A DNA stretch of 64,000 nucleotides from Streptomyces akebiae (GTDB taxonomy: Bacteria; Actinomycetota; Actinomycetes; Streptomycetales; Streptomycetaceae): positions 4,464,001 to 4,528,000 of the forward strand of contig NZ_CP080647.1 of NCBI RefSeq assembly GCF_019599145.1. Reading direction: 5' to 3'. Made by a program: the position numbers and the translations under genes. Of this stretch, positions 1 to 64,000 are shown piece by piece; within the stretch, counting starts at the first letter, position 1, and each line of letters opens with the position of its first letter. The notes below the pieces were generated by a model. It was given only the letters and a program-made list of their open reading frames with translations. It had not been told where the DNA came from and ran no database searches.

Positions 1-181
1 GAAACGGAATTGGCCTTCACATGCTCTTGAGCAAATGATCCATACCCGACCACGTTACTCGAAAGAAGTAACGCCTCAAAGGCGTTGACACTTGATCAAT
101 TATCACGTGAATGATCGTGAATTCCTTCACGAATTCCGGTGTTCCGATGGACGGTGATCAGAATAAATGCCGAACAAAACA
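1..181. other. Intergenic leader region, no gene assigned
   Basis: No convincing gene is visible. The stretch is AT-richer than its surroundings. It contains an inverted repeat (acgcct, 3-nt loop, aggcgt) at 71-85 directly followed by a TTGACA hexamer at 85-90. Further short palindromes (gaattc copies) lie at about 119-136. It could hold a rightward or leftward promoter, but no good -10 hexamer sits at 17-18 bp, so this is only a suggestion. Confidence 0.3.
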
Positions 182-210
182 CGAAGGGCCCTGCTCAGCA
201 GGGCCCTTCG
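182..210. terminator. Intrinsic terminator downstream of the bldG pair
   Basis: A perfect 14-bp inverted repeat (cgaagggccctgct and its complement) is separated by one base, so the real hairpin probably has about 12 pairs with a small loop. It begins 31 bp past the stop of the leftward anti-sigma gene. No T-tract is needed for such GC-rich Streptomyces terminators, and it could work in both directions. Confidence 0.75.
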
Positions 211-241
211 CGGTACTACTTGAAGTTGTGAGAACGGACGA

Positions 242-676
242 TCAGGGCACGACCGCGACCGACGGAGTCGTCGGCCAGGTCATGCGGATCAGCCCGCCGT
301 TCTCGTCGGCGGTGACCTCCACGTCGTCGACGAGGCCGCTGATGACCGCTAGGCCCATGTCGTCCTCCTCGATCTCGGCGTCCGCATCCCCGCCGGCACC
401 CGATGACCGGTCACCGGGAACGGCGTGCGGCGCCTCGTCGCCCACCTCGATGGAGAACTGCTTCTCCTCCTCGATCAGCGACACCCGCACCGGCGCCGAG
501 ATACCGCTGCTCTGATGCAGTCCGACGGCACGGGTGCACGCCTCGCCGACGGCCAACCTGACCTCGTCGAGGACGGCCTCGTCCACTCCGGCCCTGCGCG
601 CCACCGCTGCCGCCACCAGCCGGGCGGTCCTGACGTGCTCGGGCAGCGCGCTGAAGCGGAGTTCAACGGTGGCCAT
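242..676 (-). CDS. apgA: RsbW/SpoIIAB-like anti-sigma factor, partner of BldG
   Basis: This is a 144-residue HATPase_c (GHKL-fold) protein of the RsbW/SpoIIAB type. It would bind a sigma factor or phosphorylate an anti-sigma antagonist in the cytoplasm. The N-terminus LRFSALPEHVRTARLVAAAV and the following LDEVRLAVGEACTRAV (helix with the conserved E-x-x-x-N/A box region) are typical of Streptomyces members. The segment with GDEAPHAVPGD replaces the usual G1 box and is acidic and loosely conserved, so kinase activity is uncertain. The ATG is preceded by a GAGGGGG ribosome site. It lies 107 bp downstream of bldG on the same strand and is most likely co-transcribed. The symbol apgA comes from memory of the S. 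coelicolor bldG-linked gene. Confidence 0.85.
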   Translation of the reverse strand: MATVELRFSALPEHVRTARLVAAAVARRAGVDEAVLDEVRLAVGEACTRAVGLHQSSGISAPVRVSLIEEEKQFSIEVGDEAPHAVPGDRSSGAGGDADAEIEEDDMGLAVISGLVDDVEVTADENGGLIRMTWPTTPSVAVVP

Positions 677-783
677 GCATCCCCCTCGGAACTACGGGCG
701 TGCTGTCGGAAGGCCGGACCGCTCGGGCCCGGTCCTCCTCACTTGTCTGTGGCCGTCCGGGCACGGGGCCCGGACGGACGTGA

Positions 784-1125
784 TCAGTCAGTGGCCGCCA
801 CCGCTTCGTCGACCGAGGTGTGAATCGGGAACACCTTGGTCAGACCGGTGATGCGGAAGATCTTCAAAATCCGCTCCTGGTTGCACACCAGGCGCAGCGA
901 GCCCTCATGGGCCCGTACTCGCTTCAGGCCGCCCACCAGTACGCCGAGCCCGGTGGAGTCGAGGAAGTCGACGCCCTCCATGTCGACGACGAGGTGGAAA
1001 CTCCCGTCGTTGACCAGCTCGACCAGCTGCTCACGCAGCTTGGGCGCGGTATAAACGTCGATTTCGCCACCGACCTCGACGACCGTACGATCGCCGACGG
1101 TACGGGTCGACAGGGACAGGTCCAC
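784..1125 (-). CDS. bldG: Anti-anti-sigma factor BldG
   Basis: The protein is 113 residues with a STAS fold. It is the anti-sigma antagonist required for aerial mycelium formation and antibiotic production in Streptomyces. The phosphorylation site lies in [14 protein letters not shown], where Ser57 is the known phosphoserine. Length and sequence match BldG essentially end to end. The start is GTG ([10 protein letters not shown]) with a GGAGG ribosome site about 6 nt upstream. The gene is leftward, followed by its cognate anti-sigma factor, and divergent from the helicase gene across an 83-bp shared promoter region. BldG acts as a phospho-switch that titrates anti-sigma factors, including the neighbouring one. 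Confidence 0.97.
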
Positions 1126-1208
1126 GGATCCTCCAGCACCTTGCTATCGAGCGTTCGCCCCTCGGGACACCTCGGCTTGAAAGCCCCCGGGACGGTTCGC
1201 CAGCCGCG

Positions 1209-3683
1209 ATGGCATTCAATCACTTACCGGCAGGCGTGCACGACGCCTTGGCTCCATTGTCCGTCACGCCGGTGACACACTCGATGCCGATGGCCAAGAA
1301 TCACCGATCCGATCGAACCCCGACGGACACCGCCTCCAGCCCTTCGCCGGGCACGGTCCTGGACCGGCTCGCCTCGGGGCCGAGCCGGGCTTCGCGCATC
1401 ACTCATACGGAGCATGTGCCCCCACGTGCGGGCCGCCATGCCGTCTGGCCCGACCGGATCCGACCGGAAGTGGTCGCCGCCGTTCAGGCCGCAGGAATCG
1501 AACATCCCTGGGCCCACCAGGCACGCGTCGCCGAGCACGCGCTGGACGGCGAATCGGTCGTCGTCTCCACCGGCACCGCCTCCGGCAAGTCGCTGGCCTA
1601 CCTGGTCCCGGTCCTCTCCCGCCTTCTGGACGGCTCCGAGGCCCCCAACGGCCGTGGCGCGACCACCCTCTACCTGGCCCCCACCAAGGCCCTCGCGGCG
1701 GACCAGTGCCGGGCCGTGAAGGAACTTTCACAACCTCTCGGAAACGCCGTCCGCCCGGCCGTGTACGACGGCGACACCCCCGTCGAGGAACGCGAGTGGG
1801 TCCGCCAGTACGCCAACTACGTCCTCACCAACCCCGACATGCTGCACCGGGGGATCCTTCCCTCCCACCCCCGCTGGTCCTCCTTCCTGCGCGCCCTGAA
1901 GTACGTCGTCATCGACGAGTGCCACACCTACCGCGGCGTCTTCGGCTCGCACGTCGCCCAGGTGCTGCGGCGCCTGCGCCGCCTGTGCGCCCGCTACGGG
2001 GCCGAACCCGTCTTCCTCCTCGCTTCCGCCACCGCCGCCGAGCCCTCGGTCGCCGCCGGCCGCCTCACCGGCGTCCCGGTCACCGAGGTGGCGGACGACG
2101 CCTCACCCCGCGGCGAACTGGTGTTCGCCCTCTGGGAGCCCCCACTCACCGAGCTGCACGGCGAGAAGGGCGCGCCGGTGCGCCGTACCGCCACCGCCGA
2201 GACCGCCGACCTGCTCACCGATCTCGTCGTCCAGGGCGTCCGCTCGGTCGCCTTCGTCCGCTCCCGGCGCGGCGCGGAGCTGATCTCCGTGATCGCCCAG
2301 GAACGCCTCGCCGAAGTGGATCGCTCCCTCTCCCGTCGTGTCGCCGCCTACCGCGGCGGCTACCTCCCCGAGGAACGCCGCGCCCTCGAACGCGCCCTCC
2401 ACTCCGGCGAGCTCCTCGGCCTCGCAGCCACCACCGCCCTCGAACTCGGCGTCGACATCTCCGGCCTCGACGCCGTCCTCATCGCCGGATACCCCGGCAC
2501 ACGCGCCTCCCTGTGGCAGCAGGCAGGCCGCGCCGGACGCTCCGGCCAGGGCGCCCTCGCCGTCCTCGTCGCCCGGGACGACCCGCTGGACACCTTCCTG
2601 GTCCACCACCCCGAGGCCCTGTTCGACCGACCGGTGGAATCGACCGTCCTCGATCCCGACAACCCGTACGTCCTCGCCCCCCACCTCTGCGCCGCGGCCG
2701 CGGAGCTACCTCTCACGGACGAGGACCTCGGCCTGTTCGGCCCCGCCTGCGAAGACCTGCTGCCGCAGCTGGAGGCCGCGAAACTGCTCCGCCGCCGGGC
2801 CAAGGCCTGGCACTGGACCCGTCGCGAACGGGCCGCTGACCTGGCCGACATCCGGGGCCAGGGCGGTCGCCCCGTCCAGGTCGTCGAAACGGGCACCGGC
2901 CGGCTCCTCGGCACGGTCGACGCGGGCGCCGCCCACACCAGCGTCCACGAGGGCGCGGTCCACCTGCACCAGGGCCGCACCTACCTGGTGCGCGAACTGG
3001 ACCTGGATGACTCCGTCGCGCTCGTCCAACAGGCCGAGCCGCCCTACTCGACGGTCGCCCGCGACACCACCTCCATCTCCGTCCTGGAAACCGACACCGA
3101 AGTCCCCTGGGGTGACGGCCGCTTGTGCTACGGCTCCGTCGAAGTCACCAACCAGGTCGTTTCCTTCCTCCGTCGCCGCCTCATCACCGGCGAGGTGCTC
3201 GGCGAGTCCAAACTCGACCTCCCTCCTCGTACGCTGCGCACGCGCGCCGTCTGGTGGACCGTCACCGAGGACCAGCTCGACGCGGCCCGGATCGGCCCCG
3301 AGATCCTCGGCGGCGCTCTGCACGCCGCCGAACACGCCTCGATCGGCATGCTGCCCCTCTTCGCGACCTGCGACCGCTGGGACATCGGCGGCGTCTCGGT
3401 CCCGCTCCACCCGGACACCCTGCTCCCGACGGTCTTCGTCTACGACGGCCACCCGGGCGGCGCGGGATTCGCCGAGCGCGCCTTCCACACGGCCCGTGCC
3501 TGGCTCACCGCCACCCACCAGGCCATCGCCTCCTGCGAGTGCGACGCCGGCTGCCCGTCCTGCATCCAGTCCCCCAAGTGCGGCAACGGCAACGACCCGC
3601 TGCACAAACGGGGCGCCGTACGCCTCCTGACCGAACTGCTGCGCACCGCACCGGGGGCTCCGACGGAGGGGCGGGTGCCCTAG
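1209..3683 (+). CDS. MrfA/YprA-family DEAD-box DNA helicase with DUF1998 domain
   Basis: An 824-residue SF2 helicase. Motif I TGTASGKS is at 121-128, motif II DECH at 236-239, SAT motif III follows (ASATAAEP), and QQAGRAGR (motif VI) is near 437-444. The C-terminal DUF1998 region holds a four-cysteine cluster C776-x-C778-x3-C782-x2-C785, the metal-binding signature of B. subtilis MrfA/YprA, which repairs mitomycin-type DNA damage with an exonuclease partner. No YprB-like nuclease gene is adjacent here. The gene neighbours the Tad cluster; actinobacterial families are even named for this helicase/secretion neighbourhood. The start is uncertain: ATG 1209 has no clear ribosome site, and ATG 1284 or 1290 are alternatives. 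Confidence 0.9.
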   Translation: MAFNHLPAGVHDALAPLSVTPVTHSMPMAKNHRSDRTPTDTASSPSPGTVLDRLASGPSRASRITHTEHVPPRAGRHAVWPDRIRPEVVAAVQAAGIEHPWAHQARVAEHALDGESVVVSTGTASGKSLAYLVPVLSRLLDGSEAPNGRGATTLYLAPTKALAADQCRAVKELSQPLGNAVRPAVYDGDTPVEEREWVRQYANYVLTNPDMLHRGILPSHPRWSSFLRALKYVVIDECHTYRGVFGSHVAQVLRRLRRLCARYGAEPVFLLASATAAEPSVAAGRLTGVPVTEVADDASPRGELVFALWEPPLTELHGEKGAPVRRTATAETADLLTDLVVQGVRSVAFVRSRRGAELISVIAQERLAEVDRSLSRRVAAYRGGYLPEERRALERALHSGELLGLAATTALELGVDISGLDAVLIAGYPGTRASLWQQAGRAGRSGQGALAVLVARDDPLDTFLVHHPEALFDRPVESTVLDPDNPYVLAPHLCAAAAELPLTDEDLGLFGPACEDLLPQLEAAKLLRRRAKAWHWTRRERAADLADIRGQGGRPVQVVETGTGRLLGTVDAGAAHTSVHEGAVHLHQGRTYLVRELDLDDSVALVQQAEPPYSTVARDTTSISVLETDTEVPWGDGRLCYGSVEVTNQVVSFLRRRLITGEVLGESKLDLPPRTLRTRAVWWTVTEDQLDAARIGPEILGGALHAAEHASIGMLPLFATCDRWDIGGVSVPLHPDTLLPTVFVYDGHPGGAGFAERAFHTARAWLTATHQAIASCECDAGCPSCIQSPKCGNGNDPLHKRGAVRLLTELLRTAPGAPTEGRVP

Positions 3684-3817
3684 GCGTGTTTCGGATGCGG
3701 GGGAGCCTTGGTACCCGGGGGTTCTTAGCGCCTCAGGACTCGGGGACCGCCGGGATCTGGCTACTGCCGTCGTGCGGGGCTGGCCGCTCCGCTCCCCACC
3801 CTCTCTGAGGCGCGCTC

Positions 3818-4246
3818 CTACGGGGCTCTCCGGTGGGCCTCCCAGCCGGAAGTCGGGCCCGGCGGCCCCGCACGTGCCCTGGACTCGGCGGTGAGCGGGC
3901 CCGTCCTGGAGGCGGCCGTGACGTCCGAGATCTCTCCTTCGACCTCGCAGCGCACCAGTCGGCTGCCCTGTGCCTTCGCCACCCGTTCCGCCGTCGCGCA
4001 GGCCCCCTCGGCTCCTCTCATCCAGTGGTCGGCGGCCGCAAGGGCCGCGAGATCGGCCGCTGCCTCTGCCTGATGCCGGATCACGACCGCTTGGCCGAAG
4101 GCGAGTACGGCACCGAACACCGCGCACAGCACCGCGATCGCGCCGACCGCCCAGACGGTCGCGGAACCCCTGTCCGCACCGGCCGCCTGCCCCGGGGCCG
4201 AGCGGGCGCCCCTGAGCCACCGGCCGCGCCACCAGAGCGCGGTCAC
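3818..4246 (-). CDS. TadE-like protein of the helicase/secretion neighbourhood
   Basis: About 142 residues. After a basic N-terminus comes DRGSATVWAVGAIAVLCAVF, a prepilin-like or single-helix membrane anchor. Next is QAEAAADLAALAAADHWM, the helix typical of TadE/TadG-like pseudopilins, and two cysteines (C near 92 and 108) that could form a disulfide outside the membrane. The GTG start overlaps the stop of the upstream tadE gene as GTGA, so translation is coupled. It is the last gene of the leftward Tad cluster and probably a minor pilin or pilus-associated protein. The longer reading frame upstream overlaps tadE and is not used. Confidence 0.8.
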   Translation of the reverse strand: MTALWWRGRWLRGARSAPGQAAGADRGSATVWAVGAIAVLCAVFGAVLAFGQAVVIRHQAEAAADLAALAAADHWMRGAEGACATAERVAKAQGSRLVRCEVEGEISDVTAASRTGPLTAESRARAGPPGPTSGWEAHRRAP

Positions 4247-4632
4247 CCGCCCACCTCCCCCACCGTCTCCTCCGCCAGCGCCACGGCCGCATGGCTGAGG
4301 TCGAGGCCCAGACCGTCCGGCCCCGGCGCACCGGCCGAGACCACGACACGTACGAAGTCGCCCTCCCGGCCCACGAGCACCTCCGCCCCCTCCGGCGCCG
4401 TCTTCCGCGCTGCCGCCACGACCGCACCCGGAGGGTCCTGCCGGGCCGCCGCCCGGGCACCGGCCCGAGCGGCATCCACGACCTGGATCTGCGCGCAGGC
4501 GGCGAGCAGGGCCCACACGAGTGCCGTCGCGAACAGCAGCATCACCGGCAGGGCCATGGCCGCCTCCGCCGTCACGAACCCGTCGTCACCACCCAGCGCC
4601 CCGCGAAGCCGTCGCGGCTCACGCCCCGCCAT
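4243..4632 (-). CDS. TadE-family minor pilin
   Basis: A 129-residue protein with the TadE signature: a short basic leader, then G-FVTAEAAMALPVMLLFATAL, a glutamate-containing hydrophobic helix that would be the prepilin-peptidase substrate and membrane anchor. The domain downstream (VDAARAGARAAARQD) is typical of TadE pseudopilins. The ATG overlaps the end of the preceding Flp-like pilin gene by 14 bp, and the stop overlaps the next gene by 4 bp. It likely belongs to the extracellular pilus or adhesin built by the TadABC machine encoded upstream. Confidence 0.85.
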   Translation of the reverse strand: MAGREPRRLRGALGGDDGFVTAEAAMALPVMLLFATALVWALLAACAQIQVVDAARAGARAAARQDPPGAVVAAARKTAPEGAEVLVGREGDFVRVVVSAGAPGPDGLGLDLSHAAVALAEETVGEVGG

Positions 4633-4870
4633 TGAGGGCCCGCCCGACGATCTGCTGCAGCTCCGCCTGGACCTGCCCGCTGGTCACCACCTTGTACAGA
4701 ACCGCGGCGAAGGCGACGGCCGCGATGATCCCCACCGCGTACTCGGAGGTCACCATCCCCGCATCCCTCCGGGCCGCCCGCACCCGACACAGCACGGCCC
4801 GCACCACCCGGACCCGCACCGTTTCCCGCACTGCTCCCACTACCTGCAGCGCCTGTACCGCCTTGTTCAT
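4619..4870 (-). CDS. Flp-type pilin-like protein (DUF4244)
   Basis: An 83-residue protein taken from ATG 4870, which has GGGGGTTGAG directly upstream. After a basic region comes RRDAGMVTSEYAVGIIAAVA, a classic Flp prepilin motif: Gly-x-x-(T)-x-E followed by a hydrophobic helix. The C-terminus is short (QAELQQIVGRALNGGA). This is probably the major pilin subunit of the Tad system. A longer frame starting at 4969 is possible, but it has no ribosome site and its extra residues look non-coding. It sits 120 bp downstream of tadC and overlaps tadE. Confidence 0.85.
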   Translation of the reverse strand: MNKAVQALQVVGAVRETVRVRVVRAVLCRVRAARRDAGMVTSEYAVGIIAAVAFAAVLYKVVTSGQVQAELQQIVGRALNGGA

Positions 4871-4990
4871 CTCAACCCCCGTGAGGCTCTGTTCCGTCGA
4901 CCACTGGTCTGTCCGCTGATCTCCGCTGTTCGTCGGCCGCTTCCGGTCCTCCGGGTGGCCCTCGCGCACCGCCCGCCGACGTCCGCCCCG

Positions 4991-5782
4991 TCATCGCCCG
5001 CCTCCTCCCAACAGCCCGTCCGCCAACCCGATGACCACCGGCAGGACACCCACTGCGATGAAGGCGGGCAGAAAGCACAGCCCCACCGGTGCGGTGACCA
5101 TCACGGCGGCCCGGCGGGCCCGTTCCGTCGCCGAACGGCCCCATTCGGCGCGGGCCTCGGCGGCCAGGCGGGCGACCGGTGAGGCGGCCGGCACGCCGGA
5201 CTCGTCGGCGCGCTCCAGGAGCCGCGCCAGGGCTTCGGCACCGGGAAGCGCCGCCAACGAACGCCACGCTTCGGCCGGTTCTCCCCCGAGCCGCGCCTCC
5301 GCCGCCCCTCTGGCCAGCCGTCCGCCCACCGGTCCGCCGAGGGCCTCGCCCACGGCCTGCGCGGCCACCACCGGGCTCGCCCCGGCCGTGATGCAGGCGG
5401 CCAGCAGGTCGGCGGCGAGAGGCAGTTGGCGTGCGGCCACGGCGGCGTCGTACGCCTCGCCCGGGTCGCCGTTCGCACGCCGGGCCCTTCTCAGCCACTG
5501 CCAGGCCCCGAATCCGGCGGCCAGCCCCAGCAGCAGTCCCACGAGGCCACCGACGAGCACCCACCCGGCACAGACCGCGCCGACGACCGGCAACCATCGC
5601 CGTACGAGCCCCTGGGGCAGAACGCTGCACCGGGGTGGCTCGGACACGAGGGCGAGTACCGTGGTCAGCCGACCGCGCAGCCTTCGCCGGCGTTGCGCGG
5701 TGTCGAACGACCGGACCAGCCACCACAGGCTCACGATCACGACGACGGCCACCCCCAGCCTGTGGACAACCTCCCCGCTCAC
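4991..5782 (-). CDS. tadC: TadC-like type II secretion system F-domain protein
   Basis: A 263-residue integral membrane protein. It has an N-terminal transmembrane helix (VVIVSLWWLV), a central pair (VGAVCAGWVLVGGLVGLLLG), a cytoplasmic T2SSF domain (AVAARQLPLAADLLAACITA) and a C-terminal helix pair (PVGLCFLPAFIAVGVLPVVI). TadC forms the inner-membrane platform of the Tad pilus with TadB. Its ATG overlaps the tadB stop by 4 bp (ATGA), so the two are translationally coupled. Confidence 0.9.
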   Translation of the reverse strand: MSGEVVHRLGVAVVVIVSLWWLVRSFDTAQRRRRLRGRLTTVLALVSEPPRCSVLPQGLVRRWLPVVGAVCAGWVLVGGLVGLLLGLAAGFGAWQWLRRARRANGDPGEAYDAAVAARQLPLAADLLAACITAGASPVVAAQAVGEALGGPVGGRLARGAAEARLGGEPAEAWRSLAALPGAEALARLLERADESGVPAASPVARLAAEARAEWGRSATERARRAAVMVTAPVGLCFLPAFIAVGVLPVVIGLADGLLGGGGR

Positions 5783-6633
5783 ACCGCCTCAGCTCCCCGG
5801 ACGATCCGCAGCGCCCACCACAGGCCCACGCCCTCCAGCACGGCACCGACGAGCAGACAGCCCATCCCCGCCGTGCTGTGCAGCACCACGTGCAGGGGGT
5901 CGGCACCGAGCGCGGTGCCCAGCAGGAGGCCCAGGACCGGAAGCCCGGCGAGCATGACGGCCGTCGATCGCGCGCCGGCCAACTGGGCGCGCAGGTCCGC
6001 CCGCTGGTCCCGCTCGGCACGCAGGGCGCCCTCCAGCCGGTCCAGCCCGGCGGCGAGGCCCGCGCCCCGGTCGACGGCCACCCGCCAGCACGCCGCGAGC
6101 CCCAGCAGCCCCTCGGCGCCCGGCTGCCGCGCCGCGTCCGCCAGGGCACCCGGCACGTCCCCGCCGAAGCGAGCCGCCGCCAGCACCGCGCCGTGGGCCT
6201 CGCCCAGCCCTCCGGAGTCCCGCGCGGACCGCGTCAACGCCTCGCCCGGCTGCCGCCCGGCCCGCACCTCCCCCGCGAGCGACGCGCACAGGGCGACCAC
6301 GGCATCGCCGCGCCCTTCCCGGGCCCGACGCTCCCGCGCCGCCCGCCGCACCCGCCTCAGCAACGGCACCCCGGCCGCTCCCGCGACGACCGGCAACACC
6401 GACGACCCGAGCACGCCGATCACCAACCCGGCCACCGGCGCCCACCACTCGGCTCCCAGGGTCCGCACCCGGCCGACGACCCGCTTCCAGATGGGCGGCC
6501 CCACCGCTCCGCCCCCCGGCAGCAACGACCGCGCCCGCCGCAGCCCGGCGCCCCGTCCCTCGTCCGACATCCAGGCCGCGGCCCCGGCACACATCACGGC
6601 CACCGCCCCCGAGATCTCCCCGACCCCTGTCAC
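5779..6633 (-). CDS. tadB: TadB-like type II secretion system F-domain protein
   Basis: A 284-residue membrane protein. An N-terminal helix (GAVAVMCAGAAAWM) precedes a central hydrophobic pair (VIGVLGSSVLPVVAGAAG). The T2SSF domain follows (GDAVVALCASLAGEVRAGRQ and the RDQRADLRAQLAGARST helix), then C-terminal helices. It is the partner of TadC in the inner-membrane platform. It overlaps tadA upstream and tadC downstream by 4 bp each, indicating one leftward transcription unit. Confidence 0.9.
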   Translation of the reverse strand: MTGVGEISGAVAVMCAGAAAWMSDEGRGAGLRRARSLLPGGGAVGPPIWKRVVGRVRTLGAEWWAPVAGLVIGVLGSSVLPVVAGAAGVPLLRRVRRAARERRAREGRGDAVVALCASLAGEVRAGRQPGEALTRSARDSGGLGEAHGAVLAAARFGGDVPGALADAARQPGAEGLLGLAACWRVAVDRGAGLAAGLDRLEGALRAERDQRADLRAQLAGARSTAVMLAGLPVLGLLLGTALGADPLHVVLHSTAGMGCLLVGAVLEGVGLWWALRIVRGAEAV

Positions 6634-7964
6634 CGCCGCTCACTCCCTTCCAGATGGTCACCGGCCCGGCCGTTCGCCCCACCCGGCAATCCGCCGTCCC
6701 GCCTGCGCACCCCGTCCGAGGCCGCGTCATCCCGACAGCGCGTCCCGTCCAACACCCCGTGATCCCGACCGTGCCGCCCGTCCAGAAGCCCCTCGGCCTG
6801 GCCCTGCGCCCCGCCTCGAAGCAGCCCCCGCAGTCGCTCCCAGCCCCGCCCGTACACGAACGCCTTCTCGCCCCAGCGGAGGGCCGGTACGGTCACCACC
6901 AGCCCCGAGCCGTCCCGTTCCAGCACGTGCACCTCGGCGATCCGCCGTCGGCCGTCCCGGTCCCGTACGAGGTGCAGGACCACCGACAACGCGGCCGCCA
7001 ACTGGCTGTGCAGTGCGGCCCGGTCCAGCCCCGCGGCAGTTCCGAGGGCCTCCAGACGGGCCGGCACCTGGCCCGCGGCATTGGCGTGGAGCGTGCCGCA
7101 GCCGCCCTCATGGCCTGTGTTCAGGGCGGCCAGCAGGGACACCACCTCAGGTCCGCGCACCTCGCCGACCACCAGCCGGTCCGGGCGCATGCGCAGCGCC
7201 TGCCGCACCAGGTCCTGCAGCTCGACGAGACCCACGCCCTCCTGGTTCGCCGGTCTGCCCTCCAGCCGCACCACATGCGGATGGTCGGGCCGCAGCTCGG
7301 CCGAGTCCTCGGCCAGCACGATCCGCTCGCCGGGGTCGACCAGACCGAGCAGCGCGCTCAGCAACGTGGTCTTCCCGGTCCCGGTCCCACCGCTGATGAC
7401 GTACGACAACCGGGAGCGGATCAGCGCCCGCAGAACGCGGTCGCCGCCGGGCGGCACCGTGCCCGCCTCCACCAGTTCGGCGAGGGTGAAGGCGCGGGGC
7501 CGGACCACCCGCAGGGACAGGCAGGTGGAACCGACGGCCACCGGCGGGAGCACCGCGTGGAGCCGGGTGCCGTCCGGGAGCCGGGCATCCACCCACGGTC
7601 GGGCGTCGTCCAGTCGGCGTCCGGCGACGGCCGCCAGGCGCTGCGCGAGCCGTCGTACGGCCGCCGCGTCCGGGAAGGAGATCCCGGTGAGCTCCAGGCC
7701 GCCGCCCCGGTCCACCCACACCCGGTCCGGCGCGGACACCAGCACATCGGTGACCGAGGGATCGGCGAGCAGCGGCTCCAACGGCCCGCTTCCCACCAGC
7801 TCCGACCGCAGCCGCTCCGCCGCCCCGAGGACCTCGGCGTCCCCGAGCACCCGGCCCCGCTCGCGCAGCGCCTGCGCCACACGCGCGGGCGTCGGCTCGG
7901 CCCCGCTCTCGACGAGCCACTGCCGTACACCGTCCAGCAGACCGTCGTCGGGCATCCCGTTCAT
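6630..7964 (-). CDS. tadA: TadA/CpaF-type secretion ATPase
   Basis: About 444 residues from ATG 7964, with GAGGG upstream; a second ATG three codons in is also possible. This is a T2SSE/CpaF ATPase that powers pilin export or assembly. The Walker A motif GGTGTGKTT lies in the middle. It is followed by the Asp box (LAEDSAEL), LVVGEVRGPEVVSLLAALN (Walker B) and GTLHANAA (His box). The last ~70 residues are an unusual low-complexity Gly/Arg/Asp-rich tail with repeats of the type D-G-R/C-R-D, absent from ordinary CpaF. The gene overlaps tadB by 4 bp and lies 73 bp downstream of the CpaE-like gene. Confidence 0.92.
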   Translation of the reverse strand: MNGMPDDGLLDGVRQWLVESGAEPTPARVAQALRERGRVLGDAEVLGAAERLRSELVGSGPLEPLLADPSVTDVLVSAPDRVWVDRGGGLELTGISFPDAAAVRRLAQRLAAVAGRRLDDARPWVDARLPDGTRLHAVLPPVAVGSTCLSLRVVRPRAFTLAELVEAGTVPPGGDRVLRALIRSRLSYVISGGTGTGKTTLLSALLGLVDPGERIVLAEDSAELRPDHPHVVRLEGRPANQEGVGLVELQDLVRQALRMRPDRLVVGEVRGPEVVSLLAALNTGHEGGCGTLHANAAGQVPARLEALGTAAGLDRAALHSQLAAALSVVLHLVRDRDGRRRIAEVHVLERDGSGLVVTVPALRWGEKAFVYGRGWERLRGLLRGGAQGQAEGLLDGRHGRDHGVLDGTRCRDDAASDGVRRRDGGLPGGANGRAGDHLEGSERR

Positions 7965-8037
7965 ACGGCACCGCCCTCGCTCGCACAGCGCCCGCGAGGC
8001 CCCGCCACGCATGGCTCCCCGCTGCCCGGCACCCGGC

Positions 8038-9132
8038 TCACGCCGCCTCACCCCGAACCGCCGCGCGCGCCCAGAAGCCCTCGCAGAACCGCGCGAGCGG
8101 TCCGCGTGGGATGCCTCCCGGTGGTTTGCCGCCGTCGGGCAACCCGGCCTCGGTGGGCACTTCACCCACGAGCGGCAGCCCGAGGAGGCGGGCCACCTCG
8201 TGGTCGTCGAGGCCAGGGGCGTACGGTCCGCGGACCGCGACACGCAGGTCGCGCAGGACCATGCCGAAGGCGGAGGCGACCCGCGAGGCGGCCGCGACGG
8301 CACGCAGTTCGGCGGGGACGACCATGAGCCCGATGTCCAATTGGGCGAGGGCTTCGGCGACGCCTTCGTCGACGCGGCGCGGCAGATCGACGACGACCGC
8401 TCCGCCGCGCCGCCGGCCCGCAGCGAGCACCGCGCGGACGGCCTGGGGCGGAATGGCCACGGCGTCGCCCCGGTCCCAGCTGAGGACGCGCAGGGCGTGC
8501 ACCTCGGGCAGCGACTCCTCCAGCGCGCCGCCGCCGACCCGGCCGCGTGACGCGGCGAAGGCCGGCCAGCGCAGTCCGTCGGCGCTCTCTCCGCCGAGGA
8601 GCACGTCCAGGCCACCGCCGAGCGGATCGGCGTCCACGAGGAGGGTGCGGGTGTCCTGTCGCGCGGAGGTGACGGCGAGGGCGCAGGCCAGCGTGGACGC
8701 GCCGGCACCGCCCCGACCGCCGACGACGCCGACGGTGAGAGCCGGCCTGCCGACGCCCTCCGCCACGTCGGCGATGCGGTCGACGAGCCACTGCTCGCCG
8801 TCCGGCAGCACCAGGACGTGGTCGGCGCCGATCTCCACGGCCCGCTGCCAGACCCCCGAGTCGTCCTGGTCCTTGCCGACGAGCACCACTCCCCGTCTGC
8901 GCGCGGCCCCGCGCAACCGCCGCGCCGCGTCGTTCCCGACGAGCACGAGCGGCGCCGTCTCCCACCGGCCCCGCCCTTCGGGCACCCCGTGGTGGACCTC
9001 CGGCCGGGCGCCCGCGGCCGCGCACAGGCGCAGCAGGTCGTCCAGCAGTTCCACGTCCTCGGTGACGATCAACGGCCTGCCCTGCCGCCCCTCGGCGGCG
9101 GACGACCGGTCGTCGGTGATGGCTCCCGCCAC
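8038..9132 (-). CDS. ssd: CpaE/Ssd-like P-loop ATPase (septum-site/pilus localisation)
   Basis: Start chosen at GTG 9132 (VAGAITDDRSS), which has GGCTGGAGATC upstream; this gives about 364 residues. An N-terminal receiver-like region (PLIVTEDVELLDDLLRLCAA) precedes a MinD/ParA P-loop of deviant type, GGRGGAGAST, with LLVDADPLGGGLDVLL after it. Family members are called septum-site determining protein Ssd in mycobacteria and CpaE in Tad systems, where they localise the pilus machine. It is the first gene of the leftward Tad cluster, with the long 9.1-9.7 kb intergenic region as its promoter area. Confidence 0.88.
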   Translation of the reverse strand: MAGAITDDRSSAAEGRQGRPLIVTEDVELLDDLLRLCAAAGARPEVHHGVPEGRGRWETAPLVLVGNDAARRLRGAARRRGVVLVGKDQDDSGVWQRAVEIGADHVLVLPDGEQWLVDRIADVAEGVGRPALTVGVVGGRGGAGASTLACALAVTSARQDTRTLLVDADPLGGGLDVLLGGESADGLRWPAFAASRGRVGGGALEESLPEVHALRVLSWDRGDAVAIPPQAVRAVLAAGRRRGGAVVVDLPRRVDEGVAEALAQLDIGLMVVPAELRAVAAASRVASAFGMVLRDLRVAVRGPYAPGLDDHEVARLLGLPLVGEVPTEAGLPDGGKPPGGIPRGPLARFCEGFWARAAVRGEAA

Positions 9133-9335
9133 GATCTCCAGCCCCTTTCGCTGCGTGAACGCGGGCGCCCGGTGTTCCCGACGCCCCCGTTCAACTCGTG
9201 TGTGACGCACCGGAGATCGGCCGCTGCGGAGGCGGTCGGCGGAATCCGGCGCTACGCATCCGCGAAACGGAACCAGCCATGAACTCGCCGTCGTCGGGAC
9301 GCGCTGGAATCACGGTGCAGCGGTCTGCGAAATCG

Positions 9336-9382
9336 TGTGGATCTTGGTCGATAACTGTGGACAACTCAGCCCTTGTGGATAT
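9336..9382 (-). promoter_or_regulatory. Cluster of three DnaA-box-like 9-mers
   Basis: TGTGGATCT (9336-9344), TGTGGACAA (9356-9364) and TGTGGATAT (9374-9382) lie in the same orientation with start-to-start spacings of 20 and 18 bp, close to two helical turns. The middle one is the exact complement of the Streptomyces consensus TTGTCCACA; the other two keep the TCCACA core. The arrangement suggests a DnaA-binding or titration site, or DnaA control of the flanking genes. Function is inferred. Confidence 0.5.
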
Positions 9383-9540
9383 CGCAGTCACCCGAACAGG
9401 CGACGCTTGTACGACTTCCACAGCGCAGCCCCACGGCTACGGATGGTGACGGATCCTGTGCCGGGGCAGAGGAAAGCCCACGAGGGCACGAGAGCGCCTC
9501 GCGGGCTGGAGAGGGGAGAGGAAACGCGTCCGGACATGCG

Positions 9541-9573
9541 ACGACCCCCACCGGGGGGGAGAGTGGGGGTCGT
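9541..9573. terminator. Strong 11-bp hairpin (terminator-like)
   Basis: Arms ACGACCCCCAC (9541-9551) and GTGGGGGTCGT (9563-9573) are perfectly complementary with an 11-nt G-rich loop. It lies 140 bp upstream of the HAD gene, so it may be an attenuator for that gene or a terminator for transcription entering from the left. No clear U-tract follows on either strand. Confidence 0.45.
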
Positions 9574-9600
9574 CTCCACGGCCGACTCGGGGGGGGAGGA

Positions 9601-9700
9601 GCCGGACCGGGTTAGCACGGTCGCGAACGATCCGTGACTTCCATGGTGTACCCGAGAGGCCTCTCAGGCAAACCCACGCGCCCCAGCCTAGCCCGAATGG
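9601..9700 (+). other. Structured leader-like segment upstream of the HAD gene
   Basis: Contains the palindrome GAGAGGCCTCTC (9654-9665) followed by AGGCAAA, which resembles the 3' half of a glycine-riboswitch aptamer (CUCUCAGGCAAA). The matching conserved purine-rich core of such an aptamer is not visible upstream, and the downstream gene has no glycine link. I therefore only flag it as a possible structured RNA. Confidence 0.2.
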
Positions 9701-9709
9701 CGGGCGCAT

Positions 9710-10534
9710 ATGCTCGGCCCCGTGGAAAACCACTCCTTGCCCCGCACAGCGGCCTTCTTTGACCTGGACAAGACGGTCATTGCGAAGTCGAGCACGCTCA
9801 CCTTCAGCAAGTCGTTCTACCAAGGCGGCCTGATCAACCGCAGGGCCGCCCTGCGAACGGCGTACACGCAGTTCGTGTTCCTCGCGGGCGGCGCCGACCA
9901 CGACCAGATGGAACGGATGCGGAAGTATCTGTCCGCGCTGTGCCGGGGCTGGAACGTCCAACAGGTGAAGGACATCGTCGCCGAGACCCTGCACGACCTG
10001 ATCGACCCGATCATCTACGACGAGGCCGCCTCCCTCATCGAGGAGCACCACATAGCGGGGCGGGACGTCGTCATCGTCTCCACCTCCGGCGCCGAGGTCG
10101 TCGAGCCGATCGGCGAGCTCCTCGGCGCGGACCGGGTGGTGGCCACCCGGATGGTCGTCGGTGACGACGGCTGTTTCACCGGCGAGGTGGAGTACTACGC
10201 CTACGGGCCGACGAAGGCGGAGGCGATCCGGGAGCTGGCCCAGTCCGAGGAGTACGACCTCGCGCACTGCTACGCGTACAGCGACTCGGCGACGGACCTG
10301 CCGATGCTGGAGGCCGTGGGCCACCCGCACGCGGTGAACCCGGACCGGACGCTGCGCAAGGAGGCCCTCGCGCGCGGGTGGCCCATTCTCGACTTCCACC
10401 GCCCGGTCCGCCTCAAGCAGCGCCTGGCCGTACGGCCGCGACCCGCCCTGCTCGCGGCGGCCGCCATAGGCGCCGCGGCGGCCACCGCCGGCCTCGTCTG
10501 GTACGCGAGTCGGCGCCGTGTGGCGACCGCCTGA
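9710..10534 (+). CDS. HAD-superfamily IB phosphatase (SerB/CicA-like), membrane-anchored
   Basis: A 274-residue protein. HAD motif I AFFDLDKT is at 15-22 (nucleophile Asp18, acid Asp20), motif II VIVSTSGAEV follows, and motif IV YSDSATDLPML comes late. The fold belongs to subfamily IB (phosphoserine-phosphatase-like). The C-terminus carries an Ala-rich transmembrane helix (LLAAAAIGAAAATAGLVWYA) followed by SRRR, so it is probably a tail-anchored inner-membrane enzyme. The start is either ATG 9710 or GTG 9722 (VENHSLPRT); neither has a clear ribosome site. The substrate is unknown. Confidence 0.85.
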   Translation: MLGPVENHSLPRTAAFFDLDKTVIAKSSTLTFSKSFYQGGLINRRAALRTAYTQFVFLAGGADHDQMERMRKYLSALCRGWNVQQVKDIVAETLHDLIDPIIYDEAASLIEEHHIAGRDVVIVSTSGAEVVEPIGELLGADRVVATRMVVGDDGCFTGEVEYYAYGPTKAEAIRELAQSEEYDLAHCYAYSDSATDLPMLEAVGHPHAVNPDRTLRKEALARGWPILDFHRPVRLKQRLAVRPRPALLAAAAIGAAAATAGLVWYASRRRVATA

Positions 10535-10609
10535 ACGGCGGTCCGCACCCCGGCAGCCGATTCACCCTCTTTGAACCCAAAAGTAAAGAAGCGCATCGAG
10601 GGGTTCCGC

Positions 10610-10638
10610 TTGACCGGTCCCTGGAGTAGAAAGGATTC
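10610..10638 (+). promoter_or_regulatory. Possible promoter for the 6S-like RNA
   Basis: TTGACC at 10610-10615 is a good -35 element of the sort seen at Streptomyces stable RNA genes. A GGATTC/GATTCA hexamer lies 17-18 bp downstream, a poor match to TAnnnT. Transcription would begin near 10645, within the conserved-looking intergenic sequence. Confidence 0.35.
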
Positions 10639-10645
10639 AAGGCCC

Positions 10646-10870
10646 GCGAGACCAAAGGACATCCGAGAGGATCACCTTTAACAACTCATTTTGGCCCCAC
10701 GGACCCAGCATGAACACCGGGCACCCACGCGACGTCGACCCGTCGATTACGGGCCAGCCGCACCAGGTCACGGGCCATAGTTCCCGGCCTGATGGGCATA
10801 TATCGAGGACGCTTGGTAACCGGGTGGACATGCCAGCGGCGGTACGAATTCTCGTACCGCCGCAACCCTT
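10646..10870 (+). ncRNA. ssrS: Candidate 6S-like RNA (scr3559/ssrS homologue)
   Basis: This 371-bp gap between a rightward HAD gene and a leftward gene corresponds by synteny to the SCO3558-SCO3559 interval, where I recall the S. coelicolor 6S-like RNA scr3559 (~190 nt) being mapped. The segment is not coding, has several self-complementary pieces (CAGG...CCTG around 10763-10791, CGAC...GTCG around 10731-10746), and ends in a perfect 12-bp hairpin followed by a T-containing tract on the plus strand. The plus strand was chosen from that terminator. Exact ends, fold and identity are inferred. Confidence 0.45.
10836..10863 (+). terminator. Perfect 12-bp terminator hairpin
   Basis: Arms GCGGCGGTACGA (10836-10847) and TCGTACCGCCGC (10852-10863) enclose a 4-nt ATTC loop. 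On the plus strand AACCCTTTTCC follows, giving a U-containing tail; on the minus strand there is none. It would terminate the candidate 6S-like RNA. Confidence 0.7.
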
Positions 10871-10905
10871 TTCCAGGGGTTTCCCGCCGCCCGCCTCGCG
10901 GATTT

Positions 10906-11739
10906 CTACGCCGCCCCGCGCTGCAGCGCCTCGCACACGGCCGTCGACTCGCGCGCACCCAGTTCGATCGCCCTGCCGCAGTGGGTGATCCAGGCGGACA
11001 TGCCCTCCGGGGTGCCGGAGGCGTAGCCGTCGAGGGCGGCCAGATAGGCGGCGCGGCCGAGTTCCGCGTGGCCGACCTCCGCCGGGCAGACCGACTTGGG
11101 GTCGAGGCCGCTGCCGATCAGGACGATCCGCTCGGCCGCGCGGGCGACGAGGCCGTTGTGGAAACCGAAGGGCCGCAGGGCGAGCAGTTCGCCGTGGACG
11201 ACGGCGGCAGTCACCAGGGCCGGGGCCGAACTGCCCTTGATGATCAGCTCGGAGAGGCCGTCGAGCCGGCCGGCGACCTCCGCCGCGCCCGGCAGGGGCA
11301 GCTCGACGAGCGGCTCGTCGACGGTCTCGCCGTCCTGTCGCGGACGTCCCACGCGCGCGTCGTCGCTTCCGGCCGCGACGAGGTGCAGGCGGGCCAGCAC
11401 CCGCAGGGGCGACTGCCGCCAGATCGACAGCAGCTGGCCCGCCTCGGCGGTGAGCCGCAGTGCGGCACCCACGGCGCGGGCCTCGTCGTCACCGTCCTGG
11501 CCGCTGAAGTCCGTACGGCGCCGCACCTCTTCGAGGGCCCAGTCGGCGCCGGACAGCGCCGCCGAGCCGCGCGCGCCGCGCAGGGCCGCCTCGGAGGTGA
11601 CCGCGTTGCTGCGACGGCGCATGACGCGGTGGCCGTAGACCCGGTCCACCGACTTGCGCACGGACTCCACGGATTCGGCCACACCGGGAAGCTCTCCCAG
11701 GGCCGCGAGCGGATCGGCGGCCGCACCTGTCGTACTCAT
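10906..11739 (-). CDS. Fic/DOC-fold-like protein with degenerate motif
   Basis: A 277-residue, mostly helical cytoplasmic protein. Near its middle-to-end it has LRPFGFHNGLVARAAERIVL, which lines up with the Fic motif HPFxxGNGRxxR. The catalytic His is replaced by Arg and the GNGR part by HNGL, so AMPylation activity is doubtful. Homologues in Streptomyces are commonly labelled oxidoreductase without support; no nucleotide-binding Rossmann motif is visible. It is transcribed away from the ParA-like gene, with 99 bp between them. Role unknown. Confidence 0.7.
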   Translation of the reverse strand: MSTTGAAADPLAALGELPGVAESVESVRKSVDRVYGHRVMRRRSNAVTSEAALRGARGSAALSGADWALEEVRRRTDFSGQDGDDEARAVGAALRLTAEAGQLLSIWRQSPLRVLARLHLVAAGSDDARVGRPRQDGETVDEPLVELPLPGAAEVAGRLDGLSELIIKGSSAPALVTAAVVHGELLALRPFGFHNGLVARAAERIVLIGSGLDPKSVCPAEVGHAELGRAAYLAALDGYASGTPEGMSAWITHCGRAIELGARESTAVCEALQRGAA

Positions 11740-11838
11740 GAGTACGACCCTACGCGCATGGGCGGCCGACCCCTCGAAGGAGTGGTCTTCCCGACAGCGC
11801 GAACACCCTTGGCGCCCAGCCCACTACCGTTAGTGAAC

Positions 11839-12819
11839 ATGAAAATTGCTTTCGTCGGGAAGGGCGGGAGTGGCAAGACCACGCTGTCCTCCCTGTTCAT
11901 CCGCCACCTCGCCGCTTCCGGGGCTCCCGTCGTCGCCGTCGACGCGGACATCAACCAGCACCTGGGCGTCGCCCTCGGCCTCGACGAGTCGGAGGCCACC
12001 GAACTGCCCGCGATGGGCGAGCGGCTGGCGCTGATCAAGAACCATCTGCGGGGCTCCAACCCGCGGATCGCCTCCGCCGAGACGATGATCAAGACCACCC
12101 CGCCGGGCGACGGCTCACGTCTGGTGCGGATCTGCGAGCCGAACGCGATCTACGACGCCTGCGCCCGCCCGGTGGAACTCGACGGCGGGGCCGTCCGTCT
12201 GATGGTCACCGGCCACTTCACCGACGCCGATCTGGGGGTCGCCTGCTACCACTCCAAGACGGGAGCGGTGGAGCTGTTCCTGAACCACCTGGTGGACGGT
12301 CGCGACGAGTACGTGGTGGTCGACATGACGGCTGGTTCCGACTCCTTCGCGTCGGGCATGTTCACCCGTTTCGACATGACGTTCCTCGTGGCCGAACCGA
12401 CCCGGAGGGGGGTCTCCGTCTACCGCCAGTACAAGGAGTACGCCGCCGACTACGGCGTCGCCCTGAAGGTCGTCGGGAACAAGGTGCACGGCCAGGACGA
12501 CCTCGACTTCCTCCGCGCCGAGGTCGGGGACGACCTGCTGGTCGCCCTCGGGCACTCGGACTGGGTGCGCGCCCTGGAGAAGGGCCGCCCGCCCCGCTTC
12601 GAGCAGTTGGAGGAGGCCAACCGCCGCTCCCTGCGCCTCCTGCACGAGGCGGCCGATGCCACGTACGAGCTGCGCGACTGGGAGCGCTACACCCGTCAGA
12701 TGGCGCACTTCCACCTGAAGAACGCCTTCAGTTGGGGCAACGAGAGGACCGGGGTCGATCTGGCCGCGCAGATCGACCCCGAGTTCGTGCTCGGAGAAGA
12801 GGTCGCCGCCGCCGTGTGA
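11839..12819 (+). CDS. CooC/ParA-like P-loop ATPase
   Basis: 326 residues beginning MKIAFVGKGGSGKTT, with the deviant Walker A at residues 7-15, then VVAVDADINQHLGVALGL (switch/A' region) and YVVVDMTAGSD (Walker B). It belongs to the MinD/CooC/NifH-type SIMIBI NTPases; the lysine pattern fits CooC-like metal-insertion or maturation ATPases more than chromosome-partition ParA. No ribosome site precedes ATG 11839. TACCGT (11825-11830) lies 8 nt upstream, so the mRNA may be leaderless. The gene ends 6 bp from the convergent lipoprotein gene, leaving no room for a terminator. Confidence 0.85.
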   Translation: MKIAFVGKGGSGKTTLSSLFIRHLAASGAPVVAVDADINQHLGVALGLDESEATELPAMGERLALIKNHLRGSNPRIASAETMIKTTPPGDGSRLVRICEPNAIYDACARPVELDGGAVRLMVTGHFTDADLGVACYHSKTGAVELFLNHLVDGRDEYVVVDMTAGSDSFASGMFTRFDMTFLVAEPTRRGVSVYRQYKEYAADYGVALKVVGNKVHGQDDLDFLRAEVGDDLLVALGHSDWVRALEKGRPPRFEQLEEANRRSLRLLHEAADATYELRDWERYTRQMAHFHLKNAFSWGNERTGVDLAAQIDPEFVLGEEVAAAV

Positions 12820-12825
12820 GTGCGG

Positions 12826-14130
12826 CTACGGCCTGGCCGCCGGCGCCCCCGGGACCCCCTTCGGGGCCGGTGCCGGTCCGGCGGACAGGAAGGCCTTCCA
12901 GCCCTCCTTCGGGGACTGGCCGACACCCAGGCCGCGCAGTCTGTCCAGGACCTTCGGGTCCTGGGCGTCGAGCCAGTCGGCGAGCTGCCGGAAGGAGACG
13001 CAGCGCACCTCGGCCTTGCCGCAGACCGCCTCGATGGTCTCCTCGACGGCGCGCATGTAGACGCCGCCGTTCCAGGACTCGAAGTGGTTGCCGATGATCA
13101 GGGGCGCCCGGTTGCCCTCGTAGGCGCGCTCGAAGCCCGCGAGCAGTCCGTCACGGAACTGGTCGCCCCACTGTTCCCGTCGGCCGGGCGCCCCCGCCCG
13201 GGCGCCGGACTGGTTCACGTAGAAGTTGTAGTCCATGGTCAGCGTCTCGAAGTCCCGCCCCGGGACGGGGACCAACTGCATCGACAGGTCCCACAGCCCG
13301 TCCTTCTTCTCGGGCCAGACCTGGGCCCTGACGCCGCTGGTGTCGTAGCGGAAGCCCAGTTCGCGGGCGGCCCGCATGAAGTTCGCCTGCCCTTCCAGGC
13401 AGGGTGTGCGGGCGCCGATCAGCTCCTTGTCGTAGTCGAAGGGCAGGGGCTCGGCCTTCTCCGTGCCGGTGTTGGTCTTCCAGGCCTTCACGAACGACTT
13501 GGCCTGGGCGATCTCGCTCTTCCACTCCTCGACCGACCACTCGCCGACCCCACCGCCGGGGCCGCAGAAGTGGCCGTTGAAGTGGGTGCCGATCTCGTTG
13601 CCCTCCAGCCACGCGCCGCGCAGCTGGTCCACGGTGTCCTTGATTCCGCGAACGTCGTTGAACCCGATGTCGGAGCGGCCCGGTGAGTGCTGAGGCGGCC
13701 GGTACAGGTCCCGCTTCTCCTCCGGCAGCATGTACACGCCGCTCAGGAAGTACGTCATGGTCGCGTCGTTGGCCCGGGCGACCTCGCGGAAGTGCGAGAA
13801 GAGCCGTTGACCGTCCTCCCCCGCGCCGTCCCAGGAGAAGACCACGAACTGCGGGGGGCGCTGACCGGGCTTCAGCCGTTCCGGCCTGGGCAGGTGCGGC
13901 TGCAGCCCGGTATAGGCGGTGGAGCCGTCGCCGATCAGCCGGACCGCGGCCTTGGGCGGCGCCGGGGCACCTCCCTTCGTGGGCCCGCCCTGCCGACCCT
14001 CCTGCTCCGTGGTGTTCGCGCCGGGTGAGCCGGCGGTCGTCGTCGGCTCACCGATCCCGCATCCGGCGAGCGCCGCGGCGCAGGTCGCGGCGAGCGTGAC
14101 TCCGGCGGCGATCCTCTGGGTGACGGCCAT
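12826..14130 (-). CDS. Secreted lipoprotein with polysaccharide-deacetylase-like fold
   Basis: 434 residues. A lipoprotein signal peptide ends in LAGC (Cys24), then comes a Thr/Gly/Pro-rich linker. The catalytic domain resembles NodB-type carbohydrate esterases: FSWDGAG stands where the family has TFDDG, and GTHFNGHFCGPGGG provides the His-x3-His-type metal ligands. An acidic residue after the first Asp is missing, so activity or metal use may differ. It is probably anchored on the outer face of the membrane and acts on the cell wall or an exopolysaccharide. Its leftward promoter lies in the 261-bp gap before the SulP gene. Confidence 0.8.
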   Translation of the reverse strand: MAVTQRIAAGVTLAATCAAALAGCGIGEPTTTAGSPGANTTEQEGRQGGPTKGGAPAPPKAAVRLIGDGSTAYTGLQPHLPRPERLKPGQRPPQFVVFSWDGAGEDGQRLFSHFREVARANDATMTYFLSGVYMLPEEKRDLYRPPQHSPGRSDIGFNDVRGIKDTVDQLRGAWLEGNEIGTHFNGHFCGPGGGVGEWSVEEWKSEIAQAKSFVKAWKTNTGTEKAEPLPFDYDKELIGARTPCLEGQANFMRAARELGFRYDTSGVRAQVWPEKKDGLWDLSMQLVPVPGRDFETLTMDYNFYVNQSGARAGAPGRREQWGDQFRDGLLAGFERAYEGNRAPLIIGNHFESWNGGVYMRAVEETIEAVCGKAEVRCVSFRQLADWLDAQDPKVLDRLRGLGVGQSPKEGWKAFLSAGPAPAPKGVPGAPAARP

Positions 14131-14391
14131 GTCCCGCCCACCTTCCTTCGCTCAGGGGCAGAGCAGCCAAGGTCACACAGAGTTCCGATCATGATTAATA
14201 CGACAAGCCGATGAAAGGCTTCATTCACCCTCACGAGTGATCTAATGACCTATTTGCGGCTAATGTTCTTGCGTGTCCTTTACCCTGCATTACGATTCGT
14301 TTACTGAGCGTTGAGGAATCCCGCCGTTGAACGCCGTGCCCCACGGCCGCGAACCGACGCGTCCGCGCAGCCCCGGAGGAGACGGGAGAAC

Positions 14392-16767
14392 ATGTCCGCC
14401 TGCGTCCCCACCCACACCACCGACCCGGACTCGAACCGAACGGAGCGTGATCACCGACCGCACAGCCCGCCGGACGGACCGCGCCGTCGGTTCCATGTCT
14501 CGGCCGCCGACCTGTCCGCATCCATCGCGGTCTTCCTGATCGCCCTCCCCCTGTCCCTGGGCATCGCCCTCGCCACCGACGCACCGCTCCAGGCCGGCCT
14601 CGTCGCGGCCGCCGTCGGCGGAATCGTGGCCGGACGCCTCGGCGGATCCCCCCTCCAGGTGAGCGGCCCCGCGGCCGGTCTCACCGTCGTCACCGCCGAC
14701 CTCATCCACCAGTACGGCTGGCGCACCACCTGTGCCATCACCGTCCTCGCGGGTCTGTCCCAACTGGGCCTGGCCCACCTGCGCGTGGCCCGCTCGGCGC
14801 TCGCCGTCAGCCCCGCGATCGTGCACGGCATGCTCGCCGGCATCGGCGTCACCATCGCCGTCGCCCAGCTGCACATCGTGCTCGGCGGCACCCCGCAGAG
14901 CTCCGTCAGCGCCAACATCGGGGCGCTGCCCGCCCAGTTGGCGCACCTGCAACCCGCCGCGGTCTCCGTGAGCGTCCTCACCCTCGTCCTGCTGCTCGCC
15001 TGGCCCCGGCTCCCCGGCCCCGTCGGTCGGCAGCTACGCACGATCCCGGCCGCCCTGGTCGCGGTCGCCGGCGCCACGGCGACGGCCGCGGTCGCCGCGT
15101 TGAGCCTGCCCAAGGTCGACCTGCCGTCCTGGCGGAGCCACGCCCTGGCCGGCGTGCCCGACGGGCCGGTGCTCGGCCTCGTCGCGGCCGTCCTCACCAC
15201 CACGCTCGTGTGCAGCGTGCAGTCGCTGCTCGGGGCCGTCGCCATGGACAAACTGGCGGCCGGGCGGACCGACGTACGGCGCTCCGACCTCGACCGCGAG
15301 CTGCGCGGCCAAGGCGCGGCCAACGTCGTCTCCGGCGCCCTCGGCGGCCTGCCGATCGCCGGCGTCGCCGTCCGCAGCACGGCCAATGTCCGTGCCGGCG
15401 CCACCAGCCGGAACTCCACGATGTTGCACGGCGTCTGGGTGGTCGGGGCCACCCTGCTGCTGGTGCCCGTCCTGGAGCTGATCCCCCTGGCCTCGCTGGC
15501 CGCCCTGGTGATGGCCGTGGGGGTCCAGATGGTGTCCCTGCACCACATCCGCACGGTCAGCCGCCACCGCGAGGTGCTGGTCTACGCCGTCACCACCCTC
15601 GGCGTCGTCGTCTTCGGCGTCCTGGAGGGCGTCGCGCTCGGTATCGCCGTGGCCGTCGGCGTCGCCCTGCACCGCCTCACCCGCACCCGCATCACCCGCG
15701 ACGAGAGGGACGGAGTCCATCACGTCCATGTGCGCGGTCAGTTGACGTTCCTGGCGGTGCCCCGCCTCAGCCGTGCCCTGCACCAGGTCCCCGTGGGGGC
15801 CGCCACCGTGGTGGAGCTGGACGGGTCCTTCATGGACCACGCGGCCTACGAGTCACTGCAGGACTGGCAGCACGCCCACCACGCGCGGGGCGGCACCGTG
15901 GAGATCACCGGCCGCGCCGGCACCCGGATCGCCGAGCCCGCGAGCACCTCGGCGGCCGGCTGCCGCTGCCGGCCCTGGACGCCCTGGCGCAACCACCAGT
16001 GCGAGGCCCCGGTCACCCCGACCGCGGGCACGCCGCAGGAGGAGGCGGCCGAAGGCCCGAGCGGTCATCAACTGGCCCGCGGCATCAGCGCGTTCCAGCG
16101 CAACACGGCTCCCCTGGTCCGCAGGGAGCTGGCCCGGCTGGCGCGCGAGGGGCAGCAGCCGTCGCAGCTCTTTCTGACCTGCGCCGACTCCCGGCTCGTC
16201 ACGTCGATGATCACCTCCAGTGGTCCCGGCGACCTTTTCGTCGTGCGCAATGTCGGCAACCTCGTGCCGCTGCCCGGCGAGGAGAGCGGCGACGACTCGG
16301 TGGCCGCGGCGATCGAGTACGCGGTGGACGTGCTGAAGGTACGGTCCATCACGGTCTGCGGGCACTCCGGCTGCGGCGCGATGCAGGCCCTGCTCACAAC
16401 CGATCCGCACGGCGCCCAGACCCCTCTCAAGCGCTGGCTGCGCCACGGCCGGCCCAGCCTGGAGCGCGCGACCGACAAGAACCGCCCCTGGGCCCGTCTC
16501 GCGGGTCGCGAACCCGCCGACGCCGTCGAACAGCTGTGCCTGACCAACATCGTCCAGCAGCTGGCACACCTGAGAGCCCACGACTCCGTCGCCCGCGCAC
16601 TGCGCGAGGGGGCGCTCGAACTGCACGGCATGTACTTCCACGTGGGCGAGGCACAGGCGTACCTGCTCACGGGGGAAGCACCCGAGAGCGGAGTCTTCGA
16701 TCGGGTCACCGGCACGACCGACCCGTCCGACCCCACCGGGACGGTCCTGCACGACACGCGCGCGTGA
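14392..16767 (+). CDS. SulP transporter fused to beta-carbonic anhydrase
   Basis: About 791 residues from ATG 14392, which has GGAGGAGACGGGAGAAC upstream. The first ~450 residues form a SulP/SLC26 membrane domain of 10-12 helices (LSASIAVFLIALPLSLGIAL at its start; VSGPAAGLTVVTADLI is the SulP signature). A short STAS-like stretch follows (VHVRGQLTFLAVPRLSRAL). After a Cys-rich linker comes a complete beta-class carbonic anhydrase with LTCADSR (Cys, Asp, Arg) and CGHSGCGAMQ (His and Cys zinc ligands). Such fusions are thought to import bicarbonate or sulfate and interconvert CO2 and bicarbonate at the membrane. Start codons upstream of 14392 lack ribosome sites. Confidence 0.93.
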   Translation: MSACVPTHTTDPDSNRTERDHRPHSPPDGPRRRFHVSAADLSASIAVFLIALPLSLGIALATDAPLQAGLVAAAVGGIVAGRLGGSPLQVSGPAAGLTVVTADLIHQYGWRTTCAITVLAGLSQLGLAHLRVARSALAVSPAIVHGMLAGIGVTIAVAQLHIVLGGTPQSSVSANIGALPAQLAHLQPAAVSVSVLTLVLLLAWPRLPGPVGRQLRTIPAALVAVAGATATAAVAALSLPKVDLPSWRSHALAGVPDGPVLGLVAAVLTTTLVCSVQSLLGAVAMDKLAAGRTDVRRSDLDRELRGQGAANVVSGALGGLPIAGVAVRSTANVRAGATSRNSTMLHGVWVVGATLLLVPVLELIPLASLAALVMAVGVQMVSLHHIRTVSRHREVLVYAVTTLGVVVFGVLEGVALGIAVAVGVALHRLTRTRITRDERDGVHHVHVRGQLTFLAVPRLSRALHQVPVGAATVVELDGSFMDHAAYESLQDWQHAHHARGGTVEITGRAGTRIAEPASTSAAGCRCRPWTPWRNHQCEAPVTPTAGTPQEEAAEGPSGHQLARGISAFQRNTAPLVRRELARLAREGQQPSQLFLTCADSRLVTSMITSSGPGDLFVVRNVGNLVPLPGEESGDDSVAAAIEYAVDVLKVRSITVCGHSGCGAMQALLTTDPHGAQTPLKRWLRHGRPSLERATDKNRPWARLAGREPADAVEQLCLTNIVQQLAHLRAHDSVARALREGALELHGMYFHVGEAQAYLLTGEAPESGVFDRVTGTTDPSDPTGTVLHDTRA

Positions 16768-16937
16768 ACCGATCTCCCTCCGGGTCCGTGGGAAAGGGTG
16801 GCGTCCTGGCCGCAGGGCCACCCGCCCACAGGTCTAAACCAATCCGAAGAAGACCCTTGTCATCGGGGGTCCGGGTCTGATGAGCTGTGGCCTGGGACAC
16901 AACGGACGCCCCGGCAAAGCACCGCAAGGGAGATGTC

Positions 16938-18896
16938 GTGAGCAACGAAAGCCTGGCCAACCTCTTGAAGGAGGAGCGACGCTTCGCGCCGCCCGCTGAC
17001 CTGGCCGCGAGCGCCAACGTCACGGCCGAGGCGTACGAGCAGGCCAGGGCTGACAGGCTCGGCTTCTGGGCGGCTCAGGCCCGGCGGCTGACCTGGGCCA
17101 AGGAGCCGACCGAGACGCTGAATTGGTCGAACCCGCCGTTCGCCAAGTGGTTCGAGGACGGCGAACTCAACGTCGCGTACAACTGCGTCGACCGGCACGT
17201 GGAGGCCGGCAACGGCGACCGGGTCGCCATCCACTTCGAGGGCGAACCCGGAGACAGCCGGGCCATCACCTACGCCGAGCTCAAGGACGAGGTGAGCAAG
17301 GCCGCCAACGCACTGCTGGAGCTGGGGGTCCAGGCGGGCGACCGGGTCGCGGTCTACATGCCCATGATCCCGGAGACGGCCGTGGCGATGCTCGCCTGCG
17401 CCCGGATCGGCGCCGCGCACTCCGTCGTCTTCGGCGGCTTCTCCGCGGACGCGCTCGCGACCCGCATCCAGGACGCGGACGCCAAGGTGGTCATCACCTC
17501 CGACGGCGGCTACCGGCGCGGCAAGCCCTCCGCTCTCAAGCCCGCCGTGGACGACGCGGCCGACCGGGCCGGCAATGTCGAGCACGTCCTCGTCGTCCGC
17601 CGCACCGGCCAGGACGTCGCCTGGAACGACTCCCGTGACGTGTGGTGGCACGAGATCGTCGACCGGCAGAGCAGCGAGCACACCCCGCAGCCGTTCGGGG
17701 CCGAGCATCCGCTGTTCATCCTGTACACGTCCGGCACCACCGGTAAGCCCAAGGGCATCCTGCACACCTCCGGCGGCTACCTGACGCAGACGTCGTACAC
17801 CCACCACGCCGTCTTCGACCTCAAGCCGGAGACGGACGTGTACTGGTGCACGGCCGACGTCGGCTGGGTCACCGGCCACTCGTACATCGTCTACGGACCG
17901 CTGGCGAACGGCGCGACGCAGGTCATGTACGAGGGCACGCCCGACACCCCGCACCAGGGGCGGTTCTGGGAGATCGTGCAGAAGTACGGGGTGACGATCC
18001 TCTACACGGCGCCCACGGCCATCCGTACGTTCATGAAGTGGGGCGACGACATCCCCGCGAAGTTCGACCTGTCCTCGCTCCGCGTCCTCGGCTCCGTCGG
18101 TGAGCCCATCAACCCCGAGGCGTGGATCTGGTACCGCAAGCACATCGGGGCCGACGCGACGCCGATCGTGGACACCTGGTGGCAGACCGAGACCGGCGCG
18201 ATGATGATCTCCCCGCTGCCGGGTGTGACGTCGACCAAGCCGGGGTCCGCGCAGACGCCGCTGCCGGGCATCTCCGCCACGGTCGTCGACGACGAGGCGA
18301 ACGAGGTGCCGAACGGCGGTGGTGGCTATCTCGTCCTCACCGAGCCGTGGCCGTCGATGCTGCGCACCATCTGGGGGGACGACCAGCGCTTCCTCGACAC
18401 GTACTGGTCGCGGTTCGAGGGCAAGTACTTCGCCGGTGACGGGGCGAAGAAGGACGACGACGGGGACATCTGGCTCCTCGGCCGCGTCGACGACGTGATG
18501 CTCGTGTCCGGCCACAACATCTCGACGACCGAGGTGGAGTCCGCGCTCGTCTCGCACCCGTCCGTGGCCGAAGCGGCCGTGGTCGGCGCCGCGGACGAGA
18601 CCACCGGGCAGGCGATCGTGGCATTCGTCATCCTGCGCGGCACGGCGAACGCCGAGGACGAGAGCCTCGTCGCCGACCTCCGCAACCACGTCGGCGCCAC
18701 CCTCGGCCCGATCGCCAAGCCGAAGCGGGTCCTGCCGGTTCAGGAGCTGCCGAAGACCCGCTCCGGGAAGATCATGCGGCGGCTGCTGCGTGACGTGGCG
18801 GAGAACCGTCAGCTCGGCGACGTCACGACGCTGACCGATTCCACGGTCATGGACCTCATCCAGGCCAAGCTGCCGGCGGCGCCCAGCGAGGACTGA
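16938..18896 (+). CDS. acs: Acetyl-CoA synthetase (AMP-forming)
   Basis: 652 residues, the usual family length, from GTG 16938 with AAGGGAGATGTC upstream. It activates acetate via acetyl-AMP to acetyl-CoA. The ATP-binding loop [11 protein letters not shown] starts at residue 263, WWQTETG lies in the middle, [13 protein letters not shown] marks the hinge, and the catalytic, acetylation-regulated lysine is K611 in TRSGKIMRR. The gene is monocistronic-looking, flanked upstream by the SulP-CA gene and downstream by a strong terminator. An in-frame upstream extension lacks a ribosome site. Confidence 0.97.
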
Positions 18897-18916
18897 CGCG
18901 CCCCGTACGACCTCCC

Positions 18917-18951
18917 AGGGGCACCCGGCGACCGGCACGCCGGGTGCCCCT
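18917..18951 (+). terminator. acs terminator
   Basis: A perfect 13-bp stem (AGGGGCACCCGGC with GCCGGGTGCCCCT) and a 9-nt loop begin 21 bp past the acs stop. TTAGG follows. It cleanly separates acs from nhaA. Confidence 0.85.
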
Positions 18952-19030
18952 TAGGTAGGCTAAAGAACAGGTGTGCCGGGAAGTCTGGTCGGCGAGTGTT
19001 CCGTGCTGTCCACCGACCGGAGGTCCCACC

Positions 19031-20434
19031 GTGGCCGCGTCCCGCACCACCCCCACCCGCAGGGTTCTCGACCGGCTCTCCCTGTCGGAGCGGACCTTCG
19101 TGGCGGACGCGCTGCGCACGGAGACCGTCGGCGGTGTGCTGCTGCTCCTGGCCGCCGTCACCGCGCTGGTCTGGGTCAACGTGCCCGCGCTGCACGACAG
19201 CTACGAGAGCGTCAGCCACTTCCACTTCGGCCCCGCAGCGCTCGGCCTCGACCTGTCCGTGGCGCACTGGGCGGCCGACGGCCTTCTGGCCATCTTCTTC
19301 TTCGTCGCCGGCATCGAACTCAAGCGCGAACTGGTCGCCGGTGACCTCAAGGACCCCCGGACGGCCGCGCTGCCCGTGATCGCGGCGTTGTGCGGCATGG
19401 TCGTTCCGGCGCTCGTCTACACGCTCACCAACCTCACCGGGGGCGGCTCTTTGGCCGGCTGGGCGGTGCCCACGGCCACCGACATCGCCTTCGCGCTGGC
19501 CGTGCTCGCCGTCATCGGCACCTCCCTGCCGAACGCGCTGCGCGCCTTCCTGCTCACCCTCGCCGTCGTCGACGACCTGTTCGCGATCCTGATCATCGCG
19601 CTGTTCTTCACGGACGACCTGAACTTCGCCGCGCTGGGCGGCGCGTTGGCCGGTCTCGCCGTCTTCTGGCTGCTGCTGAGGAAAGGCGTACGCGGGTGGT
19701 ACGTCTACGTTCCCCTCGCGCTCGTCGTCTGGGCGCTGATGTACAACAGCGGCGTGCACGCCACCATCGCCGGTGTCGCGATGGGGCTGATGCTGCGCTG
19801 CACCCGGCGCGAAGGGGAGGAGCACTCCCCCGGCGAGCACATCGAGCACCTCGTTCGCCCCTTGTCGGCAGGTCTGGCTGTGCCACTGTTCGCCCTGTTC
19901 AGCGCGGGGGTCGCGGTGTCGGGCAGAGCGCTGGCGGAGGTGTTCACGCAGCCGGAGACGCTCGGCGTGGTTCTCGGACTGGTCGTCGGCAAGGCGGTCG
20001 GGATCTTCGGCGGGACCTGGCTGGCAGCGCGCTTCACCCGGGCCGAACTCTCCGAGGACCTGGCCTGGCCGGACGTCTTCGCCGTCTCCTCCCTCGCCGG
20101 GATCGGCTTCACCGTGTCGCTGCTCATCGGCGAACTGGCCTTCGAGGGAGACCAGGTGCTCACCGACAGCGTCAAGGCCGCCGTCCTCACCGGTTCCCTC
20201 GTCGCGGCGGTCCTGGCGACCGTCCTGTTGAAGCTGCGGAACGCCAAGTACCAGGCCCTGTGGGCCGCCGAGGAGCGCGACGAGGACCTCGACGGCATCC
20301 CCGACATCTACGAGCAGGATGACCCGGCGTACCACCTGCGCATGGCGGAGATCTACGAACGCAAGGCCGCAGAACATCGCAGGCTTGCCGAAGTGGCGGG
20401 CGGGGCAGGCGTCGGCGACGACGGTCCGGCATGA
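19031..20434 (+). CDS. nhaA: Na+/H+ antiporter NhaA
   Basis: 467 residues from GTG 19031, preceded by GGAGG. A typical 12-helix NhaA antiporter. ADGLLAIFFFVAGIELKREL is the family signature. The ion-binding aspartates lie in ALTLAVVDD-type sequence (LLTLAVVDDLFAILIIALFF), and TDIAFALAVLAVIG precedes it. The C-terminus extends ~40 residues beyond the last helix as a charged cytoplasmic tail (YERKAAEHRRLAEVAG), longer than E. coli NhaA. A TAGGCT hexamer at about 18956 just past the acs terminator may be its -10. It expels sodium in exchange for protons. Confidence 0.95.
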   Translation: MAASRTTPTRRVLDRLSLSERTFVADALRTETVGGVLLLLAAVTALVWVNVPALHDSYESVSHFHFGPAALGLDLSVAHWAADGLLAIFFFVAGIELKRELVAGDLKDPRTAALPVIAALCGMVVPALVYTLTNLTGGGSLAGWAVPTATDIAFALAVLAVIGTSLPNALRAFLLTLAVVDDLFAILIIALFFTDDLNFAALGGALAGLAVFWLLLRKGVRGWYVYVPLALVVWALMYNSGVHATIAGVAMGLMLRCTRREGEEHSPGEHIEHLVRPLSAGLAVPLFALFSAGVAVSGRALAEVFTQPETLGVVLGLVVGKAVGIFGGTWLAARFTRAELSEDLAWPDVFAVSSLAGIGFTVSLLIGELAFEGDQVLTDSVKAAVLTGSLVAAVLATVLLKLRNAKYQALWAAEERDEDLDGIPDIYEQDDPAYHLRMAEIYERKAAEHRRLAEVAGGAGVGDDGPA

Positions 20435-20439
20435 TCTGA

Positions 20440-20463
20440 CAGGACCGTACACAGGACCGTACA
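20440..20463. repeat. Perfect 12-bp tandem repeat (2 copies)
   Basis: CAGGACCGTACA occurs twice in direct tandem between nhaA and the holin-like gene, 23 bp before the latter's start. It could be an operator for the downstream pair or a simple duplication. No known regulator motif is recognised. Confidence 0.6.
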
Positions 20464-20485
20464 AACGCATATGAGGGAGACCCCG

Positions 20486-20965
20486 ATGAGCGCACCCGAC
20501 GGCAGCCCGGTCGGAGCCGAACGCAGCGTCGGCCAGTTGGTCGCCTCGGCGACGGCCGAGATGTCCGCGCTGGTGCACGACGAGATCGCGCTGGCCAAGG
20601 CCCAGCTCAGGCAGGACGTCAAGCGAGGAGTGATCGGCGGCGGGGCGTTCACCGCGGCCGGCGCGGTGCTGATCTTCTCCCTGCCGATGCTGAGTTTCGC
20701 GCTGGCGTACGGCATCCGCACCTGGAGCGAGTGGAACCTGGCGATCTGCTTCCTGCTGTCGTTCGCGGCGAACGTCGTGGTCGCCCTCGTGCTGACACTC
20801 ATCGGCGTCGTCTTCTCCAAGAAGGCCAAGAAGGGCCAGGGCCCGCAGAAGGTCGCCGCCTCCATGAAGGAGACGGCGGGTGTGCTGCAGAACGCCAAGC
20901 CGCACCCCCGTCGGCCCGCCCCGGCCGACGGCGCCGTCGAGGCTGTGGCACGCTCGACGTCATGA
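20486..20965 (+). CDS. Holin-fold (DUF1469) membrane protein
   Basis: 159 residues from ATG 20486, which has GAGGGAGA upstream; an in-frame ATG at 20471 lacks a site. The N-terminal amphipathic helix SVGQLVASATAEMSALVHDE is the hallmark of the actinobacterial phage-holin-superfamily III/DUF1469 proteins. Two transmembrane hairpins follow (FTAAGAVLIFSLPMLSFALA and FLLSFAANVVVALVLTLIGV), then a basic tail. It is a chromosomal membrane protein, not a prophage lysis gene: no phage genes are nearby. Its stop overlaps the hydrolase start (ATGA). Confidence 0.88.
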   Translation: MSAPDGSPVGAERSVGQLVASATAEMSALVHDEIALAKAQLRQDVKRGVIGGGAFTAAGAVLIFSLPMLSFALAYGIRTWSEWNLAICFLLSFAANVVVALVLTLIGVVFSKKAKKGQGPQKVAASMKETAGVLQNAKPHPRRPAPADGAVEAVARSTS

Positions 20966-21924
20966 CGGACCCCGCGACCACCCCGGCCGCCCCCTGGAAT
21001 CAGCCCGCGTCTCCCGTACGGCTCGACGTGCCCGGTGCCAAGGAGCTGATCCACCGGGACGTGGCCGCCAACGGCGCACGCTTCCACATCGCGGAAGTCG
21101 GCGACGGACCGCTGGTGCTACTGCTGCACGGCTTCCCGCAGTTCTGGTGGACCTGGCGGCATCAGCTGGTCGCCCTGGCGGACGCGGGCTTCCGGGCCGT
21201 GGCGATGGACCTGCGCGGGGTCGGCGGCAGCGACCGCACACCCCGGGGTTACGACCCCGCGAACCTCGCCCTCGACATCACCGGGGTCGTACGGTCCCTC
21301 GGCGAGCCCGACGCCGCACTGGTCGGCCACGACCTGGGCGGCTATCTGGCGTGGACGGCGGCCGTGATGCGCCCCAAGCTCGTCCGGCGGCTCGCCGTGT
21401 CGTCCATGCCGCACCCGCGGCGCTGGCGCTCGGCGATGCTCTCGGACGTCAAACAGACCTCCGCGGGCTCCTACATCTGGGGATTCCAGCGGCCCTGGAT
21501 CCCCGAGCGGCAGCTCACCGCCGACGACGGCGCCCTGGTCGGCCGGCTGATCCGGGACTGGTCGGGGCCGCGGCTGCCCGACGACGAGGCCGTGGAGGCG
21601 TACCAGCGGGCGATGTGCATCCCCTCGACCGCGCACTGCTCGATCGAGCCGTACCGGTGGATGGTGCGGTCCATGGCCCGCCCGGACGGCATCCAGTTCA
21701 ACCGCCGGATGAAGCGGCCGGTCCGGGTGCCCACCCTCCACCTGCACGGTTCGCTCGACCCGGTGATGCGCACCCGCAGTGCGGCCGGGTCCGGGGAGTA
21801 CGTCGAAGCGCCGTACCGTTGGCGGCTGTTCGACGGTCTGGGACACTTCCCCCACGAGGAGGACCCGGTGGCGTTCTCGACCGAACTCATCAACTGGCTG
21901 AAGGATCCCGAGCCCGACCGGTGA
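20962..21924 (+). CDS. Alpha/beta hydrolase, epoxide hydrolase/dehalogenase-like
   Basis: 320 residues. The oxyanion-hole motif HGFPQFWWTWR is followed by the nucleophile elbow GHDLGGYLA with Asp as nucleophile, which points to the epoxide hydrolase/haloalkane dehalogenase branch. The late GLGHFPHEE gives the catalytic His. The cap domain includes RWRSAMLSDVKQ. Its ATG overlaps the upstream holin-like gene by 4 bp, so they are co-translated. The physiological substrate is unknown. Confidence 0.9.
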   Translation: MTDPATTPAAPWNQPASPVRLDVPGAKELIHRDVAANGARFHIAEVGDGPLVLLLHGFPQFWWTWRHQLVALADAGFRAVAMDLRGVGGSDRTPRGYDPANLALDITGVVRSLGEPDAALVGHDLGGYLAWTAAVMRPKLVRRLAVSSMPHPRRWRSAMLSDVKQTSAGSYIWGFQRPWIPERQLTADDGALVGRLIRDWSGPRLPDDEAVEAYQRAMCIPSTAHCSIEPYRWMVRSMARPDGIQFNRRMKRPVRVPTLHLHGSLDPVMRTRSAAGSGEYVEAPYRWRLFDGLGHFPHEEDPVAFSTELINWLKDPEPDR

Positions 21925-22051
21925 GTCGGCCAGGTCGCCCGCTATCCGGACGTGAACACCTGTTCCACGGAGGGCCACTTGCCCGGCGCATAGGCCAATT
22001 GGGGGGCCTGGGGGCGGTTATCGACCTTGGGGCGGGGGCACACGTCGGGGT

Positions 22052-22231
22052 ATGGGCTGGACGCACGACTACAGTGACGCAGCACGCAACCGCCGCTCGG
22101 CCTCGGGCCTGAGCTCCCACCAGAGGGGCGGTCCGCAACTGCAGGGCACCGATCCCCGGCTGGGCATTCCGCGCATCCTGCGCCGCCGGGCCCGCTGGGT
22201 CTCGGCCCGGCTGCGCCATCCTCGTCCCTGA
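22052..22231 (+). CDS. Small basic protein, 59 residues
   Basis: An ATG at 22052 opens a 59-codon frame starting MGWTHDYSDAARNRRS and ending in the very basic helix PRILRRRARWVSARL. Codons show the strong GC third-position bias of real genes here, and the frame fills the gap between two convergent genes. The ribosome site is weak (GGGGT). It contains no known domain; a DNA- or RNA-associated role is possible from its charge. I believe it is real because the ordered, moderately polar sequence is unlike the usual shadow ORFs. Confidence 0.5.
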   Translation: MGWTHDYSDAARNRRSASGLSSHQRGGPQLQGTDPRLGIPRILRRRARWVSARLRHPRP

Positions 22232-22282
22232 CCCGTACGGGGCGACCCGCACAGGACCTCGCACCACCGGCCCCGCCCGGCC

Positions 22283-23482
22283 TCAGAGCGCGCAGCTGTC
22301 GCTGTCCACCTGCTGGTTGGCCGTACGGCCCTTGGCGATGTCTTCCTCGACCTCGTCCGCGGTGAGGGCGTAGCCCGTCTCCGGGTCGTCGAGGGACTTC
22401 GCGAAGACCACGCCGTAGACCTTGCCGTCGGGCGTGAGCAGCGGGCCGCCGGAGTTGCCCTGGCGGACGGTCGCGTAGAGCGAGTACACATCACGGTGGA
22501 CGGTGCCGCGCTTGTAGATGTCGGCGCCGTTGGCCGTGATGCGACCGCGCACGCGCGCGGGCCGGATGTCGTACGCGCCGTTCTCCGGGAAGCCCGCGAC
22601 GATCGCGTCGTCGCTGCTGACGGCGTCCTTGGTGGTGAACTGCAGCGCGGGGGCCTTGAGGCTGGGCACGTCCAGTACGGCGATGTCGCGCTCCCAGTCG
22701 TAGAGGACGACCTTGGCGTCGTACTTGCGGCCCTCGCCGCCGATCTGGACGGTGGGTTCGTCGACCCCGCCGACCACGTGCGCGTTGGTCATCACCCGGC
22801 GCTCGCCGAAGACGAAGCCGGTGCCTTCGAGGACCTTGCCGCAACTCTGGGCGGTGCCCATGACCTTGACGATGGATCGCTTGGCGCGCTGGGCGACCGG
22901 GCTGCCGGCGAGTGCGGGGTCGGGGGGCTGGACCTCGGTGATCGGCTCGTTCGAGAACGGGCTGAAGACCTGCGGGAAACCGTTCTGCGTGAGGACCGAG
23001 GAGAAGTCCGCGAACCAGGTGTCCGCCTGGGTGGGCAGGGCACCGGCCACGCCCTGCAGCACCCTGGAGTTGCGGACCTCCTTGCCGAGCGTCGGCAGGG
23101 TCGTTCCGGCGAGTGCGGAACCGATCAGCCAGGCGACCAGGAGCATCGCGACGACGTTGACGAGGGCACCGCCGGTGGCGTCCAGGGCGCGGGCCGGGGA
23201 CCAGGTGATGTAGCGGCGCAGTTTGTTGCCGAGGTGGGTGGTCAGCGCCTGGCCGACGGAGGCGCAGACGATCACGATGACCACCGCCACGACCGCGGCG
23301 GCCGTGCTGACCTCGGAGTTGTCGGTCATCCAGTCCCAGATCACGGGCATGGCGTACACCGCGACGAGACCGCCGCCGAGGAAGCCGATCACCGAGAGGA
23401 TGCCGACGACGAAGCCCTGTCGGTAGCCCACGATCGCGAACCAGACGGCGGCGACCAGCAACAGGATGTCCAGCACGTTCAC
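22283..23482 (-). CDS. MarP-like membrane serine protease (CvpA + trypsin domain)
   Basis: 399 residues. The first ~150 contain four transmembrane helices of CvpA type (LDILLLVAAVWFAIVGYRQG opens it). An extracytoplasmic chymotrypsin-fold domain follows, with the catalytic triad in TNAHVV (His), ERDIAVLD (Asp) and RQGNSGGPL (Ser). Cysteines in QSCGK and near the C-terminus (DSCAL) could form the redox-regulated disulfide known from mycobacterial MarP, an acid-resistance periplasmic protease. It is the last gene of a same-strand run nth, NUDIX, marP-like. Confidence 0.9.
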   Translation of the reverse strand: MNVLDILLLVAAVWFAIVGYRQGFVVGILSVIGFLGGGLVAVYAMPVIWDWMTDNSEVSTAAAVVAVVIVIVCASVGQALTTHLGNKLRRYITWSPARALDATGGALVNVVAMLLVAWLIGSALAGTTLPTLGKEVRNSRVLQGVAGALPTQADTWFADFSSVLTQNGFPQVFSPFSNEPITEVQPPDPALAGSPVAQRAKRSIVKVMGTAQSCGKVLEGTGFVFGERRVMTNAHVVGGVDEPTVQIGGEGRKYDAKVVLYDWERDIAVLDVPSLKAPALQFTTKDAVSSDDAIVAGFPENGAYDIRPARVRGRITANGADIYKRGTVHRDVYSLYATVRQGNSGGPLLTPDGKVYGVVFAKSLDDPETGYALTADEVEEDIAKGRTANQQVDSDSCAL

Positions 23483-23601
23483 CGCTTCAAGCCTCGCCTC
23501 GTCACTACGCGATCACTACAGGCCGACCGGGGAACCGGTCCGCCGCGCGGCGACAGGGGGACGCAGCAGGCCCCAGAAGACGCAGCACGGCAGACACCCT
23601 G

Positions 23602-24348
23602 TCATGAGCGCCAGTCGAGCGGGACCTGCTTCTCCCGGTCCCAGGGGCGCTCCCAGCCCGAGTAGTGCAGCAGACGGTCGATCACTCCGGCCGTGAAACC
23701 CCACACCAGGGCTGATTCGACCAGAAATGCCGGACCTGCGTACCCGCGGGGGTGCACGGCGGTGGCTCTGTTGGCGGGATCCGTGAGATCCGCCACGGGG
23801 ACGGTGAAGACGCGGGCCGTCTCGTTCGGATCGACGACGCGGACCGGGGTGGGGCGGCGCCACCAGCCCAGGACGGGGGTCACGACGAAGCCGCTGACCG
23901 GGATGTAGAGCTTGGGCAGCACGCCGAAGAGCTGGACGCCTGCCGGGTCGAGGCCGGTCTCCTCCTCGGCCTCGCGCAGGGCGGCGCGCAGCGGGCCGTC
24001 GCTCTGCGGGTCGCCGTCCTCGGGGTCGAGGGCGCCGCCCGGGAAGGACGGCTGGCCCGCGTGCGATCGCAGCGAACCGGCGCGCTCCATGAGCAGCAGT
24101 TCGGGTCCGTCCGGGCCGTCGCCGAACAGGATCAGGACCGCCGACTGCCGACCCGAGCCGTTCTCCGGCGGCAGGAAGCGGCTCAGCTGCAGCGGCTCGA
24201 CCGTCTCGGCGGCGCGCACCACCGGGTCCAGCCAGGAGGGCAGGCCCGTCTTGTCCAGGACGACGTGCTGGGCCCACTCGTGGTGCCGCCCCGTGTGGTG
24301 CCCGTTGTCGGTGTCCGTGCCGCCGTCCGTCCGGCTCACGCGTGTCAT
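23602..24348 (-). CDS. NUDIX hydrolase, CoA pyrophosphatase type
   Basis: 248 residues from ATG 24348, which has GGGGGTGG upstream. The CoA-diphosphatase signature LLMERAGSLRSHAGQPSFPG sits directly before the NUDIX box, whose catalytic core is REAEEETG. The enzyme probably hydrolyses CoA or acyl-CoA to 3',5'-ADP and phosphopantetheine. It is the middle of a leftward trio with nth upstream and the MarP-like protease 119 bp downstream. Confidence 0.92.
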   Translation of the reverse strand: MTRVSRTDGGTDTDNGHHTGRHHEWAQHVVLDKTGLPSWLDPVVRAAETVEPLQLSRFLPPENGSGRQSAVLILFGDGPDGPELLLMERAGSLRSHAGQPSFPGGALDPEDGDPQSDGPLRAALREAEEETGLDPAGVQLFGVLPKLYIPVSGFVVTPVLGWWRRPTPVRVVDPNETARVFTVPVADLTDPANRATAVHPRGYAGPAFLVESALVWGFTAGVIDRLLHYSGWERPWDREKQVPLDWRS

Positions 24349-24524
24349 AGCCACCCCCGTCGTTCTTCCGGTCCCAACGCCCGGAGGACCGCTGATCGTT
24401 CCACATGAACCCGACGTCCCCCTTGTGGGTGGCGGAGACCGGGACGGGGAGGGCGTGATCCGGAGCAAGGGCGCGAGACGGCGTACGGAGCGAGGGAGAT
24501 GTGCGCGCCGGCGTGTGTGCCGAA

Positions 24525-24558
24525 GCGGACGGGTGCGGTGAGGCGGACGGGTGCGGTG
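24525..24558. repeat. 18-bp direct repeat (2 copies)
   Basis: GCGGACGGGTGCGGTGAG and an adjacent second copy (first 16 bases) lie in the 241-bp gap between nth and the NUDIX gene. A minor tandem duplication of unknown meaning. The rest of the gap shows no gene. Confidence 0.5.
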
Positions 24559-24589
24559 GTGTGCGTGTCCGGGCGCCCGGTGCGGTCCG

Positions 24590-25675
24590 TCATCCGGCGG
24601 CTCCGAGGGGCGGGGCCGGGATGCCGCCCGCGTCCAGGTAGGACTGCGGAGGCTTGAGGCGCTGGCCGGGGAAACCGCCCTTCTCGTACTTCAGCAGCTT
24701 CCTGGCCTTCTCCGGGTCCGTCTCACCCTCGCCGAACGCCGGGCAGAGCGGGGCGATGGGGCAGGCGCCGCAGGCCGGTTTGCGGGCGTGGCAGATACGG
24801 CGGCCGTGGAAGATCACGTGGTGCGACAGCATCGTCCACTCGCTCTTCGGGAAGAGCGCGCCGACGGCGGCCTCGATCTTGTCCGGGTCGGTCGCCTCGG
24901 TCCATCGCCAGCGCCGTACGAGCCGTTGGAAGTGGGTGTCCACGGTGATGCCGGGGCGGCCGAAGGCGTTGCCCAGCACGACGAAGGCGGTCTTGCGGCC
25001 CACGCCGGGCAGCTTGACGAGATCTTCCAGACGACCGGGGACCTCGCCGCCGTGGTTGTCCACCAGGGCCTTCGACAGGCCCATCACCGACTTCGTCTTG
25101 GCACGGAAGAACCCGCAGGGTCGCAGGATCTCCTCGACCTCCTGCGGGTCGGCCGCGGCCAGGTCCTCGGGGGTGGGGTACTTCGCGAAGAGCGCCGGTG
25201 TCGTCTGGTTGACCCGCAGGTCGGTCGTCTGCGCGGACAGGACCGTCGCCACGATCAGCTGGAAGGAGTTCTCGAAGTCCAGCTCCGGGTGCGCGTACGG
25301 ATACACCTCGGCGAGTTCGCGATTGATGCGACGGGCACGGCGGACGAGGGCCGTCCGGGACTCGGGCTTGACCGCCGGGACCTTTCTCCGGGTCGAGGGA
25401 GCCCCTCGCGTCACGGCCGCCTTCGCCTCTGCCGCCTCTGCCGCCTTCCGGGCGGTGGCGGCCTTCTTCACCGGGGCCGCTTTCCTCACCGGAGCCGCTT
25501 TCGCCGGGGCCGTGGTCTTCCGGGCGGGATTCTCCGCCGCTGATGGATCGGACACCTTCGTCGCCTTTGCCGTTTTGTTCGCTCCCGTGGGGCCCTGTTC
25601 GCCCACAGCGGAATCGCGCCGTACAACCACCCGCCCAGCCCCCTCGGCCCGTGCTCTCACCGGCGTTTTGGACAC
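24590..25675 (-). CDS. nth: Endonuclease III with Lys/Ala-rich N-terminal extension
   Basis: 361 residues. The catalytic core from about residue 105 is a standard HhH-GPD glycosylase/AP lyase: LPGVGRKTA carries the catalytic Lys, [12 protein letters not shown] the catalytic Asp, and [17 protein letters not shown] holds the 4Fe-4S cluster cysteines (C-x6-C-x2-C-x5-C). The first ~100 residues are a Lys/Ala/Pro-rich, histone-H1-like tail ([19 protein letters not shown]) that may increase DNA affinity. It removes oxidised pyrimidines. It is divergent from crp across 206 bp. Confidence 0.95.
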
Positions 25676-25777
25676 CCGGCCAGCCTAAAGCCCGGCACCG
25701 ACATCCGCCCCGGGCCCAGAAGATCGGCCCCCAATTGGACCCCTGACGCATACCCCGGGACATGTGTGCGGCATCCT

Positions 25778-25791
25778 TGTGACAGATCACA
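25778..25791. promoter_or_regulatory. Crp-like palindrome upstream of crp
   Basis: TGTGACAGATCACA has perfect TGTGA/TCACA half-sites but a 4-bp centre instead of the 6 bp of the E. coli CRP consensus. It lies 90 bp upstream of crp, in the nth-crp divergent region, so autoregulation is plausible. The shortened spacer makes the assignment uncertain. Confidence 0.5.
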
Positions 25792-25881
25792 CTGTTTGGA
25801 CCGTCCGGCAAGATGGGGAACACGGTCCCCTGGTAGTACGGGGAGCAAGATCCCCTGAGCAGGTCGACAAGGAGAGAACTC

Positions 25882-26556
25882 GTGGACGACGTTCTGCGGC
25901 GCGCCCCGCTCTTCGCGGCGCTCGATGACGAGCAGGCCGCGGAGCTCCGCGCCTCCATGAGTGAGGTGACCCTCGCGCGCGGTGACGCTCTGTTCCACGA
26001 GGGCGACCCGGGTGACCGCCTTTATGTGGTCACCGAGGGCAAGGTGAAGCTGCACCGCGCCTCGCCCGACGGCCGCGAGAACATGCTGGCCGTGCTCGGC
26101 CCCGGTGAGCTGATCGGCGAGCTGTCGCTGTTCGACCCCGGTCCGCGGACGGCGACGGCCTCGGCGCTGACCGAGGTCAAGCTGCTGGGCCTCGGCCACG
26201 GTGACCTCCAGCCGTGGCTGAACGCGCGGCCCGAGGTGGCGGCGGCGCTGCTGCGCGCGGTCGCGCGGCGGCTGCGCAAGACCAACGACCAGATGTCCGA
26301 CCTGGTGTTCTCGGACGTGCCCGGGCGGGTCGCTCGTGCGCTGCTGGATCTTTCCCGCCGGTTCGGGGTGCAGTCGGAGGAAGGCATCCATGTGGTGCAC
26401 GACCTCACCCAGGAGGAGCTGGCGCAGCTCGTGGGCGCGTCCCGGGAGACCGTGAACAAGGCGCTGGCGGACTTCGCGCAGCGCGGGTGGCTGCGCCTGG
26501 AGGCGCGCGCGGTCATCCTGCTGGACGTGGAGCGACTGGCCAAGCGGTCTCGCTGA
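25882..26556 (+). CDS. crp: Crp/Fnr-family regulator Crp
   Basis: 224 residues from GTG 25882, which has AAGGAGAGAACTC upstream. The N-terminal cyclic-nucleotide-binding barrel includes the phosphate-binding cassette region PGELIGELSLFDPGPRTATA. A long dimer helix follows, then a C-terminal winged helix with recognition motif TQEELAQLVGASRETVNKAL. It matches Streptomyces Crp, a global regulator of germination, development and antibiotic production. It is monocistronic, convergent with the MBL operon. Confidence 0.96.
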   Translation: MDDVLRRAPLFAALDDEQAAELRASMSEVTLARGDALFHEGDPGDRLYVVTEGKVKLHRASPDGRENMLAVLGPGELIGELSLFDPGPRTATASALTEVKLLGLGHGDLQPWLNARPEVAAALLRAVARRLRKTNDQMSDLVFSDVPGRVARALLDLSRRFGVQSEEGIHVVHDLTQEELAQLVGASRETVNKALADFAQRGWLRLEARAVILLDVERLAKRSR

Positions 26557-26661
26557 CGCGGGGCCGGCGGTACACCGGTTCCGCCAGGTACGTCAGGCCG
26601 TGGTCGCTGCGGCCACCCGTACGCCGATGGGGTTCGTCTCGTTTCTCGGGGCGGGCCCCCT

Positions 26662-26703
26662 CTTGTCGTGTCCAGAAGCGCCCTTGTCGTGTCCAGAGGC
26701 GCC
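26662..26703. repeat. 21-bp tandem repeat (2 copies, one mismatch)
   Basis: CTTGTCGTGTCCAGAAGCGCC is followed directly by a copy with G for A at position 16. It lies in the 273-bp convergent gap between crp and the MBL gene, which otherwise contains only short GC-rich palindromes and no gene. Confidence 0.6.
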
Positions 26704-26829
26704 GCGACGCGCTCTCGGCCCCCTGGAAGCGCCTGGGAGGGGCCCCTGGGGCCCGCGAGGGCACGGAGGCCCGGTGTGACACCCCGGGTGCCCTGAAGCC
26801 CGGAGGCGGGCGCTCAGGCTCGGGAGCGG

Positions 26830-27660
26830 TCAGATCAGGCCGTGTTCGGTCAGATACTCCAGCTGTGCCCGAACCGAGAGTTCCGCGGCGGGCCAGAGGG
26901 AGCGGTCCACGTCCGCGTAGACGCGGGCGACCACCTCGCCCGGGGTGCGGTGACCGTTCTCGACGGCCGTCTCGACCTGCGCCAGCCGGTGGGCGCGGTG
27001 GGCGAGATAGAACTCGACGGCACCCTGGGCGTCCTCCAGGACGGGGCCGTGGCCGGGGAGGACGGTGTGGACGCCGTCGTCGACCGTGAGGGACCTGAGG
27101 CGGCGCAGGGAGTCGAGATAGTCGCCGAGACGACCGTCGGGGTGGGCCACGACGGTCGTGCCGCGGCCCAAAACGGTGTCACCGGTCAGGACGGCCCGGT
27201 CGGCCGGGATGTGGAAGCAGAGCGAGTCGGAGGTGTGGCCCGGGGTCGGGACGACACGGAGTTCCAGGCCGCCGAGCGCGATGACGTCACCCGTGCCCAG
27301 TCCCTCGTCGCCGAGCCGCAGCGTCGGGTCCAGGGCCCGTACGTTCGTCCCGGTCAGCTCGGCGAAGCGGGCGGCGCCCTCGGCGTGGTCGGGGTGGCCG
27401 TGCGTGAGCAGGGTCAGCGCGATGCGCCGGCCGGTCTTCTCCGCCGTGTCGACGACGTTGCGCAGATGAGCGTCGTGCAGCGGACCGGGATCGATCACGA
27501 CGGCGAGTTCGGAGTCCGGTTCGGAGACGATCCAGGTGTTGGTGCCGTCCAGCGTCATCACCGAGGCGTTCGGCGCGAGCACGTTGACGGCGCGCGCCGT
27601 GGCGGGGCCGGACAGGACACCGCCCCTGGGCTGGCCGGGAAGGGCTGCTGCGTCGGTCAT
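26830..27660 (-). CDS. MBL-fold metallo-hydrolase (LACTB2-like)
   Basis: 276 residues from ATG 27660. The zinc motif THGHPDH is followed by PTPGHTSDS and LTGDTVLGRG, all ligands of a binuclear site. The C-terminal helical part (EFYLAHRAHRLAQVETAVEN) is typical of the glyoxalase-II/LACTB2 group, some of which are endoribonucleases. It is the last gene of a leftward series DUF4177, RidA, NUDIX, MBL. An in-frame extension upstream of 27660 looks non-coding. Confidence 0.9.
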   Translation of the reverse strand: MTDAAALPGQPRGGVLSGPATARAVNVLAPNASVMTLDGTNTWIVSEPDSELAVVIDPGPLHDAHLRNVVDTAEKTGRRIALTLLTHGHPDHAEGAARFAELTGTNVRALDPTLRLGDEGLGTGDVIALGGLELRVVPTPGHTSDSLCFHIPADRAVLTGDTVLGRGTTVVAHPDGRLGDYLDSLRRLRSLTVDDGVHTVLPGHGPVLEDAQGAVEFYLAHRAHRLAQVETAVENGHRTPGEVVARVYADVDRSLWPAAELSVRAQLEYLTEHGLI

Positions 27661-27808
27661 GCGGAGGGGCCTTCCAGCGGGATGGGAGGAGTGCCGCGGT
27701 GTCGGCCGCGGGCGGGCGCGGCGTCCCGGCGCCCGCACGGCGGTGCGGGGAACGCGGGCGGATCCTCGGGCCGGCCGCTCGACCGGCTCGGGAGGGCTGT
27801 CGCCGCGG

Positions 27809-28678
27809 TCATGTGGGGTCTCCGGCGGCCGGAACACGCTTGGTGAACTCGTCGTGGCCCGGCCAGGAGAGGATCACGTCGTCGTTCTCCAGGCGGGCCC
27901 GAGCGAGGACGGGTGTCAGGTCGCGGGCGGGTGCGGCGGCGAGCGCGGCGGCGGCCGAGTCGTACTCCGCGAGCCGGCGCAGGGTGGCGATGGTGGGCGG
28001 CATCATCATCAGCTCGCCCTTGTCGTAGCCGTCCGCCGCGTCCCGGGGGCGGATCCACACCGTGCGGTCGGCCTCCGTGGAGGCGTTGCGGGTGCGCTGG
28101 CCCTGCGGGAGGGCGGCCACGAAGAACCAGGTGTCGTAGCGGCGGGCCTCGAACTCCGGGGTGATCCAGCGCGCCCAGGCGCCGAGGAGATCGGAGCGCA
28201 GGACCAGCCCCCGGCGTTCCAGGAACTCGGCGAAGGACAGTTCCCGGGCGGCCACCGCGGCACGGTCGGCCTCCCAGTCGTCGCCCGTGGTGTCCCCGAT
28301 CACGGTGTCGGGGCTCGGCCCGGCGAGCAGGACGCCCGCCTCCTCGTACGTCTCCCGGACGGCCGCGCAGACGATGGCCTGGGCGTCGGTCTCGTCGACA
28401 CCGAGGCGGGACGCCCACCACGCGCGCGTGGGGCCCGCCCAGCGGATCTGGTGGTCGTCGTCGCGGGGGTCCACCCCGCCGCCCGGATACGCGTACGCGC
28501 CTCCGGCGAAGGCCATGGAGGCGCGTCTGCGCAGCATGTGCACGACCGGGGTGTCGGCCGTGTCCTTGAGCAGCATGACGGTGGCGGCCCGCCTGGGGGT
28601 CACCGGTGTCAGCGTGCCGGCCGCGAGTGCGCGGATGCGGTCCGGCCACTCGGCTGGGTACCACTGCCCGTTTGCCAT
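27809..28678 (-). CDS. NUDIX hydrolase (NUDT19-like)
   Basis: 289 residues. The NUDIX box is split by an insertion: FAGGAYAYPGGGVDPRDDDH precedes, and the catalytic helix is AAVRETYEEAGVLL, with REX2EEXG retained. This wide spacing resembles the NUDT19/RP2p group acting on CoA esters. It lies 61 bp downstream of ridA and 148 bp upstream of the MBL gene on the same strand. Confidence 0.88.
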   Translation of the reverse strand: MANGQWYPAEWPDRIRALAAGTLTPVTPRRAATVMLLKDTADTPVVHMLRRRASMAFAGGAYAYPGGGVDPRDDDHQIRWAGPTRAWWASRLGVDETDAQAIVCAAVRETYEEAGVLLAGPSPDTVIGDTTGDDWEADRAAVAARELSFAEFLERRGLVLRSDLLGAWARWITPEFEARRYDTWFFVAALPQGQRTRNASTEADRTVWIRPRDAADGYDKGELMMMPPTIATLRRLAEYDSAAAALAAAPARDLTPVLARARLENDDVILSWPGHDEFTKRVPAAGDPT

Positions 28679-28739
28679 GGGCGGAGGCTAACTCGTAACG
28701 GGCTGATGTTCGAGTGAGCCTCCGCGATCTTGGTGGCGG

Positions 28740-29207
28740 TCAGGCTTCGGTGAGCTCCACCTGGAGTTCCACCTCGACCGGCGCGTCCAGAGGCAGGACC
28801 GCCACACCGACCGCGCTGCGCGCGTGGACGCCCCTGTCGCCGAAGACGGCGCCGAGGAGTTCGCTCGCGCCGTTCAGTACGGCGGGCTGGCCGGTGAAGT
28901 CGGAGGCCGAGGCCACGAAGCCGACGACCTTCACCACGCGCGCGACCCGGTCCAGGTCGCCCGCCACGGACTTGACTGCGGCGAGCGCGTTCAGCGCACA
29001 GGTACGGGCGAGCTCCTTGGCCTCCTCGGGGGTGACCTCGGCGCCGACCTTGCCGGTGACGGGCAGCTTGCCGTCCACCATGGGCAGCTGCCCGGCGGTG
29101 TACACGTACACGCCGGACTGGACGGCCGGCTGGTACGCGGCGAGCGGCGGGACGACCTCGGGCAGCCTCAGCCCGAGTTCCACGAGCTTCGCTTCGACGG
29201 CGCTCAC
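28740..29207 (-). CDS. RidA-family protein (enamine/imine deaminase)
   Basis: 155 residues from GTG 29207. The RidA/YjgF fold is shown by YTAGQLPMVDGKLPVTGKVG and ARSAVGVAVLPLDAPVEVEL, with the conserved Arg of the ligand site in HARSAVG. It hydrolyses reactive enamines or imines, or binds small metabolites, probably as a cytoplasmic trimer. The start overlaps the DUF4177 stop (GTGA), so both are co-translated. Confidence 0.9.
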   Translation of the reverse strand: MSAVEAKLVELGLRLPEVVPPLAAYQPAVQSGVYVYTAGQLPMVDGKLPVTGKVGAEVTPEEAKELARTCALNALAAVKSVAGDLDRVARVVKVVGFVASASDFTGQPAVLNGASELLGAVFGDRGVHARSAVGVAVLPLDAPVEVELQVELTEA

Positions 29208-29362
29208 GGCTTGGGCCGCTTCAGGTAGGCCACCAGCTGCTCGGGGTTGTTCGGCCCGGGCACGACCTGGACGAGCTCCCAGCCGTCCTCGCCCCAGGTG
29301 TCCAGAATCTGCTTCGTGGCATGGACGAGCAGCGGCACGGTTGCGTATTCCCACTTGGTCAT
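29204..29362 (-). CDS. DUF4177 small protein, 52 residues
   Basis: MTKWEYATVPLLVHATKQ starts a 52-residue protein with the DUF4177 pattern, including ILDTWGEDGWELVQVVP and a C-terminal basic end. No ribosome site is present. TAAAGT lies 8-13 nt upstream of the ATG, so the message may be leaderless. It heads the leftward ridA/NUDIX/MBL run. Function unknown. Confidence 0.85.
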   Translation of the reverse strand: MTKWEYATVPLLVHATKQILDTWGEDGWELVQVVPGPNNPEQLVAYLKRPKP

Positions 29363-29540
29363 GTGGCCGACTTTATCCGCTGCCCGGCCGCCGTCCGGCA
29401 CCGGTTCCTCGCCGTCCGGCACGGGTTTCCGTCGCCGTCCCGGTGGGCGTGACGACCTGGGCGGGCGGGCAGGAGCACCCAGGAGCGTGGGCCGCGCGTG
29501 GGCCGACAGGTGGGGGGCCGACAGGCGAGGAGGGCACAAG

Positions 29541-29549
29541 TTGTCCACA
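29541..29549 (+). promoter_or_regulatory. Perfect DnaA-box consensus
   Basis: TTGTCCACA matches the Streptomyces DnaA-box consensus exactly. It lies 44 bp upstream of the GTG of the first ArsA-like gene, roughly where a -35 region would be, so DnaA could influence that promoter. A chance match is possible. Confidence 0.4.
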
Positions 29550-29592
29550 GCCTCCCGCGTATGCCGCGCGCGGACTGGTTAGGCTCGAATAC

Positions 29593-30570
29593 GTGAGCAG
29601 GCTCCAGGTCGTCAGCGGCAAGGGCGGGACCGGAAAGACCACGGTCGCCGCCGCACTCGCGCTCGCCCTCGCGACCGAGGGGAAGCGCACCCTCCTGGTC
29701 GAGGTCGAGGGCAGACAGGGCATCGCACAGCTCTTCGAGGCGGAGGCACTGCCGTACGAAGAGCGGAAGATCGCGGTGGCCCCCGGGGGCGGGGAGGTGT
29801 ACGCGCTGGCCATCGACCCCGAACTGGCCCTGTTGGACTACCTCCAGATGTTCTACAAGCTCGGCGGGGCGGGCCGGGCCCTGAAGAAACTCGGTGCCAT
29901 CGACTTCGCCACCACCATCGCGCCCGGTCTCCGGGACGTACTGCTGACGGGCAAGGCCTGCGAGGCGGTGCGCCGCAAGGAGAAGAGCGGGCGGTTCACG
30001 TACGACTACGTGGTGATGGACGCGCCGCCCACCGGGCGCATCACCCGCTTCCTGAACGTCAACGACGAGGTGGCGGGCCTCGCGAAGATCGGCCCGATAC
30101 ACAATCAGGCCCAGGCCGTCATGCGGGTCCTGAAGTCCTCCGAGACGGCCGTGCACCTGGTGACTCTGCTGGAGGAGATGCCCGTCCAGGAGACGGCGGA
30201 CGGCATCGCCGAGCTGCGGGCCGCGAATCTGCCGGTGGGGCGGATCATCGTCAACATGGTGCGGCCGGAGGTGCTGGACGCCGACGAGCTGGAGTTCGCG
30301 CGCGCGGTGCCCCGTACGGCCGTCGCCAAGTCCCTGTCCACGGCGGGCCTGGGCGGCGCGCGGCGCGGCGGCAACGCCGAACGGCTGGTGGAGCCGCTGC
30401 TCGTGCAGGCCGAGGAGTACGCCGAGCGGTACACCCTGGAGCACGAACAGCGGTCGGTACTGGGCGAGCTGGGCCTGCCGCTGCACGAACTGCCGCTGCT
30501 CGCCGAGGGCATGGACCTCGCGGGCCTGTACGAACTCGCCACGGAACTGCGTCAGCAAGGGATCTCATGA
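29593..30570 (+). CDS. ArsA-like ATPase, first of a pair
   Basis: 325 residues starting at GTG 29593. Its A-type P-loop is SGKGGTGKTT at residues 8-17, with the later YVVMDAPPTGRI as Walker B region. It belongs to the Get3/ArsA SIMIBI NTPases but is single-domain, and no arsenic genes are nearby. TAGGCT at 29580-29585 lies 7 nt upstream with no ribosome site, consistent with leaderless expression. It is coupled by ATGA to a second ArsA-like ATPase; the two may act as a heterodimer. Such pairs sit beside wblA in Streptomyces. Confidence 0.9.
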   Translation: MSRLQVVSGKGGTGKTTVAAALALALATEGKRTLLVEVEGRQGIAQLFEAEALPYEERKIAVAPGGGEVYALAIDPELALLDYLQMFYKLGGAGRALKKLGAIDFATTIAPGLRDVLLTGKACEAVRRKEKSGRFTYDYVVMDAPPTGRITRFLNVNDEVAGLAKIGPIHNQAQAVMRVLKSSETAVHLVTLLEEMPVQETADGIAELRAANLPVGRIIVNMVRPEVLDADELEFARAVPRTAVAKSLSTAGLGGARRGGNAERLVEPLLVQAEEYAERYTLEHEQRSVLGELGLPLHELPLLAEGMDLAGLYELATELRQQGIS

Positions 30571-31940
30571 CTCCGGACCCGGCCGCCTCGCGCGACGCGG
30601 CGCACGACCACGCCTCGGACCTCGACCACGCCCTGACCCAGGCGCCCGACGGACATCGCGTGATCAGCTCGACCCGGCCGCTGGCCGTCGACCCCCTGCT
30701 GGACGACCCGCGGACCCGCATCGTGGTGTGCTGCGGCGCCGGCGGTGTGGGCAAGACGACCACGGCGGCCGCCCTCGGACTCCGGGCCGCCGAGCGCGGC
30801 CGCAAGGTGGTCGTGCTCACCATCGACCCGGCCCGGCGGCTCGCCCAGTCCATGGGCATCGACTCGCTGGACAACACCCCGCGCCGGGTGAAGGGCATCG
30901 ACGGGGACGGCGAACTGCACGCCATGATGCTCGACATGAAGCGCACCTTCGACGAGATCGTCGAGGCGCACGCGGACCCCGACCGGGCCTCCGCCATCCT
31001 GAGCAATCCCTTCTACCAGTCGCTCTCGGCGGGCTTCGCGGGCACGCAGGAGTACATGGCGATGGAGAAGCTGGGCCAGCTGCGGTCCCGTGACGAGTGG
31101 GACCTGATCGTCGTCGACACCCCGCCGTCGCGTTCGGCGCTGGACTTCCTGGACGCACCGAAGCGGCTGGGTTCGTTCCTGGACGGCAAGCTGATCCGGG
31201 TGCTGCTGGCGCCCGCGAAGGTCGGCGGGCGGGCCGGGATGAAGTTCCTGAACGTCGGCATGTCGATGATGACGGGCGCCCTGGGCAAGCTGCTCGGCGG
31301 TCAACTGCTCAGGGACGTGCAGACGTTCGTGGCCGCCATGGACTCCATGTTCGGCGGCTTCCGTACGCGCGCCGACGCCACGTACAAGCTGCTCCAGGCA
31401 CCCGGCACGGCCTTCCTGGTGGTGGCGGCGCCGGAGCGGGACGCGTTGCGTGAGGCGGCGTACTTCGTGGAGCGGCTGGCGGCCGAGGACATGCCACTGG
31501 CGGGACTGGTGCTCAACCGTGTCCATGGCAGCGGCGCGGCCCAGCTGTCCGCCGAGCGCGCGCTCGCCGCCGCTGAAAATCTTGACGAGCCCCGCATTGT
31601 GGATCAGATGGACGGGAAAGCAGTTCGTAACTCTCCCGACACGTACGACAGTTCAGCCAGTCCGGAATCTCCCGCAACGACCGGTCCGCAGGACGGCTCC
31701 CCCGCCCCGGACCTGACGGTGGAACAACTCACGTCCGGCCTGCTCAGACTGCATGCCGAGCGGATGCGTCTGCTCTCCCGGGAACAGCGCACGCGTGACC
31801 GCTTCACCGCGCTTCATCCCGAGGTGCCCGTGGCCGAAGTGGCCGCGCTGCCCGGTGATGTCCACGACCTGGCGGGTCTGCGGGACATCGGGGACCGGCT
31901 CGCGGCCATAAGGCCGGAGTTGCCCACCTCCGACAACTGA
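30567..31940 (+). CDS. ArsA-like ATPase, second of a pair
   Basis: 457 residues. An N-terminal extension of ~50 residues precedes GAGGVGKTTT (P-loop near 57-66), then VLTIDPARRLAQSMG (ArsA switch I type) and LIVVDTPPSRSALDF (Walker B). The C-terminal third has a coiled, polar segment (LHAERMRLLSREQRTRDRFT). Its start overlaps the previous gene by 4 bp. It probably forms a complex with that partner. The cargo or client is unknown; tail-anchored protein insertion or metal export would be the family precedents. Confidence 0.9.
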   Translation: MTPDPAASRDAAHDHASDLDHALTQAPDGHRVISSTRPLAVDPLLDDPRTRIVVCCGAGGVGKTTTAAALGLRAAERGRKVVVLTIDPARRLAQSMGIDSLDNTPRRVKGIDGDGELHAMMLDMKRTFDEIVEAHADPDRASAILSNPFYQSLSAGFAGTQEYMAMEKLGQLRSRDEWDLIVVDTPPSRSALDFLDAPKRLGSFLDGKLIRVLLAPAKVGGRAGMKFLNVGMSMMTGALGKLLGGQLLRDVQTFVAAMDSMFGGFRTRADATYKLLQAPGTAFLVVAAPERDALREAAYFVERLAAEDMPLAGLVLNRVHGSGAAQLSAERALAAAENLDEPRIVDQMDGKAVRNSPDTYDSSASPESPATTGPQDGSPAPDLTVEQLTSGLLRLHAERMRLLSREQRTRDRFTALHPEVPVAEVAALPGDVHDLAGLRDIGDRLAAIRPELPTSDN

Positions 31941-31993
31941 CTGGCTGCCTGGCTGACTCACTGCATGCCTGCCTGCCTGCCTGGCTGGCTGGC
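31941..31993. repeat. Imperfect CTGC/CTGG tetranucleotide microsatellite
   Basis: Beginning at the stop of the second ArsA-like gene, the sequence is a run of CTGG and CTGC units with a few interruptions. Such simple repeats are prone to slippage. No gene lies in the 186-bp gap before wblA's stop. Confidence 0.7.
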
Positions 31994-32126
31994 GGAAGGC
32001 TGAGGAGCCGTCCGTGGCCAGAAGACCGATCCACGCCTCGGGGCACCCGAGAGCCGGCACACCTGCCCGACGCGCCGACACCTCAAGGGCGCCCTCGACC
32101 GACGTGGCCCGGAAGGGGCCTCGCTC

Positions 32127-32465
32127 TCAGCTCACCGCCGCGTAGTTCTCGTACATCTCGTCATCGTCGAGCGGCAGAATGCCCGCGCCACGCTCGTACT
32201 CCGTGCGCGCGGTCTCCAGCAGCCTGCGCCACGACGTGACGGTCGGTCGCCTGCGCAGCAGTGCGCGGCGCTCGCGCTCCGTCATTCCTCCCCACACGCC
32301 GAACTCGACGCGGTTGTCCAACGCGTCCGCCAGGCACTCCGTCCGCACCGGGCATCCGGTGCACACCGCCTTGGCCCTGTTCTGCGCTGCTCCTTGAACG
32401 AACAGTTCATCCGGATCGGTAGTGCGGCAGGCAGCCTGCGCACTCCAGTCGGTTACCCAGCCCAT
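32127..32465 (-). CDS. wblA: WhiB-like regulator WblA
   Basis: 112 residues from ATG 32465 (MGWVTDWSAQAACRTTDP). The four cluster ligands are the Cys in AACR and the cysteines of CTGCPVRTEC, followed by the G-V/I-W-GG turn (FGVWGGMTERER) and a basic helix ALLRRRPTV. WblA binds a 4Fe-4S cluster and represses antibiotic production while promoting sporulation. Its position next to ArsA-like ATPases and a class A PBP matches S. coelicolor. In-frame upstream starts (GTG 32522, ATG 32516) would add ~19 residues; the 112-residue form equals the known protein. Confidence 0.96.
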   Translation of the reverse strand: MGWVTDWSAQAACRTTDPDELFVQGAAQNRAKAVCTGCPVRTECLADALDNRVEFGVWGGMTERERRALLRRRPTVTSWRRLLETARTEYERGAGILPLDDDEMYENYAAVS

Positions 32466-33021
32466 ACCGGCGCCGTCCTCTCCCGAATCGAGGCTCCCCC
32501 ACGGCGGCAGCGGCATATTCACCGCCGCCAGTTGAGGACGTTACGGAAGGTGGGCACAGCGCAACACCCCCTTCGGGCCCAATCTTGAATGGCCCGAACG
32601 GACTATGCGTAAGCGGCAGATCACCCGCGGGAGTGACCTGAGGACATACGTGACTATCCCGTCAGAACGGGGCAGTTGACATGCGTCACAACGGACACCG
32701 AATGACACACGAGGTGGATTCGGACACGGCACCGGAAAAAAATCGTAAGAACGTCAGAACGATTCGGGCTCGCTGGACGTACTTGATACAAGGGCCTACG
32801 GCTGTGACAGTTGAGAGCAGCTTAGGCCAAGGCCTGCGCGCGTGTCCGGCGAATGAGAACGTAGACAACCGCTCATGTTCTCTTCTTCTGGTCACGCGTC
32901 GGCACCATCACGCCTCGGCGCCGTCGCACCGTGGGCAACGGATGTCACGATCCGGCACCCGTACCCCTCTGGACCCACCCGCTCCTTCGGAACGGTCATC
33001 GGTACGGATTAGGCTGCCCTC
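32466..33021. promoter_or_regulatory. Long divergent wblA/PBP promoter region
   Basis: About 500 bp without a gene. It contains AT-richer pieces and short inverted motifs such as TCACC-n7-AGTGA around 32620-32636, and must hold the wblA promoters, known from S. coelicolor to be targets of developmental regulators. At the PBP end, TAGGCT at 33010-33015 sits 6 nt before the ATG. I cannot assign specific regulator sites with confidence. Confidence 0.5.
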
Positions 33022-35334
33022 ATGCCAAACAAGCGCTCGGGTGGTGGTCTGTCCCCCACACAGCAGGCCGCCAAGTTCCTAGGTGTCAGCGTGCTCGCCG
33101 GTGCCGTGATGGCGGGCATCGCCCTGCCCGCGGTCGGCGCCCTCGGGCTGGCGGCCAAGGGTTCCGTCGAGGGGTTCGACGAGCTCCCCGCCAACCTCAA
33201 GCAGCCACCGCTGAGCCAGCGCACCACGATCCTCGACAGCAAGGGCGACTCGATCGCCACGGTGTACAGCCGCGACCGCACGGTGGTCGATCTCAAGGAG
33301 ATCTCGCCGTACATGCAGCAGGCGATCATCGCCATCGAGGACGCCCGGTTCTACCAGCACGGCGCGGTCGACCTGAAGGGCGTCCTGCGCGCGCTGAACC
33401 GGAACGCGCGGGAGGGCGGTGTCGCCCAGGGCGCGTCCACGCTGACGCAGCAGCTGGTGAAGAACGTGGCGGTGGAGGAGGCCGGTGACGACCCGACGCT
33501 GGTCGCCCAGGCCACCCAGCAGACCCTCGGCCGGAAGATCAACGAGCTGAAGAAGGCGATCCAGCTCGAGGAGGAACTCGGCAAGAAGAAGATCCTCGAG
33601 AACTACCTGAACATCACGTTCTTCGGTCAGCAGGCCTACGGCGTCGAGGCCGCCTCGCAGCGCTACTTCTCCAAGTCCGCCAAGGACCTGGACGTGGAGG
33701 AGGCCGCGCTCCTCGCCGGCATCGTGCAGTCGCCCAGCCGGTACGACCCGGTGAACGACCCGCAGGAGGCCACCAAGCGGCGCAACACCGTGCTGCAGCG
33801 CATGGCCGATGTCGGCGACATCTCGCAGGCGGACGCCGACAAGGCCAAGAAGAAGCCGCTCGGCCTCGACATCAGCAAGCCGAAGAACGGCTGCATCACC
33901 GCGGTGAAGGGCGCGGGCTTCTTCTGCGACTACGTCCGCGAGGTCTTCCTGAACGACCCGATCTTCGGCAAGACCAAGGAGGACCGGGCCAAGATCTGGA
34001 ACCAGGGCGGTCTGACCATCCGGACGACGATGGACCCGCAGGCCCAGAAGTCGGTCCAGGCCTCCGTCAAGGCACACGTCCGGCAGAAGGACGAGGTGGC
34101 CACCGCCGCCACCATCGTGGAGCCGGGCACCGGCAAGATCCTCGCCATGGGCCAGTCCAGGCCGTACGGCCTGGACACCAAGAAGAACGAGACGTCGATA
34201 AACCTCTCGGTCGACGAGTCGATGGGTGGCGGAGCGGGCTACCAGCCCGGTTCGACGTTCAAGCCGATCGTCGCCGCGGCGGCCATCGAGGACGGCATGT
34301 CCCCGGGGAAGATCTACTCCGCGCCGTACCAGATGGCGTATCCGAGCCCGATCTCCACCTGCGACGGCGGCTCCTGGCGCAACGGCACGGGCAGTAACGC
34401 CGCGAAGCTCGAGAACGAGAGCGCGAGCGAGGTCGGCCCGTACTCGATGGAGAAGGCGACCGCGCTGTCGGTCAACACCTACTTCGTGCAGATGATCGCG
34501 GACATCGGCATCTGCCCGGTGACGAAGATGGCCGGGAAGATGGGCGTCGAGCGGGCCGACGGCCGCAAGATGGACCAGGCCCCGTCGATCGCGCTCGGCA
34601 CGCAGGAGATGTCCCCGCTGACCATGGCGAACGCGTACGCCACCTTCGCCGCGCGCGGGATGTACTGCACGCCGGTCGCCATCGATTCCATCACCCAGCG
34701 GGTCGGCGAGAAGTCGAAGTCGCTGGAGGTCCCGAAGTCGACGTGTTCGCGTGCCATGTCCGAGAAGACCGCCGACACGATCAGCACCCTGCTCGAGGGC
34801 GTGGTCGAGGACGGTACGGGCAGGGAGGCCGGCCTCGGCAGCAGCCGTCCCAGCGCCGGTAAGACCGGTACGACCGACTTCCGTTACGCGGCCTGGTTCG
34901 TGGGCTACACCCCGAACATGGCCGGTGCCGTCTGGGTCGGCGACCCCGCGCACAAGCGCCGCATGGTGAACATCACCATCGGCGGCGAACGGTACGACAA
35001 GGTCTTCGGCGGCCGGGTCCCCGGCCCGATCTGGCGCGACATGATGTCCGGCGCGCTGGAGGGCAGGCCGAACCCCGACTTCAACCGCGTCTACATCCCC
35101 GACGAGCGGCCGGACCGTGGCCGTGGGGACGACGACAACGGCAATGGGAACGGCAACGGGAACGGGAACGGCGACGACAACGGCAACGGTGACGACGGCG
35201 ACAACGACGGCTTCATCGGCGGCGCTGACGGCGGCACCACCTTCCCGACCCCGGATTTCACCATCCCGGAGAACTGGATCCAGGGCCAGACGAACGGCGG
35301 GAACAACGGGAACGGCAACGGCGGGTTCGGGTGA
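33022..35334 (+). CDS. Class A penicillin-binding protein (bifunctional)
   Basis: 770 residues. One N-terminal transmembrane helix (VSVLAGAVMAGIALPAVGAL) precedes the GT51 glycosyltransferase domain, with catalytic Glu in IEDARFYQHGAVD and GASTLTQQLVKN. The transpeptidase domain shows the SxxK (PGSTFKP), SxN (SVNTYF) and KTG (SAGKTGTT) motifs. The last ~90 residues are an Asn/Gly/Asp low-complexity tail, probably extracellular. It polymerises and cross-links peptidoglycan. TAGGCT 6 nt upstream and the absence of a ribosome site suggest a leaderless mRNA. Confidence 0.95.
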   Translation: MPNKRSGGGLSPTQQAAKFLGVSVLAGAVMAGIALPAVGALGLAAKGSVEGFDELPANLKQPPLSQRTTILDSKGDSIATVYSRDRTVVDLKEISPYMQQAIIAIEDARFYQHGAVDLKGVLRALNRNAREGGVAQGASTLTQQLVKNVAVEEAGDDPTLVAQATQQTLGRKINELKKAIQLEEELGKKKILENYLNITFFGQQAYGVEAASQRYFSKSAKDLDVEEAALLAGIVQSPSRYDPVNDPQEATKRRNTVLQRMADVGDISQADADKAKKKPLGLDISKPKNGCITAVKGAGFFCDYVREVFLNDPIFGKTKEDRAKIWNQGGLTIRTTMDPQAQKSVQASVKAHVRQKDEVATAATIVEPGTGKILAMGQSRPYGLDTKKNETSINLSVDESMGGGAGYQPGSTFKPIVAAAAIEDGMSPGKIYSAPYQMAYPSPISTCDGGSWRNGTGSNAAKLENESASEVGPYSMEKATALSVNTYFVQMIADIGICPVTKMAGKMGVERADGRKMDQAPSIALGTQEMSPLTMANAYATFAARGMYCTPVAIDSITQRVGEKSKSLEVPKSTCSRAMSEKTADTISTLLEGVVEDGTGREAGLGSSRPSAGKTGTTDFRYAAWFVGYTPNMAGAVWVGDPAHKRRMVNITIGGERYDKVFGGRVPGPIWRDMMSGALEGRPNPDFNRVYIPDERPDRGRGDDDNGNGNGNGNGNGDDNGNGDDGDNDGFIGGADGGTTFPTPDFTIPENWIQGQTNGGNNGNGNGGFG

Positions 35335-35428
35335 CGGAGCGGGATACGGCTGCGGTTCGGGTGACCGACCGGGATACGCCGCGGTTCGGACGAGAGCCGC
35401 GGTGGTGGCCTCGGTTCGGGTGAGAGCC

Positions 35429-35486
35429 GTGGTCGTGCCGACGGTTCGGTGACGGTCGTGGTCGTGCCGACGGTTCGGTGACGGTC
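35429..35486. repeat. 29-bp perfect tandem repeat (2 copies)
   Basis: The unit starting GTGGTCGTGCCGACGGTTCG is repeated exactly at 35429-35457 and 35458-35486. It is surrounded by looser copies of CGGTTCGGGTGA, suggesting repeat expansion outward from the Gly-rich 3' end of the PBP gene. Confidence 0.75.
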
Positions 35487-35535
35487 GTGGTCAGGTCGGC
35501 GGTCCGCTGACGGCCATGGCGGTGGACCAAGAGAT

Positions 35536-35580
35536 ACGGCGGTGGGGGCGCCCCTGGAGAAGGGGCGCCCCCACCGCCGT
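35536..35580. terminator. Bidirectional terminator with 19-bp perfect stem
   Basis: Arms ACGGCGGTGGGGGCGCCCC and its exact complement enclose a 7-nt TGGAGAA loop. It lies between the convergent PBP (+) and YqeY (-) genes and should stop transcription from both sides. Confidence 0.9.
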
Positions 35581-35668
35581 CGTGTGGGAGGGCTGGAGGA
35601 AGCCGGCGGCCGACGCGAGCCGGAGGACCCGGCGGAGAGCGGAGGGCCGACGCCGGCCGGTGGGTTGC

Positions 35669-36136
35669 TCAGCCGCCCGCGAGCTGCTGCTTGACGATGG
35701 CGGCGACACGGCCGCCCTCGGCGAGCCCGGCCACCTTCGGGTTGACGATCTTCATGACCTGGCCCATCGCGCGCGGCCCCTCGGCACCGGCGGCCCGCAC
35801 CTCCTCGACGGCCTGGACGACGATCTGCCGCAGCTCCTCGTCGGACAGCTGCTTGGGCAGGTACTCGGCGAGGAGCTCGCCCTCCGCCTTCTCCCGCTCG
35901 GCCGACTCGGTACGACCGCCCTGGGCGAAGGCTTCCGCGGCCTCACGGCGCTTCTTCGCCTCCTTGGTGATCACCTTGAGCACCTCGTCGTCGGAGAGCT
36001 CACGCTTCTCCTTGCCCGCGACCTCTTCCTTCGTGATCGCGGTGAGCGTCAGCCGGAGCGTCGAGGAGCGGAGCTCGTCGCGCTCCTTGATGGCGGCGTT
36101 GAGGTCTTCCTGCAGCTTCGACTTGAGCGTGGTCAT
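35669..36136 (-). CDS. GatB/YqeY domain protein
   Basis: 155 residues, the usual length. MTTLKSKLQEDLNAAIKERD opens the helical N-terminal YqeY domain, and the C-terminal UBA-like part (MGQVMKIVNPKVAGLAEGGR) matches the tRNA-binding tail of GatB. It probably binds tRNA or modulates amidotransferase-like activity; the physiological role is unclear in this family. It is leftward and divergent from the metallophosphoesterase across 187 bp. Confidence 0.92.
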   Translation of the reverse strand: MTTLKSKLQEDLNAAIKERDELRSSTLRLTLTAITKEEVAGKEKRELSDDEVLKVITKEAKKRREAAEAFAQGGRTESAEREKAEGELLAEYLPKQLSDEELRQIVVQAVEEVRAAGAEGPRAMGQVMKIVNPKVAGLAEGGRVAAIVKQQLAGG

Positions 36137-36220
36137 GGCGTCGATTGTCGCAGGTGTGGCGTGAGAAGCGCGCCTTGATTTCGCTGGTGTGTGCGGATCG
36201 GGTGCGGAAGCCGGAGTGGG

Positions 36221-36282
36221 TTGTCCACAGGGAGAGTTGACGATCGGTGACGATCGGCGATGGTGGGCGACGGTTGTCCACA
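36221..36282 (+). promoter_or_regulatory. Two perfect DnaA boxes 53 bp apart
   Basis: TTGTCCACA occurs at 36221-36229 and 36274-36282 in the same orientation, in the yqeY-metallophosphoesterase divergent region. Between them are direct repeats of GACGATCGG. They may be DnaA-binding sites influencing either gene; function is inferred from consensus alone. Confidence 0.45.
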
Positions 36283-36323
36283 GGCGGGCGCTCGGGCTCG
36301 GCGGGGTCTGACACGATGGACAC

Positions 36324-37253
36324 ATGCGAGCGCGATACGGAGTACCTCTGGGGATCGCGGCGGTCGGTGCCGCCGGTGTGGTGTACGCGGCGGGTTTCGA
36401 GGCCCGCTCCTTCCGACTGCGGCGGGTGACGGTGCCGGTGCTGCCACCGGGCATGCGGCCGATGCGCATACTCCAGGTGTCCGACATCCACATGGTGAGC
36501 GGGCAGCGCAAGAAGCAGCGTTGGCTGCGGTCCCTGGCCGGGCTGCGCCCCGACTTCGTGATCAACACCGGTGACAACCTCTCCGACCCCGAGGGCGTCC
36601 CCGAGGTGCTGGACGCGTTGGGCCCGCTGATGGAGTTCCCCGGCGCCTATGTCTTCGGGTCCAACGACTACTACGGCCCGAAGCTGCGCAACCCCGCGCG
36701 CTACCTCCTGGAGAAGGTGCAGGGACGACACGGCCTGAACGGCAACAAGCCGGTGGTCGGCGCCATCCACAACCCGTGGGAGGACCTGCGGGACGGCTTC
36801 GACGGGGCGGGCTGGCTCAACCTCACCAACACCCGCAGCACGCTGAAGGTCGAGGGCATGTCGGTCGAGCTGACCGGCCTGGACGACCCGCACATCAAGC
36901 GGGACCGGTACGCGCGGGTGGCCGGTGGTCCGTCGGACTCCGCCGACCTCTCCTTGGGCGTCGTCCACGCCCCCTACCTCCGCACCCTCGACGCTTTCAC
37001 CGCCGACGGATACCCCCTGATCCTCGCCGGCCACACCCACGGCGGACAGCTCTGTGTCCCCTTCTACGGCGCCCTCGTCACCAACTGCGATCTCGACACG
37101 GACCGCGTCAAGGGCCTCTCCACCCACACGGCCGACGGCCGCACCGCCTACATGCACGTCTCCGCCGGCTGCGGCACGAACCGCTACACCCCGGTGCGGT
37201 TCGCGTGTCCGCCGGAGGCTTCGCTGCTGACGTTGGTGGGGCGGGAGGTGTAG
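36324..37253 (+). CDS. Membrane-anchored metallophosphoesterase (calcineurin-like)
   Basis: 309 residues. An N-terminal hydrophobic helix (YGVPLGIAAVGAAGVVYAAG) likely anchors it. The metal motifs are VSDIHM (D-x-H), NTGDN (GD), FGSNDYYG (variant of GNHD with Ser for Asn and Asp for His positions shifted) and AGHTHGGQ. It resembles YkuE/UDP-2,3-diacylglucosamine hydrolase-type phosphodiesterases. There is no ribosome site; the ATG sits shortly after GACACGATGG, so it may be leaderless. Confidence 0.88.
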   Translation: MRARYGVPLGIAAVGAAGVVYAAGFEARSFRLRRVTVPVLPPGMRPMRILQVSDIHMVSGQRKKQRWLRSLAGLRPDFVINTGDNLSDPEGVPEVLDALGPLMEFPGAYVFGSNDYYGPKLRNPARYLLEKVQGRHGLNGNKPVVGAIHNPWEDLRDGFDGAGWLNLTNTRSTLKVEGMSVELTGLDDPHIKRDRYARVAGGPSDSADLSLGVVHAPYLRTLDAFTADGYPLILAGHTHGGQLCVPFYGALVTNCDLDTDRVKGLSTHTADGRTAYMHVSAGCGTNRYTPVRFACPPEASLLTLVGREV

Positions 37254-37401
37254 GGCTGCGCCTGCGGCACGGCGAGGCCCCTCTTCGGGGTCTGGCGTGC
37301 AGGTTCGGGGCCCTGGCGTGCAGGGCGCCTCCCACACGGACGTCCACCCGTACGGATCGCCCCGGATCGCCCGTTTCATCCTGCCGCCTTAGCGTGAGCG
37401 C

Positions 37402-38235
37402 ATGACCGCACCGATACCGAGGGACATCCCCGACCTGCCCGCGATCTCGGGCATGCCCGCGCCGGTGACGTCCGTCGTCCCCGCGACGGCTGTGGTGGCA
37501 CCGGCACGACGCCCGCTTGCGGGGACGTACCGTGCCCTGGTCGCGCTGGCGGCGGCAGCGGCCGTGGTGACCGAGATGGTGCTGGGCAGCCCGCTGCGCG
37601 CGTTCAGCCACTTCTCGGTCCAGAGCAGCGCCCTGGTGGCACTGGTCTTCGCCGCCTCGGCACGTCGCGCCTGGTCGGCCCGCCGTCCCCTCCCACCGGC
37701 GGTGACGGGTGGCACGGTTTTCTACGCCGTGATCACGGCGTCGGTGTACCACCTGCTCCTCACGAACGCCCCGTCGACCTTCTCCATGACGGTGACGTCG
37801 ACGGGCGCCCCGGTCGCCCCGACCGGCTGGCTCACCCTGACCGACCTCGCCTTCCACACCGTGATCCCCCTCGCGGTGGTGGCGGACTGGTTGCTGCTGA
37901 CCCGCCCGTCCCCACCCCGCCTGATCCACGCGGTGACCTGGCTGCTCTACCCCCTGGTGTACCTGGCGTCCACGCTCGGCCGTGCCGCCCTGGTGACCGC
38001 CGACTGGCCGGCCCCGTACCTCTACCCGTTCCTGGACGTCGACCGCCACGGCTACAAGGGCGTCCTCGGCAACGCCCTCCTCCTGGGCCTCGCGTTCTGC
38101 GCCGTCGCCCTCCTCCTCGTCGTCGTCGACCACCTCCGCCCCGACCCGGTGCACCCCCGCCGGGGGCGCCCCGACCGCCCTGACCGCCACCCCGAAAACC
38201 GGATTTCGTCTCCGGCCACCGGTGGGCTAAAGTAA
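37402..38235 (+). CDS. Pr6Pr family six-helix membrane protein
   Basis: 277 residues. Six predicted transmembrane helices (for example LVALAAAAAVVTEMVLG, FHTVIPLAVVADWLLL, VLGNALLLGLAFCAVALLLV) fit the FAR-17a/AIG1-like Pr6Pr group, with HTVIPLAVVADWLLLTRP as the most recognisable piece. Both termini are polar and Pro-rich. The ATG follows TAGCGT by 6 nt with no ribosome site, another leaderless candidate. Function unknown. It is the last core gene before tRNA-Pro. Confidence 0.8.
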   Translation: MTAPIPRDIPDLPAISGMPAPVTSVVPATAVVAPARRPLAGTYRALVALAAAAAVVTEMVLGSPLRAFSHFSVQSSALVALVFAASARRAWSARRPLPPAVTGGTVFYAVITASVYHLLLTNAPSTFSMTVTSTGAPVAPTGWLTLTDLAFHTVIPLAVVADWLLLTRPSPPRLIHAVTWLLYPLVYLASTLGRAALVTADWPAPYLYPFLDVDRHGYKGVLGNALLLGLAFCAVALLLVVVDHLRPDPVHPRRGRPDRPDRHPENRISSPATGGLK

Positions 38236-38264
38236 ACGACGTCGCCGCGACAAGCAGCGACAAT

Positions 38265-38338
38265 CGGGGTGTAGCGCAGCTTGGCAGCGCGCTTCGTTCG
38301 GGACGAAGAGGTCGTGGGTTCAAATCCCGCCACCCCGA
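38265..38338 (+). tRNA. tRNA-Pro (anticodon CGG)
   Basis: A 74-nt cloverleaf: acceptor CGGGGTG pairs with CACCCCG, D arm GCGCAGCTTGGCAGCGC, anticodon arm CTTCG-TTCGGGA-CGAAG giving CGG, variable loop AGGTC and T arm GTGGG-TTCAAAT-CCCGC. CCA is not encoded. A TAAAGT hexamer at about 38227-38232 may be its -10. The accessory region begins right after its 3' end, which makes it a likely integration site, though no duplicated 3' end was found in the window. Confidence 0.97.
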
Positions 38339-38352
38339 CAGTGAAGTACCAG

Positions 38353-38391
38353 GTCAGGGGCCTGATCCAGTGAGTGGATCAGGCCCCTGAC
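38353..38391 (+). terminator. tRNA-Pro terminator, 17-bp perfect stem
   Basis: GTCAGGGGCCTGATCCA pairs exactly with its complement across a 5-nt GTGAG loop. It starts 15 bp after the tRNA and is followed by GGGTTTCT on the plus strand. Confidence 0.85.
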
Positions 38392-38848
38392 GGGTTTCTG
38401 GAGATCGTTTGGGAGAGATCTGGGAGAAGATCTTGATCGGGCTCTCCCAGCGTGCAGGAGCCGCACCCACCTGATCACCGCGTCACCGCATCCCTCTCAT
38501 GTGCGCGTTCGTTAACTGGGCACCATGCGCTCCGGAGTCGTGCTGCTGGTTCGTCTCGGCAATCCGGCTGAACACCAGACGACCCCCTGGACAGCGCCCG
38601 CCGCCTCGCGACGGCCTTGACCTGGCGCATCCAACGTCTCAGCTCCAGTCCGACATGGGCGCATATTGCGCGCATACGCGCCTCCGTGCGCCCTCGCATG
38701 CACCTTCCTTGCGCCCCGCGCTCCCCTCCTACGGTCATGGAACAGCGAGGGCCGGAATGAAGTCCGACCCCGACGGGAGCAAGGTGCGGCAGATAGCCGC
38801 ACCGACCTGACGTCGGCCGGATCTGCCCGCCTTGGGGGATGGGGCGGT
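38392..38848. other. Intergenic stretch, left edge of accessory region
   Basis: 457 bp with no convincing gene; frames here lack ribosome sites and family features. A further imperfect inverted pair (TGGGAGAG ... CTCTCCCA, around 38412-38452) and short AGATCT-containing direct repeats follow the terminator. These could belong to an attachment site or recombinase binding sites. The promoter of the R-M gene must lie at the right end. Confidence 0.4.
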
Positions 38849-41800
38849 ATGAGTGCCCGACGCAGGATCCATGACAGCTTCGAACAGGCAGTCCAAGCCT
38901 CTGTGTCCGCGTTTGGAGCGGAGGTCACGCCAAAGCTGAGAGGCAGCGGGTGGCAGGAGGACCAGCTCCGGGGGCCGCTGGAGAACATGATCCGGTCTGT
39001 GTGCCGTGGCCTGGGTCTGGACGTCATCCTCATCGGCGAAGTTCCCCTCGTCGACATGGGAGCCCGCCCTGACTATGCGGTCGAGGTCGGCGGCGCTCTC
39101 GTCGGTTACATCGAGCTCAAGAAGCCGGGCACCGAGGCCGACCCGTCCGTCTACACAGGCCGCAACGCCGAACAGTGGGCGAAACTGCGGTTGCTCAACA
39201 ACGTACTGCTCTGTGACGGGAACGCGTTCTCTGTCCACCAGCAGGGCCAGCAGGTTGGCGAAGTAGCCAACATGCGCGGCTCGGTCCTCACCTCCGGCGC
39301 CCGGCTTGCTCCCGCCGACGGGGCGCTTGCGCGGGTGCTGTACGACTTCCTGACCTGGAAGCCGCAGACACCCCGCACCACGAGCCAGCTCATCCGAGCA
39401 GTCGCCGGACTCTGCCAGCTTCTGTCAGAAGAGGTCGGTGAGGCGATCGCGCAGGAAAAAAGCCGACGCCGTCTGCCAGCCTTTACAAAACTGGCCAAGG
39501 ACTGGCGGCACTTGCTGTTCCCGGAGGCGACCGACGCCGAGTTCGTCGAACAGTACGGCCAGGCCGTCGTGTTCGCCCTTCTGCTCGCTCGGGTGGAGGA
39601 GATCACCTTCGAGGGCGAGACCATGCACAGTATCGCCACGAAGCTGGGTAAGAAGCACTCGTTGATGGGCCAGGCACTTGACGCCCTCGCCGGAGACTCG
39701 GTCGCTGGACTGTCCACCACGCTCAACACACTGCTCCGTGTCATCGGCGCGGTCAGATGGGACGTGCTCGACGACGGAACGGGCGACGCCTATTTCCTGC
39801 TCTACGAGCACTTCCTTCACATCTACGACCCTGAGCTGCGGATACGCACCGGCTCGTACTACACACCGCGTGGTGTCGTCTCGGCCATGGCCAGGCTGGT
39901 CGAGGACGTCCTGAGACGGGAGGGATTCCGTATTCCGTCCGGCTTCGCTTCTCCCGATGTGGTCCTTGTCGATCCGGCCATGGGCACCGGCACTTTCCTG
40001 CTGTCGGCACTGGAGCTCGCTGCCGAGACGATCGCCGAAGAAGAGGGCCCGGGCGCGGTGGGCCCGCGTCTGCGAGAGATGGTGGGGCGTCGGCTGGTCG
40101 GCTTCGAGATGCAGGTCGGTCCATTCGCAGTCGCAGAACTGCGCATGCACGCCATGCTCAAGCAGTACGGGTCCGCGGCCCCCTCCCAGGGCCTCAGGCT
40201 GCTGGTGGCTGATGCCCTGGACAGCCCGACAGCCGAATTCAACTGGATCCCCCATACCTACCGGGCGCTCGCCGAATCCCGCCGCCAGGCCAACCAGGTC
40301 AAGCGGGACGAGCGTGTCATGGTCGTCATGGGCAACCCGCCTCACGACGCCGCGAGTCGGGGCGCCGGCAAGTGGGTGGAACGAGGCGAGCCCGAGGCGG
40401 ACATCCCCGCCCCGCTGGGGGCCTTCCGGCAACCTGGCAACGGCAGGTACGAGTCGAAGATCGCCAACCTCTACGTCTACTTCTGGCGCTGGGCTACCTG
40501 GAAGGTCTTCGACGCACACGACGACGCTCCATTCGGTGTCGTCGCCCTGATCACACCGAAGGCATGGCTCAAGGGGCGGGCGTTCGCCGGAATGCGGCGC
40601 TACCTGCGGGAAACCGCCGACGAGGGCTGGATCATCGACCTGTCGCCGGAGGGCCACCGCGCGGATGTCGCGACCCGCATCTTCCCTCAGGTCGCCCAGG
40701 AGCTGTGCATCGCGATCTTTGTACGATGGCGGGACAGCCCCAGGCCGCGGACAGACCGGCAGACCGCAAAGGTAAGACACCTCAAGGTCGGCGGGCGCCG
40801 CGACGAGAAGATCGAACGCCTGACGACCCTCAGGCTCGACGACCCCGAATGGCGCGAGTGCGCCACGGGCGGGACGGATGCCTTCCTGCCACCCGGTAGC
40901 GATCTGTGGGAGTCCTGCCCGCAGTTGAGAGACCTGATGCCGTGGTCGTCCCGTGGCGTCACCCCGGGGCGCATGTGGGTCTATGCACCGGACGAGGACA
41001 CGCTCCACAAACGGTGGCGGCGCTTTGTCGCTGCGGACACCGAGCGGCGTGCCGAGATGCTCGGAAACTCGGGAGAGCGAACGCCTGATGACAATGTCCC
41101 GCCCCTGCCGGGGGTCGAATCTCATGGACGGACAACACTCGCCACCGAGCACAGGACAAACGCTCAAACGGTGCGCATCGGATTCCGGTCGTTCGACCGG
41201 CAATATGTCCTGCCGGACAGCCGATTGATGGAACGCGGCAGAGCAGACCTCTGGCGAGTCCGTAGCGACCGCCAGATCTATACCATCGAGCAGAACGCCC
41301 ACCCGGTGGTCAACGGGCCAGCACTGGTCTTCAGCGCCCTCATTCCCGACATGCACTACTTCAACAACCGCAGCGGTTGCGCCCGTCCTCTCTACCGCAA
41401 CGCCGCCGGTACGCTGCCCAACGTCACGCCCGGTCTGCTCCCCCTGATCTCCGGGCGGCTCGGCGTACCGGTCGTCGCCGAAGACCTGCTGGCCTACATC
41501 GCCGCCATCGCGTCCCACCCGGAGTACACAGCTCGATTCCAGGAAGACCTCGAAGTCCCGGGCGCCCGGATACCCCTCACCGCTGACCGTTACCTGTGGG
41601 AGCGGGCGGTTGCCATCGGCCAGCGAGTCCTGTGGCTGCACACCTACGGCGAGCGGTACGCCGATGAGACGGCCGGGAGGCCGTACGGCAGGGTGTTGCT
41701 ACCACGCGACCGCCCCCGATGCGTCGCGGAGATTCCGGACCATGCGGAAGCCATGCCGGAGAAGCTGGCGTACGACCCCGTGACACAGGACCTGTGGGTC

Positions 41801-42169
41801 GGCAGTGGACGGATCAGTCCGGTGCCTCGCGCGGTCCGGGAGTACGAAGTGTCCGGGATGAACGTTCTCGACAAGTGGTTTGGCTACCGCCGAAAGAATC
41901 CCGCCGGCAAGCGGCGACTCGAACTGGACCATGAGTTCGCTCGGCGCTGGCTTCCCTCATGGACCACGGAATTGCTGGAGCTGCTGAATGTCCTCGGCCT
42001 GCTCGTGCGCGAGGAGCCGGCACAGGCCGATCTCTTCAATGAGGTGTGCACGGGCCCACTGATCACGGTGACGGACCTGACCACAGCGGGCATCCTTCCC
42101 GTGCCCATAGAGGCGACCAAGGCGTTGAAGGCGACATCGGATGCGGGCGACGCACTGTTCGACCTGTGA
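38849..42169 (+). CDS. Single-chain restriction-modification enzyme, type ISP/IIG-like, no helicase
   Basis: 1106 residues from ATG 38849. An N-terminal PD-(D/E)xK nuclease (Asp75, Glu89-Leu-Lys91 in YIELKKPG) is followed by a helical coupler. The gamma-type N6-adenine methyltransferase has motif I LVDPAMGTGTFLL near 371-383 and motif IV NPPH at 496-499 instead of NPPY. A long C-terminal region is presumably the target-recognition domain. The ATP-dependent helicase of true LlaGI/LlaBIII type ISP enzymes (about 1570 residues) is absent, so the architecture is closer to type IIG. It would methylate and cut one asymmetric site alone. It sits directly beside tRNA-Pro. Confidence 0.85.
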   Translation: MSARRRIHDSFEQAVQASVSAFGAEVTPKLRGSGWQEDQLRGPLENMIRSVCRGLGLDVILIGEVPLVDMGARPDYAVEVGGALVGYIELKKPGTEADPSVYTGRNAEQWAKLRLLNNVLLCDGNAFSVHQQGQQVGEVANMRGSVLTSGARLAPADGALARVLYDFLTWKPQTPRTTSQLIRAVAGLCQLLSEEVGEAIAQEKSRRRLPAFTKLAKDWRHLLFPEATDAEFVEQYGQAVVFALLLARVEEITFEGETMHSIATKLGKKHSLMGQALDALAGDSVAGLSTTLNTLLRVIGAVRWDVLDDGTGDAYFLLYEHFLHIYDPELRIRTGSYYTPRGVVSAMARLVEDVLRREGFRIPSGFASPDVVLVDPAMGTGTFLLSALELAAETIAEEEGPGAVGPRLREMVGRRLVGFEMQVGPFAVAELRMHAMLKQYGSAAPSQGLRLLVADALDSPTAEFNWIPHTYRALAESRRQANQVKRDERVMVVMGNPPHDAASRGAGKWVERGEPEADIPAPLGAFRQPGNGRYESKIANLYVYFWRWATWKVFDAHDDAPFGVVALITPKAWLKGRAFAGMRRYLRETADEGWIIDLSPEGHRADVATRIFPQVAQELCIAIFVRWRDSPRPRTDRQTAKVRHLKVGGRRDEKIERLTTLRLDDPEWRECATGGTDAFLPPGSDLWESCPQLRDLMPWSSRGVTPGRMWVYAPDEDTLHKRWRRFVAADTERRAEMLGNSGERTPDDNVPPLPGVESHGRTTLATEHRTNAQTVRIGFRSFDRQYVLPDSRLMERGRADLWRVRSDRQIYTIEQNAHPVVNGPALVFSALIPDMHYFNNRSGCARPLYRNAAGTLPNVTPGLLPLISGRLGVPVVAEDLLAYIAAIASHPEYTARFQEDLEVPGARIPLTADRYLWERAVAIGQRVLWLHTYGERYADETAGRPYGRVLLPRDRPRCVAEIPDHAEAMPEKLAYDPVTQDLWVGSGRISPVPRAVREYEVSGMNVLDKWFGYRRKNPAGKRRLELDHEFARRWLPSWTTELLELLNVLGLLVREEPAQADLFNEVCTGPLITVTDLTTAGILPVPIEATKALKATSDAGDALFDL

Positions 42170-42250
42170 GTGAAGCAGCGGCTCGTCTTCGATGTCAGGC
42201 CCGTGGCTCCGGCAGAACCTGGCTGTGTAAGGGGCGGGCAGCGGGACAAC

Positions 42251-43393
42251 TCACTGCGCTGCCCCCTCCGGTTCATCAGCCGCGGACGGGTGGACGTACC
42301 TGCCCTCGTTGAACGGAGTGAACCACGCCTTGAACGCCATCGGTGCGACGCCGAGAGCCGCTCCGACGGCGCTCTCGTCTATACCGTCCATGGAATCGTC
42401 GTAGAGCCACTCGTGATCCATGTCCTCGTAGACGTTGTTCGCGAACGAGTCGAGCGCGGCCGAGACGCCGTCGTCGAGCAGCCCGAAGGTCTCCAGGGTC
42501 ACGTTTGTCTCGTTCAGCAACAGCTTCAGCGCGAGTTCCTCGGCGACGCAGCTCAGCTGCTGGAAGCTGCCATCCGTGAAGCGGGTGGTCATGGCGATCA
42601 CCGTCACCAGGAAGCGGCGGGCGAAGCGGGCGTCGTACTGGAGGGCGTATCGCTCGGGAAGGTCCTCGAAGTGCCACAGGGGGCCGTCGCATTCCGCAGC
42701 GGTGGTGTCCTCCTCCGTCAGGGTCTGCACGTCTCGGAACAGCTCGTCCACCAAGATTTCCGTCGCGTACACCAAGGCACCGGCGGCGAGTTTGGCGTCC
42801 TCCGGCGAGACGGCGAACTCGATGTCACGGTCTTCTTCCTCATCGTCTTCGTCGTCCAGGACGCCAAACATCACGGGCGGGAAGGAGCGCAGCTCGTCTG
42901 CCAGTGCCAGCATCTGACCGCGTACTGCCTCAGCTTCCGCCGTGGCGTCATAGCCCTCGCTGTCGTCCTCGACCGTGGGACGCTCGGCATGCCGGGCCTT
43001 ACGGTCAGCCGGATCATCGGGCGGGGCGTCGGGACCGTCGGCGGCGGCGAGACTCTCCTGGGCGAGATCCGGGTGCAGTTCGACCTCGCATCGCTCGATC
43101 TGCCAGTCAGCCAACAGCTCAGACCGTTCCAGCAGTTCACCCACGACCGACCGCGCAGCCTCCTCGGCGAATTCCAGAGCCGGAGCATCCACGAACACCT
43201 TCAGAAGCGCTCCGCCCGGGTAGACGGCCACGATGCTGTCAAGGAGGTCAACTTCCATGCCGTCGGGGCCCTCGATGGCTTCGACCGAGTCGAAGCCGTC
43301 CTCAATGAGCGCCACGGCGCCGGCGCGCTGAAGTGGGTCCATCTCCGGAGTGCCCTCCGGGATGCGGGCGTCCACAGTCACTACGTATGTCAC
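42251..43393 (-). CDS. Acidic protein of unknown function
   Basis: About 380 residues from GTG 43393; an ATG at 43444 would add 17 residues. It is strongly acidic, with a D/E-rich middle (VLDDEDDEEEDRDIEFAVSP) and no transmembrane helix or signal peptide. It starts with a beta-rich part (VTYVVTVDARIPEG) and ends in mixed helices (ALGVAPMAFKAWFTPF). I recognise no family. It lies convergent to the R-M gene with 81 bp between stops. A role in DNA mimicry or R-M immunity could be imagined from its acidity but is not supported further. Confidence 0.7.
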   Translation of the reverse strand: MTYVVTVDARIPEGTPEMDPLQRAGAVALIEDGFDSVEAIEGPDGMEVDLLDSIVAVYPGGALLKVFVDAPALEFAEEAARSVVGELLERSELLADWQIERCEVELHPDLAQESLAAADGPDAPPDDPADRKARHAERPTVEDDSEGYDATAEAEAVRGQMLALADELRSFPPVMFGVLDDEDDEEEDRDIEFAVSPEDAKLAAGALVYATEILVDELFRDVQTLTEEDTTAAECDGPLWHFEDLPERYALQYDARFARRFLVTVIAMTTRFTDGSFQQLSCVAEELALKLLLNETNVTLETFGLLDDGVSAALDSFANNVYEDMDHEWLYDDSMDGIDESAVGAALGVAPMAFKAWFTPFNEGRYVHPSAADEPEGAAQ

Positions 43394-43519
43394 GCGTCCG
43401 ATCCTGGCAGGGATATCCCAAGCGACGGGGAGGAATCCGCTCAATCACGCGCACTACGCATCGAGCCAGGCAGTCGGCCCCGGCTGATGTCGGCGGTGCA
43501 GCCGTCGTAGACGTCGTGT

Positions 43520-43972
43520 TCAGCGACGTGGCCAGTGCTTCGGCGGCTCCACAGCAGGGTCCGTGACCTGCAATCGGCTGCGTCGGGAGGGATCGACGGC
43601 CGTGAGGGAGACGAGTCGCTGGCCGTCCGCCTCCTCCAGTTCGGCCAAAGCGTGAGGAAGCGCCGCACATACGGTGGCGATGGCGGTGCCAAGGCCGACC
43701 AAGCCGCCATGCTTGTTGTTCTGGCGGTACTGGATGCGATGGAGTCCCGACCGCGCGATCGCCTCGACCTCCATGGGCCGGTTCAGTTGCTTGGCGTCAT
43801 TGGTGATGATCGCCTGGAAGCCCTCCGACCTGGCCTTCGCGTACAGCTCGATGTCCTTCGTGCCGGCCCAACCGTCCAGCTCGTGGACGTGCACCACGTC
43901 GTGCGCGGTCAGAAGAATGCGCACGATCTCGACCATGGGCCTGGGGACGTTCTCATCGAGCAGCAGCTTCAA
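43520..43972 (-). CDS. DUF5615 PIN-like toxin candidate
   Basis: 150 residues starting MKLLLDENVPRPMVEIV, the signature of DUF5615/COG4634 PIN-like proteins: an acidic DEN at the start, a central ELYAKARSEGFQAIITNDAK carrying the second acidic pair (TND), and a C-terminal extension. In characterised predictions these are the toxin (RNase-like) half of DUF433/DUF5615 pairs. The ATG overlaps the upstream DUF433 gene by 4 bp. Confidence 0.85.
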   Translation of the reverse strand: MKLLLDENVPRPMVEIVRILLTAHDVVHVHELDGWAGTKDIELYAKARSEGFQAIITNDAKQLNRPMEVEAIARSGLHRIQYRQNNKHGGLVGLGTAIATVCAALPHALAELEEADGQRLVSLTAVDPSRRSRLQVTDPAVEPPKHWPRR

Positions 43973-44610
43973 GCGACAACCTGCCGAGAGCCATCGACGT
44001 AGCTATCCACGTAGTCGCTGAAATCGACCGCGTCGCGTGCGGCTGCCGCGCTGACCCCTGGGTAGAAGTCGCTGACCCGGTCCGGGGGTACACCGTCCCT
44101 GACCAAGGCCGCTACCTCTGCGGCGGGAATCCGGGTTCCTTCGATGACCGGCTCACCGCCACGCACAGCAGAGTCGACGGCGACGTGGTCGCGTGGCTTC
44201 AGCAGATCAGGGATGTGCCGGCCGTCCTTGTAGAAGGGAGCAAGCACATCCACCAACTGGTGGATGACCACGTTCCCGCCCCTGATCAGATCGACCGCCT
44301 GCTCGGGCTCCGCAAGATAGATCGTGTCCGGTCCCGCGACGAGCACGTAGGAGGACAGGTGTTTACGCTCGCCCAGGTCTTCTCGGAGCGTGTCAACGGC
44401 CCTGCGGATCTTCTGCAGCGACGTCTCCTTGCGAAGCTTCACGCAGGCCCGCAGCGCCACCACGTCGCGGAAGGAATACAGGATCGGGCGTGAGTCGGAG
44501 ATCTCCGGAACGAGGAGCGCGCCCTTCGTGCCGGAAGCGCGGCGCCAGTGAGAGAGCTGCCGCAGCGTGGCGCCGGAAAGGGCCGCGGCCAGCTTGGGCT
44601 CATACGACAC
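43969..44610 (-). CDS. DUF433 antitoxin with MerR-like HTH
   Basis: 213 residues from GTG 44610, which has a strong GAGGAGGAACGCG site; this decides the start over an upstream ATG at 44634. The N-terminal half looks like a MerR-type HTH (ALSGATLRQLSHWRR and YSFRDVVALRACVKLRKET). The C-terminal half is DUF433 (GGEPVIEGTRIPAAEVAALV, DGVPPDRVSDFYPGVS). It would bind DNA to autoregulate and neutralise the DUF5615 partner translated from the overlapping ATGA. Confidence 0.87.
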   Translation of the reverse strand: MSYEPKLAAALSGATLRQLSHWRRASGTKGALLVPEISDSRPILYSFRDVVALRACVKLRKETSLQKIRRAVDTLREDLGERKHLSSYVLVAGPDTIYLAEPEQAVDLIRGGNVVIHQLVDVLAPFYKDGRHIPDLLKPRDHVAVDSAVRGGEPVIEGTRIPAAEVAALVRDGVPPDRVSDFYPGVSAAAARDAVDFSDYVDSYVDGSRQVVA

Positions 44611-44728
44611 CGCGTTCCTCCTCTCCGCCCCCATCGGATCTTTGGTGACCGTACTCCATTCTCGTGCCTTCCGCCGAGATCGGAAAAGACGGGCTCCGTT
44701 CGAGGTAATCGGAGCCGTCTCCCGACCA

Positions 44729-46255
44729 TCAGGCCATCGTCGTGGCACGAGCGCGCAGCAGCCGATCGAGTACGGCGACCGGCGAGCGCGGGTGCAGGCG
44801 CCGACGGACATCGAGCGCTGCTTCCCACTGCACGGTCAGGCCGACCTTGAGACGCTCACGCATGCCAGGGGTCACGTGGGCGTAGCGTGCCGAGACCGAG
44901 CCGTCGATGTGGCCCATGCGCTCGTCCATCAGCACCTTCTCGGTGCCGAGGTCTTCCATGTGCGTGCGGTGGGAGTGGCGCAGGCCATGCGGGGTGAGCC
45001 CTCTGGCGACGGGCAGCCAGCAGGCGTCGGCCCGGCCATGGGCGTTGCGGCCACGGACCGGGATGCCGGGCCAGGGCTCGCCGAGCAGCGGGACCGGGCG
45101 GGTCTCCTGAGGTGCCTTCTTCGGGTACCACCCGGAGGTGGCAGGCGCGAACAGCCAGGTGGCGAAGCCGTTGCGGCGCCAATGAGCGGCGTTCTCCGTC
45201 GGCATGCCGCCGCGGACAAAGTTCAGCTCGGCGATGGCGAGTTCGACGCAGGCGCGGGTGTCCTCCCGCACGCGTTCCGGGTGGTTGAGGACGTTGGACA
45301 CGGTGCCGGTGGAAACGCCCGCGCGTCGGGCGACGTCCACCAGCTTGGCACCGGTGTGCCCGCCGGTGCGGGCGGTGCCCTGGCCGTGGAAGACGTAGCG
45401 CTTGCCGTGGCAGGGGCACGGCGTCGGTTTCGTACGGGCAATGTGGTCAGCGACCAGGGCCGACAGCCAGTCCGTCGCGTCGATGGTGCGGTAGCTGTCG
45501 TCCTTGGGCGGGCAGCGGGTCAGCTCGCCCGAGTCCAGTTCGTACAGCTGGTGCTCCACGCGTATGGCGCCGGGTCGGGCGAACTCAGTCTCCAGCCCGA
45601 CGATTTCGCCCCACCGCATCCCCGTGTAGCCCTTGAGGATCACGGCGACGAACTCGTCGTCGCGGCCGGACAGCAGGGCTGCGCGTTCGGCGATGAAGAG
45701 CAGACCGAGCGGGTCGGTGATCACTTTCTCGGGCCCGCGGTCGCGGGAGCGGCCGGCGCGTTTGCCGCGTCCGCGCCGCTTCGCTGCGGGGTTGGACGCG
45801 ATGAGGCCCTCGTCCACGGCGTCTTCCAGGATGAGGTGGAGCGTCGAGCGCCACGTCTTGACACTGGATGCCGCGTAGACGGCCTTCTCCCGCTTCTCCC
45901 AGGTGTCCACGTCCGTGCGGAGGATGCCGGCGAGGGCCTTGTCCTCGAACTCAGGGAGCAGGTGCTCCTCGATGTGGCGCCGGTAGTTCTGCATGGTGGA
46001 CGCAGCCAGGTCCTGGGCGTCGTACCAACGGCTGGCGTACTCGCCGAAGGTCTCCTGTCCGGCCGCCGGGTCGCGCCAGGTGCCGCGCCGGACCTTGGCC
46101 TCTTCCTCGTCCGCGGCCTGCATGGCCTCCCGCTTGGTGGCGAACTTGACCACCGCGCCCGTCGGGTCGACGACGGTGCCGTACTTGCCCTCGCTGGCCT
46201 TGTATCGACCGCGCCAGTAACTGCCGCGCTTCTCGGCGAAGCCCACGCCTCGCAT
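44729..46255 (-). CDS. int: Tyrosine integrase with embedded LacI-type HTH
   Basis: 508 residues. An N-terminal arm-type and SAM-like core-binding domain (TFGEYASRWYDAQDLAAST) leads to the catalytic domain with Arg214 (TGMRWGE), His423-x2-Arg426 (HGLRH), His449 (MGHIDGS) and Tyr458 (ARYAH). Between Arg214 and the HxxR box lies a ~150-residue insertion containing a CPCHGKRYVFHGQG segment and, at 302-348, a LacI-family HTH (KLVDVARRAGVSTGTVSNVL with N-H-P-E-R-V). A strong AAGGAGGGG abuts ATG 46255; GTG 46246 has better spacing. The xis remnant lies 30 bp upstream. Confidence 0.9.
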   Translation of the reverse strand: MRGVGFAEKRGSYWRGRYKASEGKYGTVVDPTGAVVKFATKREAMQAADEEEAKVRRGTWRDPAAGQETFGEYASRWYDAQDLAASTMQNYRRHIEEHLLPEFEDKALAGILRTDVDTWEKREKAVYAASSVKTWRSTLHLILEDAVDEGLIASNPAAKRRGRGKRAGRSRDRGPEKVITDPLGLLFIAERAALLSGRDDEFVAVILKGYTGMRWGEIVGLETEFARPGAIRVEHQLYELDSGELTRCPPKDDSYRTIDATDWLSALVADHIARTKPTPCPCHGKRYVFHGQGTARTGGHTGAKLVDVARRAGVSTGTVSNVLNHPERVREDTRACVELAIAELNFVRGGMPTENAAHWRRNGFATWLFAPATSGWYPKKAPQETRPVPLLGEPWPGIPVRGRNAHGRADACWLPVARGLTPHGLRHSHRTHMEDLGTEKVLMDERMGHIDGSVSARYAHVTPGMRERLKVGLTVQWEAALDVRRRLHPRSPVAVLDRLLRARATTMA

Positions 46256-46285
46256 CCCCTCCTTTCTCGGATGTGCCGGGTACAG

Positions 46286-46595
46286 CTACGCAGCAGTGCC
46301 GTACTGGGACCTGCGGGGCGGTCGAGCCCTGAGACGTGGGGCGGAGGACGTGGAGGGCCGCGCCTGCCGAGTCGGACGCGACGGCGTCATAGCCGACTCC
46401 GGCGGACTGGCCGGTGACGGCGTCCTCTGGGCTCGCTGTGGCGCCGGCTCCTCGTGGATGCGGATGATCACGGCGAGGTGGTCCGCGGTGAAGCGGTAGG
46501 CGCGGCCGACTCGTGTGTGCGGTATCAGGCGCCGGCGTGCGCGGTCCTTGACCCACCAGGCCGAGCAGCCGCGGGTCTCGGCGATCTCCCTCGGG
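46286..46595 (-). pseudogene. Excisionase (HTH_17/AlpA type), 5' end removed by IS256
   Basis: Reading leftward from the IS256 end, the frame gives PREIAETRGCSAWWVKDRAR, then RRLIPHTRVGRAYRFTADHL. This is the wHTH of AICE excisionases (DNA-binding helix then P-H-T-R-x-G-R wing), followed by a Pro/Ser-rich tail. The first ~10 codons and the start codon are missing, replaced by the IS end. An internal GTG at 46471 would make only the tail. Such Xis proteins drive excision of the element, so the element is probably locked in place. Confidence 0.75.
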
Positions 46596-47970
46596 GGGGT
46601 CTGTGTAGCGAACGGTGGAACTCAGTCGGTTTTGTTCAGCGGCGTCCGGCGGTGAGCCGGCCGTCGAAGGTGATGTCGAAGGCTTGGAGTGCGGCCTTCC
46701 AGCGCATGGTCCAGCGTTTGCGTCCGGTGCCGGTCGGGTCCAGGCTCATGACTGCCAGGTAGACGCACTTGAGGGCGGCCTGGTCGGTTGGGAAGTGCCC
46801 TCGGGCCCGGACGGCCTTGCGGATCCGCGCGTTGATGCTCTCGATCACGTTCGTGGTGCAGACGATCTTGCGGATCTCCACATCGAACCGGAGGAAGGGC
46901 ACGAACTCCGCCCAGGCCGCCTCCCAGAGCCGGACGATCGCCGGATACTTCCCGCCCCAGGTGTCAGTGAACTCCACGAACCGCTCCAGCGCGGCCTCCT
47001 CGGTCGGCGCGGTATAGACGGGCCTGAGCGCCTTCGCGATCTTCTCCCAGTCCTGCCGGGCCGCGTAACGAAAGCTGTTCCTCAGCAGGTGAACGACACA
47101 GGTCTGGACTATCGTCGCAGGCCAGACCGTGTTCACGGCGTCCGGGAGGCCGGTCAGGCCGTCGCAGACCAGCATCAGGACATCGGCCGCGCCGCGGTTC
47201 TTGACCTCGGTCAGGACCTGAAGCCAGTACTTCGCGCCCTCCCCGCCGTCGCCGATCCACAGCCCCAGGATGTCCCGGTGCCCCTCGGCGGTGACCGCCA
47301 CCGCCATATAGACAGGCCGGTTGGCAACCTGACCGTCCCTGACCTTCACGTTCACACAATCGATGAAGACGACCGGGTAGACGCTGTCCAGCGGACGGTT
47401 CTGCCATTCCGTCATGCCGGCCATCACGCTGTCGGTGATCGTGGAGATCGTGGACTTGGAGATCTCCGCGCCGTACACCTCAGCGAGATGTGCGGAGATC
47501 TCCCCGTGCGTCAGCCCCTTCGCCGACAACGACAGGACCATCTCGTCCACCCCGCCCAGACGCCGCTGACGCTTCTTGACCAGCTGCGGCTCGAACGACC
47601 CGGCCCGGTCCCGCGGCACCGCGATCTCGACCGGCCCCGACTCGGTGATCACCGTCTTGGGCCGGTGCCCGTTGCGGTAGTTCTCCCGGCCGCCCTCGGC
47701 CCGCTCACCGAACTCGTGCCCCAGATGATCGGTGAGTTCGCCTTCCAGCGCGGACTCCAGCACCCGCTTCGTCAGCTGCTGCAGGAGGCCGCCCTCCCCG
47801 GTGAGCTTCACCCCACCGGCCTGGGCCCGGGCCACCAGCTCGGCGACCAGCCCGTCATCCACGGCGCCCGCCCCACTCACAACGGCCTTCCGCACCTCGG
47901 CGTCACTCGTCACGTCAGTCATCAACCGTCGCTTCCAGCTCGGGAGTTACACCGCTCACCGTACAGACCC
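46596..47970 (-). mobile_element. IS256-family insertion sequence
   Basis: About 1375 bp bounded by imperfect inverted repeats: GGGTCTGTGTAGCGAACGGT at the left, and the complement of GGGTCTGTACGGTGAGCGGT at the right. The single transposase gene is intact. The flanking 8-bp sequences (left CCTCGGGG, right GTCCCACG) do not match, so no target duplication is present. The left flank is xis, whereas the right flank is an unrelated transposase scrap. This points to an IS-mediated deletion or rearrangement rather than a simple insertion. Confidence 0.88.
46636..47925 (-). CDS. IS256-family transposase
   Basis: 429 residues, full length. The DDE residues lie in VVFIDCVNVKVRDG (D), LVCDGLTGLPDAV (D) and TTNVIESINARIRKAV (E), with the C-x2-H element in CVVHLLRN. 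LTDHLGHEFGER and the YRNGHRPKTV N-terminal box are typical of the family (Mutator type). It appears intact and should be active in principle. Confidence 0.96.
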   Translation of the reverse strand: MMTDVTSDAEVRKAVVSGAGAVDDGLVAELVARAQAGGVKLTGEGGLLQQLTKRVLESALEGELTDHLGHEFGERAEGGRENYRNGHRPKTVITESGPVEIAVPRDRAGSFEPQLVKKRQRRLGGVDEMVLSLSAKGLTHGEISAHLAEVYGAEISKSTISTITDSVMAGMTEWQNRPLDSVYPVVFIDCVNVKVRDGQVANRPVYMAVAVTAEGHRDILGLWIGDGGEGAKYWLQVLTEVKNRGAADVLMLVCDGLTGLPDAVNTVWPATIVQTCVVHLLRNSFRYAARQDWEKIAKALRPVYTAPTEEAALERFVEFTDTWGGKYPAIVRLWEAAWAEFVPFLRFDVEIRKIVCTTNVIESINARIRKAVRARGHFPTDQAALKCVYLAVMSLDPTGTGRKRWTMRWKAALQAFDITFDGRLTAGRR

Positions 47971-48180
47971 GTCCCACGCCTGATCACCGCAGAGACGAGT
48001 CCGCTGACCGACCCCATCACAGGGGAACTCGCCGACCTGGTCGAGGGAATGATCGGCAGGAAGCTCAACGGAAGGCAGATCTGGACAGAACTCATGGACC
48101 ACCACGACTACTTGGTCACATACGACAGCATCCGCCACTACATCCGATACACACGATCCCGAACAGCGTCAGCACGAGCA
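47971..48180 (+). pseudogene. Transposase fragment (IS21 IstA-like HTH region)
   Basis: The frame immediately right of IS256 reads PLTDPITGELADLVEGMIG, then RKLNGRQIWTELMDHHDYLV and TYDSIRHYIRY, which resembles the HTH segment near the N-terminus of IS21-type IstA (or an IS481-like) transposase. Neither the start nor the catalytic domain remains. Codon bias is weaker than in neighbours. It ends where the 53-bp direct repeat begins, which may be the terminus of the lost element. Confidence 0.45.
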
Positions 48181-48233
48181 GAATCGTTGACATCCAACCT
48201 AGTCGGCCCAGGTCAGGGGACTGCACACGACTA
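48181..48233 (+). repeat. 53-bp direct repeat, copy 1
   Basis: Starts GAATCGTTGACATCCAACCT and ends CTGCACACGACTA. It matches copy 2 at 50432-50484 at 52 of 53 positions (A versus G at position 40). The pair flanks 2.2 kb holding the Vgb fragment, DUF1330 and LysR genes. It probably represents termini of a degraded transposable element, since an IstA-like fragment abuts it. Confidence 0.85.
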
Positions 48234-48312
48234 CAGAACCGGCACCCGGCTCCGCCCCGCCGGGTTCTACCCGGGCCAGCCGAGGAGGAAGTGAGCGCTC
48301 CGCTACAGGCGC

Positions 48313-48590
48313 GGGGTGGAGGCGATCCCGGGATCCGCGGTGGTGACCATCACCGAGCACAGCGTGCCCGGCCGGGCTCAGGGCATCGCCGCGGGCCCGG
48401 AGGACAACGTCTGGTTCACCCAGCCCCAGGACGTCCAGATCGGGAGGATCACCCCTGCCGGGGTGGTCACGGAGGACGACGTGCCGGTCGGGAACTCCAC
48501 GTCGGTGGGGATTGCCGCCGGTGCGGACGGCAATCTGTGGTTCACCCACTTCAGCACCAACAAGATCGGCAAGGCCACCACCAGCAGTTT
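48313..48590 (+). pseudogene. Virginiamycin B lyase-like propeller fragment
   Basis: About 92 codons encode one and a half blades of a Vgb/streptogramin-lyase beta-propeller: GIAAGPEDNVWFTQPQ, IGRITPAG, then GIAAGADGNLWFTHFSTNKI. After IGKATTS the similarity stops, although the frame stays open to 48738. A full Vgb has ~300 residues, so both ends are missing. Vgb linearises streptogramin B antibiotics; this remnant cannot. Confidence 0.65.
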
Positions 48591-48790
48591 CGTCGACGAG
48601 GTCAGCGAGACAGTCCAGCTGGCCCGGACGTCGCGTCGTTTCTTCGATCCGCCCGACAGGGATCAGGCCGTCGAGGACGTCGACGACAAACTGGGACGCG
48701 GGGCATGGCTTCGAACTCGTCTCGTGAGTCGTCGTTGAGCACCGTGTGCGTGTCAGGTGACGGATGCCCAGCGATGGCTGGGCCCGCCGG

Positions 48791-49084
48791 TCAGTCGATG
48801 CCTTCGACGATGCGGAAGTCGCGCTCGAAGCCGTCGGGGAGGGCCACCAGCGCCTTCTGGTATGCCTCGCTCTCGTATGCCGCGACCGCCTGTTCAAAGC
48901 CGTCGAACTCGATCAGAACGACGCGTTCGGTGATTCCGGCCTCGTGGGCGACGACTCGACCGAAATTGGACAGGACGCGCCCGCCCCCAGCCCGGACAGC
49001 CAGACCCGCCAGCTCGTTGTAGTCAGTCAGCCTCTCAGGATCGGAAATGGCGGGGTAGACACTGACCCAGTAGCCCTTGGCCAT
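48791..49084 (-). CDS. DUF1330 protein
   Basis: 97 residues from ATG 49084, which has a perfect AGGAGG site. MAKGYWVSVYPAISDPERLT begins the ferredoxin-like DUF1330 fold; LIEFDGFEQAVAAYESEAYQ is its recognisable core. The chemistry of this family is unknown. It is divergent from the LysR regulator, which probably controls it. Confidence 0.9.
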   Translation of the reverse strand: MAKGYWVSVYPAISDPERLTDYNELAGLAVRAGGGRVLSNFGRVVAHEAGITERVVLIEFDGFEQAVAAYESEAYQKALVALPDGFERDFRIVEGID

Positions 49085-49269
49085 GGAAAACCTCCTGTGT
49101 TGGGCCGGACACGTCCGACTTCGAATTGACACTCAGATCGATCCCGGCGACGGGCACCGCGGTCAGTTGCATCGCCATATGCGCAGGTTAGGGCTTGATC
49201 TGAGGCCAAGGGAAAGACCGGTTCGGGATAGGCTCAGAACGGATCCTTATCAATCGGCAGGGAGGGCAC

Positions 49270-50172
49270 GTGGCGCCGGATACGGTGAGCCTGCGGTACT
49301 TCCTGGTGCTGGCGCAGGAGTTGAACTTCACCCGCGCGGCCGCACGGATCGGTATCGCGCAGCCCGCACTCAGTGCCCGGATGCGCCGATTGGAGGCGGA
49401 ACTCGGTACGGCCCTGCTGGTCCGCAACACGCGTAGCGTCGTATTGACCACGGCCGGTGCGGCTTTGGCGGAGTCCGCGCCGCCCGCGCTGGCGGCGCTG
49501 GACCGGGCATGGGACACCGCCCGGAGCGCGGCGGCCGGTGAACTGGGCACGCTGCGCATCGGATACAGCCTCAGCGCCGGGGCCGAGACGGCACCGGCCC
49601 TGGTGGACAGGCTGATTCGCGGCAACAGCGGACTCGAGGTCGGCGCGGTCCCGATGGCGACACCGGAGATCTCCCCCGCGGTCGCCGACGGCCGCATCGA
49701 TGCCGGGATCACCCGCGGTGAACAGCCGGGCCGTGGCGTGCGCCGGTTCCTGCTGCGGCGTATGCGCGTCGGAGTCCAGCTGGCGCAGCACCATCCGCTG
49801 GCCGAACACCCGGAGATCGAGATCGCCGACGCGGCCGCGTATCCGCTGCGGCTCCCGGACCGTGCGGCCAACCCCGTGATCCACGATCAGCTGTCCGCAC
49901 TGTTCAGAGACACCCGACCACACCCCCGATTCCACACGCCCGCAGTCTCTTTCGACATGTCTCAGCGCGACCTGCGCGACGGGGTCACCCTCGCCCCAGC
50001 CGGAGAAGCCGCGGCCACGGCACAACCGGCCGGTCTCACCTGGCGACCACTGCGAGGCGCGCCCAGCCTGACGATCCACCTGGTCCTCCCACGCGAGCAG
50101 TCGCCGCTACACCGCCGCATCCGTGCCGTCGCCAAAACCCTGGCGCACGAGCTGCACTGGCTGCCGGACTGA
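49270..50172 (+). CDS. LysR-family transcriptional regulator
   Basis: 300 residues from GTG 49270, with AGGGAGGG upstream. The N-terminal winged HTH is clear (LNFTRAAARIGIAQPALSAR, then RRLEAELGTALLVR). The periplasmic-binding-protein-like effector domain follows (GTLRIGYSLSAGAETAPALV). The divergent 185-bp gap to the DUF1330 gene is the expected site of LysR control. The effector is unknown. Confidence 0.92.
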   Translation: MAPDTVSLRYFLVLAQELNFTRAAARIGIAQPALSARMRRLEAELGTALLVRNTRSVVLTTAGAALAESAPPALAALDRAWDTARSAAAGELGTLRIGYSLSAGAETAPALVDRLIRGNSGLEVGAVPMATPEISPAVADGRIDAGITRGEQPGRGVRRFLLRRMRVGVQLAQHHPLAEHPEIEIADAAAYPLRLPDRAANPVIHDQLSALFRDTRPHPRFHTPAVSFDMSQRDLRDGVTLAPAGEAAATAQPAGLTWRPLRGAPSLTIHLVLPREQSPLHRRIRAVAKTLAHELHWLPD

Positions 50173-50785
50173 CGCGCAAGAGGTCAAGCGAGACGGACGC
50201 CTGCGGTGGCGAGGCCGAAGACCTTGCGCCCGGCGGACTTCGCGGTGATGACGACGACGGCGGTCTTGCTGAATGTCCGACACGACCTCGCTACGCCGGC
50301 GGATCAGTTTCCGATGATGGCCCGGGGGCCGGTCCGAGTCGTACACCGCGGCGACGTCCTCGCCCAGCCCGAGATCTCGGCGGATACCGCGCCTTCGCCG
50401 ACGCCGAACCGGACAAGCACGGGTAACCGGGGAATCGTTGACATCCAACCTAGTCGGCCCAGGTCAGGGGGCTGCACACGACTAACTTCGATGTCAAAGG
50501 ACAGAACTGGTGGATAGATGGACAGGTAGGGTCTCCAGTTTCGCGTCGGAATCTCACGCCTGGTGCCGGATGGAAGTCGGATCCGACCTGGCGCTGAGAG
50601 GTGCAGCCGCGCCGGGAACAGCGGGTCCGGCCGGCACTGTTGCATCGACCGGGGGGGCCGGCGCTGCACGGGCGGGGAACTCGGAGACCACAAGGTCGTC
50701 TGCCCCGACAGGATCCGGGCCCCGGGATCGCGGTACGCCCGCCGCACACTCGGACCAAGACGTATTTCTGCAGGAGGACTGCTTG
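50173..50785. other. Non-coding scrap region with the second direct repeat
   Basis: 613 bp with no intact gene. On the minus strand, from about 50270 down to a stop at 50184, the frame TFSKTAVVVITAKSAGRKVF plus ATAGVRLA could be the C-terminal end of a lost gene, but no family is recognised. Copy 2 of the 53-bp repeat is at 50432-50484, and the promoter/leader of the PIG-L gene follows. Confidence 0.4.
50432..50484 (+). repeat. 53-bp direct repeat, copy 2
   Basis: Second copy of the repeat at 48181, same orientation, one mismatch. See copy 1. It ends 302 bp before the PIG-L start. Confidence 0.85.
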
Positions 50786-51609
50786 ATGACTGACCGGCCC
50801 TTGACGCTCATGGCGGTGCACGCCCACCCCGACGACGAGGCCACGGGAACCGGAGGGGTCCTCGCGCGGTACGCGGCGGAAGGCATCCGCACGGTTCTCG
50901 TGACGTGTACCGACGGCGGTTGCGGTGACGGACCGGGGGGTGTCAAGCCTGGCGATCCCGGGCACGATCCGGCGGCCGTCGCATCGCTGCGCCGTCAAGA
51001 GCTCAAGGCGAGCTGTGACGTCCTGAAGGTCAGCGATCTGGAGATGCTGGACTATGCCGACTCCGGGATGACGGGCTGGCCGAGCAACGACGCCCCCGGA
51101 TCCTTCTGGGGAACCCCCGTGGCGGAAGGCGCGGCCCGACTCGCGGAACTCATGCGGCACTACCGACCTGATGTGGTCGTCACCTACGACGAGAACGGCT
51201 TCTACGGCCACCCCGACCACATCCAGGCCCACCGCATCACGATGGCGGCGCTGGAGATGACCGCGCTGGCACCGAAGGTGTACTGGACCACGATGCCCCG
51301 CTCGATGATGCAGCGGTTCGGCGAGATCATGCGCGAGTTTCATCCGGACATGCCGGAGCCGAGGCCGCCGCGATGGCCGAGATCGGCCTCCCCGACGATG
51401 AGATCACCACGTGGGTGGACACCACCGCGTTCAGCGGCCAGAAGTTCGACGTGCTGGCCGCGCACGCCAGTCAGGGCGAGAACATCTTCTTCCTCAAGAT
51501 GGGCAAGGAGCGGTTCGGCGAGTTGATGGGCATGGAGACCTTCGTACGTGTCCAGGACGCCACCGGCGCGGCCGTACCCGAGAACGATCTCTTCGCCGGA
51601 CTGCGCTGA
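50786..51609 (+). pseudogene. PIG-L family deacetylase, frameshifted
   Basis: ATG 50786 has AGGAGG upstream. The zinc motif AHPDDE appears at residues 12-17 (VHAHPDDEATGTGG), with the later HPDHIQAH completing the site; this is the MshB/Mca-like mycothiol-pathway fold. Around 51355-51370 a single base is missing: the frame then switches to another in which MAEIGLPDDEITTWVDTTAF continues the family sequence to the stop at 51609. Without the indel it would be a ~275-residue enzyme. It may be a true pseudogene or a sequencing error. Confidence 0.8.
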
Positions 51610-51772
51610 TCCACTCATCCGGAGCGGAGCCCTGGGGAGCTCAGCTGGCACCAGCCAGTGCGGAATCAGCCCGGCGGATTCGGGCTGAACCGCAGGGCGT
51701 TGAGCCGTAGAATTCGGCAGTCAACGCCGACGAGGTCCGGCCGTTGCGCGCGCTTTCGGGGGAGGAGATCGC

Positions 51773-53542
51773 ATGCAGGACCCTTCGGACTCGACGGAGA
51801 TCGCCGAGCCTGACGAGAACGGCCGGGGCAATACCGCCGACTCACCTGTTGTGGACGATCCGACGTCCGACTCGGACATCGACTCGACGACGGCGTCGAC
51901 GGTCCTGGTGGAGGTGCTTCCAGGGGTGGCTGTCGTCGCCGGTGAGGTCCCGCCGGAGCTGAAGCCCGATCTGATCGACTTCGGGATCGTGCCGGCTGCC
52001 GACCGCAAGCAGATCTCAGCGATCCTCGCCTCGATCGGGAACGCGGCGACCGTGGTCGGCAATCTCGGAAACGCGTTCGCCAGCGTGCAGGGGCTCTACA
52101 GGATCGGCGACACGGCACAGGCCCTGCTGAAGAGCGGCGCGACGCTCGCCGCCAAGGACGGCGGGAACCTCGGAGCGGTGATGGTTCCTGGCCGCATCCT
52201 GCATCAGGCCCGCTTCTACTCCGTGAATGCGGTGAGCAAGGCGCAGACCGCGGCCTCGATCGGGCCGGCGCTGGCCATGGTCGGCCTTCAGATGATGCTG
52301 AGTGAGGTCTCGGGCCTCGTGAGGACCAACCTCGCGGTGACAAGTCAAGTCCTCACCACCATCCGCAAGGATCAGTGGGCCGAGCTGACGGGGCTCGTCG
52401 CCGCCATCGATCGCGCCGTCGACCAGGCGCGAGAGATCGAATCGGTCCCGACGTCCTTGTGGGAGGACGTCGCGGGCAGTGGAGCGCTGCTGCAGAAGCA
52501 GCTTGAGCTCTACCAGGGGAACGTCCGCGACCACGTCAGGCAGATCGGTCGGGCCGACGCACGCAGCCACCGTGAGTATCTGCAGACGAACGCCGAGGCG
52601 ATCGCCTTCGATGCCTACGCCCTCCTGTCCTCCCTCAAGGCATGGACCGGGTATCACGCGCTCCGCGCCGCAAGGGCGAGAGCCGCTGGACGCGAAGACG
52701 CCGCCGAGGCGCAGTACGCCGAGGTCATCGCGCGCGACACCCGCGCGGAGTTCGACTCCGCTCTCGCCGAGTCGACGAGCCTCGTCGACGCGCTGACGCG
52801 GGAGCTGCGGATCACCGCCGAGCTCCCCGGACCCGACGCATGGCCGCTGCCGGGGAAGCGGAAGGACGTGAAGGCAGCCCGCGAAACCTCCGCCCGTCTT
52901 CTGGAGGCGGTCGAGCCTCTTGCCGACGCTCTCCATCCGCCGGCCCCTCCGCTCAAGGCTCCGGGCGTCGTCTGTACACCCAAATCGCTGGATCTCAAGC
53001 CGTACCTTCGCATCCTGCGATGGCTACTCGAGGACGGTGAGGCTCTACGTGTCCTCGGCTTCCCCGACCAGCTCGATGCCCTCGGTCCCATTTCTGCGAT
53101 CGTCGGCGGAGCGAAGGAGAAATTGGCGGCAGCGAGGGACAAGGCTGCGGCAAAGACACTGGTCGCCGTCACAGATCGCCGCATCATCACGGCCAAGACG
53201 AACGCATTCCTTGAGCAAGCCGAGATCCGGCAAGACATCCCGATTGACCAAGTGCGATACGTCCGAGCAACGACCACACAGGACAGAAGCGCGCGCTTGG
53301 CGATCGACCTCATCACGCGCGACGAGAACATCCGGTGGCTCTTCCACGCTGACGTGGACAACACTCAAGTGGACGCGCTCGCCGCCGTGCTTGCCGAGTC
53401 GATGACGATCCCGGACGCTGAACGCGATGAGCTGCAACGGCGGCGCTACGCCCCTATCGAGGCGGGCAAGAAGAGCGAGAGTACTGGCACGAGGTCTACG
53501 AAACCGACTGGATCCGAGGCCACGACCCGCGATGCCGAGTAG
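51773..53542 (+). CDS. Unknown protein with PH-like (YokE/bPH) C-terminal domain
   Basis: 589 residues from ATG 51773, which has GGGAGGAGATCGC upstream. A disordered acidic N-terminus (~50 residues) is followed by a small/Gly-Ala-rich segment (ISAILASIGNAATVVGNLGN), a long helical middle with coiled-coil character (HALRAARARAAGREDAAEAQ), and a C-terminal ~100-residue beta-rich domain: TLVAVTDRRIITAKTN, then IPIDQVRYVRATTTQDRSAR. The last is the pattern of bacterial PH-like YokE/bPH domains. There is no enzyme motif, signal peptide or clear transmembrane helix. Function unknown. Confidence 0.8.
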   Translation: MQDPSDSTEIAEPDENGRGNTADSPVVDDPTSDSDIDSTTASTVLVEVLPGVAVVAGEVPPELKPDLIDFGIVPAADRKQISAILASIGNAATVVGNLGNAFASVQGLYRIGDTAQALLKSGATLAAKDGGNLGAVMVPGRILHQARFYSVNAVSKAQTAASIGPALAMVGLQMMLSEVSGLVRTNLAVTSQVLTTIRKDQWAELTGLVAAIDRAVDQAREIESVPTSLWEDVAGSGALLQKQLELYQGNVRDHVRQIGRADARSHREYLQTNAEAIAFDAYALLSSLKAWTGYHALRAARARAAGREDAAEAQYAEVIARDTRAEFDSALAESTSLVDALTRELRITAELPGPDAWPLPGKRKDVKAARETSARLLEAVEPLADALHPPAPPLKAPGVVCTPKSLDLKPYLRILRWLLEDGEALRVLGFPDQLDALGPISAIVGGAKEKLAAARDKAAAKTLVAVTDRRIITAKTNAFLEQAEIRQDIPIDQVRYVRATTTQDRSARLAIDLITRDENIRWLFHADVDNTQVDALAAVLAESMTIPDAERDELQRRRYAPIEAGKKSESTGTRSTKPTGSEATTRDAE

Positions 53543-53730
53543 GCCCCGAGCCGATTGAGCAGGTCGTGGCCGGGGCCGATAGGGAAGCAGCCACCGCGTG
53601 ATCATCAGAGGTTGCGTGGAGTTCTGAGTGGGCGGTTCGTGAGCTTTTGGGTTGATCTGGTGTCGCCTGATGGTGTGGTGGCGGGGCGGAACCCGCCGGT
53701 CCGCGGCTATTGATCTGTTGATGTGATCGG

Positions 53731-54579
53731 GTGAGTGAACGCAAGCCGTATCCGAGTGACTTATCGGACGAGCAGTGGTCGTTGATCGAGCCGGTGATCA
53801 CCGCGTGGAAGGACCGGCACCGCTCTGTCAGCGGCCACCAGGGCGCCTACGACATGCGGGAGATCGTGAACGCGATCCTCTACCAGGGGCGGACCGGTTG
53901 CCAGTGGGCCTATCTCCCGCACGACCTGCCGCAGAAGAGCGCGACGTACTACTACTTCGCCGCGTGGCGGGACGACGGGACCGACCAGGTCATCCATGAA
54001 CTGCTGCGCTGCCAGGTCCGGGAGCGCGCCCGGCGATTAGAGGACCCGACCCTGGTGGTCCTGGACACCCAGAGTGTCCATGTGGCCGCCGGGGTCCCCG
54101 CCGCCACGAGCGGCCACGATCCGGCCAAGCGGGTGCCGGGCCGCAAACGCGGCCTGGCCGTGGACGTCCTCGGCCTGGTCATCGCTGTCGTCGTCCTCGC
54201 CGCGAACACCCACGACAACACCGCGGGCATCATCCTGCTGAACCAGGTCGCCCAGCACGCCGGCGGAACCGTCCGCAAAGCCCTGGTCGACCAGGGCTTC
54301 AAGAACCAGGTCGTCCTGCACGGCGCCGGCCTGGGGATCGACGTCGAGATCGTCGCACGCAACCCGCAGGACAAGGGGTTCGTGCCACAGCCGAAGCGGT
54401 GGAGGGTCGAGCAGACCTACGGGATCCTGATACTGCACCGGCGCCTGGTCCGCGACTACGAGCACCGCCCCTCCTCCTCCGCCTCCCGCGTCTACTGGGC
54501 GATGACCCACGTCATGACCCGACGCCTCACCGGCGCGAACGCCCCCACCTGGCGCACGGCACAGGCGGTGGCAGCGTGA
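53731..54579 (+). CDS. IS5-family transposase
   Basis: 282 residues in one frame from GTG 53731. The N-terminal DUF4096-type domain is SDEQWSLIEPVITAWKDRH with the GCQWAYLPHDLP box. The DDE core lies in LVVLDTQSVHV (D), ALVDQGFKN (D) and RWRVEQTYGIL (E). It appears intact. The stop overlaps the passenger gene start (GTGA). Confidence 0.93.
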   Translation: MSERKPYPSDLSDEQWSLIEPVITAWKDRHRSVSGHQGAYDMREIVNAILYQGRTGCQWAYLPHDLPQKSATYYYFAAWRDDGTDQVIHELLRCQVRERARRLEDPTLVVLDTQSVHVAAGVPAATSGHDPAKRVPGRKRGLAVDVLGLVIAVVVLAANTHDNTAGIILLNQVAQHAGGTVRKALVDQGFKNQVVLHGAGLGIDVEIVARNPQDKGFVPQPKRWRVEQTYGILILHRRLVRDYEHRPSSSASRVYWAMTHVMTRRLTGANAPTWRTAQAVAA

Positions 54580-54974
54580 ACATCCGGCCCCTGCTCGATG
54601 CCCTGGACCTCCAGGAAGACGCCGCCCGCGCCCTGGCCGACGACCTCCGCGCACAGATCGACGACCTGCAGACCCGGTGGCGGGAGGCCGAGACGCACCT
54701 GGAACACCTCACGATCACCCGCAAGACCGTCACCGGCCTCGCCGACCGGCTCCCAACCGTCGCGCCGGACCTGCCCGAGCACCCGGACTACCCCCGCATC
54801 CTCGCCGCCTTCAACCACACGACCGGGCCGCTACGGGCCAAGGACGTCTGCGAAGCCCTCGGCCACGAACTGCAACCGAAGAACGTCGAAGGCACCCGCG
54901 CCAAGCTGAAACGCCTGGTCAAACTCGGGATCCTCACCGAGGCCGACACCGGCAACTTCGCCAGGACGCAATAG
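54576..54974 (+). CDS. IS5 passenger gene: coiled-coil plus winged-helix-like protein
   Basis: 132 residues from GTG 54576, coupled by GTGA to the transposase. The N-terminal half is a coiled coil (EDAARALADDLRAQIDDLQT). The C-terminal half looks like a small winged helix (AKDVCEALGHELQPKNVEGT, then RAKLKRLVKLGILTEAD). Similar short proteins follow IS5-type transposases in other Streptomyces as far as I recall. It may be a transposition regulator or accessory DNA-binding factor. Confidence 0.8.
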   Translation: MNIRPLLDALDLQEDAARALADDLRAQIDDLQTRWREAETHLEHLTITRKTVTGLADRLPTVAPDLPEHPDYPRILAAFNHTTGPLRAKDVCEALGHELQPKNVEGTRAKLKRLVKLGILTEADTGNFARTQ

Positions 54975-55270
54975 CCGGCAGAACCTCCACCAGCGTCCTT
55001 GCTCCCACCTCAGCAAGAAACAGACATCACCTTACGAACCGCCCACTGAAGATGGTGCGGTGGCCGTGGGCCAGCGCGCCTTGCGGCAGCTGGTGCACGC
55101 CGTGGCTCAGAGGCGCCCTTGACCAAGGTCTACGAGGACTGTTCGGTTAGGGAAGTTGGGGTGTCGTACTCGGGGGTTGCCTTCGTGACCAGGTCGGTTG
55201 GCAGTGCGTGGTGTCTCATCAGCGGCACCAGGGGGGAATCGGCCGCTCCCTCGGCTGCTGGGGCCTCCGT

Positions 55271-58039
55271 ATGAGACTCCGGCGCGGGATCGCGATCGCC
55301 GTCGTCGCCGGAGGCTGCGCTTTGACCACCATGCTGGTCGGGCTCGTCACGAACGCCGTGTCCGATGAGTCGCGGTGGCCCGGCTGGCTTGGGTGGTTAC
55401 AGGAGCACGCCTGGTTCTCGTTCGTCGTGCTGGGTGTGACGATGGCGGGGCTGACGGCCCTGCTCGCCGGACTCTCCGAGACGCGGCCTCCCACCCCGCC
55501 GGGGCGACCGGAGGATGGAACGGGGCCGCCGGGGGCCGCCCAGGTGCTGCGTTCGTTGCCACGCGACACCGCCGCGTTCACCGACCGTGCCGCGGAGCTG
55601 GAGCGGCTGGTGGGCTCGGTGCGGGCCTCACAGGAGCGCGGCGAGGGTCTGCCCGTTCACGTGATCGACGGCATGCCCGGCGTCGGGAAGACCACCTTCG
55701 CCGTGCACGCCGGCCACCTGCTCTCGGAGCGGTTCCCCGACGGACAGCTCTTCGTGAATCTCAACGGACACACGCCGGGGCGTACTCCGGTACAGGCCGG
55801 CGAGGCGCTCGCCTCGCTTCTCGCGGCCGCCGGCGTGCCGACGCAGCAGATTCCCGTCGGTGATGACGTCGGAGCGGTCACGGAGGCCCGGGCCGCCATG
55901 TGGCGGAGCAGGTTCGCGGACAAGAAGGCGCTGCTGATTCTCGACAACGCGGCCAGTTACCGGCAGCTGGAGCCGCTGCTCCCCGGTGGGAGCGGGTGCC
56001 TGGTGTTGGTGACCAGCCGCAAGCGGCTGGTGGCGAACGAGGAGGTGGTCATGTCGGTGGACGCACTGCCGCCGGATCACGCTGTCGACCTCTTCGTACG
56101 GCTCAGTGGGCGGCCGGCCGATACGTTCGACCGGGATGTGGTGGACGCGTTGGTGCGGCTGTGCGGGTGTCTGCCTCTGGGGGTGTCGCTTCTCGCGGCA
56201 CGGCTGCGGCACCATCCGTCCTGGAACGCCGAGGACCTGCGCGGGCGGCTGGTGGCGGCGCGGGACCGCCTGGGAGAGCTGCGCGCCGGGGAGCGCGCCG
56301 TCACCGCGACGTTCGATCTCTCCTATCGGGATCTCGCGCCGGAGCGGCAGCGCTTCTTCCGGCGGCTCGGGTTATTCCCCGGCACCGATCTCGACCCGCA
56401 CGTCGGTGCGGCTCTGGGTGACGTCTCGGTCGTAGTGGCCCGTCTGCACCTCGAGGCGCTCTACGACGACCACCTGATCGACGAACAACCGGGGAGTCGC
56501 TACCGGCTGCACGATCTCCTGCGGGACTACGCTCGCGGTCTCGCCGCCGAGGGGGACAGCATGGACCACGCACAGGCCGTACAGCGTGTGTGCGCCTACT
56601 ACCTGGCCGCTCTCACCGTCGTGAACGGGCACATCGGGCGCAGTGGTGCCGTAGTGCCACCGGCGCCGGACGGCGCCTCGCGGGTGGAGACTCCGCCCCT
56701 GGAGTCGCGGGCGGACGCCTTGAGCTGGCTGGAGACCGAGCGGGCCAACATCCTGGCCTGCGTCCGGCGGGCGAACGGCCTCGCCCTGTACGACCTCGTG
56801 GTCCGGCTCGCCGCGGCCATGGCGCCCTTCCTGCGCCAGGCCGGCCCCTGGGACCAGGCCGTCGGGCTCCATCGGACCGCCGCCGAGGCCGCCCGCCATA
56901 CCGGCGACCAGCGGGCCCGGGGCGACGCTCTCGCCGAACTCGGTGTCGTACGCCGCTTCATGGCCTCCTACCCACAGGCGATCGAGGCCCTGAACAACGC
57001 CGTGACGGCGTATGAAGCGGTCGACGACCGGCGCGGCAAGGCGGACACACTCAACCAGCTCGGCATCGTCTGGTACCTGACCGCGGACAACGAGGACGCG
57101 GCCCGAGCCCAGACCGACGCCCTCGCCCTCTACCGTGAGCTGGGGAACCGGCTCGGACAGGCGAACGCGCTCGCGGATCTCGGCATGACACACCGGCAGA
57201 TGAGCCGGTTCGACACCGCGGTGGAGGCCCAGAGCGAGGCCCTGGCGATCTACCGAGAACTCGGTGACCGGTACGGGGAGGCGAACTCCCTGCGGGACCT
57301 GGGCGTCGTGCACTGCCTCATGGGCGCGTACGACCTGGCCGCGCGGCATCACCGGGAAGCGTTCGACATCTACCTGGAGCTGGACGATCGTGTGCACCAG
57401 GCGTACGCGCTGAACGAGTTGGGCGTCGTCCGACGACTGACCGGAGACATGGAGGGAGCGCGGACGGCACACAGCCAGGCCCTGACGCACTTCACCGAGC
57501 TCGGTGAACGGTTCGGCCGCGCGACCAGCGTCCGCCAGCTAGGCGTCGTGGAGCGTGTGACCGGAGATGCGACAGAGGCGATCCGGCTTCTGGTGGAGGC
57601 CCTGGACGTCTACCGCGAACTCGGCAGCCGCGGAGGTGAGGCCGCCTCGCTGAGCGAGCTGGGCGTGGCGCGCGGCATCGTCGGTGAGCGCGACGGCGCG
57701 ATCGAGGCGTTCCAACGCGGTTTGCAGATCCTGCGGGGCCTGGGCGACCGGTGCGGCGAGGCAGAGGTACTGAACCACTGGGGGATGCTGCTGTTCACCT
57801 CCGGTGAATCGGCGGCCGCTCGCGGGCACTTCGACCAGGCGCTCACGCTAGCCCGGGACATCCGCTGCCCGCTGGAGGAGGCTCGGGCGCTGGAGGGCAT
57901 CGGCCGATGCGACTGGACGATTGACGGGCCCGGTCACGGCGTGGGCTCGCTGCGAGCCGCCGTGACCGTGTACCGGCGGTTGGGAGTGAGCGCGGCCGTG
58001 AACGACATCGAACGGTTGCTGGTGTCACGGTCCGGTTGA
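55271..58039 (+). CDS. Membrane-anchored NB-ARC/TPR protein next to a radical SAM peptide cluster
   Basis: 922 residues from ATG 55271. Two transmembrane helices lie at about 6-28 and 45-67. An NB-ARC NTPase follows: P-loop GMPGVGKTT at 134-142, LLILDNA as Walker B, GLPL-like CLPLGVSLLAARL, and LHDLLRDYARG as the MHD-type region. From about residue 520 some ten TPR repeats of ~40 residues run to the C-terminus (ALAELGVVRRFMASYPQAIE is typical). Unlike SARP or AfsR proteins it has no N-terminal HTH. FxsT-like proteins with NB-ARC/TPR accompany FxsB maturases; here the anchor suggests membrane-linked sensing or peptide handling. Confidence 0.88.
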   Translation: MRLRRGIAIAVVAGGCALTTMLVGLVTNAVSDESRWPGWLGWLQEHAWFSFVVLGVTMAGLTALLAGLSETRPPTPPGRPEDGTGPPGAAQVLRSLPRDTAAFTDRAAELERLVGSVRASQERGEGLPVHVIDGMPGVGKTTFAVHAGHLLSERFPDGQLFVNLNGHTPGRTPVQAGEALASLLAAAGVPTQQIPVGDDVGAVTEARAAMWRSRFADKKALLILDNAASYRQLEPLLPGGSGCLVLVTSRKRLVANEEVVMSVDALPPDHAVDLFVRLSGRPADTFDRDVVDALVRLCGCLPLGVSLLAARLRHHPSWNAEDLRGRLVAARDRLGELRAGERAVTATFDLSYRDLAPERQRFFRRLGLFPGTDLDPHVGAALGDVSVVVARLHLEALYDDHLIDEQPGSRYRLHDLLRDYARGLAAEGDSMDHAQAVQRVCAYYLAALTVVNGHIGRSGAVVPPAPDGASRVETPPLESRADALSWLETERANILACVRRANGLALYDLVVRLAAAMAPFLRQAGPWDQAVGLHRTAAEAARHTGDQRARGDALAELGVVRRFMASYPQAIEALNNAVTAYEAVDDRRGKADTLNQLGIVWYLTADNEDAARAQTDALALYRELGNRLGQANALADLGMTHRQMSRFDTAVEAQSEALAIYRELGDRYGEANSLRDLGVVHCLMGAYDLAARHHREAFDIYLELDDRVHQAYALNELGVVRRLTGDMEGARTAHSQALTHFTELGERFGRATSVRQLGVVERVTGDATEAIRLLVEALDVYRELGSRGGEAASLSELGVARGIVGERDGAIEAFQRGLQILRGLGDRCGEAEVLNHWGMLLFTSGESAAARGHFDQALTLARDIRCPLEEARALEGIGRCDWTIDGPGHGVGSLRAAVTVYRRLGVSAAVNDIERLLVSRSG

Positions 58040-58166
58040 CGCCGACCACGTGGCCGAATTTCCTGTGCCAGGTGGGATGTTGAGGATGCTACGTTTCCGG
58101 CTGATCTGTCGCTTCAACCCCGTCGCACTGTGCCGCCTCCGGCACGTACCTCACGAGGAGCGTTGA

Positions 58167-58370
58167 ATGCCGCCACCCGCGTCCGTCACCGAGCCATGCA
58201 CCATCACGCCCGTCGGCCCGGCGTCCGTGGAGCCGACGGCGTCCGGCACCGCCGTCCTGGACCGCGTGGCCGCCCGCGTTCGACAGCGGCTGGAGGCCGA
58301 GGAGGGCGCGACGGGCCCGGTCGGTGCCGGTGCCCACGCGGCCTCGCTCATCTGGCCCTGGCCGCTGTGA
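58167..58370 (+). CDS. Candidate RiPP precursor peptide ending WPWPL
   Basis: 67 residues from ATG 58167, which has GAGGAG 7 nt upstream. It has a Pro/Thr-rich start, an amphipathic helix (AVLDRVAARVRQRLEAEEG), a small-residue linker (TGPVGAGAHA) and the terminal SLIWPWPL. It lies 127 bp after the NB-ARC/TPR gene and 13 bp before the radical SAM gene, the expected place for a precursor. FxsA-type peptides end FxSxx; this one does not, but aromatic residues close to the C-terminus suit a cyclophane-forming enzyme. The helix would be the leader and the end the core. Product unknown. Confidence 0.65.
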   Translation: MPPPASVTEPCTITPVGPASVEPTASGTAVLDRVAARVRQRLEAEEGATGPVGAGAHAASLIWPWPL

Positions 58371-58383
58371 GCACGTCCGCTCG

Positions 58384-59553
58384 ATGACAGAACCTGAAGA
58401 ACCCGAAGGCCCCGTACCTTTTCAGACGTTCATCCTCAAGGTCGCCAACCGCTGCAACATCGACTGCGACTACTGCTTCGTCTTCAACTCCAAGGACCAG
58501 GCGGCGCGGCGCCTGCCCGCCCGAATGGACCTCGCTGTGGCCCGGGCTGCGGCCCGGCGGATCGGTGAACACGCTTCCGCACACCGCCTTCGGACCGTCC
58601 ACGTCGTACTGCACGGCGGGGAGCCGCTTCTCATCGGTGTCGGGCACATGGCCGGTCTACTTGAGGCCGTCCGGGACGCTGCGCCGGCCGGGACCCGGGT
58701 CCTCTTCGAGCTCCAGACCAACGGAACTCTTCTGTCCGATGCCTGGCTGGACCTCTTCGAGCGGTACGAGGTCGCGGTCGGCGTCAGCCTCGACGGACCG
58801 CCACGTGCAAATGACCGGCACCGGCTGACCCACGCAGGGCGGTCGAGCGCCGCCTCCGCCATGCGCGGCATCGAACTCCTGCGGTCGCGGCCACACCTGT
58901 TCGCGGGGCTGCTCGCCGTCGTGGACCTGGCCAACGACCCCGTGGAGGTCCACGACTACCTGGCGGCGTTCGAACCGCCCGTGGTCGACTTCGGCCTGCC
59001 GCACGCGACCCACGACGACCCGCCGCACCGCGCCGACCCGAGCGTGCCCGAGTACGGGCTGTGGATGAGCAGGGTGTACGACGCCTGGCTCGCCCGGCCC
59101 GAGTACGGGCACAGCGTCCGGATGCTGGAAGACATCGTGGCCCTCAGCTCTGGCGTGCGCGGCTCGGTGGAGACGCTCGGCCTGGCCCCGCCGACAAGCG
59201 TCGTGATCGAGTCCGACGGCTCCATCGAGGCCGTGGACACCCTGCGGTCGGTCGAGGAGGGTGCCACCTGGCTCGGGCTCGACGTCCTCCGCCACTCTTT
59301 CGACGAAGCTCTGTCGCATCCGAAGCTGTTGCACCGGCAGCACGGCAAGGACGCGCTCGCCGAGCAGTGCCGCGCCTGCCCACTCGTGGACGTGTGCGGC
59401 GGTGGCTACCTCCCACACCGCTTCAGCGAAGCCCAGGGCTACCGGAACCCGTCTGTCTACTGCACGGACCTGGAGTACCTCATCCGACACGTCCAGAGCT
59501 CCCTGCGGCAGCACGGCTGGAACCCCTACGCGCAGGCCGCATCGCCGCCGTAG
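58384..59553 (+). CDS. Radical SAM/SPASM peptide maturase (FxsB-like)
   Basis: 389 residues from ATG 58384. The radical SAM cluster motif is Cys24-x3-Cys28-x2-Cys31 (NRCNIDCDYCFVF), with HGGEPLL as the SAM-binding GGE and LQTNGTLLS following. The SPASM region has Cys329, Cys332, Cys338 (QCRACPLVDVCGGGYLPHRF) and Cys360, enough for an auxiliary 4Fe-4S cluster. It resembles FxsB and other three-residue-cyclophane-forming maturases that join aromatic side chains to neighbouring beta-carbons. Substrate is most likely the peptide encoded just upstream. Confidence 0.9.
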   Translation: MTEPEEPEGPVPFQTFILKVANRCNIDCDYCFVFNSKDQAARRLPARMDLAVARAAARRIGEHASAHRLRTVHVVLHGGEPLLIGVGHMAGLLEAVRDAAPAGTRVLFELQTNGTLLSDAWLDLFERYEVAVGVSLDGPPRANDRHRLTHAGRSSAASAMRGIELLRSRPHLFAGLLAVVDLANDPVEVHDYLAAFEPPVVDFGLPHATHDDPPHRADPSVPEYGLWMSRVYDAWLARPEYGHSVRMLEDIVALSSGVRGSVETLGLAPPTSVVIESDGSIEAVDTLRSVEEGATWLGLDVLRHSFDEALSHPKLLHRQHGKDALAEQCRACPLVDVCGGGYLPHRFSEAQGYRNPSVYCTDLEYLIRHVQSSLRQHGWNPYAQAASPP

Positions 59554-59645
59554 ACGCGTGCCCCGTACCGCCAGGAGGGGATCACGCGTTGGAACGAACG
59601 AGTGCAGCAGCGACCGAAGCAACCGAGGAAGGACAGGAGGCGCCG

Positions 59646-60125
59646 ATGACCGTGACGATCCGTCCCGCGGAGAAGCGGGACGTCCCGGCCGTGGCCGGGC
59701 TGATCGAGGAGATCGAGCGGTTCTACGGGGCCGCCGACACAGATATCCAGCCGATCGAGGAGCGCCGCCTCCAGGTGGAAGAAGCCCTCTTCGGCGTGCC
59801 ACCGCTGGCTTCCGCCCTGCTCGTCGAGGACGAGACCGGGGACATCGTGGGCCTCGCCGCCTATTCCTTCCTCTGGCCGGCTACCGGCTCCTCGCACTCC
59901 CTGTTCCTGAAGGAGCTCTACGTCCGCGACACCCTGCGTCGGCAGGGCATCGGTGCTCGCCTCATGGACGAACTCCGCGCCCTGGCCGCCGCGCGCCCCG
60001 GGTGCAGCCGGGTGGAATGGATGACTGACCGCGACAACCCAGGCGCACGGGCCTTCTACGAGTCGCGCGGGTTCACCGAGTCCGACGGGAAGATCGTCTA
60101 CCGGGTCGACTCCGGCACCGCGTGA
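59646..60125 (+). CDS. GNAT acetyltransferase
   Basis: 159 residues from ATG 59646, with GGAGG upstream. A standard GNAT fold: MTVTIRPAEKRDVPAVAGLI at the start, acetyl-CoA loop LRRQGIGARLMDEL (motif A), and C-terminal DRDNPGARAFYESRGF. It lies 92 bp after the maturase on the same strand. It may acetylate the processed peptide or protect the producer; which is not shown by the sequence. Confidence 0.9.
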   Translation: MTVTIRPAEKRDVPAVAGLIEEIERFYGAADTDIQPIEERRLQVEEALFGVPPLASALLVEDETGDIVGLAAYSFLWPATGSSHSLFLKELYVRDTLRRQGIGARLMDELRALAAARPGCSRVEWMTDRDNPGARAFYESRGFTESDGKIVYRVDSGTA

Positions 60126-60141
60126 GGGTGGTACGAGACCA

Positions 60142-60510
60142 GTGAAAGAGGAGCGCTGCGAGGAGTGCGGCAGCAAGATCGTCATCGGGCTCGGATGCGA
60201 ATGTCCGCCGGGCTCGTCCGCGTCGGCGCCCTCGCGTTCGGTAGGCACGTTCGTGAAGAGGGAGTGGCGTACTCACCCGGAGGACACGATCCTGATCTCC
60301 CCGGCTCGGTGCGCGCACAGGCCCGGCTGGTGCGACCACATGACCGAGGACGACGTACGGCCGCCACGGTGGGGGTGGATCACGAATCCTCCACCTGGGC
60401 TCTGGGAGCGGTTGAGTACTGCTTCTCCGGCGACCGCCACCGCGGGCAACCAGAGCCGACGGGCCGTACGGCGGTGCACCGACTGCGAGTTGAACCTTGC
60501 GCAGGGTTGA
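60142..60510 (+). CDS. Small Cys-rich protein, possible zinc ribbon
   Basis: 122 residues from GTG 60142, 16 bp after the GNAT stop. Cysteines come in pairs: ERCEECGSK, GLGCECPP, two more in PARCAHRPGWCDH, and RRCTDCELN at the C-terminus, so one or two structural zinc sites are likely. The middle is Trp/Pro-rich (RPPRWGWITNPPPGLWERL). I recognise no family. Spacing suggests it is the last gene of the peptide operon. Confidence 0.55.
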   Translation: MKEERCEECGSKIVIGLGCECPPGSSASAPSRSVGTFVKREWRTHPEDTILISPARCAHRPGWCDHMTEDDVRPPRWGWITNPPPGLWERLSTASPATATAGNQSRRAVRRCTDCELNLAQG

Positions 60511-60595
60511 CCACAGGGCTCCGACGCCGCTCTGCTCTCGTTTCGTCTCGTGTCGGTGGCGCAGCCGCAACTGCCGACGGCCGCGCCCGCCGACG

Positions 60596-61403
60596 TCAGT
60601 AGGTGATGACGAGCCGTACGGAAGGCCGGTCGATCACGGCTCCGTCGGCGAGGTCGTTGTCCGGTGTGTCCGCGGGGTAGGCGGTGACTGCGGGTTCGAC
60701 GGTCCTGGCCGGGCTCCAGGCGCGGATCTGCGCGCAGATCCGCTCGGCGAGATCGGCGCCGGCCGGGCCGTAGCCGACGGCTCCCAGCCGGAACCGGGGT
60801 TCGGTGCCCGGGTCTGCGGCGGTGCGCTCCAGGGTGAAGTACGCGATGGAGTCACCCTCGACGAGGGCGGGGCTCAGGGCGGGCGAGGCGGGGCGGTGAA
60901 GGCCGGCCTCCATCGCCGCGGGATTCGCGGTGATACGGCAGGTCGCTCGCTCGGTGGCACTGAGGCGCAGCCATACGCCGTCGAAGGACTCGACGGGGCC
61001 GACCGTCGCGTCGGTCCAGACGACCGTCTTCGGTCGGGTGAGGGCGTCACGCAGGAGTTCCGGGACGATGGGCTGGTCCTCGTCCCAGTAGAGCCTGACG
61101 AACCGGTCGTCGTCGATGTAGTCGTTCCGCTCTCCGTCCTGGCCGATCACCGGGAGGAAGCCGCACATCTTCACGGAGTCGGACGTCATCCGGTCCTTCT
61201 CGCGTCGGAACGCCACGGACCGCGACAGCCCGCGCCATCGCAGCGGGACGACGAGGCGTCCGCCGACGGCGAGCTGGTCCCACCAGGTTCCGGGGAGGTC
61301 CCACATGCCGACGGCGGCGATCATGCGGTCGTAGGGGCTGAACTCCTCGGCGCCGAGGGCGCCGTCCCTGGTGACCACGCGAACGTCGTCGCACCCGTTC
61401 GCG
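60596..61403 (-). pseudogene. C-terminal half of an FxLD-system-type methyltransferase
   Basis: About 268 residues remain. The retained part starts ELDANGCDDVRVVTRDGALG (end of the SAM-binding domain), continues with SPYDRMIAAVGMWDLPGTWW and LAVGGRLVVPLRWRGLSRSV, and ends RPSVRLVITY. This matches PCMT-like methyltransferases of FxLD-type RiPP systems. The N-terminal half, including the SAM motif E-x-G-x-G, is gone. The break coincides with a 37-bp IS256 end, and the upstream frame is not homologous. Confidence 0.75.
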
Positions 61404-61440
61404 TCCAGCTCGGGAGTTACACCGCTCACCGTACAGACCC
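61404..61440. mobile_element. Solo IS256 right end (37 bp)
   Basis: TCCAGCTCGGGAGTTACACC and the following 17 bases are identical to 47934-47970, the right end of the intact IS256 copy. No other IS sequence is present, so this is a scar of deletion or adjacent transposition that removed the methyltransferase 5' half. Confidence 0.88.
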
Positions 61441-61495
61441 TGGCGTGCCGCGCGTGCGACTGGGTGGTCCCGGCGTCGATGGAGTGGGCACGGGG

Positions 61496-61527
61496 CTCGG
61501 GCCTCGGGCCTCGGGCCTCGGGCCTCG
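61496..61527. repeat. 7-bp tandem repeat (CTCGGGC)n
   Basis: Four and a half perfect copies of CTCGGGC lie between the solo IS end and the next gene. No gene is seen between 61441 and 61545. Confidence 0.75.
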
Positions 61528-61545
61528 AAGAGCGTGGGGCGGTGG

Positions 61546-61956
61546 TCAGGCGGGGAGCCAGGCGGGCCACTGGGGTGGGACGTTGCTTGTGGGGCAGAGG
61601 CCGGAGTCGCCGGGGTAGCCGTCCAGGGTGCCTCGGGTTGCGAAGAGCCACCAGGCCGGCCCGACCGTCGCCACGACGACCAGCAGCGTCGGCAGTGCGG
61701 CGCGGAGTGCCCTCGGTGCGCGAAGCGTCAGGCGTCGGCCGATGGCCAGTGCCACGAGCCCGACGAGCGCCTCGGCTCCCACGACGAGAGTGAGCAGGAA
61801 GTTGAGTTCGAGGCGTCCGCCGGCGTCGTAACCCGCGTCGCAGTACGCGCGTGCCCAGACGGTCAGTGACCAGGCGGCGCAGCCCATGGCGACGCCGAGC
61901 AAGGCGGAGCACGCCCAGGGAAGACAGGAGGTGGAACTCGGCTCGGATGTGTGCAC
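61546..61956 (-). CDS. Small membrane protein of unknown function
   Basis: About 136 residues if started at GTG 61956; ATG 61887 would remove most of the first helix. Three transmembrane helices are visible (LPWACSALLGVAMGCAAWSL, NFLLTLVVGAEALVGLVALA, LPTLLVVVATVGPAWWLFA), followed by a short extracytoplasmic C-terminus with Cys (DSGLCPTSNVPPQWPAWLPA). No ribosome site is clear. It lies 62 bp downstream of the P450 gene on the same strand. Confidence 0.6.
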   Translation of the reverse strand: MHTSEPSSTSCLPWACSALLGVAMGCAAWSLTVWARAYCDAGYDAGGRLELNFLLTLVVGAEALVGLVALAIGRRLTLRAPRALRAALPTLLVVVATVGPAWWLFATRGTLDGYPGDSGLCPTSNVPPQWPAWLPA

Positions 61957-62018
61957 GACATGACACGACAGCGAACGCACCGTCCATGGTTCCTGGGTGG
62001 GGCGTGGGGTGTGGGTGG

Positions 62019-63296
62019 TCAGAGGGTGAGCGGGAGGGTCTTCAGGCCTCGGGTCAGGCGGGTGTGGCGCCAGGGGAGGGTTTCGACGGGGGCCGCCAGG
62101 CTGGCGTGGGGGTGGCGGGTGATGACGGCGTGGAGGGCGAGTTCGGCCTCGGCTCTGGCCAAAGGGGCACCCAGGCATCGGTGGATGCCGTGGCCGAAGG
62201 CGAGGTGTCCTGCGGCGGGGCGGGTGAGATCCAAGCGGTCGGGATCGGGGAATCGGTCCGGGTCGCGGTTGGCGGCGCCGGGTGCGATGAGGACCGGGGC
62301 GCCTTCGGGGATCTCCGTACCGCCGAGTGTGAGTGCCTCGGTGCTGTAGCGGAACGTGGCGATCCCGACGGGCGAGTCGTAGCGCAGCAGCTCGTCCAGC
62401 GCGCTGCCGAGGAGCTGCGGCTCGGCCCTCAGTCGCGCGAGTGATTCCGGGTGCCGGAGGAGGGCGAGGGCCGCGTTGCCGATGAAGTTGGTGGTGGTCT
62501 CGTGGCCGGCCACCAGCAAAAGTACGGCGAGCGATACGAGTTCGTCCTCGGACAGGCGGTCCTGGCCGTCGCGTACGGCGATGAGGTCGTCGAGCAGGCT
62601 GGTGCCGGGTGCGGTGCGCTTGGTGGCGACGAGGGCGGTCATATAGTCGCCGACGGCGTGGGAGGCGGCGTCGATCCGTCGCGGGTCTCCGGCGGCGAAC
62701 AGGTCGCTCGACCAGGTGCGTACGGATGCGCGGTCGGACTCGGGCACCCCGAGCAGCTCGCAGATGACCGTGACGGGCAGCGGGACCGCGAGGTCGGCGA
62801 CGAGGTCCACCGTTCCGTGGTCCGGCCATGCGTCGAGCAACTCGTCGACGAGGCCCGAGATGTAGGGGCGCAGCCGGGCGACCGCCCCGGTGGTGAACGC
62901 CTTCGTCACCAGCGCCCGTAGCCGGGCGTGGTGCGGGGGATCGGTGGCGAGCATGTTCCGGGAGACGGCCGGGTGGAGATCGCGTTGCGACGGCCGACCG
63001 GCGAAGAATTTCGTGGTGTCCTTCGAGAGCCGGGGGTCGGTGAACGCCTCCCGGGCCTCGGTGTAGCCGGTGACCAGGTAGCTGTGGCGGCCTCCTGAAC
63101 CGGTGGGTACCCTGCGTACCGGTGCCGCTTCGCGCAGGCGGGCGTACGTGGGGTAGGGGTCGGCGAAGAATGCGGGGTCCTGCAACGGGTCGGTTGCGCT
63201 GGTGGGGCGGGGGTCCTCGGTTGGGTGGGGGGCCTCGGTCGGGTGGGGGGCTTCGGTCGGGTGGGGGGCTTCGGTCGGGTGGGGCGGGTTGGTCAC
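62019..63296 (-). CDS. Cytochrome P450
   Basis: 425 residues from GTG 63296, which overlaps the upstream gene stop as GTGA; this decides the start. The first ~30 residues are a repeated PHPTEA segment. The I-helix oxygen-binding motif is LLLVAGHETTTN, the ExxR is in LDELLRYDS with the distal R, and the heme loop is FGHGIHRCLGAPLA. It is a class I bacterial CYP and needs a ferredoxin; none is adjacent. The substrate is unknown. Pairing with a DUF6545 membrane protein recurs in Streptomyces. Confidence 0.93.
   Translation of the reverse strand: MTNPPHPTEAPHPTEAPHPTEAPHPTEDPRPTSATDPLQDPAFFADPYPTYARLREAAPVRRVPTGSGGRHSYLVTGYTEAREAFTDPRLSKDTTKFFAGRPSQRDLHPAVSRNMLATDPPHHARLRALVTKAFTTGAVARLRPYISGLVDELLDAWPDHGTVDLVADLAVPLPVTVICELLGVPESDRASVRTWSSDLFAAGDPRRIDAASHAVGDYMTALVATKRTAPGTSLLDDLIAVRDGQDRLSEDELVSLAVLLLVAGHETTTNFIGNAALALLRHPESLARLRAEPQLLGSALDELLRYDSPVGIATFRYSTEALTLGGTEIPEGAPVLIAPGAANRDPDRFPDPDRLDLTRPAAGHLAFGHGIHRCLGAPLARAEAELALHAVITRHPHASLAAPVETLPWRHTRLTRGLKTLPLTL
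63215..63286 (-). repeat. 18-bp in-frame tandem repeat at the P450 5' end (4 copies)
   Basis: Four 18-bp units, of which two are identical or nearly so (CTTCGGTCGGGTGGGGGG), encode PHPTEA repeats right after the start of the P450. Being in multiples of three, length changes would keep the frame. Confidence 0.88.
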
Positions 63297-64000
63297 GTTC
63301 GGGGATCCGTTCCGGACGGTGCCAGGGGGTCGGTGGTGGGGGTGGTTTCGTGCTGGGTGTATGCCTGGGCTACGAGCAGCAGCCATTCGGTCTCGGCTCG
63401 GAGGTTGCCCGCTCGGGAGGCGGTTCTGGAGGGCGCGGGTGCGGCTCCGGTTCTAAGTTCGTTTCCGGTCCTGGGTTCGCTTCCCGTTCTGGGTTCGCTT
63501 CCCGTTCTGGGTTCGCTTCCCGTTCTGGGTTCGCTTCCCGTTGTCTTCGCGTGTACGGCCGCGCGCAGGATCGCGGCCTCGACGATGGCGTCTCCTTCCT
63601 GGGTTCCCGTCAAGCCGCGTGCGGCGACGGCCCGTTCGGCGCTCTCCTGGACGCGCACCGAGCGGTGGGGGCGAAGGGCGAGCACTCCGTCGTTGATCTC
63701 GATCACCCGGCGGTGGAGGTGGAAGTCGGAGTCGTCCACGTGCTGCGACCCCGCCGGGCCCAGGACGACCTCAGGGGTCGTGTCGGTGATGTCCTTCCAC
63801 AGGGGGGCCAGCGCGGCGAACGACCTCGACTCCCAGCGACGGCGCAGGAACTGGCTGAACGGCCACACGACCGCCGGGAGGGTGAGCCCCACGGTGACGA
63901 GGAGTACCGCGACCGCCGGCGCCGTGACGCTGAACACGCAGCGGACGGGGCTGATGGGCGTCGAGCATCGGACGCCGTGCGGCAGGAGGTCCAGTTCGAG
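63293..64000 (-). CDS. DUF6545-like (MAB_1171c-type) membrane protein, partial
   Basis: The 5' end lies beyond the window; the frame is open to base 64000. The visible part begins with a last transmembrane helix (TAPAVAVLLVTVGLTLPAVV). The cytoplasmic DUF6545 pattern follows: RRRWESRSFAALAPLWKDIT, PEVVLGP, then DFHLHRRVIEINDGVLALRP. Towards the C-terminus there are TGSEPR repeats and a helix (AETEWLLLVAQAY). Such proteins neighbour XRE regulators and P450s in Streptomyces. The stop overlaps the P450 start. Confidence 0.8.
   Translation of the reverse strand, partial: LELDLLPHGVRCSTPISPVRCVFSVTAPAVAVLLVTVGLTLPAVVWPFSQFLRRRWESRSFAALAPLWKDITDTTPEVVLGPAGSQHVDDSDFHLHRRVIEINDGVLALRPHRSVRVQESAERAVAARGLTGTQEGDAIVEAAILRAAVHAKTTGSEPRTGSEPRTGSEPRTGSEPRTGNELRTGAAPAPSRTASRAGNLRAETEWLLLVAQAYTQHETTPTTDPLAPSGTDPRT
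63449..63538 (-). repeat. 18-bp in-frame tandem repeat in the DUF6545-like gene (5 copies)
   Basis: Five 18-bp units, the last three identical (CGTTCTGGGTTCGCTTCC), encode TGSEPR repeats. The unit length equals that of the P450 repeat, but the sequence differs. Confidence 0.9.

Follow-up and report, generated by a model that had tools for sequence, protein, structure and literature searches.

The haa locus and its gene order

The five genes at positions 55271 to 60510 of the window (the whole 64,000-nucleotide stretch of Streptomyces akebiae DNA that was analysed) are a Streptomyces copy of the already named haa cluster, and are expected to make a small peptide carrying a His-to-Ala ring. Gene identities, gene order, conservation and the core motif are directly established for this locus. 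We assign a probability of about 0.92 to the reading as a whole, according to which this is a triceptide locus of the HaaA family whose maturase HaaB would form a cyclophane between His57 and Ala59 of the precursor, with HaaT, HaaN and a Cys-rich protein acting as proposed below. All five open reading frames were found as neighbours on the plus strand, as originally predicted, and the features of the locus are the following:

haaT, 55271–58039, plus strand: NB-ARC (STAND ATPase) and TPR protein, with two hydrophobic segments near the N-terminus; a GTG at 55208 is an alternative start
haaT-haaA spacer element, 58051–58095, plus strand: TGGCC at 58051–58055 and TGCTACGTT at 58087–58095; conserved
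haaA, 58167–58370, plus strand: 67-residue precursor with a leader helix at residues 29–47 and the tail HAASLIWPWPL; NF041708
HAAS codons (His57-Ala58-Ala59-Ser60), 58335–58346, plus strand: predicted His-Ala cross-link site
haaB, 58384–59553, plus strand: radical SAM/SPASM maturase; TIGR04269; alternative GTG start at 58324
haaN, 59646–60125, plus strand: GNAT acetyltransferase; NF041716 and Pfam
Fifth gene, labelled CysR here, 60142–60510, plus strand: Cys-rich protein of 122 residues for which no named family was found

With 58384 as the start of haaB, 13 nucleotides separate it from haaA. Of the five proteins, four score above the cut-off of an NCBIfam family, namely HaaA (NF041708, 110 bits against 55), HaaT (NF041717, 1605 against 1125, the profile beginning at residue 4 when residues are counted from the ATG), HaaN (NF041716, 305 against 250) and HaaB (TIGR04269, the SPASM-bearing model of the FxsB subfamily, 416 against 370). 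HaaN is also assigned to GNAT by Pfam, in agreement with the acetyltransferase anticipated earlier. These curated matches support the original prediction of a cyclophane-type RiPP and rule out a new RiPP class. The undescribed subfamily that had been suspected is the named HaaA family, for which the HaaB cross-link is in print; what was supposed to be a new class can be placed within an existing one. The HaaA family (NF041708, NF041717 and NF041716, with the HaaB of triceptides) shares with the window locus the precursor, the TPR protein, the GNAT protein, the FxsB-family maturase, the gene order and the HAA motif; the window differs in having the CysR gene behind, as do 30 of 44 relatives with an intact or partial copy.

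Relatives were found by a maturase scan of genome contigs, of which the best 80 of 129, in 78 loci, were kept. They include 44 named actinobacterial loci (L025–L068), which overlap with the unnamed loci L009–L024, so that the two sets are not independent. The order haaT-haaA-haaB-haaN recurs in 43 of the 44 named loci, the peptides of L063 and L064 having been identified by reading plus pattern search; the exception, L068, is incomplete and holds only part of the maturase and HaaN. The HaaA model gave matches in 15 of the 297 family genomes, all of them above the cut-off, and in none of 14 controls.

The maturase HaaB

HaaB contains the motif CNIDCDYC (58453–58476), and SPASM-like cysteines were located by eye at about 59368–59463. 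Pfam lists Radical_SAM and no SPASM domain for this protein. The radical SAM/SPASM maturase of the original prediction is thus borne out by the motif and by TIGR04269, with the SPASM cysteines seen by eye only. None of the 25 NCBIfam families listed is specific for HaaB, and the match is to the broad FxsB subfamily only. The models of the YhhB and XyeB maturases, which are likewise cyclophane-forming radical SAM/SPASM enzymes, score 358 and 166 bits, under their cut-offs of 445 and 450.

A maximum likelihood tree was built from 62 of 86 maturase rows after short or weak matches, such as L008 and L068, had been dropped. The window HaaB clusters with 43 relatives in a single clade (support 99/99), next to a group of six FxsB-type paralogs encoded by its own genome (100/99); several other rows are long-branched, and groupings of long branches can be spurious. 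That the window maturase falls inside the clade of these 43 relatives speaks against the separate new subfamily that a tree was proposed to reveal. The same genome contains seven further maturase relatives (L002–L008). The FxsB subfamily model is satisfied by six of them, and the model for anaerobic sulfatase maturases by the seventh; about 6 kb lie between the FxsB-type genes L002 and L006.

The precursor HaaA and the predicted cross-link site

HaaA comprises 67 residues and ends with GAHAASLIWPWPL. The HxA core motif is present as HAAS at residues 57–60. The short open reading frame proves to be conserved beside homologous maturases, since a peptide with HxAS occurs in 43 of the 44 named loci (from the best 80 of 129 relatives). 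Among 42 distinct tails, position 2 is Ala in 33, Gln in five, Ser in three and His in one; the search pattern behind these tails requires H.AS, so that the constancy of HxAS in them is partly built in. When peptides were picked by a Trp near the end or by length, with no demand for H.AS, HxAS was found in 58 of 60 loci (L009–L068), in a list that consists of the same peptides, in which L064 was read by eye and L068 is incomplete.

The WPWPL part varies. Of the 42 tails, 30 retain its first Trp (tail position 7), 37 its second (position 9) and 30 the last Leu, and the exact ending occurs in 18 of 43 relatives, being altered or absent in the others. The peptides of Dactylosporangium and Actinoplanes (Micromonosporaceae) end with HSASIPEHP and HSASIPAR, lacking both Trp residues while keeping HSAS. 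Because the ending varies and is missing from these two peptides while HxAS recurs, WPWPL-like endings belong to the peptides of Streptomycetaceae and are not the shared core. The ending had been regarded as peculiar to this locus; it is a family trait, and the proposed alignment of C-termini brings out HxAS in its place. WPWPL as a candidate core is accordingly weakened, and the likely reacting residues shift to His-x-Ala, that is, to His57 and Ala59 and not to Trp.

In print, passages of a review attribute a C2(His)-Cβ(Ala) cross-link to HaaB and describe the same link for ScaB, a His-Ala cyclophane maturase whose native His-Ala-Ala substrate resembles that of HaaB (PMC11002830). For the window locus the link is a prediction from the precursor's motif.

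Substitution patterns were determined for the window and 10 relatives, chosen among 43 scanned loci for equal peptide length and a HAASLI.P.P tail. The pN/pS ratio is 0.04 for residues 29–47 and 0.72 for residues 48–67. With four proteins above NCBIfam cut-offs and the order recurring in 43 of 44 relatives, the ratio of 0.04 argues that the arrangement is not due to chance. For residues 2–28, pN exceeds pS (ratio 4.3, with few synonymous changes), and the variable columns in the first 28 codons number 13, 12 and 7 by codon position (window and 11 loci). The segment is read as an unconstrained spacer. These values, like the ratio of 0.72 for residues 48–67, fit less well with the overall reading.

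Two other readings bear on the identity and the chemistry of the locus. That it is an FxsABT-type cluster (FxSxx-COOH) with a diverged peptide would agree with the score of HaaB for the FxsB subfamily, with the NTPase/TPR partner and with a partial similarity of HaaT to the TPR model of the FxSxx system, but that model reaches 106 bits against a cut-off of 300, where the HaaT model reaches 1605, the peptide ends with HAASLIWPWPL and not with FxSxx, and the HaaB clade stands apart from the six FxsB-type paralogs that its own genome encodes. FxsABT membership is ruled out by how the peptide ends and by the TPR score, and we consider this reading hardly credible. A modification of the Trp residues of WPWPL, in place of HAA or in addition to it, would be in keeping with the retention of position 9 in 37 of 42 tails and with the Trp links of other triceptide enzymes noted in passages of the review (PMC11002830). 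Against it stand the loss of position 7 from 12 tails, the two Micromonosporaceae peptides that keep HSAS and neither Trp, and the His-Ala nature of the HaaB and ScaB links described in the same passages, and we regard it as improbable.

The fifth gene, CysR

CysR has no match in NCBIfam or Pfam, and a Pfam search with 20 members of the family gave nothing better than an E-value of 0.76. The protein contains CxxC, CxC and CxxC pairs and a conserved C-x-H. In an alignment of 20 copies (the window and 19 loci), C6, C9, C19, C21, H59, C64 and H66 never vary and C112 and C115 hardly do; zinc sites are therefore predicted, as the conserved Cys and His residues suggest. An AlphaFold2 model computed on this family's alignment A1 has a mean pLDDT of 74, with block means of 79–94 for residues 51–120 and values down to 40 before them. 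Neither a Foldseek comparison of the model with the PDB (no match at E ≤ 0.001, best E 5) nor a profile search against PDB sequences (lowest E 0.46) gave a relative. Literature listings retrieved by topic (CysR carries no published name) showed nothing on a fifth haa gene.

CysR was counted when located within about 2.5 kb behind haaN, and as intact when at least 88% of the model lay in one open frame. By this measure it is intact in 24, partial in six and absent in 14 of the 44 loci (from the best 80 of 129); the weakest partial match, in L062, scores 15 bits. In the family sample it was found in 33 of 297 genomes, comprising nine of the 15 with a HaaA match and 24 of the 282 without one. All nine copies in HaaA genomes lie within 2 kb of haaA, three of them being partial (G266, G021 and G026), and two of the 24 other matches are weak (G125 and G233). 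The association with HaaA has a Fisher odds ratio of 16 (p = 2.8e-6), a figure that ignores shared descent and rests on a model derived from copies linked to haa. CysR occurs in 18 of the 394 genomes of the class sample.

Twenty stretches around CysR copies outside haa were compared, 12 from the family sample and eight from the class sample. Of the open reading frames recurring near these copies in three or more loci, those listed overlap the CysR frame or adjoin it, except for L178:8379–9308, a 309-residue frame with relatives in two other CysR loci. In L177, CysR lies beside a haaN remnant, and no other haa gene was matched in the 14-kb stretch. The copy at L191:6781–7641 (minus strand) carries an N-terminal extension with no Pfam match; it contains EVKTSAHLQAW, a stretch reminiscent of nuclease-like proteins.

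CysR is a frequent but dispensable accessory and not an essential part of the system. The original prediction had counted the Cys-rich gene as a member of the group, which holds in so far as it is a frequent neighbour of haaN and fails in so far as it is dispensable, absent from 14 and partial in six of the 44 loci. Its role is perhaps protective or regulatory. Because CysR often lies behind haaN, is decayed or missing elsewhere and can persist where the rest of the cluster is gone (L177), it might represent a new small zinc-binding family that protects from, or regulates, His-Ala cyclophane peptides, but we hold this to be rather unlikely.

HaaT and its possible roles

Pfam assigns NB-ARC and TPR_12 to HaaT, and a simple hydropathy count gives hydrophobic segments at residues 7–25 and 50–68, with a further peak at 290–308. 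The predicted membrane NB-ARC/TPR protein with two N-terminal segments is thus recovered. These two segments, which had been read as transmembrane helices and taken as a peculiarity of this locus, are a family trait, the segments being present in 10 of 10 HaaT relatives checked. At E ≤ 0.001 the HaaT model matches 292 of 394 genomes of the class and six of 14 controls, which is what NB-ARC/TPR proteins would lead one to expect, so that a match counts only when it exceeds the cut-off. With no more than two candidates scored per genome, such matches were found in two of the 394 genomes, both belonging to the genus of the window.

As to function, the locus could belong to a conflict or immune-like system, with the NB-ARC/TPR ATPase acting as sensor or effector and the modified peptide serving as its signal or toxin, a reading that concerns the role and is compatible with the cyclophane chemistry. 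Passages of a study of NTP-dependent conflict systems propose this for FxSxx-type modules, whose peptide would be a toxin or signal accompanied by AP-ATPase/TPR partners (PMC7159879), and HaaT keeps both NB-ARC and TPR. No vWA, MoxR, TIR or zincin domain was detected among ten proteins scanned, however, and PADLOC returned generic TPR and viperin matches only (four proteins scanned), and we think such a role doubtful. CysR, in turn, may be an unrelated passenger, which is a serious possibility at somewhat less than even odds. Its absence or partial state in 20 of the 44 loci (best 80 of 129), its presence in 24 of 282 genomes with no HaaA match and the lack of a widespread common neighbour in the 20 stretches around non-haa copies agree with this. 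On the other side, an intact or partial copy lies within about 100 nucleotides behind haaN in 28 of the 44 loci, and HaaA genomes carry CysR in nine of 15 cases as opposed to 24 of 282, always within 2 kb of haaA, in a comparison that ignores descent.

Proposed mechanism

For the haa locus with its predicted His-Ala cyclophane, we envisage that HaaB, the radical SAM/SPASM enzyme, recognises the HaaA leader, probably through the conserved helix VLDRVAxRVRQRL, and would form a bond between His57 (at C2) and Ala59 (at its beta carbon) that closes an imidazole cyclophane of three residues. The leader would then be cut off by a protease; in a scan of ten proteins encoded between 51773 and 63386, NCBIfam and Pfam matched no peptidase of any kind, zincin-like peptidases included. 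HaaN might acetylate the product or a target, or protect the producer, and HaaT, as a membrane-anchored STAND ATPase, may sense, move or signal the peptide. CysR would be an optional, probably zinc-binding accessory. The roles of HaaT, HaaN, CysR and the protease are all ones that we infer. The parts of the haa system that deserve attention are the Cys-rich accessory, the leader peptidase, the roles of the membrane NB-ARC/TPR protein and of HaaN, and the spacer element.

The spacer element before haaA

The spacers between haaT and haaA of the window and 19 chosen loci were compared. TG[CT]TA is present in 20 of 20 and TG[CT]TAC in 19, and TGGCC in 16; the distance from TGGCC to TG[CT]TA is 36 nucleotides in 15 of the 16 spacers with both, and 35 in the remaining one. 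The sequence TGCTACGTT resembles the consensus of an extended −10 element. We infer a putative promoter of its own for haaA, with TGGCC as a candidate part of an upstream site.

Flanking genes

Behind CysR, a minus-strand gene at 60599–61408 encodes a methyltransferase of the FxLD-system type that matches only residues 167–436 of the 436-codon open frame of L025; tblastn found its missing first part nowhere in the window. The full frame lies behind CysR in five close loci (L025, L026, L028, L031 and L065). Upstream of the truncated methyltransferase, a cytochrome P450 gene (62022–63386, minus strand) was identified by NCBIfam and Pfam, and the matches listed for the 60 loci L009–L068 include no P450. 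On the other side, the plus-strand frame 51773–53542 encodes a 589-residue protein with no NCBIfam or Pfam match, which lies upstream of haaT in six of the 44 loci (L027, L029, L030, L031, L034 and L065), the relatives in L030 and L034 being partial matches. In the window this frame is separated from haaT by an IS5-type element just upstream of haaT, at 53627–55047, where a transposase gene lies between 17-nucleotide inverted repeats that are 94% complementary.
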